Shown here one piece after another: positions 1-64,000 of a DNA stretch of 64,000 bases. Under the pieces are notes generated by a model. The model did not search any database, was not told the origin of the DNA, and saw only the letters and a list, made by a program, of their open reading frames with translations. The translations under genes and the position numbers were made by a program. The DNA lies in the NCBI GenBank assembly GCA_009781635.1, contig WQXU01000004.1, positions 1 through 64,000 of the forward strand, written 5' to 3'. Source of the stretch: Treponema sp. Its GTDB lineage: Bacteria; Spirochaetota; Spirochaetia; Treponematales; Breznakiellaceae. Position 1 is the first letter of the stretch. Every line of letters starts with the position of its first letter.

Positions 1-1293
1 AGAAAAATCTCCCTTTGCCGCATTTTGATCATACAAACTAAAATCAACATTTTCTCCCCAGTTCCCTGCTGATACATATTGATGATTCGGGTAATCATCA
101 AAAATAACAAAACCTGTATTTAAGGGTTCGTCTGTACGCGGAATCTGCGCAGGAGGGGTAAAGCCAAGAGCGCGCGCAACCCCAACATTCAAATCGTGAT
201 TAAAACTTCTGCCGCCGGGATTAAAAAGGCCAAAGCCTCCGTAATAATCCCAGCTTGTCCATGAAATATTACGTTTATTTAGCGCGCTTGTTACATAGCT
301 GTACCATCTTACGCGATCTTCCTGATAACTGTTTACCATAAACACGCCAAACTCGCCGCAGAAAACAGGAACTCCCCTTGCGCGCGAGAAAGCTGTCGCA
401 ATGTCAAGCTTCTGGCTTAATACTGCCGGATTTGCATCCCCTTCATAACTGTGTCTTATGGAACTCTCAACCCATGTTCCTCTTAAATCAGCAGGAATCG
501 AGGGTATGCGTCTTGCGTTTCCGGGAAACGGCAGCCCTGCAAGAGTTGACAAAAGCGGAGGCCCGCCCCAGTTGGACCCTTGATGCGTAAAAAGATAGGG
601 ATCGTAAAAATGAAATGTATAAATTAAATTTTTATCTTCATACATGGGGATTGCATGTAATTTTTCGATGGAATTATAGCTTGTGCCTCCAACGATAATA
701 AGCCGGTTCGCATCATATTGACGGATTGTATCAATGGCCATCCCCTGAATTTCTCCCCAACGCTCATCAGAAATTCCATGGGGTTCGTTTAATATTTCAT
801 ACACTACATAATCGCTTCTGTTCTTATAACGCTGCGCGATCTGAGCCCAGACCGGGAGCAGTATCTTGTCTATATCGGGGCTTGTTGTCTGCACAGGATC
901 GAATGAATGATTATCAATTATTATGTATAGATCATATTTTTCCGCCCAGTCTACAGCGATATCCAGAAACCTTAAAAACAAAGGATCCAGTATATAATCG
1001 GGTGCGCCTAATGTCATGCTGTGCATTCTTACAGGCACTCTTACAACATCAACCCCAAGACTTTTTGCATCCGCAAAATCTTTTTCTGTGTACATTGTAA
1101 AAGGTATTCCGTGCGCTGAATATGATTCAAACCAGCCTGAAAAATTCACGCCCTTTGAAAAAGGCGCTGATACAAGCGCAGGGGTTGCAAAGCCTGTATC
1201 GACAAGAAACTCATCAAATGTTGGCTCCGTTGGTTCTGTTGTGTTACACGAAATTAACATTATAAAAATCGCGGAAAATATTATTTTTTTCAT
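1..1293 (-). CDS. GH5-family glycoside hydrolase, lipoprotein, C terminus cut by window edge
   Basis: A retaining glycosidase of family 5 (cellulase/mannanase-like fold), predicted to sit on the cell surface or in the periplasm and cut a beta-linked plant polysaccharide; the exact substrate cannot be read. The frame is open to base 1, so 431 codons are visible and the end is missing. The start at 1293 gives MKK, a hydrophobic stretch and a lipobox Leu-Ile-Ser-Cys at residue 16, then a Thr/Pro/Glu linker. The catalytic acid/base lies in Asn-Glu-Pro-His-Gly (Glu170) and the nucleophile in Gly-Glu-Phe-Gly-Val-Phe (Glu314). The catalytic domain seems to finish near residue 370, and the remaining residues begin an extra C-terminal module of unknown type. 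It starts four bases inside the upstream GH5 gene (ATGA), to which it is clearly paralogous. Confidence 0.88.
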   Translation of the reverse strand, partial: MKKIIFSAIFIMLISCNTTEPTEPTFDEFLVDTGFATPALVSAPFSKGVNFSGWFESYSAHGIPFTMYTEKDFADAKSLGVDVVRVPVRMHSMTLGAPDYILDPLFLRFLDIAVDWAEKYDLYIIIDNHSFDPVQTTSPDIDKILLPVWAQIAQRYKNRSDYVVYEILNEPHGISDERWGEIQGMAIDTIRQYDANRLIIVGGTSYNSIEKLHAIPMYEDKNLIYTFHFYDPYLFTHQGSNWGGPPLLSTLAGLPFPGNARRIPSIPADLRGTWVESSIRHSYEGDANPAVLSQKLDIATAFSRARGVPVFCGEFGVFMVNSYQEDRVRWYSYVTSALNKRNISWTSWDYYGGFGLFNPGGRSFNHDLNVGVARALGFTPPAQIPRTDEPLNTGFVIFDDYPNHQYVSAGNWGENVDFSLYDQNAAKGDFS

Positions 1294-2312
1294 ATCTTTA
1301 ACCCCATTGCATTTATAATTCCGGCATTCAAGCCGGCGGGGAACTCTCCTCTGTACTGGGTTTTAAAAACTCCAAAACCTCCGAAATAATCCCAGCATGT
1401 CCAGGGGATATCAAGCCGTGCAAGCTCACCGCAGACTAACTTGTACCAGGCTATGCGATCATCATCCGGGCTTTGAATCATGAATACTCCAAACTCTCCG
1501 CAGAAAACAGGCACATTCCTTTCTTTGGAAAAGCAGCTTGCTTTTTCCAGGGATGCTATTAAGGCTTCCGGTTTTGAATCATTCATGTAATTATTCAGCG
1601 AATGCTCAACCCATGTTCCCTTAAATGTTTCATGCAAAGGCGGAATACTGTTTTCGCCTAAGGGGAAATGAAGATCGCGTAATGGAGCAAGAGAAGGTTT
1701 GTTCCAGGTCGCGCCCTGATGCGTAAAAAGATGGGGATCGTAAAAATGAAATGTGTATATAAGGTTTTCATATTCATAAACGGGGAGCTTTATCATTTTT
1801 TCGATGGAATTATAGTTTGTGCCTCCGATAACAATTGACCTCTTTTTATCGATCCTGCGGATCGCTTCTATTGCGGCTTTTTGAATCTCGTCCCAGCGTT
1901 CATCTGCTATTCCGTGTGGCTCATTTAAAACTTCGTATATTAAATATTCGCTTCTGTCTTTAAAATGCTGCGCAAGCTGTTCCCACACGGGAATCAGTAT
2001 TTTGCCGATATTAATATCTGTGGGATTAACTGGGTGAAATGAATGGTTATCAAGGATAAGGTAGATTTGATGCTTCTGCGCCCAATCAACTGCCGCATCA
2101 AGGTATTTTAATAAATCAGCTTCTAGTGTGTTGTTTTTGTCCGCTATGTAATTGTGAAAAGCAACGGGCAGACGTATGACATCAACCCCTAGACTTTTTA
2201 CATCCGAAAAATCTTTTTCCGTGTATTTATTAAAATCAATATCTTTAAAATTCCGGGTTTCAAACCATTTTCCGAAATTAATGCCGCGAGAGAAAGGTAA
2301 AGAAATTGACAT
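1290..2312 (-). CDS. GH5-family glycoside hydrolase without signal peptide
   Basis: A 340-residue family 5 glycosidase consisting of the catalytic domain alone. Acid/base Glu131 is in Leu-Asn-Glu-Pro-His-Gly and nucleophile Glu273 in Cys-Gly-Glu-Phe-Gly-Val-Phe; conserved His-Phe-Tyr near 189-191 also fits the family. There is no signal peptide, so it probably acts in the cytoplasm on imported oligosaccharides, in contrast to its lipoprotein paralogue immediately downstream, with which it shares most motifs along the whole length. An AAGGAG ribosome-binding site at 2319-2324 lies six bases before the ATG. The last four bases overlap the start of the next gene, suggesting translational coupling. 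Substrate (cellodextrin, glucomannan or xylan-derived) is not determinable from the sequence. Confidence 0.88.
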   Translation of the reverse strand: MSISLPFSRGINFGKWFETRNFKDIDFNKYTEKDFSDVKSLGVDVIRLPVAFHNYIADKNNTLEADLLKYLDAAVDWAQKHQIYLILDNHSFHPVNPTDINIGKILIPVWEQLAQHFKDRSEYLIYEVLNEPHGIADERWDEIQKAAIEAIRRIDKKRSIVIGGTNYNSIEKMIKLPVYEYENLIYTFHFYDPHLFTHQGATWNKPSLAPLRDLHFPLGENSIPPLHETFKGTWVEHSLNNYMNDSKPEALIASLEKASCFSKERNVPVFCGEFGVFMIQSPDDDRIAWYKLVCGELARLDIPWTCWDYFGGFGVFKTQYRGEFPAGLNAGIINAMGLKI

Positions 2313-2384
2313 AGTATTCTCCTTAAGTAATCAGTTTAAAACAAAACTATACAATGTTTTAATGAAAAATGATAGAATCAATCC
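2313..2384. promoter_or_regulatory. Divergent intergenic region between GH5 pair and GH43 operon
   Basis: This 72-bp AT-rich gap separates two divergently transcribed polysaccharide-degradation units, so it must hold both promoters and any shared operator. On the minus strand a TATAGT-like -10 (2346-2351) is visible but no convincing -35. I see no clear inverted repeat. Confidence 0.4.
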
Positions 2385-3971
2385 ATGATGAAAAAATTCA
2401 AAAATCCTGTTTTAAGCGGATTCTACCCCGACCCTTCCATATGCAGGGCGGAAAAAGATTTTTACCTTGTTACATCAACATTTGCCTATTTCCCCGGCAT
2501 TCCTGTTTTTCACAGCAGGGACTTGTTAAACTGGAAGCAAATTGGAAATGCCATAGATCGTCCGGGACAGTTATGCTATGACGGACATCAGATTTCGCAG
2601 GGTTTATTTGCACCTACAATCCGCTATAACAGCGGCATCTTCTATATACTTTGCACATTAATAAAAAACGGCGGCAATTTTGTCATAACAGCAGAGCATC
2701 CGCAGGGGCCCTGGTCGGATCCTGTATGGCTTTCCGGAGCAGATGGAATAGATCCTTCCATTTTTTTTGACGATGACGGAAAGGCCTGGTACTGCGGAAC
2801 ACATCCAGCTCCCGAAGGCGAGGCATATTCTGGTAATTACGAGATCTATATTCGTGAAATGGATATATCCCTTATAAAAGCGGGAAAAAATCCTTTAATT
2901 GGTGAAAATATTGGGATCTGGCGGGGCGCGTTAAAAGACGTTATCTGGCCGGAAGGCCCTCATATTTATAAAAAGGACGGCTATTACTACTTGCTGCATG
3001 CGGAAGGCGGAACAGGACTTGATCACGCAGTTTGCATTGCAAGGGCGAAGGATATTAAAGGTCCGTGGGAGGGAAAAAAAAGTAATCCGATTATTACGCA
3101 CAGATCCCTTGGAAAAAAAGCGGATGTTATAAATGTGGGACATGCGGATTTCACAGACGACATAAACGGCAACTGGTGGATGGTTCTTTTGGCATCCCGT
3201 CCCATTGAAGGCGTTTGCCCTCTGGGACGCGAGACATTTATGGTTCCGGTTTATTGGGAGGATGGCTGGCCCTGTATTGTAACGGACACAGGACTTATCG
3301 AGAATGAATATCCCCTTCCCGATTTTGGCAAAGAGCATGAAATCCCCTGGAGCCATGAGAACCTCTGCGATCATTTTAATGGAAGACTTCCCCTTAACTG
3401 GCTTGCGCTTCGTATGCCTTCCAAAAAAGAAGATATTGCCTTTGGTTTTAATGAAAACAGCGGGGCCTTGCGTCTTTATACAAGGGCGCAGACAATACGC
3501 TCAAGGGAACATCCCTCTTTTGCAGGCAGAAGATTAAGGCATAAAAATTGGGCCTTTTGTGCTTCGATGGAGTTTACTCCCCTAACAGCTAACGACAATG
3601 CTGGAATCATCCTGCTGCAAAGCGAAGACTGGCATTACCGTTTTGAAGTTTACAATTCTGATGCAAAAAGTTTACGCCTTATACGCGCTGCCGGAAAAGA
3701 AGATGAGATTATCGGGGAAGTAAAAATTGATGAGCTTCCAAAACAAATTGTACTTGCGGCAAAATGCGAGAACATGGAAATCTATTTTTACTACGGCAAG
3801 GATCAATATTCTTTAAAATACTTCCCCTTTTCTGTCAAAGCGCACATAATAAGTACAGAATACGCCGGAGGATTTACAGGCGCGCTTGCAGGTGTGTTTG
3901 CAACTGCAAACGGACATGAATGTAATAATCATGCAGATATTTTTTGGGCCGAATACAGGGGACTAGTATGA
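2385..3971 (+). CDS. GH43-family glycoside hydrolase (beta-xylosidase/arabinofuranosidase type)
   Basis: A 528-residue inverting glycosidase of family 43, likely releasing xylose or arabinose from xylo-oligosaccharides. The N terminus carries the family hallmark Phe-Tyr-Pro-Asp-Pro-Ser, in which Asp16 is the predicted general base; further blade motifs are Gly-Ile-Asp-Pro-Ser-Ile-Phe-Phe near 125 and Trp-Pro-Glu-Gly-Pro-His, which contains the predicted acid Glu. The last 200 residues form the concanavalin-like beta-sandwich found in the long GH43 xylosidases. No signal peptide is seen, so the enzyme is probably cytoplasmic. It begins with two consecutive Met codons and ends in an ATGA overlap with the acetylesterase gene, making a two-gene unit for decorated xylan. 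Substrate choice between xylose and arabinose is an inference. Confidence 0.9.
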   Translation: MMKKFKNPVLSGFYPDPSICRAEKDFYLVTSTFAYFPGIPVFHSRDLLNWKQIGNAIDRPGQLCYDGHQISQGLFAPTIRYNSGIFYILCTLIKNGGNFVITAEHPQGPWSDPVWLSGADGIDPSIFFDDDGKAWYCGTHPAPEGEAYSGNYEIYIREMDISLIKAGKNPLIGENIGIWRGALKDVIWPEGPHIYKKDGYYYLLHAEGGTGLDHAVCIARAKDIKGPWEGKKSNPIITHRSLGKKADVINVGHADFTDDINGNWWMVLLASRPIEGVCPLGRETFMVPVYWEDGWPCIVTDTGLIENEYPLPDFGKEHEIPWSHENLCDHFNGRLPLNWLALRMPSKKEDIAFGFNENSGALRLYTRAQTIRSREHPSFAGRRLRHKNWAFCASMEFTPLTANDNAGIILLQSEDWHYRFEVYNSDAKSLRLIRAAGKEDEIIGEVKIDELPKQIVLAAKCENMEIYFYYGKDQYSLKYFPFSVKAHIISTEYAGGFTGALAGVFATANGHECNNHADIFWAEYRGLV

Positions 3972-5821
3972 ATAAATTAATTTTATCGCCAATTATAGGC
4001 GATTCCATGATAATGCAAAGGGATGTTCATTTCCCAATATGGAGCGCAGAAAATATATGTGTAAGCTTTCTTGGAAAAACATATGAATCTGTGAAAATAA
4101 ATGAAAAGCATCTTGTAACAATCGATCCTGCCAAGGCAGGAGGCCCCTTTACAATGGAAATAAAAACACCGGATTCTTCATTAACAGTAAATGATATATA
4201 CATAGGTGATGTCTGGCTATGCTCAGGGCAGAGCAATATGGAAATGCAGATGCAGCGTCTTTACGATGATTTTAGTGAAGAGTGGGAAAAAAATGAGTTT
4301 CCCCTTATTAGGCAATTTAAAGTTCCGCAGGAATGGGACTTCTCTTCTCCCCGTGAAAATTTAAACGCAGGCTCCTGGCTTTGTCCTTCAAAGGATACTC
4401 TTAGCGAGTTTGCCGCAACCCCGTGGTTTTTCGCAAAGAACCTGTACGAAAAGTACCGTATTCCAATCGGTATTATTAACACGGCCTGGGGAGGCACGCC
4501 TGTTGAATCATGGATGAGCGAAGAGGCTCTTTCTGATTATCCGTCAAAAATTGCCGAAGGAAAGCAATACGCAAACCAGGCAAAAATTGATGAGACTGCA
4601 AAAAAATACGGGGATGCAATCAGTGAATGGGAAACAAATGTAGCGCACGAAGATACAGGCATCGCAAAACAGTGGCAGAACCTGGAAACTGATATATCAG
4701 AGTGGGATGACATTACCCTGCCCGGCAATTTTTGCGATTCCGGCATAAGGGATTTCTGCGGCGCAATCTGGCTTGCAAAGGAGTTTGACGCTTCACAGGA
4801 TTTCGCAAACAGGGAAGCCAGGATCTGGCTTGGAACAATTGTGGATGCCGATACAGTTTATATAAACGGTACGCAGATAGGCAGCACAGGCTACCGTTAT
4901 CCGCCGCGTAAATATATTCCCAGGGGACTTGTGAAACAGGGAAAAAACCGCATCGTTATAAGAGTTACGTGCAATAACGGCGAAGGCGGCATAACTTGCG
5001 ACAAGCCTTTCAGGATATTTACAGATAATGAGTCTGTAGAACTTGCAGGCAGATGGAAATATAAAATCGGATTTAGTACAACAGTGCGTCCGCCTGATTT
5101 TTTCTTTCAGCGCCAGCCCATGGGTAATTACAATGCAATGATTGCTCCCGTATTAAAATTTCCGCTCAAGGGCGTTATCTGGTATCAGGGTGAATCGAAT
5201 GAATCAAATCCCCATGAATACGCATCGCTTTTTAAATTGATGATTACTTCCTGGCGGAAAAATAACAACAACGGTAAACTGCCCTTTCTTTTTGTTCAAC
5301 TTCCTATTTTTGGAAACTTTTCTGAAAATGAAGAAAATGCGTCCTGGGCAATAATCCGCGAAGCGCAGAAAAATGCATTATCACTTCCTGTAACAGGCAT
5401 GGCTGCAGCTCTTGAGCTTGGCGAATGGAATGATATACATCCCATTAATAAAAAAGATGTTGGATACCGCCTCTTCCTTGCGGCGGAGAAAGTTGTATTC
5501 GGCGTTGATAATACATCCCCGGGGCCGGTTTTGCAGAAATTAAAAACAGAAGGTAATAAAATATATCTTTACTTTGATAATTGCGGCAGCGGCCTTGTTT
5601 CAAATGATCAAAAGGTGTATGTCAGCGTCACAACAGATGATGGGTTAAAGCGTCTTCCTGCACAAATAGAAGATAAAAATATATTAAGTATTGATATATT
5701 ATCTGTAAAAGGAATTAAGAAAATTATGTACGCATGGGCGAATAATCCCAAAGACAGGTCCTTATTCAACAGTGAGGGACTTCCCCTTCTTCCTTTTATG
5801 ATTGACATTAACGGAGAATAA
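3968..5821 (+). CDS. SGNH-type acetylesterase (sialate O-acetylesterase/xylan acetylesterase family)
   Basis: A 617-residue esterase of the large sialate O-acetylesterase-like family, which removes acetyl groups from sugars. The start at 3968 is chosen over an upstream in-frame ATG at 3944 because it forms an ATGA overlap with the GH43 stop. The nucleophile lies in Cys-Ser-Gly-Gln-Ser-Asn-Met (Ser89), an oxyanion block is seen at Trp-Gly-Gly-Thr-Pro-Val-Glu and Trp-Tyr-Gln-Gly-Glu-Ser-Asn, and the catalytic Asp-x-x-His comes near residue 490 in Asn-Asp-Ile-His-Pro. About residues 255-360 form the GH2-like jelly-roll insertion typical of the family. No signal peptide is present. Next to GH43 and GH5 genes, acetylated xylo-oligosaccharides are a likelier substrate than sialic acid. 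Confidence 0.85.
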   Translation: MNKLILSPIIGDSMIMQRDVHFPIWSAENICVSFLGKTYESVKINEKHLVTIDPAKAGGPFTMEIKTPDSSLTVNDIYIGDVWLCSGQSNMEMQMQRLYDDFSEEWEKNEFPLIRQFKVPQEWDFSSPRENLNAGSWLCPSKDTLSEFAATPWFFAKNLYEKYRIPIGIINTAWGGTPVESWMSEEALSDYPSKIAEGKQYANQAKIDETAKKYGDAISEWETNVAHEDTGIAKQWQNLETDISEWDDITLPGNFCDSGIRDFCGAIWLAKEFDASQDFANREARIWLGTIVDADTVYINGTQIGSTGYRYPPRKYIPRGLVKQGKNRIVIRVTCNNGEGGITCDKPFRIFTDNESVELAGRWKYKIGFSTTVRPPDFFFQRQPMGNYNAMIAPVLKFPLKGVIWYQGESNESNPHEYASLFKLMITSWRKNNNNGKLPFLFVQLPIFGNFSENEENASWAIIREAQKNALSLPVTGMAAALELGEWNDIHPINKKDVGYRLFLAAEKVVFGVDNTSPGPVLQKLKTEGNKIYLYFDNCGSGLVSNDQKVYVSVTTDDGLKRLPAQIEDKNILSIDILSVKGIKKIMYAWANNPKDRSLFNSEGLPLLPFMIDINGE

Positions 5822-5823
5822 TT

Positions 5824-6552
5824 ATGTTTAACGCAGTTCAAACAAAAGATGCAGTTATTGCATGGATAAAAAATTATTTTAAGGAAAACGGCCCTGACTG
5901 CATGGCTGTTATCGGTATAAGCGGCGGCAAGGACAGTTCAATAGTAGCAGACCTCTGCGTTAAGGCTCTTGGAGCGCAAAGAGTTTACGGTGTTTTAATG
6001 CCCCAGGGAGAACAGCACGATATTAATTATTCCCTGGAACTTGTATCCCACCTTAATATCAGGTACACAATAATAAATATTAAAAACAGCGTGGATGCTC
6101 TGCTTGCAGGCTTGCAGGAAGGCGGACTTGCTGCTAATAAACAAGCAATTATCAACATTCCGGCAAGGGTAAGAATGACAACGCTTTATGCCGTATCGGC
6201 CATTGTAAACGGAAGAGTTGCCAATACCAGCAACTTAAGTGAAGATTATGTCGGCTACGCAACAAAATACGGAGATGCTGCAGGTGATTTCAGCCCTCTG
6301 TCCCTGCTTACTGTTACACATATTAAGTTGATGGCAAGGGAACTGGATCTTCCTTCAAAATTTATCGATAAAATTCCGGAAGACGGCCTTACAGGTTCAA
6401 GCGACGAAGATATTCTGGGCTTTTCCTACGATGTTGTGGACAAATATATTCTTGAAGGCATCTGCGATGATGCTGTTATAAAGGAAAAAATTGACAGGCT
6501 TCATGTAATAAATCAGCATAAATTCAATTTAATTCCCTGTTATAAACCTTAA
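5824..6552 (+). CDS. nadE: NAD+ synthetase, ammonia-dependent type
   Basis: Catalyses ATP-dependent amidation of nicotinate adenine dinucleotide to NAD+, the last step of NAD synthesis. At 242 residues it contains only the synthetase domain and lacks the N-terminal glutaminase (nitrilase) domain of the 540-residue and larger forms, so free ammonia is the expected nitrogen donor. The PP-loop Ser-Gly-Gly-Lys-Asp-Ser-Ser lies at 33-39, and the conserved Asn-Thr-Ser-Asn-Leu-Ser-Glu and Pro-Glu-Asp-Gly-Leu-Thr-Gly segments are present. It starts two bases after the acetylesterase stop, with GGAG just upstream inside that gene, so it appears to be read in the same transcript as the xylan genes although no functional link is obvious. 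Confidence 0.92.
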   Translation: MFNAVQTKDAVIAWIKNYFKENGPDCMAVIGISGGKDSSIVADLCVKALGAQRVYGVLMPQGEQHDINYSLELVSHLNIRYTIINIKNSVDALLAGLQEGGLAANKQAIINIPARVRMTTLYAVSAIVNGRVANTSNLSEDYVGYATKYGDAAGDFSPLSLLTVTHIKLMARELDLPSKFIDKIPEDGLTGSSDEDILGFSYDVVDKYILEGICDDAVIKEKIDRLHVINQHKFNLIPCYKP

Positions 6553-6663
6553 TTTAAGACAGTTTAATTACTCTTGACACATTTGCCTTATACATACGAA
6601 AATTGTAATAGCAGAACTTTAAAAACGTTTTTTACAAAAGAACTGTATTAAGGAGTTATCAAA

Positions 6664-8175
6664 ATGGCAAAACGGATAATTATTGCGGCTTTACTGGCCT
6701 TTCTTGTTCTTGGCACATTGTTTGCGCAGCAAAGAGAGACTGCAAGAGGACATATTACCCAGGGACAGGAACATATGAGAGCGCAAAATTTTGCGGAAGC
6801 GATTGCGTCATTTGAAGCTGCGCTGCGGCTTGAGCCGCGAAACAGACAGGCCCCTGCACTTTTAAGAGAAGCGCAGGAGAGGAGAATGCAGATCACATTC
6901 AATCAGGGCCAGTCACTTCATAATGAAGGAAAATTTATAGAGGCTATAGAACAGTACAATCTTGCAATCCGCTACGCGCCGCCAGGGCATAATACAAGGG
7001 CTGCCATACAGAACAGGATAACAGAAGCGCAAAGAGCCCTTGGCGAAATGGAAACCCAGGCTCAGGAACAGACGGTGCGGGAACGCACAGAGTTGTCGCA
7101 GCAGAAAGTGCAAAAGGCAAACGAGCATCTTATCGCAGGACAATACGGCGAAGCGATAGGCGAGTATGAAAGCGCTGTAAATATCGGCGGTTTGAGCGAG
7201 GCCGAAACTGCGGAAGCTAAACGCCTTGTCTCTGTAGCGCAGGAAATACAGGTAAAACTTGAAGCTTATAACAGAGCCCTTCGTGACAGCGATTTTGATG
7301 TTCTTCAGAATCAGGATGCGTCAATTACAATAACAAATTATCTGGCGTCAGAAACCATGACAGTTAACATTGGTTCTGTGAATCATACCGTGCATCTTGG
7401 AATCTTTAACGTTGTTATTCCCCCTACCCTGCATGGACAAAGGGTGACAATAATTCAAAGTGATTCTTTCAGAAACAAGGGGATTACAAGCATAACATTC
7501 CCCAATTCGATAACGGAAATCGGTATAAGCGCGTTTGCAGATAACAAACTTGAAAGAGTTGTTTTCGGAACCGGCCTTAGAATTATAAGGGGCGGCGCTC
7601 CTGTAGGACGCGCGGAAGTTAATGAAAAGGGAGCCTTTGAAGGCAACCCCGCTCTTACAAACATTGTAATACCCGATACGACAACAGAAATCGGCGCGCG
7701 TGCATTCAGAGACTGCGGCCTTACAACTTTAACCCTTGGCAGGGTTGTTGCGGTTATCGGCGAGAGCGCTTTTAGAAATAACAAGCTGACAAATATTTCT
7801 CTGCCTGCAAGCGTAAGGCGCATTCACCGTTTTGCGTTTAATACAAACCAGATAGCAAATTTAAATATTCCCCAGGGTGTTCAGCAAATTTGGGATGATG
7901 CTTTTACAGAAAATCCCATGACGGCCGTCATAATTCCGGCTTCCCTTGCGCCTCTTTTTCAGAATAATCCCAGTATCGGCGTAGATCACGAGCAATACGG
8001 GCCGAATATTCCATCTTTCCCGAATACCATAACAAGGGTTACGCTTCCTGCAAACGTACAGGACAGGAACATGAACGGTTTTCATATAAGCCTTCGTAAT
8101 TTTTATATCAGTCAGCAAAGACGCGCCGGTCTTTATGTAAAATCAGATACCGCGGATATCTGGTCAAGACAATAG
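6664..8175 (+). CDS. Exported protein with TPR repeats and BspA-type leucine-rich repeats
   Basis: Function unknown. The 503-residue product begins with a clear signal peptide (MAKR, hydrophobic core, cleavage near Leu-Phe-Ala-Gln around residue 21). Residues about 25-190 form TPR-like helical repeats rich in Gln, Glu and Ala (for example Gly-Gln-x-His-x-x-Ala-x-Asn-Phe-x-Glu-Ala). From about 235 onward the sequence changes to BspA/LRR_5 repeats with the recurring pattern Ile-Thr-x-Ile-x-Phe-Pro-x-Ser-Ile-Thr-x-Ile-Gly-x-x-Ala-Phe. LRR_5 proteins are common in host-associated treponemes and are often surface proteins, but that role is an inference here. An AAGGAG lies seven bases before the ATG, and maf follows after three bases. 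Confidence 0.85.
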   Translation: MAKRIIIAALLAFLVLGTLFAQQRETARGHITQGQEHMRAQNFAEAIASFEAALRLEPRNRQAPALLREAQERRMQITFNQGQSLHNEGKFIEAIEQYNLAIRYAPPGHNTRAAIQNRITEAQRALGEMETQAQEQTVRERTELSQQKVQKANEHLIAGQYGEAIGEYESAVNIGGLSEAETAEAKRLVSVAQEIQVKLEAYNRALRDSDFDVLQNQDASITITNYLASETMTVNIGSVNHTVHLGIFNVVIPPTLHGQRVTIIQSDSFRNKGITSITFPNSITEIGISAFADNKLERVVFGTGLRIIRGGAPVGRAEVNEKGAFEGNPALTNIVIPDTTTEIGARAFRDCGLTTLTLGRVVAVIGESAFRNNKLTNISLPASVRRIHRFAFNTNQIANLNIPQGVQQIWDDAFTENPMTAVIIPASLAPLFQNNPSIGVDHEQYGPNIPSFPNTITRVTLPANVQDRNMNGFHISLRNFYISQQRRAGLYVKSDTADIWSRQ

Positions 8176-8178
8176 AAA

Positions 8179-8766
8179 ATGGAATCTATTATCCTGGCTT
8201 CGGCCTCACTGCGAAGGCAGGAATACTTTAAATTGATGGGGCTGCCCTTCAGCGTAATGCCCGCCTTGATTGACGAAAGTCTATGTACCCATACAGATCC
8301 TCTGTTACTTACGCGCGAGCTTGCAAAAAGAAAAGTTGAAAAAGTAATCGGTGAAATGAAAAGAATAGCTCCAAAATGGATATGCGGCGCGGATACTGTA
8401 ATTGCCATAAGAGGCAAAATTTTCGGTAAAGCCCAAAACCGCGAAGATGCAGCAGATACATTAAAAAAACTTTCAGGACATCAGCATAAGGTAGTTACAT
8501 CTGTCGCTCTTTTCAAGGGACAGGAAAAAAAGATGGATATCCGCAGTTCAGTCTGCCTTGTAAAGTTTGCAAGCTTAAGCGATGAAGAAATTGAATGGTA
8601 CCTTGATACCAATGAATGGCAGGGGGTGGCAGGCGCCTACCGTATTCAGGGCCTTGCAAAATGTTTAATAGAAAAAATAGACGGCTGCATTTCTACTGTG
8701 GTAGGCTTGCCATTAAGAGAGTTTTATGTCATGCTAAGAGATAACGGCTACCCATTCGGCGCTTGA
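8179..8766 (+). CDS. maf: Maf-family nucleoside triphosphate pyrophosphatase
   Basis: Maf proteins hydrolyse non-canonical or modified nucleoside triphosphates to monophosphates and have been linked to septum arrest. The 195-residue length is normal. The N-terminal signature appears as Ala-Ser-Ala-Ser-Leu-Arg-Arg-Gln-Glu (residues 7-15), with Leu replacing the usual Pro, and the catalytic acidic motif Gly-Ala-Asp-Thr-Val-Ile follows near residue 74. The later Gly-Ala-Tyr-Arg-Ile-Gln-Gly segment is also family-typical. The start at 8179 is only three bases after the preceding stop, without a strong ribosome-binding site, so translation may be coupled to the LRR protein gene. Confidence 0.9.
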   Translation: MESIILASASLRRQEYFKLMGLPFSVMPALIDESLCTHTDPLLLTRELAKRKVEKVIGEMKRIAPKWICGADTVIAIRGKIFGKAQNREDAADTLKKLSGHQHKVVTSVALFKGQEKKMDIRSSVCLVKFASLSDEEIEWYLDTNEWQGVAGAYRIQGLAKCLIEKIDGCISTVVGLPLREFYVMLRDNGYPFGA

Positions 8767-8790
8767 GTGCTTAGGTAGGCGAATTTCCGT

Positions 8791-8861
8791 CTGACCACTT
8801 AAATTGGCATGTTTTACGGGGTATTTACTGCCTTTTTCATATCACCAATTTAAGTGGTCAG
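8791..8861. repeat. 17-bp perfect inverted repeat in the rpsB upstream region
   Basis: The arm at 8791-8807 (CTGACCACTTAAATTGG) is the exact reverse complement of 8845-8861, with a 37-base loop; one further outer pair (8790/8862) also matches. No T-run follows either arm, so this is not a standard intrinsic terminator. The right arm lies just upstream of a TATAGT-like -10 (8868-8873) in front of rpsB, so it may be an operator, a processed RNA stem, or the ends of a small inserted element. Confidence 0.85.
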
Positions 8862-8921
8862 ATGAGATATAGTGATGGCAGGGTTTTCCAGACTCGGAAA
8901 ATCCGGTGTTAGGAGGAAAAT

Positions 8922-9821
8922 TTGGCTGTTGTAACCATGAAAAATCTTCTGGAATCAGGAGTACATTTCGGCCACCAGGTAAAACGCTGGGATCCAAGAA
9001 TGAAGAAATATATCTTCGCTGAACGGAACGGCATTCACATCATCGATCTTCAAAAGACGATTCAATCGATCAAGGACGCCTATGAAGCTGTGCGTAAAAC
9101 TGTAGCAGCCGGGAAAACTGTTCTTTTTGTAGGAACAAAAAAACAGGCCCAGCAGGCCGTCCAAAAAGAAGCAGAGCGCTGCGGAATGTTTTTTATTAAT
9201 AACCGCTGGCTCGGCGGCATGCTCACAAACTTTGTAACAATTAAAAAATCACTTCTGCGCCTTAAAAAACTTGAAAAAATGGAAGTTGACGGAACCTTTG
9301 AAAATCTCACAAAAAAAGAGATAGCTTCCCTTGCCAAGGAACGCGTAAAGCTGCAGAAAAACCTTGGCGGCATCAAGGAATTAAAGGAACTTCCCGGTAT
9401 TTTATTCATTATAGATACGCGCAAGGAAGCAATCGCAGTCGCTGAAGCCAAGAGACAGGGTATCCCTATTGTGGCAGTTGTCGATACAAACTGTAATCCC
9501 GAAGGCATAGACTACCCTATTCCGGGTAACGATGATGCAATAAGAGCCATTACTCTTTTTACCCAAATTATCGCAAACGCTGTTGTAGAAGCCGATAACG
9601 AAGTTGGCCTTAAAATAATCGAAACGCTCGGTGATGAAGATGAAGATATGGAAGGCCTTATGAACGATATTTCCATGAAGGAAGAGGACAGGGAAATCGA
9701 TATCGAAAAATACACAACCGAAGAAGCATACAGAGCCGCAAAAGAAGATGAAAAAGTCGATGATGATGACGATGAGACGCAGATTCAGGTTGATGTTGAT
9801 AAAATTTATAATGACGAATAA
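8922..9821 (+). CDS. rpsB: 30S ribosomal protein S2
   Basis: Core protein of the small ribosomal subunit. The TTG start at 8922 is preferred to the ATG at 8937: AGGAGG at 8911-8916 is five bases away and the resulting N terminus (Met-Ala-Val-Val-Thr-Met) matches the usual S2 start. The conserved Ser-Gly-Val-His-Phe-Gly-His-Gln and [11 protein letters not shown] motifs are present. At 299 residues it is about 50-60 longer than E. coli S2; the excess is a very acidic C-terminal tail after about residue 235, rich in Asp and Glu. rpsB is followed by tsf after 14 bases, the usual pairing. Confidence 0.97.
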
Positions 9822-9835
9822 TTAAGGAGAAAATA

Positions 9836-10696
9836 ATGGCTGATATAAGCGCAGCGGATGTAAAAAAACTCAGGGAAAAAACAGGGGCAGGCATGAAGGA
9901 ATGTAAAAATGCCCTTGTTGCAACAGAAGGCGATTTTGCAAAAGCGGAAAAAATTCTGAAAGAAAAAGGTCTTGCAGCCCTTGAAAAAAGAGCCGGAAGG
10001 GCGACAAATAACGGCAAGATATTTGTAACAATAAAAGAAGACGGATCTTCTGCAGTCCTTGTTGAGCTTAACGCCGAAACAGACTTTGTCGCAAGAAACC
10101 CGGATTTTATTAAAGTTGGGGAGACAATTGCAAGTACGGCGCTTGAGAACAATTTAAACGCGCCGACAGATGAATTAAAGGGTCTTGTTCAGGATCTGGC
10201 TACAAAAATACGCGAAAACATGGGTCTTAAAAGACTTTGCAGAATTAACGCCTCGCAGAATGAATTCTTAACAAGATATATCCACGGAGACGGCAACATA
10301 GGCATTGTGGTAAAATGCGAATCCGATAATCCTGCGATTTTTAAAGACGAAGAAGTAAAATCCTTTATTTTCACGCTTGCTCTGCACATTGCAGCTTTTA
10401 ATCCTGTTGCAATTGATCGCAGCAAAGTTGATCAGAACTGGCTTAAGGAACAGGAAGAGATTTTCAAAGTTCAAATGGCGCAGGATGAGAAACTTAAAGG
10501 AAAGCCGGAAAATGTACTTGCTGGAATTCTTCAGGGGAAGGTCACAAAATACCTTAGCGAAATCTGCCTTATGGAACAGGGTTATGTAAAAGATGAAAAA
10601 CTCACTGTCGCCAAAGCCATTGAAGAATGCGCAAAAAAATTCGGAGCCAAACTTACAGTAAACGAATATGTTTACTACAAAGTCGGCGTGGAATGA
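9836..10696 (+). CDS. tsf: Translation elongation factor Ts
   Basis: Guanine-nucleotide exchange factor for EF-Tu. The N-terminal UBA-like domain has the typical Val-Lys-Lys-Leu-Arg-Glu-Lys-Thr-Gly-Ala-Gly-Met-x-Glu-Cys-Lys stretch (about residues 9-24), and the exchange motif Asn-Ala-Glu-Thr-Asp-Phe-Val-Ala-Arg-Asn follows near residue 80. The length of 286 residues is normal. AAGGAG lies seven bases before the ATG. It sits between rpsB and frr in a conserved translation operon. Confidence 0.97.
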   Translation: MADISAADVKKLREKTGAGMKECKNALVATEGDFAKAEKILKEKGLAALEKRAGRATNNGKIFVTIKEDGSSAVLVELNAETDFVARNPDFIKVGETIASTALENNLNAPTDELKGLVQDLATKIRENMGLKRLCRINASQNEFLTRYIHGDGNIGIVVKCESDNPAIFKDEEVKSFIFTLALHIAAFNPVAIDRSKVDQNWLKEQEEIFKVQMAQDEKLKGKPENVLAGILQGKVTKYLSEICLMEQGYVKDEKLTVAKAIEECAKKFGAKLTVNEYVYYKVGVE

Positions 10697-10709
10697 GGTT
10701 AATATAACT

Positions 10710-11264
10710 ATGCAGGATGTCATATCTTCCGGCGAAGAACGGATGAAAAAAACAGTGGCAAACCTTAAAGATTCTTTTGCCTCTTTAAGAACAGGCAGGG
10801 CTTCAGCCGCCCTGTTTGACAGGATCCGGATTGACGCATACGGAGAGAAATCGCCTTTAAATCAGGTTGCAAACATATCGGTGCCGGAAGCCCGTTTAAT
10901 TGTTATTCAGCCGTGGGATAAAAATCTTATTACAGAAATAGAAAAGGCAATCCGTTCTTCCGAGCTGTCTTTGAATCCTTCAAATGACGGCAAGGTTATC
11001 CGTATCTCAATTCCGCCCCTGACAGAAGAAAGACGCAAGGAACTTGTAAAACTTGCAAAAGCGCAGACTGAAGAATCAAGGGTTGCAGTTCGCAATATAC
11101 GAAGGGACGGAAATGAAGCGTTAAAAAAACTTTTAAAGGATTCAAAAATAACTGAAGATGATGAAGTAAAAGGCGCTGATGAATTGCAAAAACTGACAGA
11201 CAGCTATATAGCGCAGGTAAACAAGGTTCTGGAAGATAAAGAAAAAGAGATAATGGAAGTTTAA
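10710..11264 (+). CDS. frr: Ribosome recycling factor
   Basis: Splits post-termination ribosomes together with EF-G. The ATG at 10710 gives 184 residues, the standard length; an upstream in-frame ATG at 10668 lies inside tsf and adds non-homologous sequence. A GAGGT motif about ten bases upstream fits this start. Conserved Leu-Arg-Thr-Gly-Arg-Ala-Ser (near 31-37) and Pro-Leu-Thr-Glu-Glu-Arg-Arg-Lys-Glu-Leu are present. The stop overlaps the uppS start by one base (TAATG). Confidence 0.97.
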   Translation: MQDVISSGEERMKKTVANLKDSFASLRTGRASAALFDRIRIDAYGEKSPLNQVANISVPEARLIVIQPWDKNLITEIEKAIRSSELSLNPSNDGKVIRISIPPLTEERRKELVKLAKAQTEESRVAVRNIRRDGNEALKKLLKDSKITEDDEVKGADELQKLTDSYIAQVNKVLEDKEKEIMEV

Positions 11265-11980
11265 TGGAAAAAAAAGCCCTGGAATCTTTGCGCCGTGTAC
11301 CCGAGCATGTTGGCATAATCATGGACGGAAACGGGCGCTGGGCGCAAAAACGGGGACTTGTCCGCACACAGGGACACCTTGAAGGATTAAAAGCAGCAAA
11401 GAGAATTGTAAAAGCTGCAAGTGATCAGGGGGTTAAATACCTTACCCTTTATGCGTTTTCAACGGAGAACTGGAAACGCACGGAAGAAGAAGTCGGGTTT
11501 ATAATGGGTCTTGTTAAACAGTATTTAAGAGCAGAGTTTGACTTTAGTAAAAAAAATAAAATCCGGGTTCGTCATGCCGGGGACTTTTCCGGCCTTCCTG
11601 CCGATATTCAGAAGGAGATAGCGGATTCCGTTAAAGACACGGCGGATTTCAGCGGGATGCAGGTAATATTGGCCATAAATTACGGCGGCAGAGATGAAAT
11701 AGTACGGGCTCTGTGCAAATTTATTTCCGCCAACAAAGAGAAGGAAGATATAAGCGAGAAAGACATTAGCGCATACCTTGATAATCCGGATGTACCGGAT
11801 CCTGATCTGATTATACGAAGCGCAGGTGAATACAGAACCAGTAATTTCCTTCTTTGGGAAAGCGCTTATTCGGAAATATTTATTTCTGATAAACTTTGGC
11901 CGGATTGGGATAAAGATGATCTTGAAGAGGCTATTACAGATTTTCAAAAAAGAGATCGCCGTTACGGAGGTTTATCTTGA
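11264..11980 (+). CDS. uppS: Isoprenyl transferase (undecaprenyl diphosphate synthase)
   Basis: Builds the C55 polyprenyl diphosphate carrier for peptidoglycan synthesis by adding isopentenyl units in cis configuration. The signature Met-Asp-Gly-Asn-Gly-Arg-Trp lies at 20-26 with Asp21 catalytic, and the later Asp-Pro-Asp-Leu-Ile-Ile-Arg-Ser-Ala-Gly-Glu block is intact, although the usual Arg-Thr-Ser-Gly reads Tyr-Arg-Thr-Ser-Asn-Phe. Length 238 residues is normal. It shares one base with frr and four with cdsA (TTGA), consistent with tight coupling. Confidence 0.95.
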   Translation: MEKKALESLRRVPEHVGIIMDGNGRWAQKRGLVRTQGHLEGLKAAKRIVKAASDQGVKYLTLYAFSTENWKRTEEEVGFIMGLVKQYLRAEFDFSKKNKIRVRHAGDFSGLPADIQKEIADSVKDTADFSGMQVILAINYGGRDEIVRALCKFISANKEKEDISEKDISAYLDNPDVPDPDLIIRSAGEYRTSNFLLWESAYSEIFISDKLWPDWDKDDLEEAITDFQKRDRRYGGLS

Positions 11981-12846
11981 TTGAGGTTAAAATGAAAAAA
12001 ATTATAGAACGGCTATTGATATTTTTCATCGGAATCCCTGCAGTTATTCTTATCGTTCTTTATCTTCCGTTTTACCGGAACCTTGCCGTAAATCTTATTG
12101 TAATTTTCTTTTCCGGCATGGGCGCTGTTGAATTTTCTAATATGCTTGAGAAAAAGCAAATTAAAATCTCAAAAATAGAAAGTTTTATTCTGGGCGCCTT
12201 ATTGCCTATTGTTATGACATTATATGTCAGCTTTAATTTTTCCGCATTGTGGGTTTCAAGCCTTATCAGCGCAGGTATAATTTGGGCATTTTTATCAAAG
12301 ATATTCCCGCGGCAGACGGAAATTGAATCTATTACAGGCAGAATAACCGGTTGTTTTTCCCTGATTGTTTATCCCGGTTTTTTTATGTGCTGGATGGTAC
12401 TTATGGGTATATGGGAATTTCCTGCTGCAGTGCTTTTATTCTTATTTATTACATTCGGCAGTGATTCTCTTGCATGGCTTTTTGGCTCTCTTTTCGGCGC
12501 AAACAACCGCGGACTAATCACGGTAAGCCCCAACAAAAGTATCGCAGGTTTTATCGGAGGGCTTTTAGGTTCTGTTCTTGTTGCGATAGGAGCAGTCCTT
12601 ATATTCCCGGATATTTTTAATATACAAGGCTCTTCATCAATAATAATTGCCGCAGTCATTCTTGGCCTGTTTACAGGAATTGCCGCCATTCTTGGGGACT
12701 TGGCCGAATCTGCAATAAAGAGAAGCTGTGATTTCAAGGATTCAGGAAATTTCATGCTTGGCAGAGGCGGCGTTCTTGATTGCCTTGATTCCATTGCTGT
12801 TGCAGCGCCTGTCTTCTTTTTTCTTTTTACACTCTTCTTTAGATGA
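11977..12846 (+). CDS. cdsA: Phosphatidate cytidylyltransferase
   Basis: Makes CDP-diacylglycerol, the precursor for phospholipid headgroups, in the inner membrane. Multiple hydrophobic helices span the first 220 residues and the C terminus contains the family signature region Ser-Ala-Ile-Lys-Arg-Ser-x-Asp-Phe-Lys-Asp-Ser-Gly, then Gly-Arg-Gly-Gly-Val-Leu-Asp-Cys-Leu-Asp-Ser, where Arg and Cys replace the His and Arg usual in proteobacteria. Two starts are plausible: TTG at 11977 (GGAGG six bases upstream, TTGA overlap with uppS) and ATG at 11992 (GAGG five bases upstream). The longer is given; the choice affects five residues. Confidence 0.92.
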   Translation: MIEVKMKKIIERLLIFFIGIPAVILIVLYLPFYRNLAVNLIVIFFSGMGAVEFSNMLEKKQIKISKIESFILGALLPIVMTLYVSFNFSALWVSSLISAGIIWAFLSKIFPRQTEIESITGRITGCFSLIVYPGFFMCWMVLMGIWEFPAAVLLFLFITFGSDSLAWLFGSLFGANNRGLITVSPNKSIAGFIGGLLGSVLVAIGAVLIFPDIFNIQGSSSIIIAAVILGLFTGIAAILGDLAESAIKRSCDFKDSGNFMLGRGGVLDCLDSIAVAAPVFFFLFTLFFR

Positions 12847-13964
12847 CAAATAAAAAAAGAATAGCAGTTCTTGGAGCGACAGGCTCCATCGGTAAGAGCT
12901 CCCTTGATATTATCGCAGGAGAGAAAGACAGCTTTGAAGCAGTTCTTCTTGCTGCCCGCTCCAGCCGTCAAAAACTCGATGAAATAAAAAAACAGTTCCC
13001 CGGCGCTCTTTGCGTATTAACAGAAGAAGAAAACGGAAATCAAAAACTTCTAAGCGCCATCGAAGATTTAAAACCCGATATTACAATTAACGGCATTGCA
13101 GGCAGCGCAGGATTATTGCCATCCGTTGCGGCAATAAAAGCCGGCTCTCATCTTGCTCTTGCAAACAAGGAGACAATTGTAATGGCAGGGCAATATGTAA
13201 TGCGCCTTGCAAGGGAAAAAAAAGTTAATATAATCCCTGTCGATTCTGAACACTCCGCAATTTTTCATCTATTACGTTTTTTCTCAGGGCAGGAAGAAGA
13301 TATAAAAAAAACTGTAAGAGAAATTATACTAACGGCATCCGGCGGCCCTTTCAGAAAAATGAGTCATGAAGAAATGAAAAAAGTTACCGTACATGATGCG
13401 CTTGCCCATCCCACATGGAATATGGGGCCGAAAATAACAATAGATTCAGCTTCCATGGCCAACAAGGGACTTGAAGTAATCGAAGCAAACGCCTTTTTTG
13501 ACATGCCGCCGGAAAAGATAAGGGTTGTAATTCATCCGCAAAGCATTGTTCACTCCATGATACAACTTTGTAACGGTGTTGTTTACTGCCAGCTCTCAAA
13601 ACCCGATATGCGCCATCCCATTCATGATGCGCTCTTTTGGCCCATTACTTCTCCCTCTTCACTTGAACCTGTGTGCTTTGATAATCTTACTCTGGATTTT
13701 TCAAAACCGGACTTTCATAAATTCCCCATGCTTTCAATCGCATTCGATGCCGCAAAAAAAGGAGCTCTTTATCCGTGCGCTTACAATGCGGCCAATGAAG
13801 CTGCAGTTGATGCCTTCCTTAAGCAGAAAATAAAATTTACAGACATTCCTTCTGTAACATCCCATGTAATGGATTCAGACTGGTCAAAGGATTACAGGGA
13901 TATACAGGAAGTAATTGATGCTGATTCAGATGCAAGATTAAGCGCTTCTTTATTTATAAGCTAA
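12843..13964 (+). CDS. dxr: 1-deoxy-D-xylulose 5-phosphate reductoisomerase
   Basis: Second enzyme of the MEP isoprenoid pathway, converting DXP to MEP with NADPH. Residues 10-16 show the nucleotide-binding Leu-Gly-Ala-Thr-Gly-Ser-Ile-Gly; Ala-Leu-Ala-Asn-Lys-Glu and Pro-Val-Asp-Ser-Glu-His-Ser-Ala (metal/substrate site) follow, then Thr-Ala-Ser-Gly-Gly-Pro-Phe and the Ser-Met-Ala-Asn-Lys-Gly-Leu-Glu-Val-Ile-Glu-Ala block. At 373 residues it is full length. ATGA overlap with cdsA. With uppS upstream, the operon couples isoprenoid precursor supply to carrier-lipid synthesis. Confidence 0.96.
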   Translation: MTNKKRIAVLGATGSIGKSSLDIIAGEKDSFEAVLLAARSSRQKLDEIKKQFPGALCVLTEEENGNQKLLSAIEDLKPDITINGIAGSAGLLPSVAAIKAGSHLALANKETIVMAGQYVMRLAREKKVNIIPVDSEHSAIFHLLRFFSGQEEDIKKTVREIILTASGGPFRKMSHEEMKKVTVHDALAHPTWNMGPKITIDSASMANKGLEVIEANAFFDMPPEKIRVVIHPQSIVHSMIQLCNGVVYCQLSKPDMRHPIHDALFWPITSPSSLEPVCFDNLTLDFSKPDFHKFPMLSIAFDAAKKGALYPCAYNAANEAAVDAFLKQKIKFTDIPSVTSHVMDSDWSKDYRDIQEVIDADSDARLSASLFIS

Positions 13965-14055
13965 TCCCTATCGTCAAGAAACGGGAAATATGCCATAATT
14001 ACACAGGTGCTTAAAAACGGCAGTTTCTTGCAAACTTAAGTTAAGGATTTTTTTT

Positions 14056-15402
14056 ATGATGATATTGATAAATATAGCCCTTGGCCTTGTCGGGCTTGGG
14101 ATTGTAGTTTTCTTTCATGAGCTTGGGCATTTTGCTGCCGCGCGTTTTACCGGAATAAATGTTGAAGCGTTTTCTATCGGATGGGGAAATGCAATTCTTA
14201 AAAAGAAAATCGGCAATACAGAATACCGTCTTGGAATGTTCCCTATAGGCGGCTATTGCAAGATGCAGGATGCAAGCGATCACAGTGTTAGTGATAATAT
14301 AGTGCCTCAGGAGCCTCAGAAGGGATCATATTACGCAGCAAGCCCCCAGGCAAGAATTCTTGTCTGCCTTTGCGGTCCTTTATTTAATTTGATTTTTGCA
14401 ATTCTTTTACTTTCCGTTTTGTGGGGCGTTGGTTTTGAGATTAATACTCTTGGAAATAAAATTGTCCTTGCTTCGGAACTTGATCCTGCGCAGCTGCATC
14501 CTGCCGACATTGCAGGACTTCAAACAGGGGATCGGATAATAGAAATTGACGGCAGGAAAATTAATTATTTCCATGAGCTGCAGGAAAGCTTTGCTTTAAA
14601 TCCGAATAAATCACTTCCAATAGCAATAGAGCGCAACGGAGTAATTATCCGCAAAAACATCATTCCTTCCCTGGATAAATCAAGCGGCGCTGGAAGAATC
14701 GGCATTATTATCTGGTCAGACCCTTTAATTGAAAATGTTATTAATGAAAGCCCAGCATTTAATGCAGGCCTTAGATCCGGCGATATTATTAAAAGCGTTA
14801 ACGGGGAGCAAATACTCAATAACATTGACTTTCTGAAAATCAGAGAACAAAATCCCGAAGAGTTTATTATTGAATATGAACGAGGCGGCAGCCTTCATTC
14901 AGCGCATTTTAAAAGAGAAGATATACAAAACGAACTTGGCTTTTCATGGGCAATGATCCGCTACCGCACGCCAAGGCTTTCAATACCTGCCGCTATTGCA
15001 AAGGGCGTAACAGAAGGCTACAGAACTTTAACAGTCTCCATTACAAGTTTAAGGCTGCTTTTTATGGGCATTGATCTTACAAAAGCAGTTTCCGGCCCTA
15101 TACGCATAACATACATGATGGGCGATATGGCCACTCAGGGTTTTGGACAGGGGCTTGGTATCGGTTTTCGCTCAATCATCAATTTCCTTGCGCTCATTTC
15201 TATAGCTCTCTGTGTCATGAATCTTTTGCCCCTGCCTGTTCTTGACGGAGGCATGACAATCCTTCTGCTTGTAGAACTAATACGCAGAAAACCCATTCCC
15301 CCAAAGGCAATTGCAATTTTTCAAACCAGCGGAATGGTTATTATTTTCGGTTTAATGCTCTTTGCCTTATACGGCGATATTATGTTTTTTGCGCGCCGTT
15401 AA
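14056..15402 (+). CDS. rseP: Site-2 intramembrane metalloprotease RseP
   Basis: A membrane-embedded zinc protease that cleaves anti-sigma factors or remnant signal peptides. The zinc motif His-Glu-Leu-Gly-His is at 21-25 within the first transmembrane helix; the second metal-binding block Asn-Leu-Leu-Pro-Leu-Pro-Val-Leu-Asp-Gly-Gly appears near residue 395. Two PDZ-like regions lie between (about 135-210 and 225-300), as in E. coli RseP. Length 448 is typical. The gap of 91 bases after dxr contains a short 8-bp inverted repeat (13975-13982/14023-14030) of unclear meaning; AAGGA precedes the start. Confidence 0.95.
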   Translation: MMILINIALGLVGLGIVVFFHELGHFAAARFTGINVEAFSIGWGNAILKKKIGNTEYRLGMFPIGGYCKMQDASDHSVSDNIVPQEPQKGSYYAASPQARILVCLCGPLFNLIFAILLLSVLWGVGFEINTLGNKIVLASELDPAQLHPADIAGLQTGDRIIEIDGRKINYFHELQESFALNPNKSLPIAIERNGVIIRKNIIPSLDKSSGAGRIGIIIWSDPLIENVINESPAFNAGLRSGDIIKSVNGEQILNNIDFLKIREQNPEEFIIEYERGGSLHSAHFKREDIQNELGFSWAMIRYRTPRLSIPAAIAKGVTEGYRTLTVSITSLRLLFMGIDLTKAVSGPIRITYMMGDMATQGFGQGLGIGFRSIINFLALISIALCVMNLLPLPVLDGGMTILLLVELIRRKPIPPKAIAIFQTSGMVIIFGLMLFALYGDIMFFARR

Positions 15403-15420
15403 AATAATGGGAGTGATAAA

Positions 15421-16047
15421 ATGAAGAAAAACATCAATTGTCCGTGCGGAACAAATTTCCAGATTGAATATGATGAGGAAGTTGATCTTGACATTAATCC
15501 CGGTAAGGACGGCAGCGCCCTTGACAAGATCTTCAATGGCACGTTCATGAGTTTTAAGTGCGCCTTTTGCGGCAAAAATCACAAACCTGAATTTAGAATT
15601 ACAATTATCTGGAAATCAAAAAATCTTAAAATGAATGTGCTCCCCGAACTTGAAAGAGGCGAATTTTACAGGAATAAAAATCATGTTGATGACATACAGA
15701 CAATTATCAGTTTTCCGGAAATGGCGGACAGGCTTTCTGTAATAAATGATAATCTTGAACCTGTAGTTATAGAAGCCTTAAAATCCCTGCTGCTTGCAAA
15801 AGCGGCGGAAAATTATCCTGAAAATGATGTCAATGCATGGTATTACAGCAAATCGCTTTCCTTTATAGAATTTCATCTTGATGGAATAAGGCTTGGTGAG
15901 GTTGCCGTCATGAGAATACCAAATGAATTGTACGAAAAAACACTTGATGATTTTCTTAAACGCCCGAAAGACGATTTCTTTTCATCTCTTCGCGTACGCT
16001 CTTATCTTTCGGTTCAGAATGTAATGAGGCCTGATGCATTAAAATGA
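15421..16047 (+). CDS. CpXC-domain protein of unknown function
   Basis: Unknown function. The first ~65 residues resemble the CpXC domain: Asn-Cys-Pro-Cys-Gly-Thr near residue 7 and Cys-Ala-Phe-Cys-Gly-Lys near residue 50, giving four cysteines for a zinc-ribbon-like fold. The remaining 140 residues are mixed alpha/beta with no motif I recognise. No signal peptide or membrane segment. GGGAG lies six bases before the ATG, and the stop overlaps the next gene by ATGA, so it is probably produced together with the exported beta-propeller protein. Confidence 0.75.
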   Translation: MKKNINCPCGTNFQIEYDEEVDLDINPGKDGSALDKIFNGTFMSFKCAFCGKNHKPEFRITIIWKSKNLKMNVLPELERGEFYRNKNHVDDIQTIISFPEMADRLSVINDNLEPVVIEALKSLLLAKAAENYPENDVNAWYYSKSLSFIEFHLDGIRLGEVAVMRIPNELYEKTLDDFLKRPKDDFFSSLRVRSYLSVQNVMRPDALK

Positions 16048-17945
16048 AAACAAATATATTCATAAAATTATTTATCTTTTTTATCTCTTTCGGTTTACTG
16101 CATGCGAATACCGCAGGCAGCCACAACGGCGGTATAACAGGATTGATTCACAAGGGGGATACTGTATTAAGCTGCGGAGAAGACGGTTTTTTGGTTACAT
16201 GGAATATCGGCCAAAAAAGAGCGGTTGAACGCTTTCAATTGACAACATACAAAATAAAATCCATTGCATCTCATCCCTTAAAAAATGAATTTTGCATTAT
16301 AGAAGACAGCGGAACGGAAATCAAAATTTCAGCCTGGGATTATTCCCGCAAGCAAAGACTCTTTACTGTAAGCGTAGACGGCCCTGTAACATTTATTAAT
16401 TATTCTGCAGGCGGAAATTATATATTAACAGCCGTCTCCGGAGGACATTCGCTTCTTGTCATGAACTCCAGCACAGGGGAACTGGCTTTTACTTCTCCTT
16501 CTTTGGAGTCTTACGGCGCCGTTACATTTGCAGTAACAGGCCGCACTGAAAGAAATATGCTTATTTATCACAGCGTACATTCAGACTCGCACGGACGCCT
16601 GTCATCTGCAGGCCAGATATCATATATGGATTTACAGTCCATGAATATATCGGGCAGTTTTCAGGCGCCGGGTTATCTTACAAACCCCTTAATTTTCGGA
16701 AACAGCAGATTCCTTGCAGGCATTAACCGTGAAGGATTACATATTGTAGATGCGACATCCGGTGAAATTTTTGAAACCAGAAACAATATAAGGGAGGGCG
16801 CGCTGCTCTTCCCTTTCAATGACGGTTTCTATTGCCTTGGTCAAAACAGCGGCAGCACAGTATTATACCGTTTTACTGTAGACAGGAACGGAAGGCTTGT
16901 TGAAAACAGGCAGACTCTTTCTCTTGCAAGTCACGGCCCTGTAAGCGCAATTGCATCCAACGCAAGCGGAGCTGGCTTTGTACTTGCATCATCTGCGGGA
17001 AATATCCTCCTTCCTGAAGAAAATATAATTACGCCCTTTACATCCGGATCTCAAATACGTATAACCGAAATTTCTGCCGGGACAAGAGTAATCGCATTTT
17101 TTGATGAGGATAGCAATTTATATTTTCTCCCCAATAATCCTTCAAACGCAGGCAGAGCACAGGCAAGATTAGCGGCCAAAATGGAAAATTATACAGAATT
17201 AACGCATATACTAATATCGGGAGAGGATCACTTTATCGCATGGCAAGATTCAAGTATTAATCCTGCTCCGCTTTTAATTAACTCAAACGGACAGACAGTC
17301 AGCGCACTTAATTTTATGGTTGAGCGTCATCCCCTGCGTTCAGTTTCCGTTTCAGATAACAGAATTCTTGTCCTTGATTCAACCGGCAAAGTATCTGTTT
17401 ACAATCATGATAAAGCACAGGCGGATTTTACATATTCGGCCGTAGGCGCAATAGACGCCTCTTTAATGAGTAATGACTACATTCTTATAAGCCGCACAAG
17501 GATAGGCAGTACAAGTCCTTTTATTTTTGTTAACGCAAAAACAGGCGAGACTGTTCCCGTTTCACCTTCTGCCGAAGCCGGAATATATGTTTTTTCAGGC
17601 GGTAAAAATTATGCATTTACTATAACGCGAAGCGATAACAGAATAAGAACATCTTTTCTTGAACTTTCTGTCTCTGCTCCTTTTAGTCATGTTTTGTTTG
17701 AATATCAGGGGGAAGCGCAGTATCTTTCAATTGCAGAATCCCAGGGAAGAATCGCCTTTGCCTGCGGAAATGAAGGAGCGCTAATAATTTCAAATGTAAA
17801 TACTGCTCTTGAAAGAACCCCGGGACTTCCTGTTAAATTACAGTCTTTCAGAGATTTTTTTATCAGTCTTGACAGTGAAGGCAATATCGCCTGGCATAAT
17901 AACAATACAGGAAGAATTACAGGGCTTTTTTCACTAAACCCTTAA
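16044..17945 (+). CDS. Exported WD40-like beta-propeller protein
   Basis: Unknown function; 633 residues with an N-terminal signal peptide (MKTN, then a hydrophobic core ending near Leu-Leu-His-Ala-Asn, about residue 22). The body shows repeated WD-type blade features, clearest at the start: His-Asn-Gly-Gly-Ile-Thr-Gly-Leu, Asp-Gly-Phe-Leu-Val-Thr-Trp-Asn, then Ile-Lys-Ile-Ser-Ala-Trp-Asp. Later blades are diverged but the spacing is consistent with a long or double propeller. It probably acts as a periplasmic or surface scaffold; no catalytic motif is seen. ATGA overlap with the CpXC gene. Its last four bases overlap, tail to tail, the convergent comFB gene. Confidence 0.75.
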   Translation: MKTNIFIKLFIFFISFGLLHANTAGSHNGGITGLIHKGDTVLSCGEDGFLVTWNIGQKRAVERFQLTTYKIKSIASHPLKNEFCIIEDSGTEIKISAWDYSRKQRLFTVSVDGPVTFINYSAGGNYILTAVSGGHSLLVMNSSTGELAFTSPSLESYGAVTFAVTGRTERNMLIYHSVHSDSHGRLSSAGQISYMDLQSMNISGSFQAPGYLTNPLIFGNSRFLAGINREGLHIVDATSGEIFETRNNIREGALLFPFNDGFYCLGQNSGSTVLYRFTVDRNGRLVENRQTLSLASHGPVSAIASNASGAGFVLASSAGNILLPEENIITPFTSGSQIRITEISAGTRVIAFFDEDSNLYFLPNNPSNAGRAQARLAAKMENYTELTHILISGEDHFIAWQDSSINPAPLLINSNGQTVSALNFMVERHPLRSVSVSDNRILVLDSTGKVSVYNHDKAQADFTYSAVGAIDASLMSNDYILISRTRIGSTSPFIFVNAKTGETVPVSPSAEAGIYVFSGGKNYAFTITRSDNRIRTSFLELSVSAPFSHVLFEYQGEAQYLSIAESQGRIAFACGNEGALIISNVNTALERTPGLPVKLQSFRDFFISLDSEGNIAWHNNNTGRITGLFSLNP

Positions 17946-18238
17946 TCGTGAGACGGGTTTCTTTTAACCTTCCTGATCGCATTCTTGACAGCCTGCTTTA
18001 CGCTGTCTGCATATGCTTGTTCTGTCATCGCCTGGGATGCGTACATGGTTCCAAGCAATGAAAAACGGTATAAGGGTTTAACTGAATTAAGCGAAATAGC
18101 GGCAATGTCAACAATGCATTCATTGCAGCGGCACATATTTTCATCATCATTTTTCAGCTGCTGCTCCATCTCGCGGATAACAAGATTTTCAGCTTCATTT
18201 TTTAACAGGTCAAAATCATACTTATCTATAAATGCCAT
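17942..18238 (-). CDS. comFB: ComFB-family protein
   Basis: A small 98-residue protein matching the late-competence ComFB family: Cys-Arg-Cys-Asn-Glu-Cys followed by Asp-Ile-Ala-Ala-x-Ser-Leu-Asn, a Pro-x-Tyr, and a closing Asn-Pro-Ser-His. The start at 18238 has a GGGGGAAG ribosome-binding site just upstream; a longer frame from 18286 adds unrelated residues. In cyanobacteria family members have been reported to bind cyclic dinucleotides; whether this one does is open. It follows dnaB after 89 bases on the same strand and so may be the last gene of that run. Confidence 0.8.
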   Translation of the reverse strand: MAFIDKYDFDLLKNEAENLVIREMEQQLKNDDENMCRCNECIVDIAAISLNSVKPLYRFSLLGTMYASQAMTEQAYADSVKQAVKNAIRKVKRNPSHD

Positions 18239-18327
18239 ACTTCCCCCGTTTTTATTAACTATAACAGCAAATTGTAAAATTATCAAGCTTTTTTTAAAAT
18301 ACGCCGTATCCCTTATTTATAATTTTT

Positions 18328-19686
18328 TTAACTATTTTCTTTTGCAAGGGGAGCAAATTTGGCATATTTTGCCACCAATTGCAGTTTAACTTCTCCGATA
18401 GGACCGTTTCTTTGCTTTGCTATTATCAGATCTGTAGGAATAACATCGCTTACAGCAGGCTTTTCTTCTTCTTTTTCATTTTTATTTTTCTTTGGCTGCG
18501 GCCTGTTTAAAAATAAAACAAGATCTGCATCCTGCTCTATAGAACCTGAATCCCTTAAATTTGCCAGCGTAGGAACCTCAAATTGCGCATCACGGTTTAA
18601 CTGGCATAGCACTACAACCGGAATATGCAGTTCACGCGCAAGGCTTTTTAAAGACCTTGATATTTCCGATATCTGCTCAAAACGCTGCAACCTGTTATTC
18701 TCCGATCCTATAAGGCCAAGGTAATCCACAAATATAATCTGCACCTGCTGCTGCGAGCGCAATTTTCTTGCCTGTGTGCGAAGATCCATAAGCTTCATAT
18801 TCGGCATGTCAATAATGTGAAAAGGCGCTTCATAGATAAGGCTCATTACATCAATTATTTTTTTGTAGTCCCCTGTGCTTAAAAACCCGCTTCTTAAATT
18901 CTGCGCCTGTACCATTGCCTCGCTGCTTATAAGGCGCTGTACAAGAGCTATATCTGACATTTCAAGCGAAAAGAATGCTGTTGGAATTTTTAGATGAAAC
19001 GCCATATGGGAAGCCATGTTAAGGGCAAGAGCCGTTTTACCGACAGAAGGCCTTGCGCCGATTATTATAAACTCATCACGCTGAAAACCCGATGTCAGCT
19101 GATCTAGTTTTTCAAAACCTGATGAAATGCCTGTGATCGGATTTTTGGATTTCATGACATTGTCAAGAATGGAAATGGTTTCTTTTAAAACCTCCCCTAT
19201 TTTTCTGGAGGAAAAAACCTGCCTGTCATCGCTTAGTTCAAAAATACTTCTTTGTACATCTTCCAGAACTTCTGCAGCTTCCTTTGACTCATCATAGGCA
19301 TTAATGCTGATACCGGATGCCACTTTTAAAAGAGATCTTTTTAATGAATAATTTTTTACCATTTGCGCGTAATAATCTATATTCGCGCTTGAAGGAATTA
19401 CGGTTGTAAGGCTTGAAACATAAGAGGCGCCGCCTGCTTCGTCAAGCTTGCCCATTTGCTTTAATTCCTGAACGACAGTCTGAATATCAGGCCTTTTTCC
19501 CCTTGCATCCAGGCTTCTTATTGCTTCGTATATGCGTATATTCGCGCGTGAATAAAAATCTTCTGCGCGCAAATGCATCTGTATCGCGGCGGATACGGTT
19601 TCATGATCTGTAAGCAGGCTGCCTAAAGCAGCCTGTTCAAGTTCATCATCGTGAGGAGGCGTTTTATCCTTAAGAGACTGTGCCAT
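18328..19686 (-). CDS. dnaB: Replicative DNA helicase
   Basis: Hexameric 5'-3' helicase of the replication fork. The 452-residue product has the N-terminal helical collar (Pro-Pro-His-Asp-Asp-Glu-Leu-Glu-Gln-Ala-Ala-Leu-Gly-Ser at the start) and a RecA-like core with Walker A Gly-Ala-Arg-Pro-Ser-Val-Gly-Lys-Thr-Ala near 209, the Phe-Phe-Ser-Leu-Glu-Met block, a Walker B at Ile-Ile-Phe-Val-Asp-Tyr-Leu, and Gln-Asp-Ala-Asp-Leu-Val. No intein is present. It follows rplI by 15 bases, an association also seen in Firmicutes and other treponemes. Confidence 0.97.
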   Translation of the reverse strand: MAQSLKDKTPPHDDELEQAALGSLLTDHETVSAAIQMHLRAEDFYSRANIRIYEAIRSLDARGKRPDIQTVVQELKQMGKLDEAGGASYVSSLTTVIPSSANIDYYAQMVKNYSLKRSLLKVASGISINAYDESKEAAEVLEDVQRSIFELSDDRQVFSSRKIGEVLKETISILDNVMKSKNPITGISSGFEKLDQLTSGFQRDEFIIIGARPSVGKTALALNMASHMAFHLKIPTAFFSLEMSDIALVQRLISSEAMVQAQNLRSGFLSTGDYKKIIDVMSLIYEAPFHIIDMPNMKLMDLRTQARKLRSQQQVQIIFVDYLGLIGSENNRLQRFEQISEISRSLKSLARELHIPVVVLCQLNRDAQFEVPTLANLRDSGSIEQDADLVLFLNRPQPKKNKNEKEEEKPAVSDVIPTDLIIAKQRNGPIGEVKLQLVAKYAKFAPLAKENS

Positions 19687-19701
19687 ACCCGCGCGCTTGA
19701 T

Positions 19702-20301
19702 TTATTCTGCATTTACAGCAGAGGCAGTTTCAGACGGCGCGCTAACTGCTTCAGAAGATGCAGGGTTTTCCGAAGGGACTGCATTTTCTTTTTTTCCTTC
19801 ATCTCTTCTTCCGCGGCGGGGCGCCTGTTTTGAACTGCTTGATTCTGTTTTTATTTCCTGGGCAATAATATTTACGGATATTTCAGCAGACTGGTTTTCA
19901 TATAATTTAACAGTTGCCTTGTATTTTCCCACGTTTTTAAAACCGTTTCCTGCAAGTTCAATCCTTTTACGCTCAATATTAAACCCGTTTTTTACAAGCT
20001 CATCGGCGATGGTCTGATTTGTTACCGCTCCGTAGAGTTTGCCATTGGCTCCCGCAGGCATTGTAAGAGATAATTCAAATGCATCAAGTTTTTCCTTAAG
20101 TCCTCTTGCATCCAGGCGCTTTTGCTCTTTGCGCGCTTCAATTTCAATTCTGCGCTCTTCAATGAGTTTAATCATGCGCGGCGTATACGGCAGCGCAATC
20201 CCTCTTGGAAAAAGGTAGTTGCGCGCATAACCCTTTGCTACTTCCCTTACATCACCCTCTTCGCCGAGAGTCGCAAGATCCTTGTTCAAGATAACTTTCA
20301 T
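19702..20301 (-). CDS. rplI: 50S ribosomal protein L9 with long C-terminal tail
   Basis: Binds 23S rRNA near the L1 stalk. The start at 20301 (Met-Lys-Val-Ile-Leu-Asn-Lys-Asp) is chosen because it matches the family N terminus and has AAGGAG about seven bases upstream; a longer frame from 20331 does not. The signature Gly-Tyr-Ala-Arg-Asn-Tyr-Leu-Phe-Pro is present at about 24-32. The 199-residue length exceeds the usual ~150; after about residue 150 there is a low-complexity tail rich in Ser, Ala, Glu and Pro with a basic Arg-Arg-Gly-Arg-Arg patch. The 146-base leader upstream holds two strong inverted repeats. Confidence 0.96.
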   Translation of the reverse strand: MKVILNKDLATLGEEGDVREVAKGYARNYLFPRGIALPYTPRMIKLIEERRIEIEARKEQKRLDARGLKEKLDAFELSLTMPAGANGKLYGAVTNQTIADELVKNGFNIERKRIELAGNGFKNVGKYKATVKLYENQSAEISVNIIAQEIKTESSSSKQAPRRGRRDEGKKENAVPSENPASSEAVSAPSETASAVNAE

Positions 20302-20333
20302 ACCAAGCTCCTTGTGGCACCCATGTACCACAC

Positions 20334-20361
20334 GATATTCCGAAAAGCCATACGGAATATC
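20334..20361 (-). promoter_or_regulatory. Hairpin in the rplI leader
   Basis: Perfect 9-bp inverted repeat GATATTCCG/CGGAATATC with a 10-base loop, 33 bases upstream of the rplI start codon. No T-run follows. Together with a weaker stem just before the ribosome-binding site it may be a leader RNA structure. Confidence 0.65.
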
Positions 20362-20397
20362 AAGATAAAATTTACAACCGCAAAAAAGCAGATGTTT

Positions 20398-20426
20398 TTT
20401 TGATCATGTAAATTACATGATCAAAA
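20398..20426. repeat. 29-bp near-perfect palindrome between the DUF2232-like gene and rplI
   Basis: Fourteen-base arms (TTTTGATCATGTAA and its complement) flank a single central base. A transcript of either strand could form a 12-bp stem with a five-base loop. Neither side has a U-run positioned for intrinsic termination, so a protein-binding site or RNA-processing stem is as likely as a terminator. Confidence 0.8.
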
Positions 20427-20447
20427 TGCCCCGGAGTAGAGGCTGTT

Positions 20448-21455
20448 TTAAACCGGCGCTCTAAAGCGCCAAAAATTTTCTGCAATGCCCAAAAACAGTA
20501 TAGATGCAACAGCAACAGTGCTTAAAGGACTGAACAGAACCGCGATAATAAGTACATTTACAGCAAGCTTAAAACCGGATGTTTTATTTGCAAGAAAGTA
20601 CATTAAAATCGCAGTACCCTGCGCCAAAAAGATTATACCACAAACAACAACTACATTCCATGCTATAATCTCCAAAATTTCAATTCTTAGTATATTTGTT
20701 AAAATCAGAAAAGCAAGCGCACAGGATAATAACCATATTGTGTTTTTAGGCGCATAAAAAGCGGTTAATCCCTTGTCATATTTTTGCTTTTTTATTATTC
20801 CAAAAATGCTGATTGCTATATGACGGTTAATGAAAAGTAAAAAAAGCATGCTCGATAAGGCCCCGCCCCTTAAAAGAAAACCCTTAAAAAGAGCAACCAT
20901 GTTTTCAGGAGTTAAAGCTGAATACCTTGCAGCATCCATGCCTGCGGATGCAATAATAACTTCAGTAATCTCCTGCGAGAGTCTTGCGAAAACTGTAAAA
21001 AATTGCGATCCAGGGCTGTTTATAACTAACAAAAACGCTGCCGCTCCGATTACAGCTCCGGCAATAAGCCGGTATGTATTGCGGATATTCCTGCTGCCGA
21101 TAAGCCATGAAAATATAAAAAACATGGTTGTAAGATAAAAAATATCAATCCATAAACTGCCGGTATTATGCTGTGAAAACATACGCGAGGCTAAAATGAA
21201 AATAATATTTGTTATTGCCGCTATAAAGAATGTATTAAAAGCATTAGCTGACACCATAATAGCATAACCAAGCGGCGCAAGATAGAAGAATGAAAGGAAT
21301 CCCGCCCTCAGAAAGAAGGCGCTTATTGCGACACAAACTAGTATTGTAATAAGCGCGCTTTTTGATAATTTTGCGTTTATTAAAAACTTTTGCTCTGCAA
21401 GCAAAGAGCTTTCAGAATTATCGCAAGCGCCAAGGCCTTCTTCATCCTGAAACAT
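20448..21455 (-). CDS. DUF2232/YybS-like integral membrane protein
   Basis: Function unknown. The 335-residue product is almost entirely hydrophobic, with about eight predicted transmembrane helices and a hydrophilic N-terminal ~30 residues. Its place between rpsR and rplI is the place of yybS in Firmicutes, and the general character agrees with the DUF2232 family, but I base this on synteny and topology rather than a clear motif. It starts ten bases after the rpsR stop without an obvious ribosome-binding site. Confidence 0.65.
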   Translation of the reverse strand: MFQDEEGLGACDNSESSLLAEQKFLINAKLSKSALITILVCVAISAFFLRAGFLSFFYLAPLGYAIMVSANAFNTFFIAAITNIIFILASRMFSQHNTGSLWIDIFYLTTMFFIFSWLIGSRNIRNTYRLIAGAVIGAAAFLLVINSPGSQFFTVFARLSQEITEVIIASAGMDAARYSALTPENMVALFKGFLLRGGALSSMLFLLFINRHIAISIFGIIKKQKYDKGLTAFYAPKNTIWLLSCALAFLILTNILRIEILEIIAWNVVVVCGIIFLAQGTAILMYFLANKTSGFKLAVNVLIIAVLFSPLSTVAVASILFLGIAENFWRFRAPV

Positions 21456-21464
21456 ACCGGATTT

Positions 21465-21791
21465 TTATCCTGCTACATATGGAAGCAGCGCGATACTTCT
21501 TGCCTGTTTTATCGCCAGAGCCAGCGCGCGCTGATGCTTTGCGCATGTTCCTGTAATTCTGCGCGGCAGAATTTTTCCCCTTTCGGTGATAAAACGCCTA
21601 AGAGTATCGGCTTCTTTATAATCTATCTTCATTTTCTGTGCGCAGAATTTGCAGATCTTTTTCTTGAAAAAAACTTTTCCGCCTTTTCCGCCGCGTCCAC
21701 GATCATCGCCGTCACGATCATCCATCTGCATATCCATTGCGCGATCATGGCGTGAATGCTGTTCATTATCAAAATATTTATCATCAGACAT
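21465..21791 (-). CDS. rpsR: 30S ribosomal protein S18 with N-terminal extension
   Basis: Small-subunit protein that forms a heterodimer with S6. The conserved core begins near residue 40 (Lys-Lys-Ile-Cys-Lys-Phe-Cys) and contains [18 protein letters not shown] and Gln-Arg-Ala-Leu. At 108 residues it is longer than usual (about 75-90) because of a hydrophilic N terminus rich in Asp, His, Met and Gly. A GAGCTC-type ribosome-binding site is nearby. It is in the classic rpsF-ssb-rpsR order. Confidence 0.96.
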
Positions 21792-21818
21792 ATTAGAGCT
21801 CCTTAGCTTATATAAAAA

Positions 21819-22247
21819 TTAAAAGGGAATATCATCGGTAAAACTGTCGTCTTTTGGCGAACTGTAAGACTGTGTTTCCTGTATCTGGTTATTCTGCTGA
21901 TTTTGACGATCTCCTGAAGACTGAGATCCGCCCAGCAATTGAAGATAATTTGCAATAATCTCAATTTTTGATCTGTTCTGACCATCCTGCTGCCAGCGAT
22001 CCTGGCGAAGCTCTCCGTCAACGCCAACCATTTTGCCTTTTACAAGATAGGGATGAAGAGATTCTCCCTGTCTTCCCCATACAACAATATCAAAAAAATT
22101 AGCCTCATCTTCCCACTGATCCCCGTTTTTTTTCCGGCGGTTTACAGCAATGGAAAACTTGCAGACAGCCTGTCCGCCGGCAGTGTATTTTAACTCCGCC
22201 TCTCTTGTAAGACGTCCAATTAAAACAACATGATTAAGATCAGCCAT
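21819..22247 (-). CDS. ssb: Single-stranded DNA-binding protein
   Basis: Coats single-stranded DNA in replication and repair. The 142-residue protein has the OB-fold start Leu-Asn-His-Val-Val-Leu-Ile-Gly-Arg-Leu-Thr-Arg, a Gln/Asn-rich linker after residue 110, and the acidic protein-interaction tip Asp-Asp-Ile-Pro-Phe at the C terminus. It starts three bases after the rpsF stop and lies before rpsR. Confidence 0.97.
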   Translation of the reverse strand: MADLNHVVLIGRLTREAELKYTAGGQAVCKFSIAVNRRKKNGDQWEDEANFFDIVVWGRQGESLHPYLVKGKMVGVDGELRQDRWQQDGQNRSKIEIIANYLQLLGGSQSSGDRQNQQNNQIQETQSYSSPKDDSFTDDIPF

Positions 22248-22250
22248 ACT

Positions 22251-22532
22251 TTATTCCTCAATCCGTACAAAGAGAAATTTTAAAAGATTTGCATTAAGTT
22301 TAAAGATACGATCAAGAGCGGTAATTTTTGCCGGATCGGATTTAATTACCAGAAGTACATATCTTCCGCGTTTTCTTTTTTTGATTTCATAAGCAAGATC
22401 GCGTTCCCCGAGCTCGTCGGTTTTCTCAATCTCGATTCCGTTAGCCTGAAGATCGGAATGCAATAGATCCCGCCCGGCCTTGTGCTGGTCTTCTTCCATG
22501 GGGAAGATAACCGTAAGTTCATATCGGCGCAT
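22251..22532 (-). CDS. rpsF: 30S ribosomal protein S6
   Basis: Small-subunit protein paired with S18. The 93 residues start with Met-Arg-Arg-Tyr-Glu-Leu-Thr-Val-Ile-Phe and include Leu-Ala-Tyr-Glu-Ile-Lys-Lys-x-Lys-x-Gly-x-Tyr, both typical. AAGGAGG lies four bases before the ATG. It is first in the rpsF-ssb-rpsR operon, behind a leader of about 135 bases that contains two hairpins. Confidence 0.97.
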   Translation of the reverse strand: MRRYELTVIFPMEEDQHKAGRDLLHSDLQANGIEIEKTDELGERDLAYEIKKRKRGRYVLLVIKSDPAKITALDRIFKLNANLLKFLFVRIEE

Positions 22533-22555
22533 AGTTCCTCCTTATGGCCATATGC

Positions 22556-22609
22556 CTGATCCCTTTATAGTGATCAGAAAAGAGGTAGGATTTTGCCATG
22601 CAAAACCCC
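22556..22609 (-). promoter_or_regulatory. Structured leader of the rpsF operon
   Basis: On the minus strand two hairpins precede rpsF: an upstream stem at 22609-22588 (GGTTTTGC pairing with GCAAAATCC, one bulged T, three-base loop) and a second at 22577-22556 (CTGATC/GATCAG, ten-base loop). An S6:S18-binding autoregulatory leader is known upstream of rpsF in many bacteria; whether this is one was not established. Confidence 0.45.
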
Positions 22610-22673
22610 TTATTTGAGCTTGTTTTATCTTGCGGATATTATGTCCGGTTTGGATTTAAACAGCCTTAATCAC

Positions 22674-22702
22674 ATATTATTAAAAAATAAAAAGAATGAC
22701 AA
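22674..22702 (-). promoter_or_regulatory. Candidate sigma-70 promoter of the rpsF operon
   Basis: TTGTCA (22702-22697) and TAATAT (22679-22674) on the minus strand are separated by 17 bases, just after the end of the upstream gene. The predicted start is near 22667, giving a leader of about 135 bases. Confidence 0.6.
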
Positions 22703-22707
22703 GGGCC

Positions 22708-23535
22708 TTATTGGGCATTTCGCGCAAGCCTGAAGCCGATACGCTCATTTCCCGCTCTTGGGATGCATATACCGCGGTAAGATGAACGCAGCACATAGGC
22801 GCTGTTTATCCACGAGCCTCCGCGCATAACACGGTATGAACCCAATGAAGGACCTGCAGGATCAAAAGAATCATCGCGTTTATACACATCGTACCAGTCC
22901 CAGCACATTTCAAAAACATTTCCATGCATGTCAAATAAATCCCATGAATTTGGCGGAAAACTCCCTACATTTACAGTTGTTTCGCGGGATGCTCCGCCTG
23001 AATAATCACTGTACGGATAATTACCGTCATAATTCGCCTGATCAGTTGTGATATTAAGTCCTGTATTAAACGGAGATGCGCTTCCTGCGCGGCATGCATA
23101 TTCCCATTCCGCCTCTGTGGGAAGCCTGTACCCGTTGGCGTTTCTGTTCCATCCGATATTTTCACCGTCGAATACATAAGCGGGCGTTAATCCCTCCTGT
23201 TTACTCAGTCTGTTGCAGAATTCAATTGCATCATACCATGATATGTTTTCTACAGGCAGATCTTCTCCTTTAAAAAAACTGGGATTTGCCCTCATTATCC
23301 CCTGATATTCCCTTTGCGTTACTTCATATTTTCCCATATAAAAAGAGCTCACTCTTACTTCACGCTGCATTTCATCATAATCACGATCATGTTCATCATG
23401 AGGGCTTCCCATAATAAAAATGCCGCCCCTTATAAATACCATCTGCGTTTGTATTTTTTGCGCGCATCCTGTGATAAAAAGTATTGTAGAAATTACAAGA
23501 ACTGTCTTAAAAAGCCCTGTTAAAAATATTTTCAT
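22708..23535 (-). CDS. SUMF1/FGE-fold lipoprotein, probably not a formylglycine-generating enzyme
   Basis: A 275-residue lipoprotein: N-terminal hydrophobic segment with lipobox Ile-Thr-Gly-Cys at residue 24. The rest is a formylglycine-generating-enzyme (SUMF1) fold, with Met-Gly-Ser-Pro near 42, Tyr-Glu-Val-Thr-Gln-Arg-Glu-Tyr, Tyr-Arg-Leu-Pro-Thr-Glu-Ala-Glu-Trp-Glu-Tyr-Ala near 136, Met-His-Gly-Asn-Val-x-Glu, Arg-Gly-Gly-Ser-Trp and Gly-Phe-Arg-Leu-Ala-Arg at the end. The two catalytic cysteines expected after Arg-Gly-Gly-Ser are absent (Asn and Leu occupy those places), so sulfatase activation is unlikely. Such domains are abundant in treponemes, usually without known function. Its start abuts the murB stop. 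Confidence 0.85.
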   Translation of the reverse strand: MKIFLTGLFKTVLVISTILFITGCAQKIQTQMVFIRGGIFIMGSPHDEHDRDYDEMQREVRVSSFYMGKYEVTQREYQGIMRANPSFFKGEDLPVENISWYDAIEFCNRLSKQEGLTPAYVFDGENIGWNRNANGYRLPTEAEWEYACRAGSASPFNTGLNITTDQANYDGNYPYSDYSGGASRETTVNVGSFPPNSWDLFDMHGNVFEMCWDWYDVYKRDDSFDPAGPSLGSYRVMRGGSWINSAYVLRSSYRGICIPRAGNERIGFRLARNAQ

Positions 23536-24496
23536 TTAAAAATCTCCGATAAACAATATTTCCGGTTCCAGAATAAAACCTGTGTTTTCTTTTACTCTCT
23601 TTGCAACTTCGTCCATTAATGCGCGTATATCTGATGCAGAAGCGTTATCTGCATTTATTACAATGTTTCCGTGGAAGGGCGCTACCTGCGCGCCGCCGAT
23701 TTTAAATCCCTTTAAGCCAAGCTCATCTATTATTTGCCCTGTTGGTTTTCCAAAATCACGGTTATTTTTGAACGCGGAACCGGCGCACGGAAAAAGATAG
23801 TGTCCTTTTTCGTATCTGTCTTCCCTGTTTTTTTCCATATCCGCAAGTATTTTTACCTTGCTGCCTTTTTTTAATTTAAAAGATGCGCTTAATATTATGC
23901 AGTCCATATTCTGAAAAACGCTTTTTTTATAATCAAAATCTTTTTCTTTATTAATATCATATCTTTTTATTTCATATTCATTTTCCAATGATTCATCTTT
24001 TTCTATTATTTCCACCCATTTTAATACGTCCGCCATTTCGCTTCCGTAACAGCGCGCATTCATCCATATAGCTCCTCCGATTGTGCCAGGCATTCCCGCA
24101 AGAAACTCAAGCCCGCTTAGTTCTGCGGCAGCCGCAATGTCTGCTGCAGCATCAATTAAAGTTCCGCTTCTAAGGACAAGCTCATCTTCCCCGGCGCATA
24201 TTGACCATACGCTCTCTCCGTTCCATTCGTTCATATCAAGTACAATGCCGCGGATTCCCCTGTCGGAAACAACAATGTTGGCTCCGCCTCCTATGATAAA
24301 AAGCGGAACTTTTTCATTTCTTGCGCTTTTTAACAAAGCAATGCAAAATGATGTAAAACCTTCTCCTTCAGGGCATAGATAGCAGTCGGCATTTCCGCCA
24401 ACTTTAAAAGTCGTATGATTTTTCATCGGCTCATCATAGAGTATGGTAATTTCACAGGGATTTTCATTAAGGCATTTTTCAACTAATTTTTTAATA

Positions 24497-24504
<8 letters not shown>
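23536..24504 (-). CDS. murB: UDP-N-acetylmuramate dehydrogenase
   Basis: Reduces UDP-GlcNAc-enolpyruvate to UDP-MurNAc, an FAD- and NADPH-dependent step of peptidoglycan synthesis. The 322 residues include Asn-His-Thr-Thr-Phe-Lys-Val-Gly-Gly near 28, the FAD-contacting Ile-Gly-Gly-Gly-Ala-Asn, Gly-Met-Pro-Gly-Thr-Ile-Gly-Gly-Ala near 140, and Cys-Ala-Gly-Ser-Ala-Phe-Lys-Asn, in which Ser replaces the usual catalytic-site neighbour pattern of type II enzymes. It overlaps the HEAT-repeat gene upstream by eight bases. Confidence 0.95.
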
Positions 24505-28065
<3,561 letters not shown>

Positions 28066-28069
<4 letters not shown>

Positions 28070-29352
28070 TTGCGCACCTTGATAATTGCAAGAACAAGGC
28101 CAATTAAAAGGCAGATAAAATTGGGAAGCCACATTGACCAGAAAGGAGGCGTTCCTGCGCGCAGGCCCATTGCCTGCCCGATAAAAAGCATGCACCAGTA
28201 AAGAACTGCAATAAGATTTCCGAATATAAAACCTACAGTCTGCCCTGATTTCTTTGCCATAAGCCCAAGAGAAACAGCCAGAAACACAAAAAAGAATGCG
28301 CCGAAGGGAACTGCGAATTTTCTGTACAATTCGATTATATAAATTGTAAGAGTCCTGTCATTTTGAATTGCCCTGATTGCGGTAAGTTCTCTTTGAAAAT
28401 TTGACACGTTATTATTTCTGCGGTTCCAGTCTTCGGATCTCGGGCCTGTTCTTAGAATATTTTCAAGCGCGCTTGCCTGATTGTTAAGCCTTATTCTCCT
28501 GTCGTTTTCCCGGATTAAAAGCTCTTCTCTTTTTTCCAGTACAGATGCGTGTACATCCCTTGAACTCATCTCCCTTGGACTTATGCTTACCGTAGCCTGA
28601 ATTATATCCTCGTTGGAAACCCAATACTGCAAATGCTGTGAAGTTGCGTAGTCATAATCTTCTCTTGCAATTTCTCCTGATGACTGAACAAAGGCGCCTT
28701 CAAGATTCAGGCTTAAGCCTTCCCTTCCGCCGTCTTTTAATTCAGCCCTGTTGGCCATTATTATACGTCTTTCCCCGTCTTCGGTTTTATCAAGAATCAA
28801 AAGGTTGTGGATTACATTTCCCGTAACGCCGCCTGTGACAATAACAGTATCCCTGAATCTTTTTACAGAATTGGCCTGCAGTTCCAGAGCCGGAGTGGAA
28901 ACAAGTATCCTCCGCCAAAGCCTGTTAAACTGAACAGTGCCGGCAGGAAGCAGTACATCATTTGTGAAAAATGACAAAAGAGATATTAAAAGCCCCATTG
29001 TAATAGCAGGAAAGAATATCGTTTTATATGAAAACCCGGATGACAACATAACAAGTATTTCATTGTCGGATGTCAGTCTTCCCACTGTCATAAGCGTACC
29101 GACAAGGGATGCAAACGGAGCCGACATGGCAATAACCGTAGGCAGCGAAAAAATAATTAAAAGGGCAACCTGGTTAAAAGGCACGCGCTTTTCAAGGACA
29201 TCCTTTGCCATAAGCAGTATCTGATTGAAAAAAAAAATAAAAAAGAAAAAACAAAAACAGATAAAAAAAGCGAAAAGCATTTCCGATAGCACATAACGAA
29301 AAATAGTCGGGGAAATATGCCGTTTGCTTTCCAGGGTATTAATCTTTATCAT
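28066..29352 (-). CDS. lptF: LptF/LptG-family inner-membrane permease (first copy)
   Basis: A 428-residue YjgP/YjgQ-family permease with a strongly hydrophobic, Phe-rich first helix (about 25-50), further helices at about 60-85 and 100-125, a periplasmic domain of some 190 residues and three C-terminal helices. The segment Gly-Arg-Leu-Thr-Ser-Asp-Asn-Glu-Ile near residue 90 is the recognisable cytoplasmic loop of the family (coupling to the LptB ATPase). A coiled-coil-like Asn/Arg-rich insertion at about 280-320 lengthens it relative to its partner. It shares one base with dut (TAATG). No lptB lies in the window. Confidence 0.85.
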
Positions 29353-29798
29353 TATTCTACCCCGGTAGATCCGAACCCGCAGATTCCCCTTTCGCTTTCT
29401 GACAGAGAGCCGGATTCAATAATCTCAGCGCGCGAAACAGCAGATACAACAAGCTGGGCGATGCGTTCCCTGTCTTTGATTATTACATCAGATGAGCTCA
29501 AATTAACAAGTATTACTTCGATGTCGCCGCGGTAATCGCTGTCTATTGTACCCGGGGAATTAAGAACTGTAAGCCCCATATTTACAGCAAGACCGGAACG
29601 CGGCCTTATCTGAGCCTCATAACCCGGCGGGATTTCCATTCTTAAACCTGTAGGTATTTTTACCCTGCCAAGAGGCGGTATTAAAACATCTGATTCCAGA
29701 AAGGCGCGTAAATCCATGCCGGCTGCACATTCACTTTCATACTGAGGAAGCGCAACCCGGGGATGGGCTTTAAGTATTTTTAAAAGCGGTTCCCTCAT
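29352..29798 (-). CDS. dut: dUTP diphosphatase
   Basis: Hydrolyses dUTP to dUMP, limiting uracil in DNA. All five trimeric dUTPase motifs can be found in the 148 residues: Ala-Gly-Met-Asp-Leu-Arg-Ala, Arg-Pro-Arg-Ser-Gly-Leu-Ala, Gly-Thr-Ile-Asp-Ser-Asp-Tyr-Arg-Gly, Glu-Arg-Ile-Ala-Gln-Leu-Val, and the C-terminal Gly-Phe-Gly-Ser-Thr-Gly. It is the third gene behind rpsO-pnp, 51 bases after pnp. Confidence 0.96.
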   Translation of the reverse strand: MREPLLKILKAHPRVALPQYESECAAGMDLRAFLESDVLIPPLGRVKIPTGLRMEIPPGYEAQIRPRSGLAVNMGLTVLNSPGTIDSDYRGDIEVILVNLSSSDVIIKDRERIAQLVVSAVSRAEIIESGSLSESERGICGFGSTGVE

Positions 29799-29849
29799 GC
29801 CGCCTCCATTTTAAGGAGCTTTGCATACATTAAATGCAATCTTTTGACT

Positions 29850-32000
29850 TTATCTGCCGCCCCGCCGCGCTGAATTATTATTCGGCCTTGCAGAATCCTG
29901 CTGGGCGCCGTCCGGATCAATAGCATCAATATATGAAAGGTTTAACCTTCCCTGTTTGTCTATCTCAAGCAGCTTTACAGGAATCCTCTGACCTTCTTTT
30001 AACACATCAGTAACCTGCGCAATACGCTGCCTTGAAAGTTTGCTTATATGCACAAGCCCTTCTTTTCCGGGCAGTATCTCGACAAAGGCGCCGAAATCCA
30101 TTATGCGCTTTACAACACCATCGTATACCCTGTCAATTTCCGGATCCGAAGCTATTCCCATAACGGCAGCCCTGGCGTTTTCCGCATCCTTTGTGTTTTT
30201 CCCGAAAATGGTAACAGTACCGTCGTCTTCGGTATTTATTTTAACAGAGTACTGTTCACATAAGGCCTTTACATTTTTTCCGCCCGGTCCTATAAGAGCG
30301 CCTATTTTATCAATATCGATGCGTAAGGAAACAATTTTTGGCGCGTATTCGCTTATCTGCTCCGCGGGCTTACTAAGGCACTTGTTCATCACAGAAAGAA
30401 TGTGAAGCCTGCCCCTCTTTGCCTGATCCAAAGCTTCGCGCATTATTTGCGGGCTTACTCCTTCGATTTTTATATCCATCTGAAAACCCGTGATTCCGTC
30501 TTCTGTACCCGCTACCTTAAAGTCCATGTCTCCAAGGTGGTCTTCTTCACCAAGAATATCAGATAATACTGCGAATCTGCCTCCGGCACTTTCTTCTGTA
30601 ATAAGGCCCATGGCAATTCCTGCAACCGGTTTTTTAATGGGTACGCCTGCATGAAGCATCGCTAATGTGCCGCCGCATACCGACGCCATAGAAGATGAAC
30701 CGTTGGATTCCATTATTTCTGAAACAACGCGTATTGTGTAAGGAAAATCATCTTTTGAAGGAACCATCGCTTTTAATGAACGAAGAGCAAGATGCCCATG
30801 CCCTATTTCACGCCGGCCTGTACCTGTTCTGCCTACTTCACCGACAGAATACGGCGGGAAGTTGTAGTGCAGCATAAAGTTTTCACGTTTGTCGCCTTCG
30901 ATATCGTCAAAAATCTGTTCATCAAAAACAGTTCCCAGTGTTGTAACGCAAAGCGCCTGTGTTTCTCCCCTTGTGAAAAGCGCAGAACCGTGCGTGCGCT
31001 GCAGGATGCCAACTTCGCAGCTTATATCGCGGATATCTTCAAGCCCTCTTCCGTCTACCCGCCTGCTGTTATTTAAAATTGAAGAGCGTAAAATATCATA
31101 GGCCATATCTTCGAATAACGAATCGAACAATTTTTTTTGTTTTTCATCTTCCAGTTGAGCAGCATAAATATCTGCAAACTCTTTTTTAACAGCTTTAATG
31201 CCTTCGCGCCTTTCATGTTTGGCTGGAAGAAAACACGCCTTTTCCAGCTTTGGATAAGCGGCGGCGCGGATCGCGTCTTTATTTTCCAGAGAATACGAAA
31301 GCACGGTAAGGGGGAGTTTTTCTTTTCCCGCCAATTCACGGAGTTTCTCCTGCAGCGAGCAGAACTCTTTTATCACTTCATGAGCCTTATCAAGCGCTTC
31401 CAGCATAAGCTCTTCGCTTACTTCCTTAGCGCCTCCTTCCACCATGGTGATGCCGTTTTTGGTTCCTGCCACAATTATTTCCATGCTGGATTTTTCGATC
31501 TGCTCATAGGTCGGGTTTACAACAAGCTGGCCGTCTACCTGACAAACACGCACGCCGGCAACAGGACCGTTAAAAGGAATATCAGAAATGTGAACGGCTG
31601 CAGAGGAAGCAAGGATCGCCAGAATATCCGGCGGGTTCACCTGATCTGTAGAAAGGGTTGTCGGGATCAATTGAATCTCGCGCCCGAAACTTTTTTCAAA
31701 AAGAGGACGCATCGGCCTGTCTATAAGGCGGGAAACAAGGATTTCCTTGTCCTTTGGACGGCTTTCCCTTTTTATAAAGCCGCCCGGTATTTTCCCTGCG
31801 GCATAATATTTTTCGTTGTAGTCTACTGTAAGAGGCACATAATCAAGGCCTTCGGCCGATTCTGAAGACGAACATACGGTAGCAATTACCGCAGAGCCTG
31901 CATACTGCGCAAAAACAGACCCGTTGGCCTGTCTTGCGATCCTGCCGGTCTCAAGAATTAATTCCTTACCGGCGATGTTGAGTGTAACTTTATGCATCAT
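29850..32000 (-). CDS. pnp: Polyribonucleotide nucleotidyltransferase
   Basis: Phosphorolytic 3'-5' exoribonuclease. The 716-residue protein has two RNase PH domains (about 1-230 and 310-540), then a KH domain with Ile-Gly-Pro-Gly-Gly-Lys-Asn-Val-Lys and an S1 domain with Phe-Gly-Ala-Phe-Val-Glu-Ile-Leu-Pro-Gly-Lys-Glu-Gly-Leu-Val-His-Ile-Ser. The short Arg/Asn-rich C-terminal tail ends in Arg-Arg-Gly-Gly-Arg. Two Met codons begin the frame; the first overlaps the rpsO stop (TAATG). rpsO-pnp adjacency is widely conserved. Confidence 0.97.
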   Translation of the reverse strand: MMHKVTLNIAGKELILETGRIARQANGSVFAQYAGSAVIATVCSSSESAEGLDYVPLTVDYNEKYYAAGKIPGGFIKRESRPKDKEILVSRLIDRPMRPLFEKSFGREIQLIPTTLSTDQVNPPDILAILASSAAVHISDIPFNGPVAGVRVCQVDGQLVVNPTYEQIEKSSMEIIVAGTKNGITMVEGGAKEVSEELMLEALDKAHEVIKEFCSLQEKLRELAGKEKLPLTVLSYSLENKDAIRAAAYPKLEKACFLPAKHERREGIKAVKKEFADIYAAQLEDEKQKKLFDSLFEDMAYDILRSSILNNSRRVDGRGLEDIRDISCEVGILQRTHGSALFTRGETQALCVTTLGTVFDEQIFDDIEGDKRENFMLHYNFPPYSVGEVGRTGTGRREIGHGHLALRSLKAMVPSKDDFPYTIRVVSEIMESNGSSSMASVCGGTLAMLHAGVPIKKPVAGIAMGLITEESAGGRFAVLSDILGEEDHLGDMDFKVAGTEDGITGFQMDIKIEGVSPQIMREALDQAKRGRLHILSVMNKCLSKPAEQISEYAPKIVSLRIDIDKIGALIGPGGKNVKALCEQYSVKINTEDDGTVTIFGKNTKDAENARAAVMGIASDPEIDRVYDGVVKRIMDFGAFVEILPGKEGLVHISKLSRQRIAQVTDVLKEGQRIPVKLLEIDKQGRLNLSYIDAIDPDGAQQDSARPNNNSARRGGR

Positions 32001-32269
32001 TATTTACGTAATCCCAGCTCTTTAATCAGCTTGCGATAACCTTCCAGATTTGTCCTTTGAATGTATTTTAACATTCTCCGGCGTTTCCCAACAAGGATTA
32101 AAAGCCCTCTTTGGGCCGACTTGTCCTTCTTAAACTGTTTGCAGTGTTCTGTAAGCTGGTTAATACGTTCAGTTAAAAGTGCAATCTGAACTTCCGTTGC
32201 GCCTGTGTCTTTCTCGTTTCTGCCGAATTTGGCAACGATTTTCTCTGCGCTTTCTTTGTTTAAAGCCAT
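32000..32269 (-). CDS. rpsO: 30S ribosomal protein S15
   Basis: Primary 16S rRNA-binding protein, 89 residues, the standard length. It contains Phe-Gly-Arg-Asn-Glu-Lys-Asp-Thr-Gly-Ala-Thr-Glu-Val-Gln-Ile-Ala-Leu-Leu-Thr-Glu-style core and Arg-Arg-Met-Leu-Lys-Tyr-Ile. AGGAG lies eight bases upstream of the ATG. It is the first gene of the long minus-strand operon running to the SUMF lipoprotein. Confidence 0.97.
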   Translation of the reverse strand: MALNKESAEKIVAKFGRNEKDTGATEVQIALLTERINQLTEHCKQFKKDKSAQRGLLILVGKRRRMLKYIQRTNLEGYRKLIKELGLRK

Positions 32270-32327
32270 TTATTTATCTCCTAATCAGGGACGCTGTTAA
32301 TAGAGGGATATAACCCCATTTTTTTTT

Positions 32328-32356
32328 ATGTTGGCATAAATCGGGAAATGTGTCAA
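32328..32356 (-). promoter_or_regulatory. Candidate promoter of the rpsO-pnp operon
   Basis: A consensus TTGACA at 32356-32351 (minus strand) is followed at 17 bases by the poor -10 CAACAT (32333-32328). The leader then contains a run of A bases and a short GGGG...CCC stem at about 32318-32305. Confidence 0.4.
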
Positions 32357-32443
32357 TAGCGGTCAATTATTGCAATTATAATAGGGGGATTTTAATGAAA
32401 ATTATAGCAAAAGACATGATTCTAATATAAAATTAGTTAAAAC

Positions 32444-32530
32444 ATGAAGTTAAGATCATTTATTATTTTGGGTATTTTGTTTTTTTCCCTGCTTTACAGC
32501 TGCAGTAAGGGCGAAAAACAATGCTCATGA
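32444..32530 (+). CDS. 28-residue lipoprotein reading frame coupled to the histidine kinase
   Basis: A short frame encoding a complete lipoprotein signal: Met-Lys-Leu-Arg, a hydrophobic stretch, lipobox Leu-Tyr-Ser-Cys (Cys20), then only Ser-Lys-Gly-Glu-Lys-Gln-Cys-Ser. Its TGA stop overlaps an ATG of the kinase gene as ATGA (32527-32530). There is no clear ribosome-binding site. It is either a genuine micro-lipoprotein acting with the kinase or the remains of a longer periplasmic sensor lipoprotein whose body was deleted; the sequence alone does not decide. The match to a lipoprotein signal is too complete to be a likely accident. Confidence 0.5.
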
Positions 32531-34296
32531 CTTCAGCTATTGCAATACAGACAATAAACTTATCACAATCCAGTTTACCGCTTCTAATCGGCATAGGCGC
32601 TTTAATGGTTTTTGTGATTATACTGCTATTTATCCTGTTTTACAAAAACCGTAATGACGGCCGGCGTCTTGATGCTCTTGTAAAGAGCCGTACATCGGAA
32701 TTAAAAGACATGCAGCTTGATCTAATTTCCGCGGTTGAAAAAGCCGAATTTGCAAATCATGCAAAATCAATGTTCCTTGCAAAAATGAGCCATGAGATAC
32801 GTACGCCCATGAATGCGATAATCGGCATGGCGCAGCTTGCTTTAAGAGAAAGCATTCCTGACACTGTTTACAGGCAAATTGAAACGATAAAAACATCAGG
32901 CGAGCATCTTCTTGCAATAATAAATGACATCCTTGATTTTTCAAAAATAGAAAGCGGTAAACTGCAGATAATTCCTGTTGACTATCTTTTTACATCATTA
33001 ACGAATGATGTAATTAACATAGTAAGGATGCGATTAAAAGGCTCGAATGTTGATTTTATTATTAAAATAGAAAAAGACATACCAAATACTCTTTACGGCG
33101 ATGAAACCCGCATTAAACAGGTTTTACTGAATATCCTGAGCAATGCTGTAAAATTTACAGACGCAGGACATGTCTGTCTAAGCGTAAAGGGGAGAATTGT
33201 TGATGATAATTATGTCCAGCTTACAATTGATATTACAGATACAGGAAGGGGCATAAAACATGAAGATCTAAAAAATATTTTTAATGATTTTGCCCAGTTT
33301 GACATAGCGCGTAACAAAAACATCGAGGGAACAGGGCTTGGCCTTGCAATATCAAAAAGCCTTTTAAAGGCAATGAACGGCAGTATTTCTGTAACATCAC
33401 AATACGGCAGGGGAAGCACTTTTACAATAACGCTTGTACAGAGGATTAGCGCTGCAGGCAGCATTACAGAAGAAAGTGATGATATGCCTTTTGAAAGTTT
33501 TACAGCGCAGGATGCCTGTGTTTTGGTTGTTGATGATATACAAACAAATCTGGATGTTGCAAGGGGTTTACTGCTTCCCTATAAATTAAATGTAGATACA
33601 TGTAAAAGCGGGAAGGAAGCAATTGAAAAAGTTAAAATAAAAAAATACGATTTAATTCTTTTGGATCAAATGATGCCTGAAATGGACGGCATTGAAACTG
33701 CCGCGCATATCCGGAAATGGGAAAATGAAAAACATGAGCATTTACATCGTCAAATACCCATTGTCGCATTAACAGCTAACGCAGTTTCAGGCACAAGAGA
33801 AATGTTCCTTGAAAACGGCTTTAATGATTATTTGTCAAAACCTGTAAATACCGCAAAATTGGATTTGGTTTTGGGGAAATGGATACCAGAAGACAAGCAG
33901 GAAAAAATAGCTGTAATCCGCCGGAAGGAAGAGGTAAAAAGCAGCATTCATATAGAAGGCATAGATGTTAAAAACGGCATTTCCATGATGGGCGGAAAAG
34001 TTGATAATTATATGCGTGTTTTAAATGTTTTTTATAAAGACGCCCGGCAGAAATCCGGAGTTTTAAACCGGTACTATGAGACAAAAGAGGATATTGAAAA
34101 CTTTATAATAAACATTCATGCAGTTAAGGGCGCCGCTGCAAGCATTGGAGCCATTGATATCTCCAATGAAGCAAAGGCTCTTGAGCATGCAGGATACAGA
34201 AAAGACTTTACTTTTTTAAACGAGCATATACCGGATTTTATTGCCAATCTTGAAATACTGTTACGCAACATTGAGCATGCTATTGCACAGCAGTAA
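32527..34296 (+). CDS. Hybrid sensor histidine kinase with receiver and HPt domains
   Basis: An inner-membrane hybrid kinase of about 589 residues. One transmembrane helix (about 17-40) follows a very short exported N terminus, so there is no sizeable sensor domain. A coiled-coil linker leads to HisKA with Lys-Met-Ser-His-Glu-Ile-Arg-Thr-Pro (His89), the HATPase boxes Asn-Ile-Leu-Ser-Asn-Ala-Val-Lys-Phe, Asp-Thr-Gly-Arg-Gly-Ile and Gly-Thr-Gly-Leu-Gly-Leu-Ala, a receiver with Val-Val-Asp-Asp and acceptor Asp in Leu-Leu-Asp-Gln-Met-Met-Pro, and an HPt domain with Ile-His-Ala-Val-Lys-Gly-Ala-Ala. The start at 32527 forms ATGA with the small upstream frame; ATG 32521 is an alternative. No separate output regulator is adjacent. 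Confidence 0.9.
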
Positions 34297-34314
34297 TTTA
34301 ATTAAAATTTTCTG

Positions 34315-34343
34315 TTGACATTTTCCTGCGTTAAGTGTATTTG
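34315..34343 (+). promoter_or_regulatory. Candidate promoter of the ECF transporter operon
   Basis: A perfect TTGACA at 34315-34320 is followed at 17 bases by TATTTG (34338-34343). It lies 64 bases before the first transporter gene. The leader is too short for a T-box. Confidence 0.5.
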
Positions 34344-34406
34344 TATAGAAAAAGTATTTTAACAAATATTTAGATCCAAAAATCTTGATATGTTATGGAG
34401 AAAATA

Positions 34407-34985
34407 ATGGAAATGAAAAATGATGTAGAAGCAGCGCCAAAAAAACGCACTTTTATCCAGCAGGAGAAAAAAGGGCTTCAAATACAGGATATACTGCTTA
34501 TAAGCATACTTTTGGCTTCAGGGGCAGTGCTAAAGTTTTTTGTCCCCAACCTTGGGGGGATGAAACCTAATTTTATAATCGCCATGTACTGCCTTACCAT
34601 CCTGCTTATAAAACCCCGTCTTTTTGAAGCTGCAATAATAGGGATACTTGCAGGCGCAATCAGTCAAATATTTCCCGCCCAGCCCTATATCAACTTTATA
34701 AGCGAACTTATTGGAGCGCTTGTTATGTGTCTTTTAATAAAAATCCCAATGGAAAAAATAAAAATTCCTGTAAAACCTATTATAAGTACTTTTTTAAGCA
34801 CTTTGGCAAGCGGTTTTACTTTTATCGGTGTTATGTATCTGTTATACTACGTACGGCCCAATATGCTTAATGTAGCGCCTGCTGCGCTTGCTGTATTTAT
34901 GGGTGTCGTCTTCGGCACTGCCACAATTAACTCGATAATCGTTCAGGTACTCTATATTCCATTAAAGCTGGCATTAAAAAAATGA
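34407..34985 (+). CDS. trpP: ECF transporter substrate-binding (S) component, TrpP-like
   Basis: A 192-residue membrane protein with about six helices. The middle shows Asn-Leu-Gly-Gly-Met-Lys-Pro-Asn-Phe, followed by a Gly/Ala-rich helix and an Ala-Thr-Ile-Asn-Ser-Ile region near the C terminus, which I recall as features of the TrpP (YhaG) tryptophan S-component family. The start at 34407 is chosen because GGAG lies six bases upstream; ATG 34395 has no ribosome-binding site. The following three genes supply the ATPases and the T protein, and a tryptophan T-box operon comes next, so tryptophan (or a precursor such as indole) is the likely substrate. The substrate is an inference from family recall plus context. 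Confidence 0.78.
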   Translation: MEMKNDVEAAPKKRTFIQQEKKGLQIQDILLISILLASGAVLKFFVPNLGGMKPNFIIAMYCLTILLIKPRLFEAAIIGILAGAISQIFPAQPYINFISELIGALVMCLLIKIPMEKIKIPVKPIISTFLSTLASGFTFIGVMYLLYYVRPNMLNVAPAALAVFMGVVFGTATINSIIVQVLYIPLKLALKK

Positions 34986-35842
34986 TAGAAATCCGGGGCT
35001 TGAGTTTCCTTTATACCGGCGGAAACAAGAACGCTCTTTCTGATATTAATCTTTCAATTGCAGAAGGGGAGTTTTTAGGTATCATAGGTTCCTCAGGCGC
35101 CGGAAAATCAACGTTGACTTATGCAATTAACGGAGTAATTCCCCATCATTTTAGCGGCGATTTTTACGGTGAAATTAGGGTAAACGGCATTGATACTCTG
35201 GAGTCCGGCATCGATACCCTTGCAAGACATGTCGGCAGCGTCTTCCAGGATATTGACGGTCAGATGGTCGCCCAGGTGGTTGAAGATGAAATCCTCTTTG
35301 GCATGGAAAATTTCGGAGTCCCCCATGATGAAATCGAGGGCCGTCTTGAAGATGCTTTGAGCGCAGCGGGTATAAAGAGCCTTAGGTACCGTGAAATGAG
35401 CTCACTCTCCGGCGGGCAGAAACAAAAGGCTGCGATTGCCGCAGTTATTGCGCTGCGCCCCCGCATTCTTGTACTGGATGAACCAACAGGAGAACTTGAT
35501 CCTCAAAGCAGCCGCAAAATTTTTGAATGCCTGAGAGAACTTAACGAGAAACACGGAATTACAATAATAGTTATAGAACAAAAAATTATGCTTCTGTGCG
35601 AGTTTGCAAAGCGCCTTGCCGTTATGAATAGCGGCCGTCTTGTTTGTGAAGGAACCGTGAAGGATGTGCTTCAAAAACCCAACCTTCTTGAAGATGCAGG
35701 CGTTAATATTCCGCGTGTCACTACTCTTGGCAACATGCTAAAGCAAAAGGGTTTATATTCCGGCATGCTTCCCAGAGATTTAAATGAAGCGCAGATTATG
35801 GTGCAGGAACTTATAAATAAAAATGGAGCAGCCAATGCTTAA
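34982..35842 (+). CDS. ecfA1: ECF transporter ATPase, first subunit
   Basis: One of two ATP-binding subunits powering the S/T membrane complex. In 286 residues it shows Walker A Gly-Ser-Ser-Gly-Ala-Gly-Lys-Ser-Thr (about 37-45), a Q-loop in Val-Phe-Gln-Asp-Ile-Asp-Gly-Gln, the ABC signature Leu-Ser-Gly-Gly-Gln-Lys-Gln-Lys, and Walker B Leu-Val-Leu-Asp-Glu-Pro-Thr-Gly-Glu-Leu-Asp-Pro. It overlaps the S component gene by ATGA. About 55 extra C-terminal residues follow the ATPase domain. ECF ATPases of this kind form heterodimers with the next gene product. Confidence 0.9.
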   Translation: MIEIRGLSFLYTGGNKNALSDINLSIAEGEFLGIIGSSGAGKSTLTYAINGVIPHHFSGDFYGEIRVNGIDTLESGIDTLARHVGSVFQDIDGQMVAQVVEDEILFGMENFGVPHDEIEGRLEDALSAAGIKSLRYREMSSLSGGQKQKAAIAAVIALRPRILVLDEPTGELDPQSSRKIFECLRELNEKHGITIIVIEQKIMLLCEFAKRLAVMNSGRLVCEGTVKDVLQKPNLLEDAGVNIPRVTTLGNMLKQKGLYSGMLPRDLNEAQIMVQELINKNGAANA

Positions 35843-36731
35843 GTTTGAAAAAGCAGGCTTTAGCTACCAAAGCCAAAAGCCGCGCAGGGGAAACAAAGCT
35901 ATTGACAGCGGCTCTGTATTAAAAGATATATCCTTTGAAATAAATCCAGGAGAGTTTATCGTTCTTCTTGGAGAGAACGGAGCGGGTAAATCCACTCTGT
36001 GTAAACTTGCAAACGGCCTTTTAAAACCTACAACAGGGAGAGTTCTTGTCGCAGGCGAAGATACAAGAACTATAAAAGTAAGCCGTATTGCAAGAAAGAC
36101 AGGTTTTCTTTTTCAGAACCCCGACAGACAGCTCTGCCGGAATACTGTCCGCGAAGAAATCCTCTTTGGCCTTGAATTTGCGCTTTCAGGAATTACATCC
36201 GGGGCAAAATCAAAGGCGCAGGCATCAGAAGAACTGGAACAGGAAAAAAAACGCCGCTGCCAGGAAATGCTGGACCTTTTCAGGCTGGACGGAGACCGCG
36301 ATCCCTTTGGACTTTCAAGAGGAGAACGCCAGCAGTGCGCGCTTGCCACTGTTCTTGCAAGGCGGCCGGAACTTCTCATCCTTGATGAACCCACTACAGG
36401 ACTTGATTACCGCGAATGCGTAACCATCATGGATATAATAGTCAAATTAAATTCATCAGAGAGCACTACAGTGTTTATGATTACGCATGATATGGAAGTT
36501 GCCGCTGATTTTGGAAAGCGCGCTCTTGTTTTAAGCGACGGACAGCTTATAGGAGACGGGCCTGTACGGGAAATTCTTAAAAATAAACCCCTGCTCGATC
36601 GCGCTTCCCTGCTCCCTCCCCAGATAGCATCCCTTGCTCTGCGAATGAACGAAAAATGTTTTGACAATGTTTTTTCGTTAGACGAAATGAGCGCCGCTTT
36701 GGAAAAAAATGTATCAGGAAAAGCAATATGA
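35835..36731 (+). CDS. ecfA2: ECF transporter ATPase, second subunit
   Basis: The partner ATPase, 298 residues from the ATG at 35835, which has GGAG seven bases upstream and overlaps the first ATPase gene by eight bases; ATG 35823 would add four residues. Walker A is Gly-Glu-Asn-Gly-Ala-Gly-Lys-Ser-Thr, Walker B Leu-Ile-Leu-Asp-Glu-Pro-Thr-Thr-Gly-Leu-Asp-Tyr, with a switch His in Met-Ile-Thr-His-Asp. The ABC signature is diverged, Leu-Ser-Arg-Gly-Glu-Arg-Gln-Gln instead of Leu-Ser-Gly-Gly-Gln, and an insertion of some 20 charged residues precedes it. ATGA overlap with the next gene. Confidence 0.9.
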   Translation: MLKFEKAGFSYQSQKPRRGNKAIDSGSVLKDISFEINPGEFIVLLGENGAGKSTLCKLANGLLKPTTGRVLVAGEDTRTIKVSRIARKTGFLFQNPDRQLCRNTVREEILFGLEFALSGITSGAKSKAQASEELEQEKKRRCQEMLDLFRLDGDRDPFGLSRGERQQCALATVLARRPELLILDEPTTGLDYRECVTIMDIIVKLNSSESTTVFMITHDMEVAADFGKRALVLSDGQLIGDGPVREILKNKPLLDRASLLPPQIASLALRMNEKCFDNVFSLDEMSAALEKNVSGKAI

Positions 36732-37495
36732 GCGGTTTATTAAATTATGCAGCAGGGAACTCCTTCCTTCATCGTCTTAATCCCACAGTTAAGCTCTTTT
36801 GCGCATTTTTTCTCTGCGCAAGCTGCTTTATAACAGGAAAAATTTCCTTTGCGCTTCTTATAATTTTATTTAATCTTTGCCTCTCTCTTGCATCCGGATG
36901 GGTTATTTTCGGACGGGCTGTCAAAATACTTTTTTCTCTGATGAAACTGTCGGTTGTGCTTTTTTTAATTCAGATCCTTTTTATCCGTGAAGGTGAAATT
37001 CTTTTTATTATTTTAAACAGTATTATTATTACAAAAGAAGGCCTTGATTTTTCTCTTCTCTTTGTCCTTCGCCTTATTGCCGCAACAATGCCTCTTAGCC
37101 TTGTCCTTTCGATAACAAGGATGAGTGATATTTCAGCTTCCCTCACCCGTACTTTCGGAATTCCCTACAAATATGCCTTTGCCCTGACAAGCGCCATGCG
37201 TTTTATTCCGCTTTTTTCCACTGAAATGGCCGGAATAAAAGAGACTCAAATGGCGCGCGGCATAGAACTGGATACAAAAAACTTTTTCAAAAAGATAAAA
37301 CTTTTCCTTCCGCTTTGCGCGCCTTTATTAATTTCTTCGGTACGCAAAATTGAAGGCGGCGCCATTTCCGCTGAACTTAGGGGTTTTAATTTCCGCACGC
37401 GAAAAAGCGGCTGGAAAAAATACCCTTTTACTTTTGCAGATTTTCTTGCGCTTGCTCTTTGTATTTCTATAATTGTGTTATCAGTATTTTATTGA
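36728..37495 (+). CDS. ecfT: ECF transporter transmembrane (T) component
   Basis: Scaffold subunit joining the ATPases to the S component. The 255 residues include about six hydrophobic helices and, after the fourth, the coupling-helix motifs Gln-Met-Ala-Arg-Gly-Ile-Glu and Ala-Glu-Leu-Arg-Gly-Phe-Asn, which correspond to the two Ala-Arg-Gly motifs of EcfT. The last codons overlap a 14-bp palindrome. A full S-A-A-T operon means this transporter carries its own energising module rather than sharing one. Confidence 0.9.
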   Translation: MSGLLNYAAGNSFLHRLNPTVKLFCAFFLCASCFITGKISFALLIILFNLCLSLASGWVIFGRAVKILFSLMKLSVVLFLIQILFIREGEILFIILNSIIITKEGLDFSLLFVLRLIAATMPLSLVLSITRMSDISASLTRTFGIPYKYAFALTSAMRFIPLFSTEMAGIKETQMARGIELDTKNFFKKIKLFLPLCAPLLISSVRKIEGGAISAELRGFNFRTRKSGWKKYPFTFADFLALALCISIIVLSVFY

Positions 37496-37506
37496 TTTAT
37501 AAATCA
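37493..37506. repeat. 14-bp palindrome between ecfT and the trp promoter
   Basis: TGATTTATAAATCA is a perfect palindrome covering the ecfT stop codon, centred about 31 bases upstream of the trp -35 box. It may be an operator, or chance in AT-rich DNA. Confidence 0.5.
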
Positions 37507-37529
37507 CCTTTAATATTTATAATAAAAGC

Positions 37530-37559
37530 TTGACAATAATATACCTGTTGTTTTATACT
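37530..37559 (+). promoter_or_regulatory. Promoter of the trp operon
   Basis: Consensus TTGACA (37530-37535) and TATACT (37554-37559) are separated by 18 bases. Predicted transcription start is near 37566, just before stem I of the T-box. Confidence 0.75.
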
Positions 37560-37570
37560 GCTTTAAACCG

Positions 37571-37837
37571 TTGAGACGGAGGTAGGCAATTACGCGCCAT
37601 ACAGAGAGTCCGGGAAGCTGAGAGCCGGGCAGGAAACGCGGATTACCGCTTGGGGCCGTCGAGGGCATGGAACAAAGAGGAAAACCTTGAGTATTCCATG
37701 ACGGGCAGGCATACGTAAGTTGCCGGGAGTATGATAGTACTCTGCAAAGCGCACGGGCAGCCGTGAATCAGGGTGGTACCGCGGATATTGTATTATTCGT
37801 CCCTGGCAAAGCTATGTCTTTGTCAGGGATTTTTTTT
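37571..37837 (+). ncRNA. Tryptophan T-box riboswitch leader
   Basis: A tRNA-sensing leader RNA of about 265 bases. The invariant T-box AGGGTGGTACCGCG is at 37770-37783, containing the UGGU that pairs with the tRNA acceptor end. Stem I closes with GACGG (37575-37579) and CCGTC (37656-37660); inside it GGTA/TACC (37581-37584/37644-37647) leaves a 3'-side loop, 37648-37655, holding the specifier TGG (37651-37653), a tryptophan codon. The distal part has the typical AGAGAG and GCTGAGAG motifs. A stem II (CATGGAA 37666-37672 with TTCCATG 37694-37700) and a CACGG/CCGTG stem before the T-box follow. Uncharged tRNA-Trp is expected to stabilise the antiterminator and switch on trpB onward. Confidence 0.93.
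37800..37837 (+). terminator. T-box-controlled intrinsic terminator
   Basis: A 12-bp stem (TCCCTGGCAAAG, 37800-37811, with CTTTGTCAGGGA, 37818-37829, one G-U pair), a six-base loop and eight T bases (37830-37837). It stands between the T-box sequence and trpB, so it is the regulated attenuator. Confidence 0.93.
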
Positions 37838-37865
37838 GTCCCCGCAAAGAAAAGGGGAAAAAAAT

Positions 37866-39050
37866 ATGTCAGACGGAAGGTTCGGGATTTACGGCGGTCA
37901 GTATATCCCTGAAACATTGATGAGCGCAGTTTTGGAATTATCACAGATATACAACCGTTGGAAAAGTGATCCTGATTTTATAAACGAGTTTAACAGTCTG
38001 CTAAAAAAATACGCAGGAAGACCTTCTCTTCTTTACCATGCGCAGAAAATGACTCATGATCTGGGCGGGGCAAAGATATATCTTAAACGCGAGGATCTAA
38101 ACCACACAGGCTCCCACAAGATTAATAATGTTTTGGGACAGGCGCTCCTTGCCAGAAAAATGGGCAAGAACCGTTTAATCGCCGAAACCGGAGCTGGACA
38201 GCACGGAGTTGCAACTGCCACCGCCGCTGCCCTGCTTGATATGGAATGCCTGATATTCATGGGCCGCGAAGATATGCAAAGGCAGGCTCTTAATGTTTAC
38301 CGCATGGAGCTTTTGGGAGCGAAGGTAAACTGCGTTACATCAGGAACTGCTACTCTAAAAGACGCCGTTAACGCAACGATGCGTGAATGGGCAGGACGTA
38401 TAAAGGACACTCATTACTGCCTTGGATCTGTTATGGGTCCTCATCCCTTCCCTACAATGGTACGTGATTTTCAGGCTGTTATAGGACGGGAAATTAAAGA
38501 GCAGATCATGTCTTTGGAAGGCAGGCTCCCAGACTCAATCATTGCCTGCATTGGCGGAGGAAGCAATGCCATTGGTTCTTTTTATGAGTTTATAAAAGAC
38601 GAGAGCGTTGAACTTGTCGGCTGTGAAGCAGCCGGAAGAGGAATAGATACAAGGGACAATGCGGCAACTTTAACCAATGGTTCAGTTGGAGTTTTCCACG
38701 GCATGAAATCCTATTTCTGCCAGGATGAGTTCGGGCAGATTGCGCCTGTATACTCAATCTCCGCCGGCCTGGATTATCCTGGTGTCGGCCCGGAGCACGC
38801 ATACCTTTTTGACATAAAACGGGCAAGGTATGTTGCGGTTACCGATGACGATGCAGTCGGCGCGTTTGAGTACTTAACAAAGACTGAAGGAATAATACCT
38901 GCAATTGAAAGCTCTCATGCTCTTGCATATGCAATGAAATACGCGCCAACACTGGGCAGGGACAGGATCATTGTCCTTACATTATCAGGAAGAGGCGACA
39001 AAGATGTGGCCTCGATTGCCAAATACAAGGGGGCTTGCGTCAATGAATAA
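37866..39050 (+). CDS. trpB: Tryptophan synthase beta subunit
   Basis: Condenses indole with serine using pyridoxal phosphate. The ATG at 37866, with AAGGGG upstream, gives 394 residues, the family length; a longer open frame reaches back into the T-box and is not used. The PLP lysine lies in His-Thr-Gly-Ser-His-Lys-Ile-Asn-Asn, followed by [10 protein letters not shown] and the phosphate-binding Gly-Gly-Gly-Ser-Asn-Ala-Ile-Gly. It is the conventional TrpB1 type, expected to pair with TrpA, which overlaps it by eight bases. Wording of the N terminus ([13 protein letters not shown]) is like clostridial TrpB as I recall it. Confidence 0.97.
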
Positions 39051-39825
39051 AAATATCGAAAAAGCATTCCTGAATGGAAAGGCTTTTATACCTTTTATAA
39101 CAGGCGGCGATCCTGATCTTGAAACAACAGAAAAAGTTTTGTACTCACTTTATGAAGCCGGAGCGGATATGATCGAGATAGGGGTGCCATTCTCAGACCC
39201 GGTTGCAGAAGGGCCTGTAATTGAAGAAGCGGACAAACGCGCTCTTGAAGCAGGCTGCACAGTTGATAAATTGTTTGATCTTGTGGACAGAGTCCGCCCC
39301 TATATAAAAGTTCCTCTTTTGTTTATGACTTATTACAATCCGGTCTTTGCATACGGAATACAAAAGTTTACAGACAGATGTAAAAGCTGCGATCTTAACG
39401 GCCTTATTGTACCTGATTTGCCCTTTGAAGAGCGGGATGAACTTTTAAAACCCTGTATGTCGCGCGGCATTGAACTGATCTCTCTAATCGCTCCTACTTC
39501 CGAAGAGCGGATTAAAAATATAGCGGAAAACTCAAGAGGTTTTCTTTACTGTGTCTCTTCGTTAGGTGTAACAGGAGAAAGGAGCGAACTTGGAAATGAT
39601 GCCCGCAAAATGGTGGAACAGGCAAAAAGGTTTTCCGGCATTCCCTGCGCGGTCGGCTTCGGCGTCTCTACACATGAGCAGGCCAAAGAGATCGCAGAGT
39701 TTGCAGACGGCGTTATTATAGGCAGCGCTATTGTTAGAATCATAGCCAGACACGGAAGGGGCTGCATACAAGAGGTTTCGCAGTTCGCAAAAAAAATAAA
39801 ACAGGCTTTAAGTCAAGGAGAATAA
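39043..39825 (+). CDS. trpA: Tryptophan synthase alpha subunit
   Basis: Cleaves indole-3-glycerol phosphate to indole, which is channelled to TrpB. The start at 39043 (Met-Asn-Lys-Asn-Ile-Glu) overlaps trpB by eight bases and gives the normal length of 260 residues; an earlier in-frame ATG lies inside trpB. Phe-Ile-Thr-Gly-Gly-Asp-Pro-Asp is at 18-25, and the catalytic Glu of Met-Ile-Glu-Ile-Gly-Val-Pro-Phe is Glu45. At the position of the second catalytic residue (Asp60 of E. coli) the motif reads Ser-Asp-Pro-Val-Ala-Glu-Gly-Pro, with Glu56 replacing Asp; this variant is, to my recollection, common in Firmicutes. Confidence 0.96.
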
Positions 39826-39829
39826 AAAA

Positions 39830-40843
39830 ATGGTTTTTATAATGAACCCTGATGTTACAAGGGAGCAGATTAATACATTTATTTCCGGCTGGGAGAATAA
39901 AGGTTTTTCCACCATTTTAAGCGTCGGAACCGAGCATACCGCTGTTTGTTTAATCGGCAATACGGCGGCTGTGGATTTGGATCATGTCGTGCAGACAAGC
40001 GGTGTTGTTTTATACGGCAAACGAATTACAGAACGTTATAAGGCAGTTAACAGGGTTGTCCACGAGGATAATACCATTGTAAGGACAGGGGACATCTGCA
40101 TTGGAGAAGGGTATTTTACTGTGATAGCAGGGCCATGTTCTGTGGAAAGCGAAGATCAGATAATTCAAATTGCAAAAAGTGTAAAAACAAGCGGTGCCAG
40201 AATCCTTCGCGGAGGAGCCTTCAAGCCAAGGACATCGCCTTATGATTTTCAGGGCAAAAAGGCAGAAGGACTTGAAATGCTTTCAGCGGCAAAAAAAGAG
40301 ACCGGCCTTCCCATTGTTACGGAAATCATGAATCAGACGCAGATTGATTTATTTGAAGATGTAGACATTGTGCAGGTAGGAGCGAGGAACATGCAGAACT
40401 TTGATTTACTAAAGGCGCTTGGCAGCCTGAAAAAGCCGGTATTGCTTAAAAGAGGCCCTGCCAACACAATTGATGAACTGCTTATGAGCGCCGAATATAT
40501 CGTATCATCCGGAAATGACAATGTCATATTATGCGAACGGGGCATCCGTTCCTTTGAAACGATGACGCGTAACACACTGGATTTATCGGCAGTTGTTCTT
40601 CTTAAGCAAAAATCGCATTTGCCTGTAATCGCCGATCCAAGCCACGCCTCAGGGATTCGCAGCCTTGTGCCGCCTTTGGCAAAAGCCATTCTGGCAGTCG
40701 GCGCGGACGGCTTAATGGTAGAAGCACATAACAATCCGGCGGCGGCTCTCTGCGACGGCGCTCAATCCCTTGATTTGGATCAGTTTGATACGCTAATGAG
40801 GGATTTAAAAAACCGCGCTCAGACAGAAGGAAAAATAATATGA
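39830..40843 (+). CDS. aroF: 3-deoxy-7-phosphoheptulonate (DAHP) synthase, AroA/Kdo8P-like type
   Basis: First enzyme of the shikimate pathway, condensing PEP and erythrose 4-phosphate. The 337 residues begin with a ~70-residue ferredoxin-like regulatory domain and continue with a barrel of type I-beta: Ile-Ala-Gly-Pro-Cys-Ser-Val-Glu near 103, Leu-Arg-Gly-Gly-Ala-Phe-Lys-Pro-Arg-Thr-Ser-Pro-Tyr, Gln-Val-Gly-Ala-Arg-Asn-Met-Gln-Asn and Asp-Pro-Ser-His-Ala-Ser-Gly. AAGGAG lies nine bases before the ATG at 39830. Being within the trp operon, it would supply chorismate under tryptophan control. Its ATGA overlap couples it to trpE. Confidence 0.94.
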   Translation: MVFIMNPDVTREQINTFISGWENKGFSTILSVGTEHTAVCLIGNTAAVDLDHVVQTSGVVLYGKRITERYKAVNRVVHEDNTIVRTGDICIGEGYFTVIAGPCSVESEDQIIQIAKSVKTSGARILRGGAFKPRTSPYDFQGKKAEGLEMLSAAKKETGLPIVTEIMNQTQIDLFEDVDIVQVGARNMQNFDLLKALGSLKKPVLLKRGPANTIDELLMSAEYIVSSGNDNVILCERGIRSFETMTRNTLDLSAVVLLKQKSHLPVIADPSHASGIRSLVPPLAKAILAVGADGLMVEAHNNPAAALCDGAQSLDLDQFDTLMRDLKNRAQTEGKII

Positions 40844-42276
40844 TAAAACCATCTTTGGAAGAAATAAAAAAAGTTTCTAAAGGGTATAAAGTATCCCCTT
40901 TAGCGCTGGAAATTTTCTCCGACCAGAAAACTCCAATAGAAGTATTAAAGAACTTAAGAATAAAAAGCGATATGTGGTTCATTCTGGAAAGTGTAAACAG
41001 CGGCAGCAGCTGGGGAAGATATACATTCTTGGGATACAAGCCTGTTCTGAGCGTTTACGGAAAAGGAAAAAATACTAAAGTAAACGGAGAGGATACAGAA
41101 AAAGACGCTCTTTATGTAATAAGAGAATGGATGTCGCATTACAAAAGCCCTTCCTTTCCGTATCTGCCCCCGTTTACAGGCGGATTTGCAGGATATTTTT
41201 CCTATGACTTTGTAGAAAATTTCATTGCGGATCTGGAATTGAAAGCAAGAGACGAAGATGGTTTCAGGGATTTTCATTTAATGCTAATAGATAAAGTGAT
41301 TGCCTTTGACAATTTTAAACAGAAAATTTTTATAATCGTAAATATTCCTGTTGAAAATCTGGAAGACAATTACATTAAAGGTATTACAGAACTTAAAGAC
41401 ATTGAAAGACTAATATTGGGAAATGCATCAGGTGATGAACAGTCTTTTTGCGGTGAGTTTACATCACGTTTTTCCAAAGACTCTTTCAAAGACATGGTTG
41501 AAAACATAAAAACGCATATTGCAAACAGGGAAATTCTCCAGGCTGTCGTTTCCAACCGTTTTAAAGCTCCCTTCAGGGGCAGTCTTATGAATGTGTACCG
41601 CCTTTTGCGTACAATAAACCCCTCACCTTATATGGTTTATATGCGTCTTGACGATATAGAAATTGCCTGCTCATCCCCTGAAACTCTTGTGTCTGTGCAA
41701 AATGGGGAAATAAACTCCTTCCCTCTTGCCGGGACCTGCCCCCGCGGAAAGACTGAAGAAGAGGATGCGGCATTTATTAATGCTCTTTTAAAAGATGAAA
41801 AGGAACTTAATGAGCATGAAATGCTTGTTGAGCTTGCCCGCGAAGACATAGGGCGCATAAGCCGCAGCGGCAGCGTAAGTGTGCGCGGCTACAGAAAAAT
41901 CAAGAAATTTTCCCATGTCAGCCATATATCTTCCAATATTACAGGCCGCCTGCAGGAAGGCCTTGATTCACTTGATGTTATTGCATCTACTCTCCCTGCA
42001 GGAACTCTTTCCGGCTCTCCCAAAAAACGCGCCTGTGAAATTATTGATAAATATGAAGGCGTAAAACGCGGAGTATACGGCGGAGCCATCGGTTATATCG
42101 ACTTTACAGGGAACATGGACATGTGCATTGGGATTCGCATGGCGGTATTAAAGGACAATCATGTAACTGTTCAGGCCGGAGCCGGGATTGTTTTGGAGAG
42201 CGTAGCTGAAAAAGAATATCATGAAACCTGCAACAAGGCGCAGGCTCTTATGCAGGCATTAATAAATTCCAATTAG
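40840..42276 (+). CDS. trpE: Anthranilate synthase component I
   Basis: Converts chorismate to anthranilate. The 478-residue protein has the N-terminal allosteric region with Phe-Ile-Leu-Glu-Ser-Val near 47, equivalent to the tryptophan-binding Leu-Leu-Glu-Ser motif, and a chorismate-binding domain with Pro-Ser-Pro-Tyr-Met-Val-Tyr, Leu-Ala-Gly-Thr-Cys-Pro-Arg-Gly, Thr-Leu-Pro-Ala-Gly-Thr-Leu-Ser-Gly-Ser-Pro-Lys and Gly-Gly-Ala-Ile-Gly-Tyr. It lacks a fused glutaminase and no trpG follows; the amidotransferase must come from elsewhere (for example a shared PabA) or free ammonia must be used. PabB is the alternative name, but operon context favours TrpE. Confidence 0.94.
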   Translation: MIKPSLEEIKKVSKGYKVSPLALEIFSDQKTPIEVLKNLRIKSDMWFILESVNSGSSWGRYTFLGYKPVLSVYGKGKNTKVNGEDTEKDALYVIREWMSHYKSPSFPYLPPFTGGFAGYFSYDFVENFIADLELKARDEDGFRDFHLMLIDKVIAFDNFKQKIFIIVNIPVENLEDNYIKGITELKDIERLILGNASGDEQSFCGEFTSRFSKDSFKDMVENIKTHIANREILQAVVSNRFKAPFRGSLMNVYRLLRTINPSPYMVYMRLDDIEIACSSPETLVSVQNGEINSFPLAGTCPRGKTEEEDAAFINALLKDEKELNEHEMLVELAREDIGRISRSGSVSVRGYRKIKKFSHVSHISSNITGRLQEGLDSLDVIASTLPAGTLSGSPKKRACEIIDKYEGVKRGVYGGAIGYIDFTGNMDMCIGIRMAVLKDNHVTVQAGAGIVLESVAEKEYHETCNKAQALMQALINSN

Positions 42277-42290
42277 TAAGGATATAAAAA

Positions 42291-43301
42291 ATGATCAGAG
42301 AAGCAATTTTATCCCTTTCCAAAAGGGAGGATCTTTCTTACGAGAAGGCGAAGGCTGTAATGGACGAGATTATGAGCGGACTTGCAACGCCTGTTCAGAT
42401 GAGCGCCTATCTTACAGCTTTAAGTTTGAAAGGCGAAACCATAAACGAGATTACAGGTTCCGCTTTCGGGATGCGTTCTCACTGCATTCGTCTCCTGCAT
42501 GATGCCGATGCGCTTGAGATTGTCGGCACCGGAGGAGATCATGCCAATACATTTAATATATCCACAACAGCGGCGATTATCACGGCGGCGGCTGGCATCC
42601 CTGTAGCAAAACACGGCAACCGCAGCGCATCAAGTAAATGCGGGTCCGCCGATGTACTGGAAGCCCTGGGCATCAATATCGGCATCCCTCCTGAAAAAAG
42701 CGCCGGATTGCTTGCGAATATAGGAATATGTTTTATGTTCGCGCAGAATTATCACATCGCGATGAAATTTGTATCTCCAATCCGGCGCGAACTTGGTATA
42801 AGGACTGTTTTTAATATTATAGGACCTCTTACCAATCCTGCAGGAGCGAAGATGGAATTGATGGGCGTTTACGAACGTGAGCTTGTGGAGCCTTTAGCGC
42901 AGGTTTTATGCAATCTGGGAGTAAAAAGCGCCATGGTTGTTCACGGAGATGACGGTCTTGATGAAATTTCACTTTGCGCGCCTACTTTTGTATGCGAAGT
43001 AAGAAACGGATGGGTGCGTTCATACACAATCACGCCGGAACAGTTCGGGTTTAAGCGCTGCGATAAAAAAGAGCTGCAGGGCGGTCCGCCGTCTGAAAAC
43101 GCAGGGATTCTTAAGGCCTTATTGAGCGGACAAAGGGGCGCCAAAAGAGATGCTGCATTATTAAATGCAGCGGCGGCCATGTTTGTTACGGGCAAATATG
43201 AATCGATAGAAGATGCTGTACAAATTGCAAGTGAAGTAATCGACAGCGGCAAGGCAATGAAAAAGCTGGAAGATTTTATCCGCTTTTCAAACGAGAAATG
43301 A
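42291..43301 (+). CDS. trpD: Anthranilate phosphoribosyltransferase
   Basis: Transfers phosphoribose from PRPP to anthranilate. The 336 residues include Val-Gly-Thr-Gly-Gly-Asp near 78 (PRPP loop), Phe-Asn-Ile-Ser-Thr, Lys-His-Gly-Asn-Arg-Ser-Ala-Ser-Ser-Lys-Cys-Gly-Ser-Ala-Asp and Arg-Thr-Val-Phe-Asn-Ile-Ile-Gly-Pro-Leu-Thr-Asn-Pro. There is no N-terminal glutaminase fusion, so it does not supply the missing TrpG. It starts 14 bases after trpE with AAGGA in the gap and overlaps trpC by ATGA. Confidence 0.96.
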   Translation: MIREAILSLSKREDLSYEKAKAVMDEIMSGLATPVQMSAYLTALSLKGETINEITGSAFGMRSHCIRLLHDADALEIVGTGGDHANTFNISTTAAIITAAAGIPVAKHGNRSASSKCGSADVLEALGINIGIPPEKSAGLLANIGICFMFAQNYHIAMKFVSPIRRELGIRTVFNIIGPLTNPAGAKMELMGVYERELVEPLAQVLCNLGVKSAMVVHGDDGLDEISLCAPTFVCEVRNGWVRSYTITPEQFGFKRCDKKELQGGPPSENAGILKALLSGQRGAKRDAALLNAAAAMFVTGKYESIEDAVQIASEVIDSGKAMKKLEDFIRFSNEK

Positions 43302-44089
43302 TTATGAATATTTTAAGGGAAATAGCTGAACGCACCAAAGAGCGTATATTCATGCAGAAGAAAGATCTTCCGCCTGAAAAAATTATTGAAGCTGTATTTA
43401 AAGACAGCATTACTTATGATTTTCCTTTTGAAAAAGCCATTAACAGTAAAGACATAGCTTTCATTTGTGAAATAAAAAGAGCATCCCCGTCCAAGGGGAT
43501 TATTGCCTGCAATTTTCCGTATCTTGATATTGCAAGGGATTATGAAGAAGCAGGCGCACAGGCAATCTCCGTTCTGACAGAGCCGTACTGGTTTAAAGGC
43601 AGCGACAATTACCTTCGCAGAATTGCAAACTTTGCAGGCATTCCCCTTCTTCGCAAGGATTTTATTGTTGACAGCTACATGATTTACCAGGCCCGCCTGT
43701 TAGGTGCAAGTGCTGTTCTTTTTATATGTTCCATACTGGACGGGGAAACTCTTTTTGAATACATAAATATTGCTCATAAGATTGGCCTTTCCGCCCTTGT
43801 AGAAACCCACAGCGAAGAAGAAGTATACATGGCCCTTTCTGCCGGCGCAAGGGTAATCGGTGTCAACAACCGGAACTTAAAAGACTTTAATACAGATATG
43901 TCCTTAAGCGAAAGACTGCGGAAGCTGGTGCCGCCCGGTGTGCTTTTTGTCTCGGAAAGCGGCATCAGCTCAAATTCCGATATCATCAGTTTACGCAAAA
44001 TCAAAGCCAATGCAGCGCTGATAGGAGAAGCCCTCATGCTTAAGGAAGACAAAAAAAAGGCTTTATTGCAATTGCGCGGTGAATTATGA
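43298..44089 (+). CDS. trpC: Indole-3-glycerol phosphate synthase
   Basis: Closes the indole ring from CdRP with loss of CO2. It is a stand-alone 263-residue barrel, not fused to TrpF. Family signatures: Ile-Cys-Glu-Ile-Lys-Arg-Ala-Ser-Pro-Ser-Lys-Gly near 56, Leu-Arg-Lys-Asp-Phe-Ile-Val-Asp near 117, Gly-Val-Asn-Asn-Arg-Asn-Leu near 187 and Ser-Glu-Ser-Gly-Ile. The ATG at 43298 overlaps the trpD stop; a second ATG two codons later is possible. Confidence 0.96.
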   Translation: MIMNILREIAERTKERIFMQKKDLPPEKIIEAVFKDSITYDFPFEKAINSKDIAFICEIKRASPSKGIIACNFPYLDIARDYEEAGAQAISVLTEPYWFKGSDNYLRRIANFAGIPLLRKDFIVDSYMIYQARLLGASAVLFICSILDGETLFEYINIAHKIGLSALVETHSEEEVYMALSAGARVIGVNNRNLKDFNTDMSLSERLRKLVPPGVLFVSESGISSNSDIISLRKIKANAALIGEALMLKEDKKKALLQLRGEL

Positions 44090-44709
44090 GCAGGGTAAAA
44101 ATCTGCGGTCTTATGCGCATGGAGGATATATTAGCTGTCAACAGCGCGCTTCCTGACTATATCGGCTTTGTGTTTGCTCCGGGCCGCCGCCAGATAAGCA
44201 TTGAAACAGCTTCAGTTTTAAAAAAAAATCTTGATCAAAATATTTTGGCCGTGGGCGTTTTTGTAAATCAGCAGATTGAAGTAATTTCAAATCTTTACAA
44301 TGACGGTATTATTGATATAGCGCAGCTTCACGGCGATGAAGATTCAAATTACATAAAAAGGCTGAAAACACTCTGCCCCTGTCCTGTTATTAAAGCAGTA
44401 GGAATCAAAGATTCCCTGCCGGAATATGCGCGCCATCCCCCCGCAGACTTTATTTATAATGATTATTACCTGTTTGATACCCTGTCTGCCCAACGCGGAG
44501 GAACAGGAAAAACTTTTAACTGGAGCGCCCTTAAAAACTACAAGGGGCTTCCTTTTTTCCTTGCCGGCGGGTTAAATACCGCCAACATACCCCGTGTTAT
44601 AAGCTCTCTTAATCCTTTTTGCATTGATGTATCAAGCGGCGCGGAGACGGACGGAAAAAAAGATAAATACAAGATATCTGAAATTACAGAACTTGTAAAA
44701 AACTTCTAA
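44086..44709 (+). CDS. trpF: Phosphoribosylanthranilate isomerase
   Basis: Isomerises PRA to CdRP, between TrpD and TrpC. The 207-residue barrel begins with Val-Lys-Ile-Cys-Gly-Leu (Cys7 is the likely catalytic base), contains Gly-Phe-Val-Phe-Ala-Pro-Gly-Arg-Arg and Ala-Gln-Leu-His-Gly-Asp-Glu, and ends with Ala-Gly-Gly-Leu-Asn and Ile-Asp-Val-Ser-Ser-Gly-Ala-Glu. ATGA overlap with trpC. It is the last gene of the operon; the 32 bases before the convergent truB end show no convincing terminator. Confidence 0.95.
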   Translation: MSRVKICGLMRMEDILAVNSALPDYIGFVFAPGRRQISIETASVLKKNLDQNILAVGVFVNQQIEVISNLYNDGIIDIAQLHGDEDSNYIKRLKTLCPCPVIKAVGIKDSLPEYARHPPADFIYNDYYLFDTLSAQRGGTGKTFNWSALKNYKGLPFFLAGGLNTANIPRVISSLNPFCIDVSSGAETDGKKDKYKISEITELVKNF

Positions 44710-44741
44710 ATTTACTGCAGGTAATATTTAAAAGTCAGTCT

Positions 44742-45632
44742 CTATTCTGCAAACACGCATCCGTATTTCCAGCCGTTCCCCTTATTTTCTATAACGGCAA
44801 CAAGAGTATCCTTAAAAAAAACTGCCGCTGTCTCTTTTGCACAAAGTGCATTTGAATCGGATTTTATTAATATTTTACCGTTTACTATGGAATCAAGAGG
44901 TTTGCCGTGAAAAATATCTTTAGCTTCCCTTTGCGTAACTTCAAAGTACGGCATTCCAAGCAGGCTTATAATGTATTTGTCAACGGGATGCAAAACGCAA
45001 AGCGGCAGGCCAGAATCGTTATTATTAATTCCCAGTTTAAATCCTGCAACCTGCGTCCGTAAAAGTCCGCACAGATGCGCCCTGCTTCCGGCAGCAAGAG
45101 CTATATCCCGCGCAAGAGAGCGGATGTAAGTCCCGCTTGAACAATGAACAAAAATATCGGCAAAAGGCGGCGTATATGAGAGTAATTCCAGCTTATAAAC
45201 TGTGACTGCCCTCTTTAGCATCTTTGGAGTCTTCCCTTCCCGTGCAAGATCCGATGCGCGCTGTCCGTTTACATGGATGGCTGAATAAACAGGCGGCTCC
45301 TGCATTATCTCTCCTGTAAATTGATGGAGAACTTCTTCTATTTCCTTGCGGCTTGGCAGACCGGCTCTTGCAATTTCTTTTCCTTCCGGATCGAGTGTAT
45401 CTGTTTCAATTCCAAAATGTATTCTGCCCTCGTACTTTTTATCACAGTGCGAAAACCATCTTCCCAGTTTTAATGCTCTTCCTGCAAGGATTACAAGCAA
45501 TCCGCAGGCAAACCTGTCAAGAGTTCCTGTATGTCCTACCTTGGACGTATTAAGGGATTTTTTTATATCGTATAAAGCGTCAAACGATGTACAGCCTGCA
45601 CTTTTATTTAAAAGGATTAGCCCTGATTTCAT
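44742..45632 (-). CDS. truB: tRNA pseudouridine-55 synthase
   Basis: Makes pseudouridine 55 in the T-loop of tRNAs. The 296 residues carry Lys-Ser-Ala-Gly-Cys-Thr-Ser-Phe-Asp near 10 and Val-Gly-His-Thr-Gly-Thr-Leu-Asp (catalytic Asp39), then Tyr-Glu-Gly-Arg-Ile-His-Phe-Gly and Ser-Ser-Gly-Thr-Tyr-Ile-Arg-Ser-Leu. It overlaps rbfA by four bases and ends the rimP-nusA-infB-rbfA-truB run. Confidence 0.96.
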   Translation of the reverse strand: MKSGLILLNKSAGCTSFDALYDIKKSLNTSKVGHTGTLDRFACGLLVILAGRALKLGRWFSHCDKKYEGRIHFGIETDTLDPEGKEIARAGLPSRKEIEEVLHQFTGEIMQEPPVYSAIHVNGQRASDLAREGKTPKMLKRAVTVYKLELLSYTPPFADIFVHCSSGTYIRSLARDIALAAGSRAHLCGLLRTQVAGFKLGINNNDSGLPLCVLHPVDKYIISLLGMPYFEVTQREAKDIFHGKPLDSIVNGKILIKSDSNALCAKETAAVFFKDTLVAVIENKGNGWKYGCVFAE

Positions 45633-45985
45633 TCCTGTTTGTTTTCAACAAGCGATTCTATTTTTTTAATTAATTCGAAACTCTCCCCTATGCTTGTGTC
45701 CGCATGGAAACGAAGCTTTGGGATCTTTCTTATGTGCATTACAAGCCCAAGCTGGGACTGTATAAAACCAGCTGCGCTTTTTAAGCCTTCAATTTCTTTT
45801 TCATTTATCTTGCCGCGGATATCCGAAACATAGACATCTGCGTATGACAAATCTTTTGATACATCTACTTTATTGACTGAAAGATACGGATTAACGCGGG
45901 AGTCTTTTATTTTTCCTTCAAGGATAAGAGAACCTATCTTTTCCTGGATCGCCTGTCCCAGCCTTTCAGTCCTGAACCCCTGCAT
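45629..45985 (-). CDS. rbfA: Ribosome-binding factor A
   Basis: Assists late 16S rRNA maturation of the 30S subunit. The 118-residue KH-like protein starts Phe-Arg-Thr-Glu-Arg-Leu-Gly-Gln-Ala-Ile-Gln-Glu-Lys-Ile and shows Asp-Leu-Ser-Tyr-Ala-Asp-Val-Tyr-Val-Ser and Pro-Lys-Leu-Arg-Phe-His-Ala-Asp-Thr-Ser, all typical. It is four bases after infB and overlaps truB. Confidence 0.95.
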   Translation of the reverse strand: MQGFRTERLGQAIQEKIGSLILEGKIKDSRVNPYLSVNKVDVSKDLSYADVYVSDIRGKINEKEIEGLKSAAGFIQSQLGLVMHIRKIPKLRFHADTSIGESFELIKKIESLVENKQE

Positions 45986-45989
45986 AATC

Positions 45990-48455
45990 TTAAGAACTCA
46001 GTTTTCTTGCAACTTCTACAGTTTCGATAACTTCAAATAAATCGCCGACCTGGATATTATCAAAACCGTCAAGGCCTATACCGCACTCAAATCCCGATGC
46101 TACTTCGCGGGCATCATCCTTAAAACGCTTAAGGGAAGCTATCTTTCCTGAGTGAATTACAATTTGATCTCTTAGCACATTAATTGTACAGCTTCGTTTT
46201 ACAGTTCCTGTTAGCACATAACAGCCTGCAATGGTTCCGATTTTCGGCACTTTAAAGGTATCGCGCACTTCCACTGTCGCTACTGTCTCTTCTTTTGTAT
46301 CCGGGGTCAGCATTCCTTCCATTGCCTGTCTTATTTCTTCTACCGCTTTATAAATAACATTGTATTTTCTTATATCGATTTTTTCCTGTTCTGCAAGAAT
46401 TCTCGCCTTGGGCAGAGGACGGACATTAAAACAGATAATAACTGCCTTTGATGCAACTGCAAGATGCACATCACCTTCATTAACAGGACCCGGAAGAGCC
46501 TGAATTACATGCAGGCGGATTTCCTTTGTAGAAAGTTTTTCAAGGCTGGATTTTAACGCTTCTGCCGAGCCTTGAACGTCTGCCTTAATAATTACTTTTA
46601 GTTCCTGGATTGTACCGTCACTTATTCTTTCGTGCAGATTATCCATTGTAACTTTCTTGAGGACTTTTGCATCTTCAAAACGGCGCAGCTCCTGTCGTTT
46701 GGATGAGAACTCGCGCGCGACTTTTTCATCGGAAACCACCTGCAGCGGATCTCCTGCATCGGGGATGCCTTCAAAACCAAGGACTTCTACGGGCATGGAA
46801 GGAGTTGCCTTGTTTATCTTTTCTCCCTTGTCATTAAATATTGCGCGTACTTTTCCGGGCCATATGCCTGCAACAAATGCATCTCCTATGGCAAGCGTTC
46901 CCCTTTCTACCATGACAGTAGCTACGATGCCTCTGCCGTGATCAACCTTCGATTCAAGCACCTTGCCTTCTGCGCTGCACTGGAAGTTCGCTTTTAAATC
47001 CAAAAGTTCTGACTCAAGCAAAATCGCTTCGATTAGTTTATCGACACCGGTTTTTTGAAGAGCGGAAAGTTCAACAAACATTGTCTTGCCGCCCCAGCCT
47101 TCCGGCATAAGCCCCAGGTCTGAAAGCTGGCTCTTTACCTTGTCGGGGTTTGCTTCCGGTTTATCAATTTTGTTAACTGCAACAATAATCGGAACATTCG
47201 CATCCTTTGCGTGATTAATCGCTTCAATTGTCTGAGGCATTACTCCGTCATCTGCTGCAACAACAAGAACAACAATATCAGTTATTTGGGCGCCTCTTGC
47301 TCTCATTCGCGTAAAGGCTTCATGGCCCGGCGTATCAAGGAATGTCAGGCTGCCGTAAGGAGTCTCTACCATGTACGCGCCGATATGCTGCGTGATACCG
47401 CCAAACTCGCCCGCTACAACATCGGCCTTGCGTATAGCATCCAAAAGTTTTGTCTTTCCATGATCGACATGGCCCATAACGGTTACAACAGGCGGGCGCG
47501 GAAGAAGGATTGCATCGTCATCTGATGATGTTTCAATGACTGTTTCATCATAAAGGCTGACTATTTTAACATCAGCGCCGAACTCTGCCGCCAAAATGGT
47601 CGCGGTGTCAGCGTCAATCTGCTGGTTAATCGTTACCATCTGCCCCATGCTCATAAGTTTCTGAATAAGATCAGATGCTTTAAGATTCATTTTTCTTGCA
47701 AGTTCAGATACCGAAATTACTTCCATTATGTCAATTGATTTGGGTACCGGATTTGCAATATGGGTTATTTTCTTTTTGGTCTGAAGGAGTTTTTCCTCCA
47801 TTTCAAGTTCTTTTTCTTTACGGTTATAAGCAGGTTTTTTCGCAATGAACTTGCGCTTTGCAGGACCTTTTCCTTCGGGGATGGGACCAGCAGGAGCAGC
47901 TCCCATGCCGCCTCTTCCCGGGGCAGCAGGTTTGTTAAAACCTGCAAAGGGAGGTTTTCCGCCGCCTGGTTTTGGAGTAAATCCCGGCTTGGGTGTAAAA
48001 CCTGTTCTCTGGCCAAATCCTCCCCTGTTGGATTCATTATTTGGCCTGTTTCCCCTTGGCTGCTGCTGCTGATGGGGTCTTTGCGGACGCTGAGACGGCC
48101 CGTGGTTTCCAACCAGTTTGCCGCCTACTCTTCCTGCTGCTGCAGCAGGACGCGCAGCCTGAGGGAAAGCGCTGACGCGGCTGTAATCGGCGCCGCTTAT
48201 GTTTTCATGGCCCGGTTTTTTTTCACCGGGACTTTCCAGTTTTTTCGGATGGACGGACTTTCCTGAAGGAGGTATGACAACTACTTTAGGCGGAGCTTTT
48301 TTTACTACAGGCGCAGATGGTTTTTTCATCACAACCTTAACCTTGCGGCGCTCAACCTGATCCGGCGAATTTTTCCCTGCTGATTCTGTTTCTCCAGGGG
48401 AATGCTTTATCAGCTGAGCCTTTGGTTTTTTAATTTTGTCAGTATCTTCCGCCAT
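45990..48455 (-). CDS. infB: Translation initiation factor IF-2
   Basis: GTPase that positions initiator tRNA on the ribosome. The 821-residue protein has a long low-complexity N terminus (about 1-200) rich in Lys, Pro, Gly, Gln and Arg, including a duplicated Gly-Phe-Thr-Pro-Lys-Pro unit, then an IF2N segment, the G domain with Gly-His-Val-Asp-His-Gly-Lys-Thr near 330, Asp-Thr-Pro-Gly-His-Glu and Asn-Lys-Ile-Asp, and the C-terminal beta-barrel domains. A purine-rich GGAGGAGGG tract about 10 bases upstream serves as ribosome-binding site. It follows nusA by eight bases. Confidence 0.97.
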
Positions 48456-48463
48456 ATAAAATC

Positions 48464-49939
48464 TTATCCCTCCTCCTCTTCGTATTCAAAACTTAAGCCG
48501 ATTCCGCAGCTTGGACACGTTGACATATCAACGGTGATTTTAGCACCGCATTCCGGGCATTCATATTCTTCCGGCTCGCTTTCATCGCCATCATCGTCCG
48601 CTTCCTTGTCTGTCTGCTCATCATCGTAGGAATCATCTTCGACAATCTCAACATATTCTTCAATAAGTTTTCTAAGTTGTTCAAGCTCTGCAGGTTTTAA
48701 TCCCTTGGTCTCCAGTTCTTCCTGGCTTAATCCAAGGAAGTCCTCGATAAAGTCAATACCGTTATCAAGCAATGTTTTTGCAATGCTTGCATTAACGCCC
48801 GGCAGTTCGCTGATACGTGAAATCTCATCATCAAAACCTTCGGTATCTCCGAACAGTTCAGAAACCGCACGCCTTGATTCCGCTGTAATATCCATCTCGG
48901 CAAACTGCGATTCGGTTTTCACATCGATATTCCAGTCCACAAGCCTGTTTGCAAGACGGACATTAAGCCCCTGTTTGCCTATTGCAAGGGAAAGCATTGA
49001 ATCGCTTACTACAGCCAGTGCCTGGTGCTTGCCTTCGTCCAGAATTATCACATCACGCACTTCCGCAGGGGAAAGCGCATTTTTTATAAAGCGTCTTGGA
49101 TCCGGATCGTACTTAAGTATATCTATTTTTTCACCTTCAAGCTCTTTAATTACAGCCTGAATGCGAACTCCCTTAAGTCCGACGCATGCGCCTACAGGAT
49201 CAACATCTTCACGGTTTGAGTAGACTGCAAGTTTTGTACGGAAGCCGGGTTCACGGACAATTTTATGTATCTCTACAGTTTTGTCGTATATTTCCGGAAC
49301 TTCAAGTTCAAAAATCGTCCGTACAAAATCCGTGTGAGTTCTTGAAAGTACAATCTGCAGTCCAGATGAATCTTTTTTTACTTCTGCAATAAGCGCCTTT
49401 ATTCTGTCGTTTACATGATAAATCTCGCGGGGAGACTGATACTTCTTCGGAAGTATGCCTTCCATTTTTCCAAGGTCTACATAAATTGTGCCGTTGCGTT
49501 CCCTCTGGTAATAACCAATTATTATTTCGCCTTCCTTATCCTTAAACTCCGAATAAAGACTGTCTTTTTGTATATCTCTTATTGTCTGGTGCGCTTTTTG
49601 CTTTGCGCTTTGAACTGCAATGCGGTCAAACTGTTTTGGATCGATTTCCACGAGTATCTCATCTCCGACTTCGGCGTCCGGATTCAATACCCTTGCTTCC
49701 TCCAAATCAATCTCTGTAACAGGATCATAAACGCCGTCCTGTTCTACAATTCTCTTCTGCGCAAAAATTGAAACTTCCAGATTTTCTTCATTAAACTGCA
49801 CTACTGCGTTATCTGCATTTCCAAAACGGTGTTTGTATGCGGCAATTAGCGTATCTTCAATGGTCCGCAGTATCAGTTCTTCAGGAATACCGCGATCCTG
49901 GTTTAACTGACGAATTGCCTGCGACATATCTGTTCCCAA
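48464..49939 (-). CDS. nusA: Transcription factor NusA with C-terminal zinc ribbon
   Basis: Modulates pausing, termination and antitermination by RNA polymerase. The TTG start at 49939 is supported by AGGAGG six bases upstream; the ATG at 49927 is too far from it. Domains: N-terminal RNAP-binding region (about 1-130), S1 (about 130-200), two KH domains (about 225-345, including Asp-Glu-Gly-Lys-His-Gln-Ala-Leu-Ala-Val and Gly-Lys-Gln-Gly-Leu-Asn-Val-Arg-Leu), one helix-hairpin-helix repeat (about 375-425), an acidic linker and finally Cys461-x2-Cys464 and Cys475-x2-Cys478, a predicted zinc ribbon not part of standard NusA. Length 491. It starts 11 bases after rimP. Confidence 0.95.
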   Translation of the reverse strand: MGTDMSQAIRQLNQDRGIPEELILRTIEDTLIAAYKHRFGNADNAVVQFNEENLEVSIFAQKRIVEQDGVYDPVTEIDLEEARVLNPDAEVGDEILVEIDPKQFDRIAVQSAKQKAHQTIRDIQKDSLYSEFKDKEGEIIIGYYQRERNGTIYVDLGKMEGILPKKYQSPREIYHVNDRIKALIAEVKKDSSGLQIVLSRTHTDFVRTIFELEVPEIYDKTVEIHKIVREPGFRTKLAVYSNREDVDPVGACVGLKGVRIQAVIKELEGEKIDILKYDPDPRRFIKNALSPAEVRDVIILDEGKHQALAVVSDSMLSLAIGKQGLNVRLANRLVDWNIDVKTESQFAEMDITAESRRAVSELFGDTEGFDDEISRISELPGVNASIAKTLLDNGIDFIEDFLGLSQEELETKGLKPAELEQLRKLIEEYVEIVEDDSYDDEQTDKEADDDGDESEPEEYECPECGAKITVDMSTCPSCGIGLSFEYEEEEG

Positions 49940-49950
49940 TTTATACCTCC

Positions 49951-50457
49951 TTAAGAAGGGTCCAATCTTGCTTTTGCAATAATGTCAAAACTCAAACTCT
50001 GCAAGATGTCCTTATTCCCTTCATTTATCTTTATGGTAATTCCATTTTCATCGGCAGATTCCAGCACTCCTATAGTCCAGTCTGAAATATCAATACGGTA
50101 ACACCGTACTGTCCTGCCTGTATAGTGAATAAACTCCTCTGCATTTTTTATACAGCGATCTATTCCAGGAGATGACACTTCAAGGTATATTTCCGGGCGA
50201 AAGGCGCTTTTTTCCGAACCTGCCTTTTCATCAAATGCCAGTTCCAGCCTTGGGATTAGCGCACGATGGGCTTTTGAACAATCATCTGTGCTGATTCCGG
50301 CTTTGCTGTAAATGACCGCTTTTACCTGCGCGCTTCCCCGGTGCCTGGAGATAACAAGTTCAATAAGACTGTACCCTAATCCTTTAAGAACCATTTGCGC
50401 CTGTTCGCGTACAGATGCAAATTCCTTATCCTGTACATCTCTTGCTTTGAACTGCAT
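49951..50457 (-). CDS. rimP: Ribosome maturation factor RimP
   Basis: Required for 30S subunit assembly. The 168-residue protein shows Leu-Gly-Tyr-Ser-Leu-Ile-Glu-Leu-Val near 28 and Tyr-Leu-Glu-Val-Ser-Ser-Pro-Gly-Ile-Asp-Arg, the family hallmark, near 110. GAGG lies six bases before the ATG. As in many bacteria it leads the nusA-infB operon. An intrinsic terminator-like hairpin lies only 36 bases upstream of the start codon. Confidence 0.94.
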   Translation of the reverse strand: MQFKARDVQDKEFASVREQAQMVLKGLGYSLIELVISRHRGSAQVKAVIYSKAGISTDDCSKAHRALIPRLELAFDEKAGSEKSAFRPEIYLEVSSPGIDRCIKNAEEFIHYTGRTVRCYRIDISDWTIGVLESADENGITIKINEGNKDILQSLSFDIIAKARLDPS

Positions 50458-50492
50458 TGCCTGCCTCTTTGCATTTGAAAAACAAACGCTGC

Positions 50493-50523
50493 AAAAAAAA
50501 GGGTCTCCTTGGAGCCCTTTTTT
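50493..50523 (-). terminator. Intrinsic terminator between the hybrid kinase gene and rimP
   Basis: On the minus strand GGGCTCC-AA-GGAGACCC (one bulged A) is flanked by A6 and followed by eight T bases (50500-50493). It would end transcription from the kinase gene. The plus strand also has a T-run after the stem, so it may work both ways. It lies downstream of the likely rimP promoter, hence a possible attenuator. Confidence 0.8.
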
Positions 50524-50546
50524 AAATGAAAAACTATACTAATACC

Positions 50547-50575
50547 AAGTTACCAACTTTTGCTTTTTTTGTCAA
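50547..50575 (-). promoter_or_regulatory. Candidate promoter of the rimP-nusA-infB operon
   Basis: Consensus TTGACA at 50575-50570 and TAACTT at 50552-50547 on the minus strand, 17 bases apart. The predicted start, near 50540, is upstream of the terminator hairpin. Confidence 0.55.
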
Positions 50576-50606
50576 TAGAGGTTTATGAAAACTTTTAATT
50601 AACTTT

Positions 50607-53600
50607 TTATGTAAAATACACTTCCCGCGCAATAGCGGCAGCTTCATCAAACTCACTGTGCAGCAAATGTTCTGTGATGGCGCTAAGCTGATCTTTAGTC
50701 GCGCGGGGCCAGTTTCTCTGTTTCAGGGCTGCCAGCGCCTGTTTTGCCGCCTTTTTATCATAGGAGCCGCATGCCACCTGTATTGTAAGCAGTTTCTCCT
50801 GCAGATATATCCGGCTCTCATCATCATTTGCCAAATTCTCATCATCCTGTATATCTTCGTCATTGGGATTGAGTTTTTCTATTACTTCATTTAATGATTC
50901 CAGAAATCCCGGAAGCGAGGAAGTTATAAGCTGGATATTATTATCGCGGCCGGCCTGTTCCAGTTCCAATGCCCTGTTGGATAATTCACTTTCACCGACA
51001 TTTGCAAGAGCGCTTTTCATTGCATGAACATTAATGATGAATGCCTGAATATCATCTTCCCTGCGGCACTTGTTTTCGCATATTACCTGCAGATAGCTGA
51101 CAGACTTTCTTGCATCACGCACAAAGAACTCGGCTAACTGGGGGTCAATTGCGATATTGTGCCCGCCGGCTGCATAGAGGTTGTTCTTCTGTATCCGCGC
51201 CTTCTCAAGAACTTCAGGCAGCTGCTTGTCCCTGATAAGCTTGTTTAAAACATTGTTTAACTGGCGGATATCTATAGGTTTTGAAATAAAATCATCAAAG
51301 CCATTGTTAATAAACATTTCCGCCTGTCCTGCAAGCGCGTTAGCAGTCAGAGCCACTATTGGTTTTGTATAACCAAGGGAGCGAATTAGTTTTGTAGCTT
51401 CAATACCGTCCATCCTCGGCATCATGTGATCCATAAACACAATGTCGAAAATTGCGCCTTCCCTGATTTTATCCACAGCTTCAAAACCGCTCATCGCAGT
51501 ATCTATTGATATTCCGTAAGGCGCCAAAAGCCCGCGCGCGACATAGAGGTTTGTTTCAACATCATCAATAACAAGAACACGTCCGTAAGGCATGAACTCC
51601 TGCGTTATCTGCGCATTTCTCATCTTGGTTGTGTTTTTTAAATTGAGCTTCATGAGGTTTTCAGCCAAATCCCTGCCAATCGGCTCCGGATTGGCGCAGC
51701 CCTGCGGCAGCCTTACCATAAACGCAGAACCCATGCCGGGAGTACTCTCCACAAAGATGCTGCCGTTCATTAGCTGTATTAAATTGCGCGTAATATTCAT
51801 GCCAAGCCCTGTTCCTTCCGTCTTACGGTTGGCTTCCAGGTTAAACCGGCTGAACTTGTCTCCAAGTTTTTTTATCTGTTCGGCTGTCATCCCCTGTCCT
51901 GTGTCGCTTACACGGAATATAAGGTTGACGCCGGAGATGTCATTATTCATTTCTGCGGACAGCATTAATTCTATCTGGCCTTCCTGCGTATATTTAAACG
52001 CATTTGAAAGAATATTATTTAGTATCTGCTTGATGCGAAGTTCGTCTCCAACAAGCGTAGAAGGAACATTTTCGCTTACAGTCAGCTTGAAATCTATAGG
52101 CTTGCTTTCATAGCGCATAATGTTAAGTTTTACAGTGTCGTGAATCAAACTTGCAATGTCGTAATGAACGGATGAAAGTTCAAGTTTGCCGGCTTCAATT
52201 TTGGATAAATCAAGTATATCGTTAATAATTCCAAGCAGGAGATCCCCTGAATTATAGATTCTTTCCAGAGCCTCTCTTGTTGCAAGCGGAAGAGAATTGT
52301 CCTGAAGCTGTATTTCTGTAATGCCGAGAATCGCATTCATCGGCGTGCGGATTTCATGGCTCATCTTCGCAAGGAAGTCGCTCTTTGCCTTGCTGCTTTC
52401 CTCTGCAACTTCCGCCCTGCGCATTTCAGCTATCATGGTTTTTATTTCTCTTAAATCCCTTATATAGCTTGCAACAGCGTATTCACCCCTGAACTTTACA
52501 CGCACAAGCGAAACTTCTGTTGGAATTTGCTCTCCGTCAAGTTTCTGATGCATCCATTCAAACCGGCAATAACCTTCTTCAAACGCCTCGTCAATATATC
52601 TTGTTAACTGCTCCCTGGATTCAACTCCGGTCGGCTGATACCTCGGGAAAAAATCATAAACCCTGTCTATGAATACTTTTTTATCAGATATGCCGAAGAG
52701 CCTTACAATCTCCTGATTACATTCAACCAGACTCAGTTTATTATCTATCATAAAACAGCTAAGAGGCGTTGCGTCAAACAATACTTGCGTACATTCATCC
52801 GCCTCGCGCATTTTTTCCATAATGATTTTTATTTCACGCAGATCCCTTGTGTATCCGCAAACCATAAATCCTTTTCTGTATTTAACGCGGACAAGGATTA
52901 TTTCGCATGGTATAAGTTCTCCGTTAAGCTTGCGGTGCATCCACTCAAACCGGCAGTAGCCTTCTGTAAACCCCCTCTTTACAAGTTCAAGAGCTTTTTC
53001 CGTTGATAATCTGCCGTCGGGCTGATATTCAGGCGAAAGTTCAAAGAACCTGTCAAGATATTCCTTTTTACCTGACAATCCGAATAATTTAACAGCTTCC
53101 TTGTTGCAATCAATATTTCTGTAATTAATATCCCAGAAGTTGGCGCAAAGAGGCATTGCATCCAGCATTATCTGAGTGCGTTCTTCCGCCTTCTTTTTTG
53201 AATAAATCACTCTTAAAAGAATAACGCTTAAGGTAAAAGCGAAAACAACGCCAAGAGCAATTAAAATAAATCCAATGTCTGTCACGCTCTGGTAATAATT
53301 TTTTGCATAAGCGATAATCGACATGTACCAGCCGTTATGGATCTGCCTTACAAACAATACAGACGGCTGACCGTTATAATCTGTTGCCTTGCGCTCCAGT
53401 ATTTCCCTGTTTATTATTAGCTCTCTCTGGATTGCAGGGCCGTCGTTCATCTGGCTAAGATGCCTGCCTTTAAATGCCGGGTGAGGATGGGCAAGCACAT
53501 TAAAGTTACTGTCCAAAAGTATCCCGTAACTGCCCTCTGAAATGTATGTATCTATTGCAAAATCAAATATCTTATCCAGTTTTACATCAATGCAGACAAC

Positions 53601-54155
53601 GCCAAGAAGTCTTCCTGTATCATTGTATATAGCGCGCGAAAATGTCATTATGCTGTCATTTAAGGCAATACTTTCGTAAACTTCCGTGACTCCGACTCTT
53701 CCCCCCGCTTCAATTGCCGCTCTGTACCAGGGACGTGTTTCCGGTACATAGTTTTCCGGCTGCACCCAGTCTATGCCTGCAATAATCTGTCTGTCGTATA
53801 CATAAAAATAACCGAAAATACTGACGGTGTAAGACATAAGACGCTCTTCATTTGTAATATATTCAGTTGTTCTTAAAATATAATTTTGCACGGCGTCAGC
53901 AGAAGCGCCCTGAAGAATCATATTCCTTATATTTTCCGCTATAACGCCCAGTGTTGTTTCAGGTTCCCTAAGTTCGGATTCAATGAATCTTTCTACATTT
54001 GTCAGCGCGTTGCTTGCATCCTTTATAAGATGCTTCCGCTCAATATCGCTCATGAAATTAAAACTGAAAAATACCATCAGCGCAAAAGCTGCAACAACAA
54101 GAATTACCTGTCCATGCGTAAAAATATTAAGCAATTTCCTGAGAATTGAAAGCAT
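50607..54155 (-). CDS. Hybrid sensor histidine kinase: Cache, two PAS, HisKA, HATPase, receiver, HPt
   Basis: A 1182-residue membrane kinase. A transmembrane helix (about 17-36) precedes a periplasmic double-Cache-like domain (about 40-290, with Arg-Pro-Trp-Tyr-Arg-Ala-Ala near 142), a second helix (about 295-320), two PAS domains that are close copies of each other (about 325-450 and 455-580), then HisKA with Lys-Met-Ser-His-Glu-Ile-Arg-Thr-Pro (His near 600), HATPase, a receiver with Asp in Phe-Met-Asp-His-Met-Met-Pro and an HPt domain with Val-His-Ala-Met-Lys-Ser-Ala. The ATG at 54155 makes TGATG with the upstream regulator; TTG 54158 would overlap further. The HD-GYP protein is the obvious partner. 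Confidence 0.92.
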   Translation of the reverse strand: MLSILRKLLNIFTHGQVILVVAAFALMVFFSFNFMSDIERKHLIKDASNALTNVERFIESELREPETTLGVIAENIRNMILQGASADAVQNYILRTTEYITNEERLMSYTVSIFGYFYVYDRQIIAGIDWVQPENYVPETRPWYRAAIEAGGRVGVTEVYESIALNDSIMTFSRAIYNDTGRLLGVVCIDVKLDKIFDFAIDTYISEGSYGILLDSNFNVLAHPHPAFKGRHLSQMNDGPAIQRELIINREILERKATDYNGQPSVLFVRQIHNGWYMSIIAYAKNYYQSVTDIGFILIALGVVFAFTLSVILLRVIYSKKKAEERTQIMLDAMPLCANFWDINYRNIDCNKEAVKLFGLSGKKEYLDRFFELSPEYQPDGRLSTEKALELVKRGFTEGYCRFEWMHRKLNGELIPCEIILVRVKYRKGFMVCGYTRDLREIKIIMEKMREADECTQVLFDATPLSCFMIDNKLSLVECNQEIVRLFGISDKKVFIDRVYDFFPRYQPTGVESREQLTRYIDEAFEEGYCRFEWMHQKLDGEQIPTEVSLVRVKFRGEYAVASYIRDLREIKTMIAEMRRAEVAEESSKAKSDFLAKMSHEIRTPMNAILGITEIQLQDNSLPLATREALERIYNSGDLLLGIINDILDLSKIEAGKLELSSVHYDIASLIHDTVKLNIMRYESKPIDFKLTVSENVPSTLVGDELRIKQILNNILSNAFKYTQEGQIELMLSAEMNNDISGVNLIFRVSDTGQGMTAEQIKKLGDKFSRFNLEANRKTEGTGLGMNITRNLIQLMNGSIFVESTPGMGSAFMVRLPQGCANPEPIGRDLAENLMKLNLKNTTKMRNAQITQEFMPYGRVLVIDDVETNLYVARGLLAPYGISIDTAMSGFEAVDKIREGAIFDIVFMDHMMPRMDGIEATKLIRSLGYTKPIVALTANALAGQAEMFINNGFDDFISKPIDIRQLNNVLNKLIRDKQLPEVLEKARIQKNNLYAAGGHNIAIDPQLAEFFVRDARKSVSYLQVICENKCRREDDIQAFIINVHAMKSALANVGESELSNRALELEQAGRDNNIQLITSSLPGFLESLNEVIEKLNPNDEDIQDDENLANDDESRIYLQEKLLTIQVACGSYDKKAAKQALAALKQRNWPRATKDQLSAITEHLLHSEFDEAAAIAREVYFT

Positions 54156-55174
54156 CAAAGACCTGCCTTCGCTGCTTTAATGCGATCTCTTGCATTGAAA
54201 AATATTTGTGCGATTTTCGGGTCAAAATGAGTGCCGGAGTTCTGCATGATAATGCCGATGGCTACATCAGCTGTAAACGCATTTTTATAAGGGCGCTCCG
54301 ATACAAGAGCATCGTATACATCTACTATTGCCATTATCCGTCCCTGCAGGGGGATTTCATCTTCTTTAAGCCCGCGCGGATATCCCTTGCCGTCCCATCT
54401 TTCATGATGAGTGCCTGCAAAAAGTTTTGCGTTACGCAAAAAGTCCCCTTCGCCGGTTCTTGCGATAATTTCATCGATTATACGCTCGCCTTCCTGCGCA
54501 TGGCTTTTCATTACCTCAAACTCTTCGTCTGTAAGTTTACCCGGTTTATTTACAATAGTATCTGTAATGGAAATCTTTCCAAGATCATGCATCCTCGCAG
54601 ATGAAATAATTTTTTCAACATCCCAGCCGCGTATCTCATCGGCATAAACTTCGCTGTCTCTCATTTCATCAATTAATATTCTTATGTACATCGAAGTGCG
54701 TTCAATATGACCGCCTGTTCCCTTGTCGCGGTTTTCAACCATATCCGCAAGAACCGCAACTATGCTGTTCTGCAGTCTGCTTAACTGAAAAGTTCTCTCG
54801 CGTATTATCTCATCGATGTTAAGATGAGTCTTAATCCGGTTCAGCAATACCGGCGCCGAAAAAGGTTTTGTGACAAAATCAATGGCGCCCATCTCAAGTC
54901 CGCGGGCTTCTACCTCGGCGTCATTACGGCCTGTAAGAAACACAACTGGTATATCAGCCCACAGGGTTTCGGATTTCAATTTTTTAAGCGTTTCAAATCC
55001 GTCCATTTCCGGCATTTCAATATCCAGAAGGATCAGATCAGGCATTATTTTTTCCAAAAGGGTAAACATTTTTGCAGCAGACGGCATTGTCATAATGCTA
55101 TACTGATCTTCCAGTACAACCTCTGCCATTGAAAGATTTGTATCGCTGTCATCGACAACAAATATGGTTTTCAT
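54155..55174 (-). CDS. Response regulator with HD-GYP phosphodiesterase domain
   Basis: Predicted to hydrolyse the second messenger c-di-GMP when phosphorylated. Of 339 residues, 1-120 form a receiver (Val-Val-Asp-Asp, acceptor Asp51 in Leu-Leu-Asp-Ile-Glu-Met-Pro, Lys in Thr-Lys-Pro-Phe). The HD-GYP domain has His-Asp-Leu-Gly-Lys-Ile near 196 and His-His-Glu-Arg-Trp-Asp-Gly-Lys-Gly-Tyr-Pro-Arg-Gly-Leu near 254, with the diagnostic Gly-Tyr-Pro. All metal-binding residues look intact, so it should be active. Shares one base with the hybrid kinase gene behind it, which suggests one signalling pathway. A promoter should lie in the 192-base divergent gap before metA. Confidence 0.93.
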   Translation of the reverse strand: MKTIFVVDDSDTNLSMAEVVLEDQYSIMTMPSAAKMFTLLEKIMPDLILLDIEMPEMDGFETLKKLKSETLWADIPVVFLTGRNDAEVEARGLEMGAIDFVTKPFSAPVLLNRIKTHLNIDEIIRERTFQLSRLQNSIVAVLADMVENRDKGTGGHIERTSMYIRILIDEMRDSEVYADEIRGWDVEKIISSARMHDLGKISITDTIVNKPGKLTDEEFEVMKSHAQEGERIIDEIIARTGEGDFLRNAKLFAGTHHERWDGKGYPRGLKEDEIPLQGRIMAIVDVYDALVSERPYKNAFTADVAIGIIMQNSGTHFDPKIAQIFFNARDRIKAAKAGL

Positions 55175-55366
55175 TAATATACGTTTATTCCCCTAATTTT
55201 TTATGACGCTCTAATTTTATTTCAATTTTCCAGTATAATCAAGGAAAAAATGTCTGTTATGGGAAAATATCACTCTATTCGGGTAAAATGCCGCTCGCTA
55301 TGTTAGAAAATGAATTATCCGGACTTTGCCATAGTCTTTTTTATGGAAATATGATAATAGTGATGA
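55175..55366. promoter_or_regulatory. Divergent region between HD-GYP regulator and metA
   Basis: AT-rich, 192 bases. A consensus TATAAT at 55234-55239 on the plus strand could serve metA, though no good -35 is placed before it. No SAM riboswitch or T-box features are visible. Confidence 0.45.
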
Positions 55367-56284
55367 ATGCCAATAAAAATACCCAAGGAATTACCGGCTT
55401 ACGACGCTTTATCCAAAGAAAGGGTTTTCGTTATTACAGAAGATCGCGCAGCTTCCCAGGATATAAGGCCTTTACGTGTCGGTATTATAAATTTAATGCC
55501 CACCACAATAGATACTGAGATCCAGCTTTTACGTTTATTGGGCAACAGTCCCCTGCAAATAGACATCACTTTTTTAAGAATGGGCAGCCATGTGTCTAAA
55601 AACGCTCCGCCCGGACACCTTGAAAAGTTCTATATAAGCGCCAATGAGATTGTCAGCACCAAAACACGCTTTGACGGACTTATAATAACGGGCGCGCCTG
55701 TAGAAACACTTCCATTTGAAGATGTCGATTACTGGGAAGAGCTTGCAAGCGTGATTGACTATTCGGAAAAAAATGTTTTCTCATGCCTGCACATTTGCTG
55801 GGGCGCGCAGGCGGGGCTTTACCGCCGTTACGGCATTCCAAAACATCCGCTTGAAAAAAAACTTTCCGGGATTTTTCCCCATTCTGTAAATGAGCAGCAT
55901 CATATGCTCTTCCGCGGATTTGACGATGAATTTTTGGCTCCTCAATCAAGGTATACGGCAAGCGACCGCAATGCCATTGCAGCAGAAAGCCGGCTTACAA
56001 TTCAATCCGAGACCCCGCAAGCAGGCGTTTTTATTGTCACTGCCCGTGAAGGAAGGGATATCTATGTCAGCGGTCATATGGAATACGATCCGCTTACATT
56101 AGACCGCGAATACCGCCGTGACATTGCAAGGGGTCTGCCGATTGAAATACCTGCTAATTACTATCCTGATAACGATCCTGAAAAAACGCCTGTCGTGCGC
56201 TGGAGGGCGCATGCTACTCTTTTCTTTGATAACTGGCTTAACTATGTTTATCAGGAAACGCCCTACAATCTTGTTGATTTATAA
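55367..56284 (+). CDS. metA: Homoserine O-acyltransferase MetA, probably acetyl-CoA specific
   Basis: Activates homoserine for methionine synthesis. The 305 residues show the MetA family blocks Val-Gly-Ile-Ile-Asn-Leu-Met-Pro near 38, Leu-His-Ile-Cys-Trp-Gly-Ala-Gln-Ala (catalytic Cys), His-Ser-Val-Asn and His-Met-Glu-Tyr-Asp (catalytic His-Glu). In Thr-Gly-Ala-Pro-Val-Glu the Glu113 stands at the position that selects acetyl-CoA over succinyl-CoA (Gly in E. coli), so acetylhomoserine is the likely product. The start at 55367 gives the standard N terminus Met-Pro-Ile-Lys-Ile-Pro but has no clear ribosome-binding site. The AKR gene follows after 18 bases. Confidence 0.94.
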   Translation: MPIKIPKELPAYDALSKERVFVITEDRAASQDIRPLRVGIINLMPTTIDTEIQLLRLLGNSPLQIDITFLRMGSHVSKNAPPGHLEKFYISANEIVSTKTRFDGLIITGAPVETLPFEDVDYWEELASVIDYSEKNVFSCLHICWGAQAGLYRRYGIPKHPLEKKLSGIFPHSVNEQHHMLFRGFDDEFLAPQSRYTASDRNAIAAESRLTIQSETPQAGVFIVTAREGRDIYVSGHMEYDPLTLDREYRRDIARGLPIEIPANYYPDNDPEKTPVVRWRAHATLFFDNWLNYVYQETPYNLVDL

Positions 56285-56302
56285 TTTTATTTGGAGGTAG
56301 AT

Positions 56303-57385
56303 ATGATTTACAGGGAATACGGACAAACAGGAAAAAAAGTGTCTCTTCTTGGTTTCGGCGGGATGAGATTCAAAAACATCGATGATCATGATGAGTGTAT
56401 ACGGCTAATGGTTGCCGCTGCGCAAGGCGGTATAAATTATTTTGATACGGCTCCCGGTTACTTTGAAACTAAAAGCGAAACTGTTTTCGGCAAGGGCTTT
56501 GCGGAAATGCGCAAGATGGGCCTTCCCTATTACTGCGCTTCAAAAACTTTTGAAAGCACAGAAAGCGGTATCCGCCGTGAAATAGAGGGTCAGCTAAAAA
56601 GGCTTAATATAGACGCAATAGATTTTTATCATATCTGGTGCATTACTACTCTTGCAGGCTGGGAGAACAGAAAAAAAGACGGTGTTATGCAAACATTCAG
56701 AAAATTAAAAGAAGAAAAACTGATAAATCATATTTGCATTTCCAGCCATCTTATAAAAGATGAAATAAAAGAACTTTTAATGGAAGGCGTTTTTGAAGGC
56801 GTTCTGTTCGGATATTCAGCTTATAATTTTAATACAAGACAGGAAGCCTTTGATGCAATAAAAGAAAAGAATCTTGGCGCAGTTGTAATGAATCCTCTTG
56901 GAGGAGGAGTAATCCCCCAGCATCCTGAATTATTTAAATTTATACGCCGCGAAGGCGAAGGCCTTGTTGCGGCCGCTCTGCGTGTTCTTTGGGATCATCC
57001 TGAAATTACAAATACACTTGTAGGCTTTGACACTTTGGAACACCTTAACGAAGCGCTTGATGCAATGGAAGGCTATAAACCAAGAACGAGCGCAGAACTT
57101 GAAAAAACAAAGGCAAATGCATCGGCATCCTTCGAAGGCATATGCACAGGCTGTGCGTATTGCGCAGCCTGCCCTGAAGGAATTCAAATTCCCTATTACA
57201 TGGACGCCTATAACCAGAAACTCCTTGATAAAAATTCTCAAGACCCAATCGGCAACAGGCTTAAATGGTTATGGTGCATACCAAAAGAAGGCGCCGGCAA
57301 ATGCACAGAATGCGGATTATGCGAAAAAGCCTGCACGCAGCATATTGATATTATTAAACGCTTAAAAGAAATTGCCCTTATGTAA
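56303..57385 (+). CDS. Aldo/keto reductase with C-terminal 4Fe-4S ferredoxin domain
   Basis: An oxidoreductase of the AKR family fused to a ferredoxin-like domain; substrate unknown. The ATG at 56303 is chosen because GGAGG lies five bases upstream (56293-56297); an in-frame TTG at 56291 is not needed. Of 360 residues, about 1-265 are the barrel (Leu-Gly-Phe-Gly-Gly-Met-Arg at 17-23, Asp-Thr-Ala-x-x-Tyr with catalytic Asp and Tyr, Asp-Phe-Tyr-His). The C terminus has Cys-Thr-Gly-Cys-Ala-Tyr-Cys-Ala-Ala-Cys-Pro and Cys-Thr-Glu-Cys-Gly-Leu-Cys-Glu-Lys-Ala-Cys, enough for two 4Fe-4S clusters. Such fused enzymes are common in anaerobes. Its stop abuts the convergent efflux gene. Confidence 0.92.
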   Translation: MIYREYGQTGKKVSLLGFGGMRFKNIDDHDECIRLMVAAAQGGINYFDTAPGYFETKSETVFGKGFAEMRKMGLPYYCASKTFESTESGIRREIEGQLKRLNIDAIDFYHIWCITTLAGWENRKKDGVMQTFRKLKEEKLINHICISSHLIKDEIKELLMEGVFEGVLFGYSAYNFNTRQEAFDAIKEKNLGAVVMNPLGGGVIPQHPELFKFIRREGEGLVAAALRVLWDHPEITNTLVGFDTLEHLNEALDAMEGYKPRTSAELEKTKANASASFEGICTGCAYCAACPEGIQIPYYMDAYNQKLLDKNSQDPIGNRLKWLWCIPKEGAGKCTECGLCEKACTQHIDIIKRLKEIALM

Positions 57386-58714
57386 TTATCCTTCCAAAAG
57401 GATTTTTAACAGTTCACTTTCATCTTCAAGAGCGCAAAGGGAGCGGAGCCTGGAAAGACCTCTTAAGAATGTAAAACTTGCCCTGTTTAAATTATTGCGG
57501 CTTGTATTGTATAAAGATGTCGCCTCGTTCAAATCAGAAACGGAGCTTTGCGAAAGCCTGTAGCGTTCCATTACATATTCAAAATGCCTTTGCGTGTATT
57601 CTAAAGAACGGCGGGATGACAGCACAGTTCCGGCCTGTGTAAAAATATTTACAAGAGCATTATGCAATTCCTGCTCAAGAGAACTCTGCGCGTTAATATA
57701 ATCAAGCGCGGCTGCATCAAGTGAGAGCCTTGAGCTCTCCATCCTGTTTGACATAACCCAAAAATCTACAGGTATGCTTCCCCTTAGCGTAATCCCTCCG
57801 CCGCTTGATAAATTGCGGCCGGGAACAAGATTTAAATCGGCGGAAAATACTGTTGCGCTAATCACAGGCGAATAATCACGCCCCGTAAGCATATGGTTCC
57901 TCTGCGCCCTCTGGTTATTTAATACCGCTTTTGAAAGAGACGGATTCTGCGATGTTATCATTTGCCAGAGTTTGCCGTATAACACATCGATTTCTTCATT
58001 TGTAATTTTAGTAAAACGCAAAAGCGCATCTTCATACGCATCAAAGCTGACAGGTTCGGGGTTTGCAAGCTCTTGTATTCCTGTAATTGTTTTTAGTCTT
58101 GTCAAATACAGGGTAAGATCGTACCTTGCCTTGCTGCATGAGTTTTCCCTTGATTCTTTCTCCGCAAGCGCTCTAAGATAATCACCGTGATTTATAATTC
58201 CATTTTCATAACGCAGCTGCGCTATTGTTAAGGCCAAATCAGAGGCTTGCAGGGAAAACTCTTCCGCTTCCAGCGCGGCCATGGCTTCAAGCGCTGTGTA
58301 AAATGCGCTGTCTACAGTATCAAGCACGTTATAGTATTCAGAAAGCGCATCTTTTTTAACGCTTTCTGTCGCAATTTCGCTGATTGCCTTTCTTATAAAA
58401 CTTTTTCCCCCCTGAAACAATATTTGCGTAATCGATAAAGACGCTCCTGCAGAAATTGTGTCAGCTGGATTTATAAAAAGAAAATCTCTTAGGTAATGCG
58501 CCGAAGCTCTTACATCGGCGGAAACAGAGGGCAGCATTGAATAAAGCTGATTTCTTTCATCCAGTACGCTGCTTCTGATTGCAAGTTCATACCTTGCAAG
58601 AGATCTTGATGAAGCAAGCGCATGATTTCTTGCCTGCTCAAGGTTAATCGTCTGCGCGCACAGAGTACCGTTTATAATGCTCATCAATGTAATTGTGATT
58701 ATCAATCTTTTCAT
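57386..58714 (-). CDS. TolC-family outer-membrane efflux protein
   Basis: Outer-membrane channel of a tripartite exporter. The 442 residues start with a signal peptide (Met-Lys-Arg, hydrophobic core, Leu-Cys-Ala-Gln near 20) and show the two long coiled-coil halves typical of TolC, beginning Ile-Asn-Leu-Glu-Gln-Ala-Arg-Asn-His-Ala-Leu and ending with a Tyr-Arg-Leu-Ser-Gln-Ser-Ser-Val-Ser-Asp-Leu-Asn-Glu-Ala block. It is the last gene of the four-gene set, two bases after the permease. Confidence 0.88.
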   Translation of the reverse strand: MKRLIITITLMSIINGTLCAQTINLEQARNHALASSRSLARYELAIRSSVLDERNQLYSMLPSVSADVRASAHYLRDFLFINPADTISAGASLSITQILFQGGKSFIRKAISEIATESVKKDALSEYYNVLDTVDSAFYTALEAMAALEAEEFSLQASDLALTIAQLRYENGIINHGDYLRALAEKESRENSCSKARYDLTLYLTRLKTITGIQELANPEPVSFDAYEDALLRFTKITNEEIDVLYGKLWQMITSQNPSLSKAVLNNQRAQRNHMLTGRDYSPVISATVFSADLNLVPGRNLSSGGGITLRGSIPVDFWVMSNRMESSRLSLDAAALDYINAQSSLEQELHNALVNIFTQAGTVLSSRRSLEYTQRHFEYVMERYRLSQSSVSDLNEATSLYNTSRNNLNRASFTFLRGLSRLRSLCALEDESELLKILLEG

Positions 58715-58716
58715 TT

Positions 58717-59937
58717 TTACTCATACCTTAAAGCATCGATCGGATACAAAGATGCAGCCTTCATTGCAGGATAATAGCCGAAAATAATCCCTACAAGAGC
58801 CGCAAAAAGCGCGGAAATTGCAATAATTAGCGGGCTTATAACTGTATAGATTCCCATTACGGACATTATATGGCAGACAATAAAAGCAAGGCCTATTCCC
58901 AAAAGCCCCCCAAAAAGGCTTAGTATCACAGATTCCAGGAGAAACTGCAGAAGAATATCGCTTTTTCTTCCTCCTACCGCCATGCGAATTCCAATCTCGC
59001 GCGTCCGCTCTGTTACAGAAACAAGCATTATATTCATAATGCCGATGCCGCCGACCAAAAGCGAAACGCCTGCAATTGCAGCTAACAGGGTTGTCAGGGT
59101 TCTTGATGTTTCTGACGCCATATCGATCATTTCCGCCTGATTTACAACATTAAAGTCTGCGCCTATCCCTTCTGCAATGTTACGCGATTCGCGCATGATA
59201 AGTTCAGCTTCTTTCTGCGCCGCTTCCATATACTCCTTGCCTGCCACTCTTAGAAGAATAAGGTTAATATTGCGCGAATTTCCAAGCCGTGTCATGGCAG
59301 TATCAAGGGGGACCATTATAATATCATCTCTGTCCTGGCCGCTTATATTGGCTCCCTTGCTCTCCAAAAGACCTATTACGGTAAAGTAAACAGTGCCGAT
59401 TCTTAACTGCCTGCCCAGAGCTGAACGCTCTTCGCCAAACAGATTTTTTGCAGTAGTGCGGCCAATAACCGCTACCCTGTTGCGTAAAACAAGATCCTCT
59501 TCATCAAAGGGAAAACCTTCGTTTACATTCCAGTTCCTTGCAATAAAATAATCAGGTTCAACTCCTTCAACGGACACCTGAGCATTTCCGTAACTTCCAA
59601 TCACATTGGGGCTGCCGCAATTAATAACGCCGGAAATTGCCGTAATATAATTTGATTCATTCCTTAATTTTTCAACATCTCTTAAGGTAAACGAATTCAT
59701 GCGCATCCTGACATTTTGCCCGCTTCTGCTCATTGAATGACCGGGAAAAACAAACAGTAAATCGGTTCCCATCGCTGTCATCTGCTCTTCGATTATTTTC
59801 TGGGAGCCTTCGCCCAGGGCAACCATTATTATTACAGAGCCAACGCCGATTATAACGCCAAGGGACGTAAGAAGACTGCGCATGCGGTTTCTGAAGATCG
59901 AACGAATGCATGTGTTAAAAAGCTGCAGCGCATTCAT
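58717..59937 (-). CDS. MacB-type ABC transporter permease
   Basis: A 406-residue permease with one N-terminal helix (about 20-45, Leu-Thr-Ser-Leu-Gly-Val-Ile-Ile-Gly-Val-Gly), a large periplasmic core domain (about 50-270) and three C-terminal helices in the FtsX-like arrangement, including Gly-Gly-Ile-Gly-Ile-Met-Asn-Ile-Met-Leu-Val-Ser-Val-Thr-Glu-Arg-Thr-Arg-Glu-Ile. Its ATPase is encoded separately, unlike E. coli MacB where both are fused. ATGA overlap with the ATPase gene. Likely exports a peptide, lipid or toxic compound; substrate unknown. Confidence 0.9.
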   Translation of the reverse strand: MNALQLFNTCIRSIFRNRMRSLLTSLGVIIGVGSVIIMVALGEGSQKIIEEQMTAMGTDLLFVFPGHSMSRSGQNVRMRMNSFTLRDVEKLRNESNYITAISGVINCGSPNVIGSYGNAQVSVEGVEPDYFIARNWNVNEGFPFDEEDLVLRNRVAVIGRTTAKNLFGEERSALGRQLRIGTVYFTVIGLLESKGANISGQDRDDIIMVPLDTAMTRLGNSRNINLILLRVAGKEYMEAAQKEAELIMRESRNIAEGIGADFNVVNQAEMIDMASETSRTLTTLLAAIAGVSLLVGGIGIMNIMLVSVTERTREIGIRMAVGGRKSDILLQFLLESVILSLFGGLLGIGLAFIVCHIMSVMGIYTVISPLIIAISALFAALVGIIFGYYPAMKAASLYPIDALRYE

Positions 59938-60764
59938 GTATCACCTGCGCCCTTGTTTTTATCCGCTATTAATACATTGTCATTTTTCCATCTTGCAAGA
60001 TCCTGGAAAGCATTCCGCCTTTCTGTAACCGGTTTGTCAGAGACAAGCTTTCCGTCACGAAGCGTTATAATCCTTTTTGTGTATGCTGCAAGTTCCGGTT
60101 CGTGAGTTACCATAATAATCGTTTTACCTGTGTCATTTAACTGCTGAAAAAGCCCCATTATTTCAAGGCTCATTCCCGTATCAAGGTTGCCTGTCGGCTC
60201 ATCTGCCAGTATGAAAGCAGGATCGTTAACCATCGCCCGCGCAATTGCAACCCTCTGCTGCTGTCCTCCCGATAACTGCGAGGGAAAGTGATCAATGCGA
60301 TCTGCAAGCCCTACTTCCTGCAATGTTTTTACAGCGCGTTCTTTACGCGCATATGCGGATTTTAAAATATCTTTTTTTTCCGGACGGCGGTAAAAAAGAG
60401 GCAATTCAACATTTTCAAGCGCTGTTGTCCTTGCAAGCAGATTAAAAGACTGAAACACAAAGCCGATTTTTCTGTTTCTTATATAGGCAAAGGTATTGGA
60501 ATCAGAGGATGATGTTTCAATGCCGTCCAGTGTATATGATCCTGCCGACGGCTTGTCAAGGCAGCCTAAAATATTCATTAAAGTTGATTTTCCGGAGCCT
60601 GAAGGCCCCATGACAGAAACAAACTCACCTTCATTGGCGGAAAAATCAAGGCCGCGAAGCGCGCGGACAACAACAGCTTCGGCTCCTTTATTTTTTGTTT
60701 TTGAAGAAGACCTGCTCTCCATCCGGTATTCTCTTTTAATACCGCGCATTTCTATGACGGACAT
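59934..60764 (-). CDS. ABC transporter ATPase, MacB/LolD type
   Basis: Energy-coupling subunit for the permease behind it. In 276 residues: Walker A Gly-Pro-Ser-Gly-Ser-Gly-Lys-Ser-Thr near 51-59, Q-loop Phe-Val-Phe-Gln-Ser-Phe, signature Leu-Ser-Gly-Gly-Gln-Gln-Gln-Arg and Walker B [11 protein letters not shown], all intact. An insert of charged residues (about 14-28) interrupts the first strands, and about 30 C-terminal residues exceed the usual 225-235. One base is shared with the fusion-protein gene (TAATG). Confidence 0.93.
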
Positions 60765-62059
60765 TAAATCCTCTCCCTTAGTATCACTTGCCTCTCTTCA
60801 AAATCGTCATTTAAAAAAACCATTGTTAAGGATCCGTCGCTTATTCCTGTACGAACCTGAATTACATCCAGCCTGCCCTCTGCGTTTATAAACCATAAAG
60901 TGCGCATAACAACAGCAGGAACGCTTCTTCTTTGATCAGGGGCGCTTCTGTTTCCCTGCTGTCTGCCTGTGCCCATCATACGGCTCTGATTTTGATTTCC
61001 AATCATAAGGTTATTAATACCAGAATTATTCTGCCTTTGCTGCTGACTCTGGGCTGCCTGCAGAGCTCTTGCCTCAATTGCTTCATCCCTTTGTTCATCT
61101 GTCATATTTTCAAGGCTTGCGTTAAAAACCATATCGGAAATTTGGGTTGAGCTTAAGCTTGTAGGCTGATACCGCAAAGCGGCATTTGAAACCAGAAGCA
61201 CATTCTCAGCGCGCTCTACAATAAAATCCACGGCGCAAGTCATCCCGGGTAAAAGAGAGCCGTCACGGTTTTCCACGCTGATAATCACGGTATACGAAAC
61301 GACATTATTTGACACAGAGGGAACCATCCTTAAGTTGTCCACAACGCCGGAAAATCTGCGCCCCGGAAGGCTTTCCAGTGAAAACCTTACATTCTGCCCC
61401 CTGTGTATTGAAGTAACATCAAGCTCCCCAACCATAGCTTCTATCTGCATTTCCCTTAAGTTTTCTGCAATGGTAAAAATGCTTGATGAATTACTATTGG
61501 AAGAATCTACAACCGTATCTCCTGCATTGATATTTCTGTCAAGTACAATACCGTCTATGGGAGATGTAATAAACGCATATTGATTTATCTCTGTCTCTAT
61601 TACCCTAAGGTTTGCCTCTGCAACAGCAAGATCAGCCCTTTGATTATCAAGAGTGGTTCTTGCTGTCCTAAGCTCATACTCGGAAATAAAACCTCTCTGA
61701 GCCAGGATCTCCTGGCTTCTGTAATTTATAAGCTGCAACTCATAATTTGCCCGCGCTTTCTGAACGGATGCGTTTTGCTGATCCCTCTTAAGGCGAAGCA
61801 TATCGGTATTAAGAAGAGCAAGAATATCGCCTTTTTTAACAATATCATTATAATCCACGCGGACTTCTTCCACCCTGCCGCTCATCCGCGGCAGAACTCT
61901 TACAGTTGCAACAGGATTTATTGTCCCGCTGGATGAAACAGTTCTTTCCAGTGTGCCGCGCTGTATACTCGTAAAGTCGTAAGTTGCAGTAATATTATTT
62001 TTGCCTGTACATGACATGCACAGAAGGGTTAAAAGGCCGGATATTATTAATTTTTTCAT
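60764..62059 (-). CDS. MacA/HlyD-type membrane fusion lipoprotein
   Basis: Periplasmic adaptor bridging permease and outer-membrane channel. The ATG at 62059 gives 431 residues with a lipobox Met-Ser-Cys near residue 17; an in-frame TTG at 62071 is possible but only three bases from the GAGG motif. The body has the biotinyl-lipoyl-like halves (Val-Arg-Val-Leu-Pro-Arg-Met-Ser-Gly-Arg-Val-Glu-Glu-Val; Ile-Thr-Ser-Pro-Ile-Asp-Gly-Ile-Val-Leu), a coiled-coil hairpin between them and a beta-barrel. A Gln/Asn-rich stretch of about 60 residues (about 300-370) is inserted before the last domain. First gene of the exporter operon. Confidence 0.9.
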   Translation of the reverse strand: MKKLIISGLLTLLCMSCTGKNNITATYDFTSIQRGTLERTVSSSGTINPVATVRVLPRMSGRVEEVRVDYNDIVKKGDILALLNTDMLRLKRDQQNASVQKARANYELQLINYRSQEILAQRGFISEYELRTARTTLDNQRADLAVAEANLRVIETEINQYAFITSPIDGIVLDRNINAGDTVVDSSNSNSSSIFTIAENLREMQIEAMVGELDVTSIHRGQNVRFSLESLPGRRFSGVVDNLRMVPSVSNNVVSYTVIISVENRDGSLLPGMTCAVDFIVERAENVLLVSNAALRYQPTSLSSTQISDMVFNASLENMTDEQRDEAIEARALQAAQSQQQRQNNSGINNLMIGNQNQSRMMGTGRQQGNRSAPDQRRSVPAVVMRTLWFINAEGRLDVIQVRTGISDGSLTMVFLNDDFEERQVILRERI

Positions 62060-62188
62060 TTTTTTTTGCAAGCACCTCTACTACTATGTTAACAATCAAA
62101 ACCATTAAAGGTTATTGAACAGGAATCAATATAATGTTATTTTAGTAAAAATGAAATATTATATATAGCCTCTATCCAGGAGAAAACC

Positions 62189-64000
62189 ATGTTAAAAAAA
62201 TTATTATTTTTATATATATTGATTTTCAGCGTCAATGTATACGCGCAATCGCCGCACGGAGCGGATGCGGTTCCGGATTTATACAGCGCGTCCCTTGCGG
62301 CAAGCGGATTTATAACCTCAACAGGCGGAGCTCCTGCAAGCGCTTTAAACCCGGCGCAGGGCGCAGATGCGCAACGCATGATTTTTGACGCAAGTTATCT
62401 TGCAATTCCTGTTTTTGAAGGAGGCAGGGAGATTGACGGATACATGCAATCCATCTCGTTAGGCGCGCTTTATCCTTCAAAATACGGCGTATTCAGCACA
62501 AACATAAGATACATAGGCGGCTTTGATGATAATACATTTGTATACTTTCCAGTAAAACCCACCTTTTCGGGCAATTTGTCCGCTGCCAAGGAATTATACC
62601 CCGGTATGTCTATGGGCCTTGGTTTTAACTTCGGCTTCGGCAGCGCTTCAACTCTTTGCGGGGATATAGGGTTTAAATACAATTTCGGCGATATTGCAAT
62701 ACTTAAAAATTTTACAATGGCAGTTGTGTTAAGAGGCCTTGGAATAAGTTACTTCCCGACATGGCTTACTCCCATGTGCGGAATCTCATTTGATTTACTT
62801 CACATTGAAGGCAGCGAAGGAAAAAAGGATCCCCTTCTTGTTAATCTTGCAGGCGATTTAAGTTTTCCGTCTCTTTTTTATCCTGAAGAGGCAAACATGA
62901 TTTTCAAGGCAGGAGTTAACCTGACCCTTGCAGAGCTTGTAACTCTTTCAATGTCATGGCCTTCCGGCAGCGGATTAAATATGCGGGAAATAGCAGACAA
63001 CCATGTATCTTTTCCGGCGGTTCCGGCAATATCTATTACGGTAAACTTTGCACTTCCCTCCGGCGGAGAGCGTATTGCAGGCGGCACGCTGCCGTCTGAC
63101 GGAGATTTAAAAATAAGCGCTGCGTATAAACCCCTGTATGAAGGCATTACGGCAGTCGGCGCAGGAGTCAGCTGGTATGCAGGGCTTGCAGACACAAAGC
63201 CTCCTTTAATCACGTTAAATTATCCGCAGCCTGCGCATTTCTCTCCCAACAATGACGGGAAAGCCGATACGCTTGAAATACCTGTTTCTATAACTGATCA
63301 AAATTATATTGTTTCCTGGTCGATGGAAATAAAGGATGAGACAGGACAGACGGTAAGGGTTATCGAAAACAAGGAACAGCGCTTTGAAAGTTTCAATATA
63401 AAAGATTTTTTTAACAGGATAGTAACGCCAAAACATCAAATCGATATACCCTCTTCCCTTGTGTGGGACGGCCTTCGCTCCGCAGGCGATGCGGCGCCTG
63501 ACGGCAGGTACTTTTTTACAATCACAGCAATGGATGATTCCGGCAATACATCGGTAACAGAAACACATGAAGCTGTATTAAGAAACAGGCCTCCTGAAAT
63601 CTCAATTAATGCGATACCGGCTGCGCAAAGAATTTTTGATCCAAAAAATCAGGGGCTGGGCGGAAACAGTACAATTACATTTGTTCCAAGAGGCTCTTTT
63701 GAAGATGCATGGGAAAGCGCAATATATGATTCCTCCGGAACACTAATAAAAACATTTGAAAGCGCAAGCGGAGAGCCGCAGCCAATAGTCTGGGACGGCA
63801 GAAACGATTCCGGTGAAATAGCGCCTGACGGAGTTTACAGTTTCAGAATCAGCGCAACCTGCAAAGCGCAGAACTCTGCAAGCGCCGAACTTGCAAACAT
63901 AATACTAGATTCAAGGGAAGCAGGCGCCTTTCTTACAAGCTCTGTTGCAGCCATAAGACCTGCAGAAAATCAAAGCTCTTCTCTTGTAGATTTTGCCATC
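62189..64000 (+). CDS. FadL/PorV-like outer-membrane protein with FlgD-like repeats, C terminus cut by window edge
   Basis: The frame is open to the right edge (604 codons visible). A signal peptide (Met-Leu-Lys-Lys, hydrophobic core, Val-Tyr-Ala-Gln near 20) is followed by about 320 residues of beta-barrel character with Gly-Ala-Pro-Ala-Ser-Ala-Leu-Asn-Pro-Ala near 50, resembling PorV/UPF0164 treponemal proteins. Next comes Phe-Ser-Pro-Asn-Asn-Asp-Gly-Lys-Ala-Asp-Thr and two FlgD-type Ig-like repeats, each with Val-Trp-Asp-Gly and Ala-Pro-Asp-Gly-x-Tyr. CCAGGAG lies six bases before the ATG. Function may be surface assembly or transport. Family placement is from recall; the gene is divergent from the exporter operon. 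Confidence 0.75.
   Translation, partial: MLKKLLFLYILIFSVNVYAQSPHGADAVPDLYSASLAASGFITSTGGAPASALNPAQGADAQRMIFDASYLAIPVFEGGREIDGYMQSISLGALYPSKYGVFSTNIRYIGGFDDNTFVYFPVKPTFSGNLSAAKELYPGMSMGLGFNFGFGSASTLCGDIGFKYNFGDIAILKNFTMAVVLRGLGISYFPTWLTPMCGISFDLLHIEGSEGKKDPLLVNLAGDLSFPSLFYPEEANMIFKAGVNLTLAELVTLSMSWPSGSGLNMREIADNHVSFPAVPAISITVNFALPSGGERIAGGTLPSDGDLKISAAYKPLYEGITAVGAGVSWYAGLADTKPPLITLNYPQPAHFSPNNDGKADTLEIPVSITDQNYIVSWSMEIKDETGQTVRVIENKEQRFESFNIKDFFNRIVTPKHQIDIPSSLVWDGLRSAGDAAPDGRYFFTITAMDDSGNTSVTETHEAVLRNRPPEISINAIPAAQRIFDPKNQGLGGNSTITFVPRGSFEDAWESAIYDSSGTLIKTFESASGEPQPIVWDGRNDSGEIAPDGVYSFRISATCKAQNSASAELANIILDSREAGAFLTSSVAAIRPAENQSSSLVDFAI

Follow-up and report, generated by a model that had tools for sequence, protein, structure and literature searches.

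A four-gene ECF transporter cassette with a TrpP-like substrate component beside the tryptophan operon of a Treponema: a possible importer of indole-3-acetate for the tryptophan pool

In the stretch of Treponema sp. DNA analysed here (64,000 nucleotides, contig WQXU01000004.1 of assembly GCA_009781635.1; hereafter the window), genes of an ECF transporter with a TrpP-like substrate (S) component stand in front of a tryptophan T-box and a trp operon. Does this transporter have its own energizing module, and what does it bring into the cell? Neither group I ECF transporters nor TrpP is new, and the 2009 survey of ECF transporters by Rodionov and colleagues may treat TrpP cassettes as well. In the open PMC literature we found no description of this cassette or of an ECF transporter for arylacetates, nor of the subfamily of cassette-bound S proteins reported below, with its Trp T-boxes and its link to indolepyruvate:ferredoxin oxidoreductase (IOR) and a ligase.

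Table 1. Transporter cassette and neighbouring features in the window.
Feature	Position	Strand	Basis
S component, TrpP-like (PF17099), cassette-bound subfamily	34407..34985	+	Pfam score, trees, residues, model
EcfA1-type ATPase, canonical LSGGQ signature	34982..35842	+	family match, motif
EcfA2-type ATPase, signature LSRGE	35823..36731	+	family match, motif
EcfT with ARG and LRG coupling motifs	36728..37495	+	CbiQ match, motifs
Sigma-70-like promoter TTGACA-18-TATACT, EcfT/T-box gap	37530..37559	+	consensus match only
T-box leader of trp operon, specifier UGG (Trp)	37562..37807	+	Rfam RF00230
Intrinsic terminator of T-box leader, 13-pair	37799..37837	+	sequence
trpB-trpA-DAHP synthase-trpE-trpD-trpC-trpF operon, neighbour outside the transporter	37866..44709	+	NCBIfam

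The four genes (Table 1) share one strand and overlap their neighbours by 4, 20 and 4 nt in the order S, A1, A2, T, and the T-box begins 66 bases past the T gene, which bears out the initial annotation in describing S, two ATPases and T as one overlapping operon before a Trp T-box. The S gene starts at ATG 34407 with GGAG 6 nt 5' of it (34395 is an alternative start). Its product is a weak pass of the Pfam TrpP family (39.9 bits, cut-off 27.2), which is the sole Pfam family above its own cut-off for this protein; comparison with the vitamin S families of Pfam and NCBIfam gave none at E 0.1 or better, and hence no better vitamin-family match to set against the original assignment. Both ATPases scored above the Pfam cut-off of ABC_tran and had ECF_ATPase_1 and _2 as top NCBIfam models, with scores under the equivalog cut-offs. 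The T protein matched CbiQ/EcfT at 94.2 bits (cut-off 25), is related in sequence to the solved EcfT proteins 4hzu and 4huq (E 1.9e-16), and carries the two Arg coupling motifs that are a feature of EcfT in group I ECF. The motifs suggest that the ATPase pair joins one canonical to one altered signature. The diverged Leu-Ser-Arg-Gly pointed out earlier in A2 is real, but it is no peculiarity of the window copy: SRG or SKG is the norm in A2 across the cassette family (LSGGQ in 7/121 best A2 matches), whereas A1 has LSGGQ in 119/122, and a defect of this particular copy was thereby ruled out. A plasmid search gave a single weak match.

The whole genome (2.77 Mb) contains two CbiQ/EcfT matches above cut-off. 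The second lies on another contig (C8), beside a fused double ATPase and an S-like protein that has a sub-cut-off match to riboflavin-S only; with an S-like protein and a double ATPase of its own, this EcfT does not represent a shared (group II) module, which was thus ruled out, and both ECF modules of the genome look dedicated. To these observations a wider survey can be added. The S alignment was scanned over 84,980 species genomes, yielding 235 relatives, 80 of which were retained (Treponema, Synergistaceae, Clostridia, Oligosphaera and others); together with 18 loci from spirochaete genomes they form a set of 98. Because S, A and T recur together in 86 of these 98 loci (a contig end cuts 11, and L062 has S alone), the S-A-A-T set is more than chance. 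Fusion of S to the first ATPase in a single polypeptide, seen in four clostridial genomes, argues against a shared S in those genomes. The transporter can therefore be regarded as self-contained, as originally proposed, since the second EcfT of the genome sits in a different module and the related loci are mostly complete. Within the phylum PF17099 was found in 20/392 sampled genomes (19 above cut-off), and among the near relatives of this genome in 1/39.

The T-box of the window matches the Rfam model over its full length (1-219, E 1.3e-15), yet its 74.9 bits fall short of the gathering score, 93, so that its assignment is based on anatomy and not on the curated threshold. It lies downstream of the cassette and upstream of the trp genes, and an Rfam search found no T-box upstream of S in the window. 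In the operon that follows, trpB, trpA, DAHP synthase, trpD and trpC are above NCBIfam cut-offs, and trpE and trpF are best matches under cut-off. The T-box is no rarity of the lineage, a notion that was ruled out by its presence in 75/271 Treponematales genomes. Since none of the 98 loci has trp genes within the examined stretches (0/98), this genome is the only one of the sample with the cassette beside a trp operon. In a genome of the same genus (G001) the T-box and a trpB of 84% identity are present and the cassette is absent.

Elsewhere, T-boxes are found over the cassette itself. Among 41 distinct cassettes tested by a mismatch-tolerant scan and Infernal, 21 have a T-box directly upstream of S (10/10, 5/19 and 5/5 in the tested sets, plus L246), a proportion that is no frequency, as the 10/10 and 5/5 sets and four members of the set of 19 had been preselected by motif. 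An exact pattern had given none, and the supposition that the cassettes lack nearby T-boxes was ruled out by the tolerant scan and Infernal; T-box counts obtained with the exact pattern around the 118 clostridial matches treated below are therefore left out of the contrast between high and low scorers. All of these T-boxes except that of L246 (99.5 bits) score under the gathering value, with E from 2e-9 to 2e-17. Their specifier is TGG (UGG) in 21/21 cases, 20 of them confirmed in printed alignments, and three solitary TrpPs have T-boxes with UGG as well. In the treponeme cassettes the mismatch-tolerant motif was not seen ahead of S. The UGG T-boxes over 21 related cassettes corroborate the Trp connection claimed for the transporter, and members of the clade in Clostridia and Synergistaceae are thus equipped to respond to a lack of Trp.

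How the S protein relates to TrpP proper was addressed in 398 clostridial genomes, where PF17099 gave 118 matches with a score gap between 66.5 and 90.5 bits. Of the 76 matches with at least 90 bits, only one (L329) has adjoining A and T genes, as against 35 of the 42 matches below 70 bits; the seven other low scorers comprise two contig-end fragments, three weak matches and two without a recovered S. The view that clostridial TrpP usually lacks an ECF module of its own thus agrees with 75/76 high scorers, 16 of these 76 loci having been viewed with 1.5 kb flanks only. A TrpB homologue is nearby in 8/76 of the high-scoring loci. In a FastTree phylogeny of 156 S proteins, 30 solitary TrpPs separate from 126 others, the window S among the latter, with a branch support of 1.0, and in a second tree 15 solitary TrpPs are likewise apart (SH-aLRT 100), with long branches meeting at that split. 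Judged from these trees, the window S is outside the clade of solitary high-scoring TrpPs and is not an orthologue of them.

The same division is visible in individual residues. Where solitary TrpP has Asp/Asp/Lys, the window S has Asn/Ser/Glu (codons 34569, 34701 and 34704), and these three positions are N in 100%, S/T in 100% and E in 99% of the cassette clade versus D in 97%, D/E in 100% and K in 100% of the solitary clade. The full list of conserved cassette/solitary differences reads Asn/Asp, Ser/Asp, Glu/Lys, Gly/Thr, Gln/Ala, Pro/Gln and Cys/Phe. The replacement of two acidic positions of solitary TrpP by Asn and Ser was counted in favour of indoleacetate as ligand. On the other hand, the Gly-Gly-Met-Lys-Pro stretch that had been taken as support for TrpP proved unspecific, as Gly-Met-Lys-Pro is common to both clades (about one fifth of the cassette clade has Thr or Ser in place of this Lys). 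Overall, the description of the S component as TrpP-like stands as far as the family is concerned, but an identity with TrpP itself is not supported, given the separate clade and the fixed differences.

The structural model of S (pLDDT 85.5, six helices) has a predicted S-component fold. Among solved folds, S components for vitamins (PanT, RibU and ThiT) come nearest, with Z 16.0, rmsd 3.2 and 174 aligned residues for PanT 6zg3_C and Z 15.7 for 4hzu_S; further helical proteins follow at lower Z in the VIA-align comparison. Foldseek gave no match to the model at E<=0.001, and a sequence search of solved structures with S found none. The accessible part of PMC11109136 describes an AxxxA motif in helix 1 as a feature of ECF S components. 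Helix 1 of the window S has a conserved A-x-G-A, and the exact AxxxA spacing is absent (Ala38/Val42, Leu37/Ala41).

A second line of evidence on the substrate comes from the genes around related cassettes. The IOR genes iorAB and/or a gene of a PaaK-like ligase adjoin about 23/138 cassettes (12/98 loci and 12/42 low-scoring clostridial matches, L095 being in both), as opposed to 0/76 high-scoring TrpP loci. In three loci (L246, L067 and L113) S-A-A-T-iorA-iorB-paaK comes after a Trp T-box, with every gene on one strand and neighbours overlapping or only narrowly spaced. The clostridial layout places ior/paaK on the same strand downstream of the cassette, and in Treponema PaaK is divergent and IorBA convergent. 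The linked IorA is above the NCBIfam cut-off, and the best match of the ligase is phenylacetate-CoA ligase (sub-cut-off). The linkage requires 12 changes on the S tree (91 judged cassettes). Compared with solitary loci alone (11 long loci) it was not significant (p 0.21); its significance derives from an approximate expectation based on genome size (21 seen in 125 loci against 1.4 expected) and from the larger clostridial set of 118 matches. In three treponemes a hotdog thioesterase follows the cassette, and a member of the same family occupies the iorB/paaK gap in a fourth; prephenate dehydratase and DAHP synthase also adjoin three treponeme cassettes.

The genome under study has iorA-iorB-paaK on a separate contig (C10), behind an MFS carrier, and this PaaK shares 69% identity with the one beside the L067 cassette. 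Homologues of it (E<=1e-150 to this genome's copy) are present in 28/392 phylum genomes, namely in 20/20 spirochaete genomes with a PF17099 match versus 8/372 others (Fisher 1.7e-27, kinship uncorrected), and within one genus (g12) in 15/15 versus 6/34 (Fisher 3.4e-8, kinship uncorrected). This co-occurrence was scored in spirochaetes only, where kinship is a confounder (a single genus supplies 15 of the 20 genomes); one of the 20 (G377) has just a sub-cut-off TrpP fragment with no cassette beside it. IorA was dropped as a marker of co-occurrence, as the 3 candidates scored in most genomes missed an iorA beside paaK (G338, G226). In the 20 TrpP-matching spirochaete genomes trpD is above cut-off in 12, so that the other eight might rely on uptake or on salvage.

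Taken together, these data indicate that the cassette very probably supplies the Trp pool, whether directly or through a precursor. Our main reading, at a rough probability of 0.47, is that it is a dedicated group I ECF importer feeding this pool with indole-3-acetate as the most likely ligand; on sequence grounds indole-3-acetate is the leading candidate substrate and Trp a close rival. The S component would capture an indole-type carboxylate outside, most likely indole-3-acetate and possibly other arylacetates, and EcfT would deliver it, with the asymmetric A1/A2 pair powering uptake. The PaaK-like AMP-forming ligase would then turn the acid into a CoA ester, IOR would carboxylate the ester to indolepyruvate, and transamination would give Trp. 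IOR and the ligase are read in the synthetic direction because the operon is of a Trp-starvation type, which would have to be supplied with the acid; the window copy would presumably serve the same end. It is also possible, if slightly more doubtful, that we are dealing with an unrecognised ECF family for indole-3-acetate across spirochaetes, Clostridia and Synergistaceae, which belongs to a Trp-starvation regulon with Trp rebuilt by reductive carboxylation and which libraries label TrpP. Against indoleacetate it must be said that arylacetates can cross membranes as weak acids, that many T-box cassettes have no adjoining ior/paaK, and that the window cassette adjoins a complete trp operon instead of ior/paaK, with no T-box found upstream of it. 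In addition, IOR is tied to phenylacetate production in B. thetaiotaomicron, as told in the accessible part of PMC13285125, and TrpP of B. subtilis carries Trp according to the accessible part of PMC13170310.

The last point leads to the main competing view, plausible though somewhat doubtful, namely that the cassette imports L-tryptophan by means of a diverged TrpP that acquired an ECF motor, with ior/paaK merely co-regulated in a Trp-acquisition regulon. The PF17099 score above cut-off, the UGG T-boxes shared by 21 cassettes with some solitary TrpPs, and the trp operon next to the window cassette are all consistent with it, but it does not sit well with the separate S clade and its fixed changes at conserved positions, with arylacetate enzymes adjoining cassettes and never the high-scoring TrpP loci, or with the presence, in all TrpP-matching spirochaete genomes, of a ligase for which a Trp importer has no use. 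A broad arylacetate importer (phenylacetate, 4-hydroxyphenylacetate and indoleacetate) serving Phe, Tyr and Trp together is unlikely, as every specifier is UGG and none is for Phe or Tyr, even though prephenate dehydratase and DAHP synthase accompany three treponeme cassettes, the hotdog thioesterase is common to cassette and ior-paaK loci, and IORs act on all three arylpyruvates (accessible part of PMC13285125). Import of another micronutrient, be it a vitamin or an unrelated metabolite, with a secondary link to Trp is very improbable: the resemblance of the model to vitamin S components would fit, but no vitamin S family of Pfam or NCBIfam matched the protein at E 0.1, and the Trp T-boxes would be hard to explain.

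The curated family PF17099 divides into two groups that differ in motor, in neighbouring genes and in conserved residues, and not all of its members should be labelled tryptophan transporters. Importing indole-3-acetate, our preferred reading, would amount to a testable arylacetate uptake route in anaerobes. Arylacetates are abundant gut fermentation products, and it is an old observation that rumen bacteria build aromatic amino acids from them. For phenylacetate this observation is covered in the accessible part of PMC7356843. If true, the proposed uptake would name a missing step in that rumen-bacterial synthesis.

Among known systems, group I ECF transporters such as CbiMNQO and BioMNY resemble the cassette in their dedicated co-operonic S, A and T genes, with A1 and A2 sometimes fused; the cassette is unlike other group I members in its TrpP-type S and in the fusion of S to the first ATPase in four clostridial genomes. 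TrpP (YhaG) of B. subtilis, an S component on a shared EcfA1A2T, is alike in its Pfam family and its Trp connection, and TrpP and the cassette S have the positions A, G, L, G, P, M, N, T, S, G and N in common. In contrast to YhaG, the cassette S has its own EcfAAT cassette and belongs to a separate clade, the contrast of Asn/Ser/Glu with Asp/Asp/Lys being one with solitary clostridial TrpPs, as the B. subtilis protein is outside the alignment. Finally, the accessible part of PMC13285125 treats IOR of the methanogen/Bacteroides type with an AMP-forming arylacetate-CoA ligase, the Bacteroides ligase beside IOR acting on arylacetates with an argued role in aromatic amino acid synthesis. The same pair stands beside many cassettes and in the genome studied here, but here, unlike the pair described in that part of the source, it goes together with a transporter and, at three loci, with a Trp T-box as well.

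T-box matches (E≤0.001) were found in 75 of the 271 Treponematales genomes, mostly one per genome; a 2008 survey records 0 of 6 spirochaete genomes with a T-box (PMC2494555). Comparison of the trp operons (see the table below) showed that their layout varies inside the genus, the T-box-trpBA arrangement being that of the window's genome and one same-genus genome (G001). In most other relatives examined trpF or trpC lies ahead of trpB, and an exact-pattern search detected no exact T-box motif near their trp genes. These differences within the genus suggest replacement or transfer.

The second ECF module of the window's genome comprises an EcfT, a fused double ATPase with a degenerate second signature (LNRAD) and an S-like protein matching only riboflavin-S, below the cut-off. 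The genome's own iorA-iorB-paaK run adjoins a lactate/oxalate-type MFS carrier, which is a possible alternative porter. In three treponemes the cassette has DAHP synthase/prephenate dehydratase on one side and, on the other, a hotdog thioesterase.

Loci and positions
Feature	Locus and positions	Strand
Second ECF module (own genome)	L024 6384-9373	-
Cassette flanks (DAHP synthase/prephenate dehydratase; hotdog thioesterase)	L034 4390-6254 and 10098-10496; also L029, L030	
iorA-iorB-paaK run (own genome)	L158 6409-11283	-
TrpP with adjoining A-A-T genes	L329 4947-8086	
S-A1 fusion	L235 6065-7537	-
S-A1 fusion	L241 5654-7129	-
S-A1 fusion	L242 6011-7486	+
S-A1 fusion	L236 6053-7336	+
Trp operons compared	window 37866-44709; L129; L130-L137	

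In four clostridial genomes the S component and the first ECF ATPase are naturally fused into one protein of 427-491 aa; the gene order is A2, T, S-A1 at three of the four loci (L235, L241 and L242). Among the 76 high-scoring TrpP proteins (clostridial PF17099 matches of at least 90 bits), a single one (L329) has adjoining A-A-T genes, whose ATPases share only about 35% identity with those of the window.

What the first reader, a model, noticed from the sequence alone, without database searches (positions are those of the whole stretch)
37571..37837. Tryptophan T-box riboswitch in a treponeme-like genome
All main parts are visible: T-box sequence, UGG in the stem I specifier loop, stem II, and a terminator with a U-run directly before trpB. 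T-boxes are known mainly from Firmicutes and Actinobacteria and a few other phyla; I do not know of descriptions from spirochaetes. The alternative TGG at 37668-37670 is inside stem II, so the specifier assignment is firm.
Basis: partly seen in the sequence, partly recalled or inferred. Interest (0 to 1): 0.72.

Follow-up and report, generated by a model that had tools for sequence, protein, structure and literature searches.

The report
Tryptophan T-box acquired by a spirochaete
A spirochaete related to the termite-gut treponemes carries, in front of its tryptophan-making genes, a standard RNA switch that senses uncharged tryptophan tRNA; its closest relatives are in gut Clostridia, so it was probably acquired from them, and a search shows that this kind of switch is common in spirochaetes although I found no paper describing it there.

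Summary
A complete class I T-box leader lies at 37562-37837, directly before a trpB-trpA-DAHP synthase-trpE-trpD-trpC-trpF operon. Rfam RF00230 matches end to end (74.9 bits, E 1.5e-16), below Rfam's curated cutoff of 93, so a default scan reports nothing. Promoter, kink-turn, AG bulge and distal loop, stems II, IIA/B and III, UGGU box, antiterminator and U-tailed terminator are all present. Fourteen related Trp T-boxes support the fold by strong covariation. UGG is the specifier. It sits one base off the usual register, but GGG (the in-register triplet) fails: tRNA-Gly ends in U73, whereas tRNA-Trp ends in G73 and pairs with UGGU by the G:U wobble common in Trp T-boxes. The host is a spirochaete: its family contains Treponema caldaria, matched by exact genome length. 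T-boxes turn up in 72 of 393 Spirochaetota genomes, mostly before thrS; I found no published description. The window's T-box differs from those. It nests among Clostridial Trp T-boxes, occurs in 4 of 200 family genomes (one genus), and accompanies Clostridia-like TrpB in three of these. It was probably acquired from gut Clostridia. New member of a known kind; no experiment was run.

The parts
37530..37559 (+). sigma-70-type promoter, TTGACA - 18 nt - TATACT; predicted start of RNA near 37565
   Evidence: consensus scan, 11 of 12 matches; a consensus match, not a mapped start
37562..37837 (+). whole Trp T-box leader, sensing domain plus expression platform
   Evidence: RF00230 full-length hit 37562-37807 plus terminator and U-run
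37568..37664 (+). stem I, with kink-turn at its base (CCGTTGAGACGG 37568-37579 / CCGTCGAGG 37656-37664)
   Evidence: Rfam alignment, coordinates, helices with compensatory changes
37601..37608 (+). AG bulge ACAGAGAG, half of the tRNA-elbow contact
   Evidence: sequence and Rfam alignment; invariant or nearly so in 14 Trp T-boxes
37617..37623 (+). distal loop GCTGAGA of stem I, other half of the tRNA-elbow contact
   Evidence: Rfam alignment, coordinates
37651..37653 (+). specifier UGG (Trp codon) in the stem I internal loop; followed by GG where relatives have a single A or G
   Evidence: alignment with Clostridial CAAA-UGG-A and sister G175 CAGA-UGG-GG
37666..37700 (+). stem II (CATGGAA 37666-37672 / TTCCATG 37694-37700) with GAGTA S-turn strand 37689-37693
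37701..37716 (+). stem IIA/B element (ACG / CGT)
   Evidence: pairs invariant, so no covariation test
37726..37743 (+). extra hairpin between IIA/B and stem III, shared with Clostridial Trp T-boxes
   Evidence: helix 8, 3 of 5 pairs with compensatory change
37751..37765 (+). stem III
37769..37805 (+). antiterminator, 7-nt bulge UGGUACC at 37774-37780; UGGU 37774-37777 pairs with the tRNA 3' end
   Evidence: nascent fold -13.2 kcal/mol; helices 10 and 11
37799..37837 (+). intrinsic terminator (13-pair stem, T8), overlapping the antiterminator at 37799-37805
   Evidence: (-19.3 kcal/mol)
37850..37857 (+). ribosome-binding site AAAAGGGG of trpB
   Evidence: sequence
37866..39050 (+). trpB
   Evidence: TIGR00263, 644 bits
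39043..39825 (+). trpA
   Evidence: TIGR00262
39842..40843 (+). DAHP synthase (aroF type)
   Evidence: TIGR01361
40840..42276 (+). trpE
   Evidence: TIGR00564, 470.9 bits, under the curated cutoff of 517.7
42291..43301 (+). trpD
   Evidence: TIGR01245
43298..44089 (+). trpC
   Evidence: NF001377
44086..44709 (+). trpF
   Evidence: position and sequence; its translation used as query matched the trpF position of 70-odd trp operons; not scanned against a family library
34395..37495 (+). upstream ECF transporter cassette: TrpP-like S component (34395-34985), two ATPases, T component; probably tryptophan uptake; not downstream of the T-box
   Evidence: PF17099 TrpP 39.9 bits over cutoff 27.2; ECF models

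Best explanation
It is a transcriptional (class I) T-box riboswitch that reads tRNA-Trp and controls the trp operon. RNA made from the promoter at 37530 folds into stem I, whose UGG (37651-37653) pairs with the CCA anticodon of tRNA-Trp while the AG bulge and distal loop grip the tRNA elbow. If the tRNA is uncharged, its 3' end (G73-CCA) pairs with UGGU in the antiterminator bulge, the antiterminator (37769-37805) holds, and polymerase reads into trpB. If the tRNA carries tryptophan its 3' end cannot pair, the more stable terminator (37799-37830 + U8) forms, and the operon is off. Shown here: the parts, their conservation and covariation, the mutually exclusive folds, the tRNA match. Inferred from established T-box work: the switching itself. 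The element and the trpB behind it were probably acquired from gut Clostridia; the native T-boxes of spirochaetes, mostly before thrS, are a separate set.
For: Full-length RF00230 match. Across 14 Trp T-boxes 89.4% of cells pair, 30 of 52 pairs have compensatory change (shuffles 14.5; 0/500), collapsing when slid by one column; the terminator behaves likewise, 95.2% and 8 of 13. Antiterminator -13.2 in nascent RNA; full platform -25.3 with terminator against -16.9 with antiterminator forced, so OFF is the default. tRNA-Trp gene has CCA anticodon and G73; TBDB reports U against G73 in 46% of Trp T-boxes (PMC7778990). In the genus the same element precedes trpB-trpA-trpD-trpC-trpF (G175), a transporter plus trpD-trpC-trpF-trpB-trpA (G157), and the same transporter (G156). 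Import: 67.7% mean identity to Clostridial Trp T-boxes against 45.9% to spirochaete thrS T-boxes, tree support 1.000 for the Trp set; Trp-type stem I in 4 of 200 family genomes, one genus; TrpB of window and G175 groups with a termite-gut Clostridiales record (99), G157 with other Clostridia (97), apart from the 29-row family clade (95); infB on the same contig is 74-85% identical to family members, so the contig is not a stray Clostridial one.
Against: Score below Rfam's cutoff (as are most spirochaete and all ten Clostridial Trp T-boxes scanned here). Specifier one base out of register, and the loop lacks the usual AGUA/GAA strands. No RNA or expression data. Trp T-boxes could cluster by specificity and not by descent, and the comparison set of named TrpBs was chosen by similarity to the window's TrpB; G156 has the T-box with a native-type TrpB elsewhere, so the T-box and trpB histories are not one simple event. 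Direction of transfer is inferred from rarity in spirochaetes and nesting among Clostridia.
Confidence: 0.93

Rival explanations
1. A T-box that reads glycine tRNA: the in-register triplet of the specifier loop is GGG, so tRNA-Gly(CCC) would be the ligand.
For: Aligned to RF00230, and to thrS T-boxes reading ACC, the codon columns hold GGG 37652-37654.
Against: All three tRNA-Gly genes looked at end in U73, which does not pair with UGGU. UGG is present in the loop of all 14 aligned relatives and is in register in Clostridia and G156; GGG is not. The regulated genes make tryptophan. TBDB treats a shift of one base as an accepted frame (PMC7778990).
Confidence: 0.03
2. A decayed, non-switching copy: shape kept, function lost after transfer.
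For: Extra base after the specifier, altered loop strands, stem II and IIA/B lost in sisters G175 and G157.
Against: Box, bulge, antiterminator and terminator are intact, and compensatory pairs are kept; T-boxes without stem II are known to work (glyQS of Bacillus subtilis, own knowledge); promoter and operon are intact.
Confidence: 0.05
3. Classical ribosome-mediated attenuation with a Trp-rich leader peptide.
For: A terminator stands before trpB.
Against: No frame between promoter and terminator holds a short open frame with tandem Trp codons; only single W residues occur. The conserved T-box parts would be unexplained.
Confidence: 0.01
4. The T-box is vertically inherited in spirochaetes and its specificity switched from Thr to Trp, without import.
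For: T-boxes are widespread in the phylum (72 of 393 genomes), and codon switches in T-boxes are known.
Against: G000's own thrS has a leader of some 60 bases with no T-box; the Trp element shares the extra hairpin and 61-73% identity with Clostridial Trp T-boxes and only 37-50% with spirochaete thrS and Tyr ones; TrpB is Clostridia-like too.
Confidence: 0.1

Closest known systems
Trp T-boxes of Clostridia before trpB or trpE (for example L090 Mediterraneibacter, L040 and L051 Lachnospiraceae, L057 and L058 Ruminococcus)
   Same: Same order of parts, same extra hairpin between IIA/B and III, UGG specifier, 61-73% identity
   Different: Host phylum; one extra base after UGG; UGGU where most have UGGC (the Ruminococcus copies L058 and L075 also have UGGU)
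trpXYZ Trp T-box of Streptococcus suis (PMC9382623)
   Same: UGG specifier, transcriptional terminator and antiterminator, Trp genes; there shown by mutation to work
   Different: Regulates a transporter; UGGC box; Gram-positive host
thrS T-boxes of Spirochaetota (Treponema caldaria L006 and others)
   Same: Same Rfam family, same phylum
   Different: ACC specifier, separate branch of the tree, 37-50% identity to the window's

Membership tests
T-box riboswitch, class I transcriptional (RF00230) | Covariance-model match over the whole model | tested here: met
   1-219/219, 74.9 bits, E 1.5e-16
T-box riboswitch, class I transcriptional (RF00230) | Score above Rfam's curated gathering cutoff (93 bits) | tested here: not met
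   74.9 bits. A convention of the database and not a feature of the RNA: all ten Clostridial Trp T-boxes scanned, before annotated trp genes, also miss it, the best at 92.5
T-box riboswitch, class I transcriptional (RF00230) | T-box sequence with UGGN in a 7-nt bulge of an antiterminator | tested here: met
   AGGGUGGUACCGCG 37770-37783, fold with 7-nt bulge
T-box riboswitch, class I transcriptional (RF00230) | Stem I with kink-turn, AG bulge and distal loop | tested here: met
T-box riboswitch, class I transcriptional (RF00230) | Specifier codon in the stem I loop that fits the regulated genes | tested here: met
   UGG 37651-37653 before the trp operon; one base out of register
T-box riboswitch, class I transcriptional (RF00230) | N of UGGN pairs with the discriminator base of the cognate tRNA | tested here: met
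   U with G73 of tRNA-Trp, wobble; the common alternative in Trp T-boxes
T-box riboswitch, class I transcriptional (RF00230) | Terminator with U-run mutually exclusive with the antiterminator | tested here: met
   overlap 37799-37805, both covary
T-box riboswitch, class I transcriptional (RF00230) | Read-through induced by uncharged cognate tRNA | not testable with these tools
   needs in vitro transcription or a reporter
Clostridial Trp T-box lineage | Groups with Clostridial Trp T-boxes and not with spirochaete T-boxes | tested here: met
   nucleotide tree, support 1.000 for the Trp set; quick tree, limited sampling

The most novel reading that the evidence does not exclude
After its import the Trp T-box of this genus is being remodelled: an extra base after the specifier and loss of the usual specifier-loop strands in the window and G175, loss of stem II and IIA/B in G175 and G157, so that codon reading works in a shifted geometry not described for T-boxes.
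Probability: 0.15. Interest if true: 0.5.

Novelty: new member of a known kind. Interest (0 to 1): 0.42.

Why it matters
The 2008 census (PMC2494555) found no T-box in its 6 spirochaete genomes, and my literature searches found no later description there. The mechanism is known, so the gain is in distribution and evolution: a second lineage of outer-membrane bacteria that senses tRNA charging, a native thrS set beside an imported trp set in one family, and a four-species case for following a riboswitch after transfer. It also shows that Rfam's cutoff hides most of them.

Tried and rejected
Default Rfam scan found nothing: the cutoff is too strict, not the RNA absent. Pattern search for tRNA-Trp hit a non-tRNA site; solved with RF00005 and ARAGORN. 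I first expected the T-boxes found in the family to precede trpB; nearly all precede thrS. Stray Clostridial contig in a MAG: rejected, infB on the same contig is spirochaetal. Leader peptide: rejected. Glycine specificity: rejected. L031, the nearest Clostridial TrpB, has no T-box, so it is not the direct donor of the pair. RNAalifold also pairs the conserved ACCGUUGA of stem I with UCAAGGU of the box region, but nearly all those pairs never vary, so it is not evidence. Literature searches for T-boxes in spirochaetes gave no description.

Full report
What is there. The whole-window Rfam scan at curated cutoffs is empty, but a scan of 37450-37900 without the cutoff gives RF00230 (T-box) at 37562-37807, model positions 1-219 of 219, 74.9 bits, E 1.5e-16. 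It is the only T-box in the genome. A near-perfect promoter ends at 37559, so the RNA starts just where the T-box begins. The terminator follows at 37799-37830 with eight U, and trpB starts at 37866. The operon is trpB, trpA, DAHP synthase, trpE, trpD, trpC, trpF (trpF by sequence and operon comparison).

Structure. I aligned 14 Trp T-boxes: the window, three of the same genus and ten from named records, nine of Clostridia and one of Parasutterella. For the T-box fold, 89.4% of cells pair, 30 of 52 pairs show a change on both sides (14.5 expected from shuffles, none of 500 as high), and sliding one arm by one column drops pairing to about 41%. The terminator gives 95.2% and 8 of 13 pairs. RNAalifold, free to choose, finds 40 of 64 pairs with double changes. 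The antiterminator forms in the nascent RNA (-13.2 kcal/mol), but once the terminator is transcribed the terminator state wins (-25.3 against -16.9 kcal/mol), as expected for a switch that is off unless tRNA stabilises the antiterminator.

Which tRNA. In thrS T-boxes of this phylum the loop reads GAAA-ACC-A or C; in the Tyr ones the triplet is UAC. Clostridial Trp T-boxes read CAAA-UGG-A, then CC. The window reads CGCU-UGG-GG, then CC: one base more after UGG, so the in-register triplet would be GGG. The sister G175 reads CAGA-UGG-GG, G156 has UAAA-UGG-G in register, G157 has UGG-AA. Only UGG is common to all. tRNA-Trp of this genome has anticodon CCA and G73 without an encoded CCA; UGGU pairs with G73 by a wobble that TBDB reports in 46% of Trp T-boxes (PMC7778990). 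The tRNA-Gly genes have U73 and do not fit. The specifier is therefore UGG, by comparison and not by position alone.

Which organism. The family of the window's genome contains G014, whose single contig is 3,239,340 bp, the exact length of Treponema (Spirochaeta) caldaria H1T (PMC3739177). From memory, G142 and G144 (3,855,671 and 4,059,867 bp) have the lengths of T. azotonutricium ZAS-9 and T. primitia ZAS-2; I did not verify these. infB on the window's contig is 74-85% identical to family members.

How widespread. RF00230 matches 42 of 200 genomes of the family and 72 of 393 genomes spread over the phylum, 41 of 168 genera, only 25 genomes above the cutoff; the strict filters lose some weak matches, so these are lower bounds. 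ThrS is encoded in 81 of 113 fetched loci (a few loci cover the same site). Other genes are a tyrosine phenol-lyase/tryptophanase-like enzyme and sodium symporters with UAC, and a few more. Species identified by exact genome length include Spirochaeta smaragdinae (4,653,970; PMC3035371) and Salinispira pacifica (3,782,798; PMC4511686), both with the T-box before thrS. The 2008 census lists 0 T-boxes in 6 Spirochaetes (PMC2494555). None of my searches found a later description; the library lacks most subscription papers, and Rfam or TBDB may list some copies without comment.

Where the Trp one came from. The window's T-box is 83% identical to that of G175, 61-73% to Clostridial-type Trp T-boxes and 37-50% to spirochaete thrS and other T-boxes; in a nucleotide tree the Trp set is one branch with support 1.000 and the genus nests among Clostridia. 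A model of the Trp-type stem I finds only 4 of 200 family genomes, all of this genus, and one more in the 393-genome phylum sample, G575 in another family. Where linked to trp genes, the T-box accompanies Clostridia-like TrpB: window and G175 group with a termite-gut Clostridiales record (99), G157 with two other Clostridia (97), while 29 other family TrpBs form their own clade (95). G156 has the T-box before the transporter and a native-type TrpB elsewhere. The genome's own thrS has no T-box. I conclude that a Clostridial Trp T-box was imported, probably with trp genes. Whether once or more is open: the trees are quick, and the named TrpB set was picked by similarity to the query.

Verdict. 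A real, ordinary-looking Trp T-box in an unusual host. The mechanism is inferred from well-studied relatives, such as the Trp T-box of S. suis trpXYZ tested by mutation (PMC9382623); nothing was tested at the bench.

Noticed in passing
L006, L230 and the loci: thrS T-boxes (ACC specifier) are widespread in Spirochaetota, including Treponema caldaria, Spirochaeta smaragdinae and Salinispira pacifica, while the window's own genome has none before thrS.
   Followed up: partly
L238 (G575, another family), minus strand 2547-2791: Second, probably independent Trp T-box in Spirochaetota: UGG specifier, UGGC box, before an ABC transporter of the TrpX type (PF04392, then PF02653 permease).
   Followed up: partly
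L106 (Parasutterella muris, NZ_WSRP01000022.1), 3428-3697: Trp T-box before trpBA in a named strain of Sutterellaceae (Pseudomonadota), its TrpB nested among Clostridia: another apparent import.
   Followed up: partly
L029 (G175) and L022 (G157): Their Trp T-boxes have lost most of stem II and IIA/B (178 and 194 nt against 246), although close relatives keep them.
   Followed up: no
window 34395-37495: ECF transporter cassette with a TrpP-type S component just upstream of the T-box: tryptophan uptake next to synthesis, not itself behind the T-box.
   Followed up: partly
L219 3017-4465 and L221 3-1181 (minus): A sodium:sulfate symporter family (PF00939) transporter stands between the Trp T-box and trpD-trpC-trpF-trpB-trpA in G157 and behind the T-box in G156: a candidate for transport of tryptophan or a precursor.
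   Followed up: no
genome G000; window 40840-42276: No TrpG/PabA above the curated cutoff in a 99.3% complete genome (best 33 bits), although trpE is present; anthranilate synthase may run on ammonia or use a divergent subunit.
   Followed up: no
L115 and L175, L178, L179: Spirochaete T-boxes with UAC (Tyr) before a tyrosine phenol-lyase/tryptophanase-like enzyme (L115) and, in L175, L178 and L179, sites assigned to sodium symporters.
   Followed up: partly
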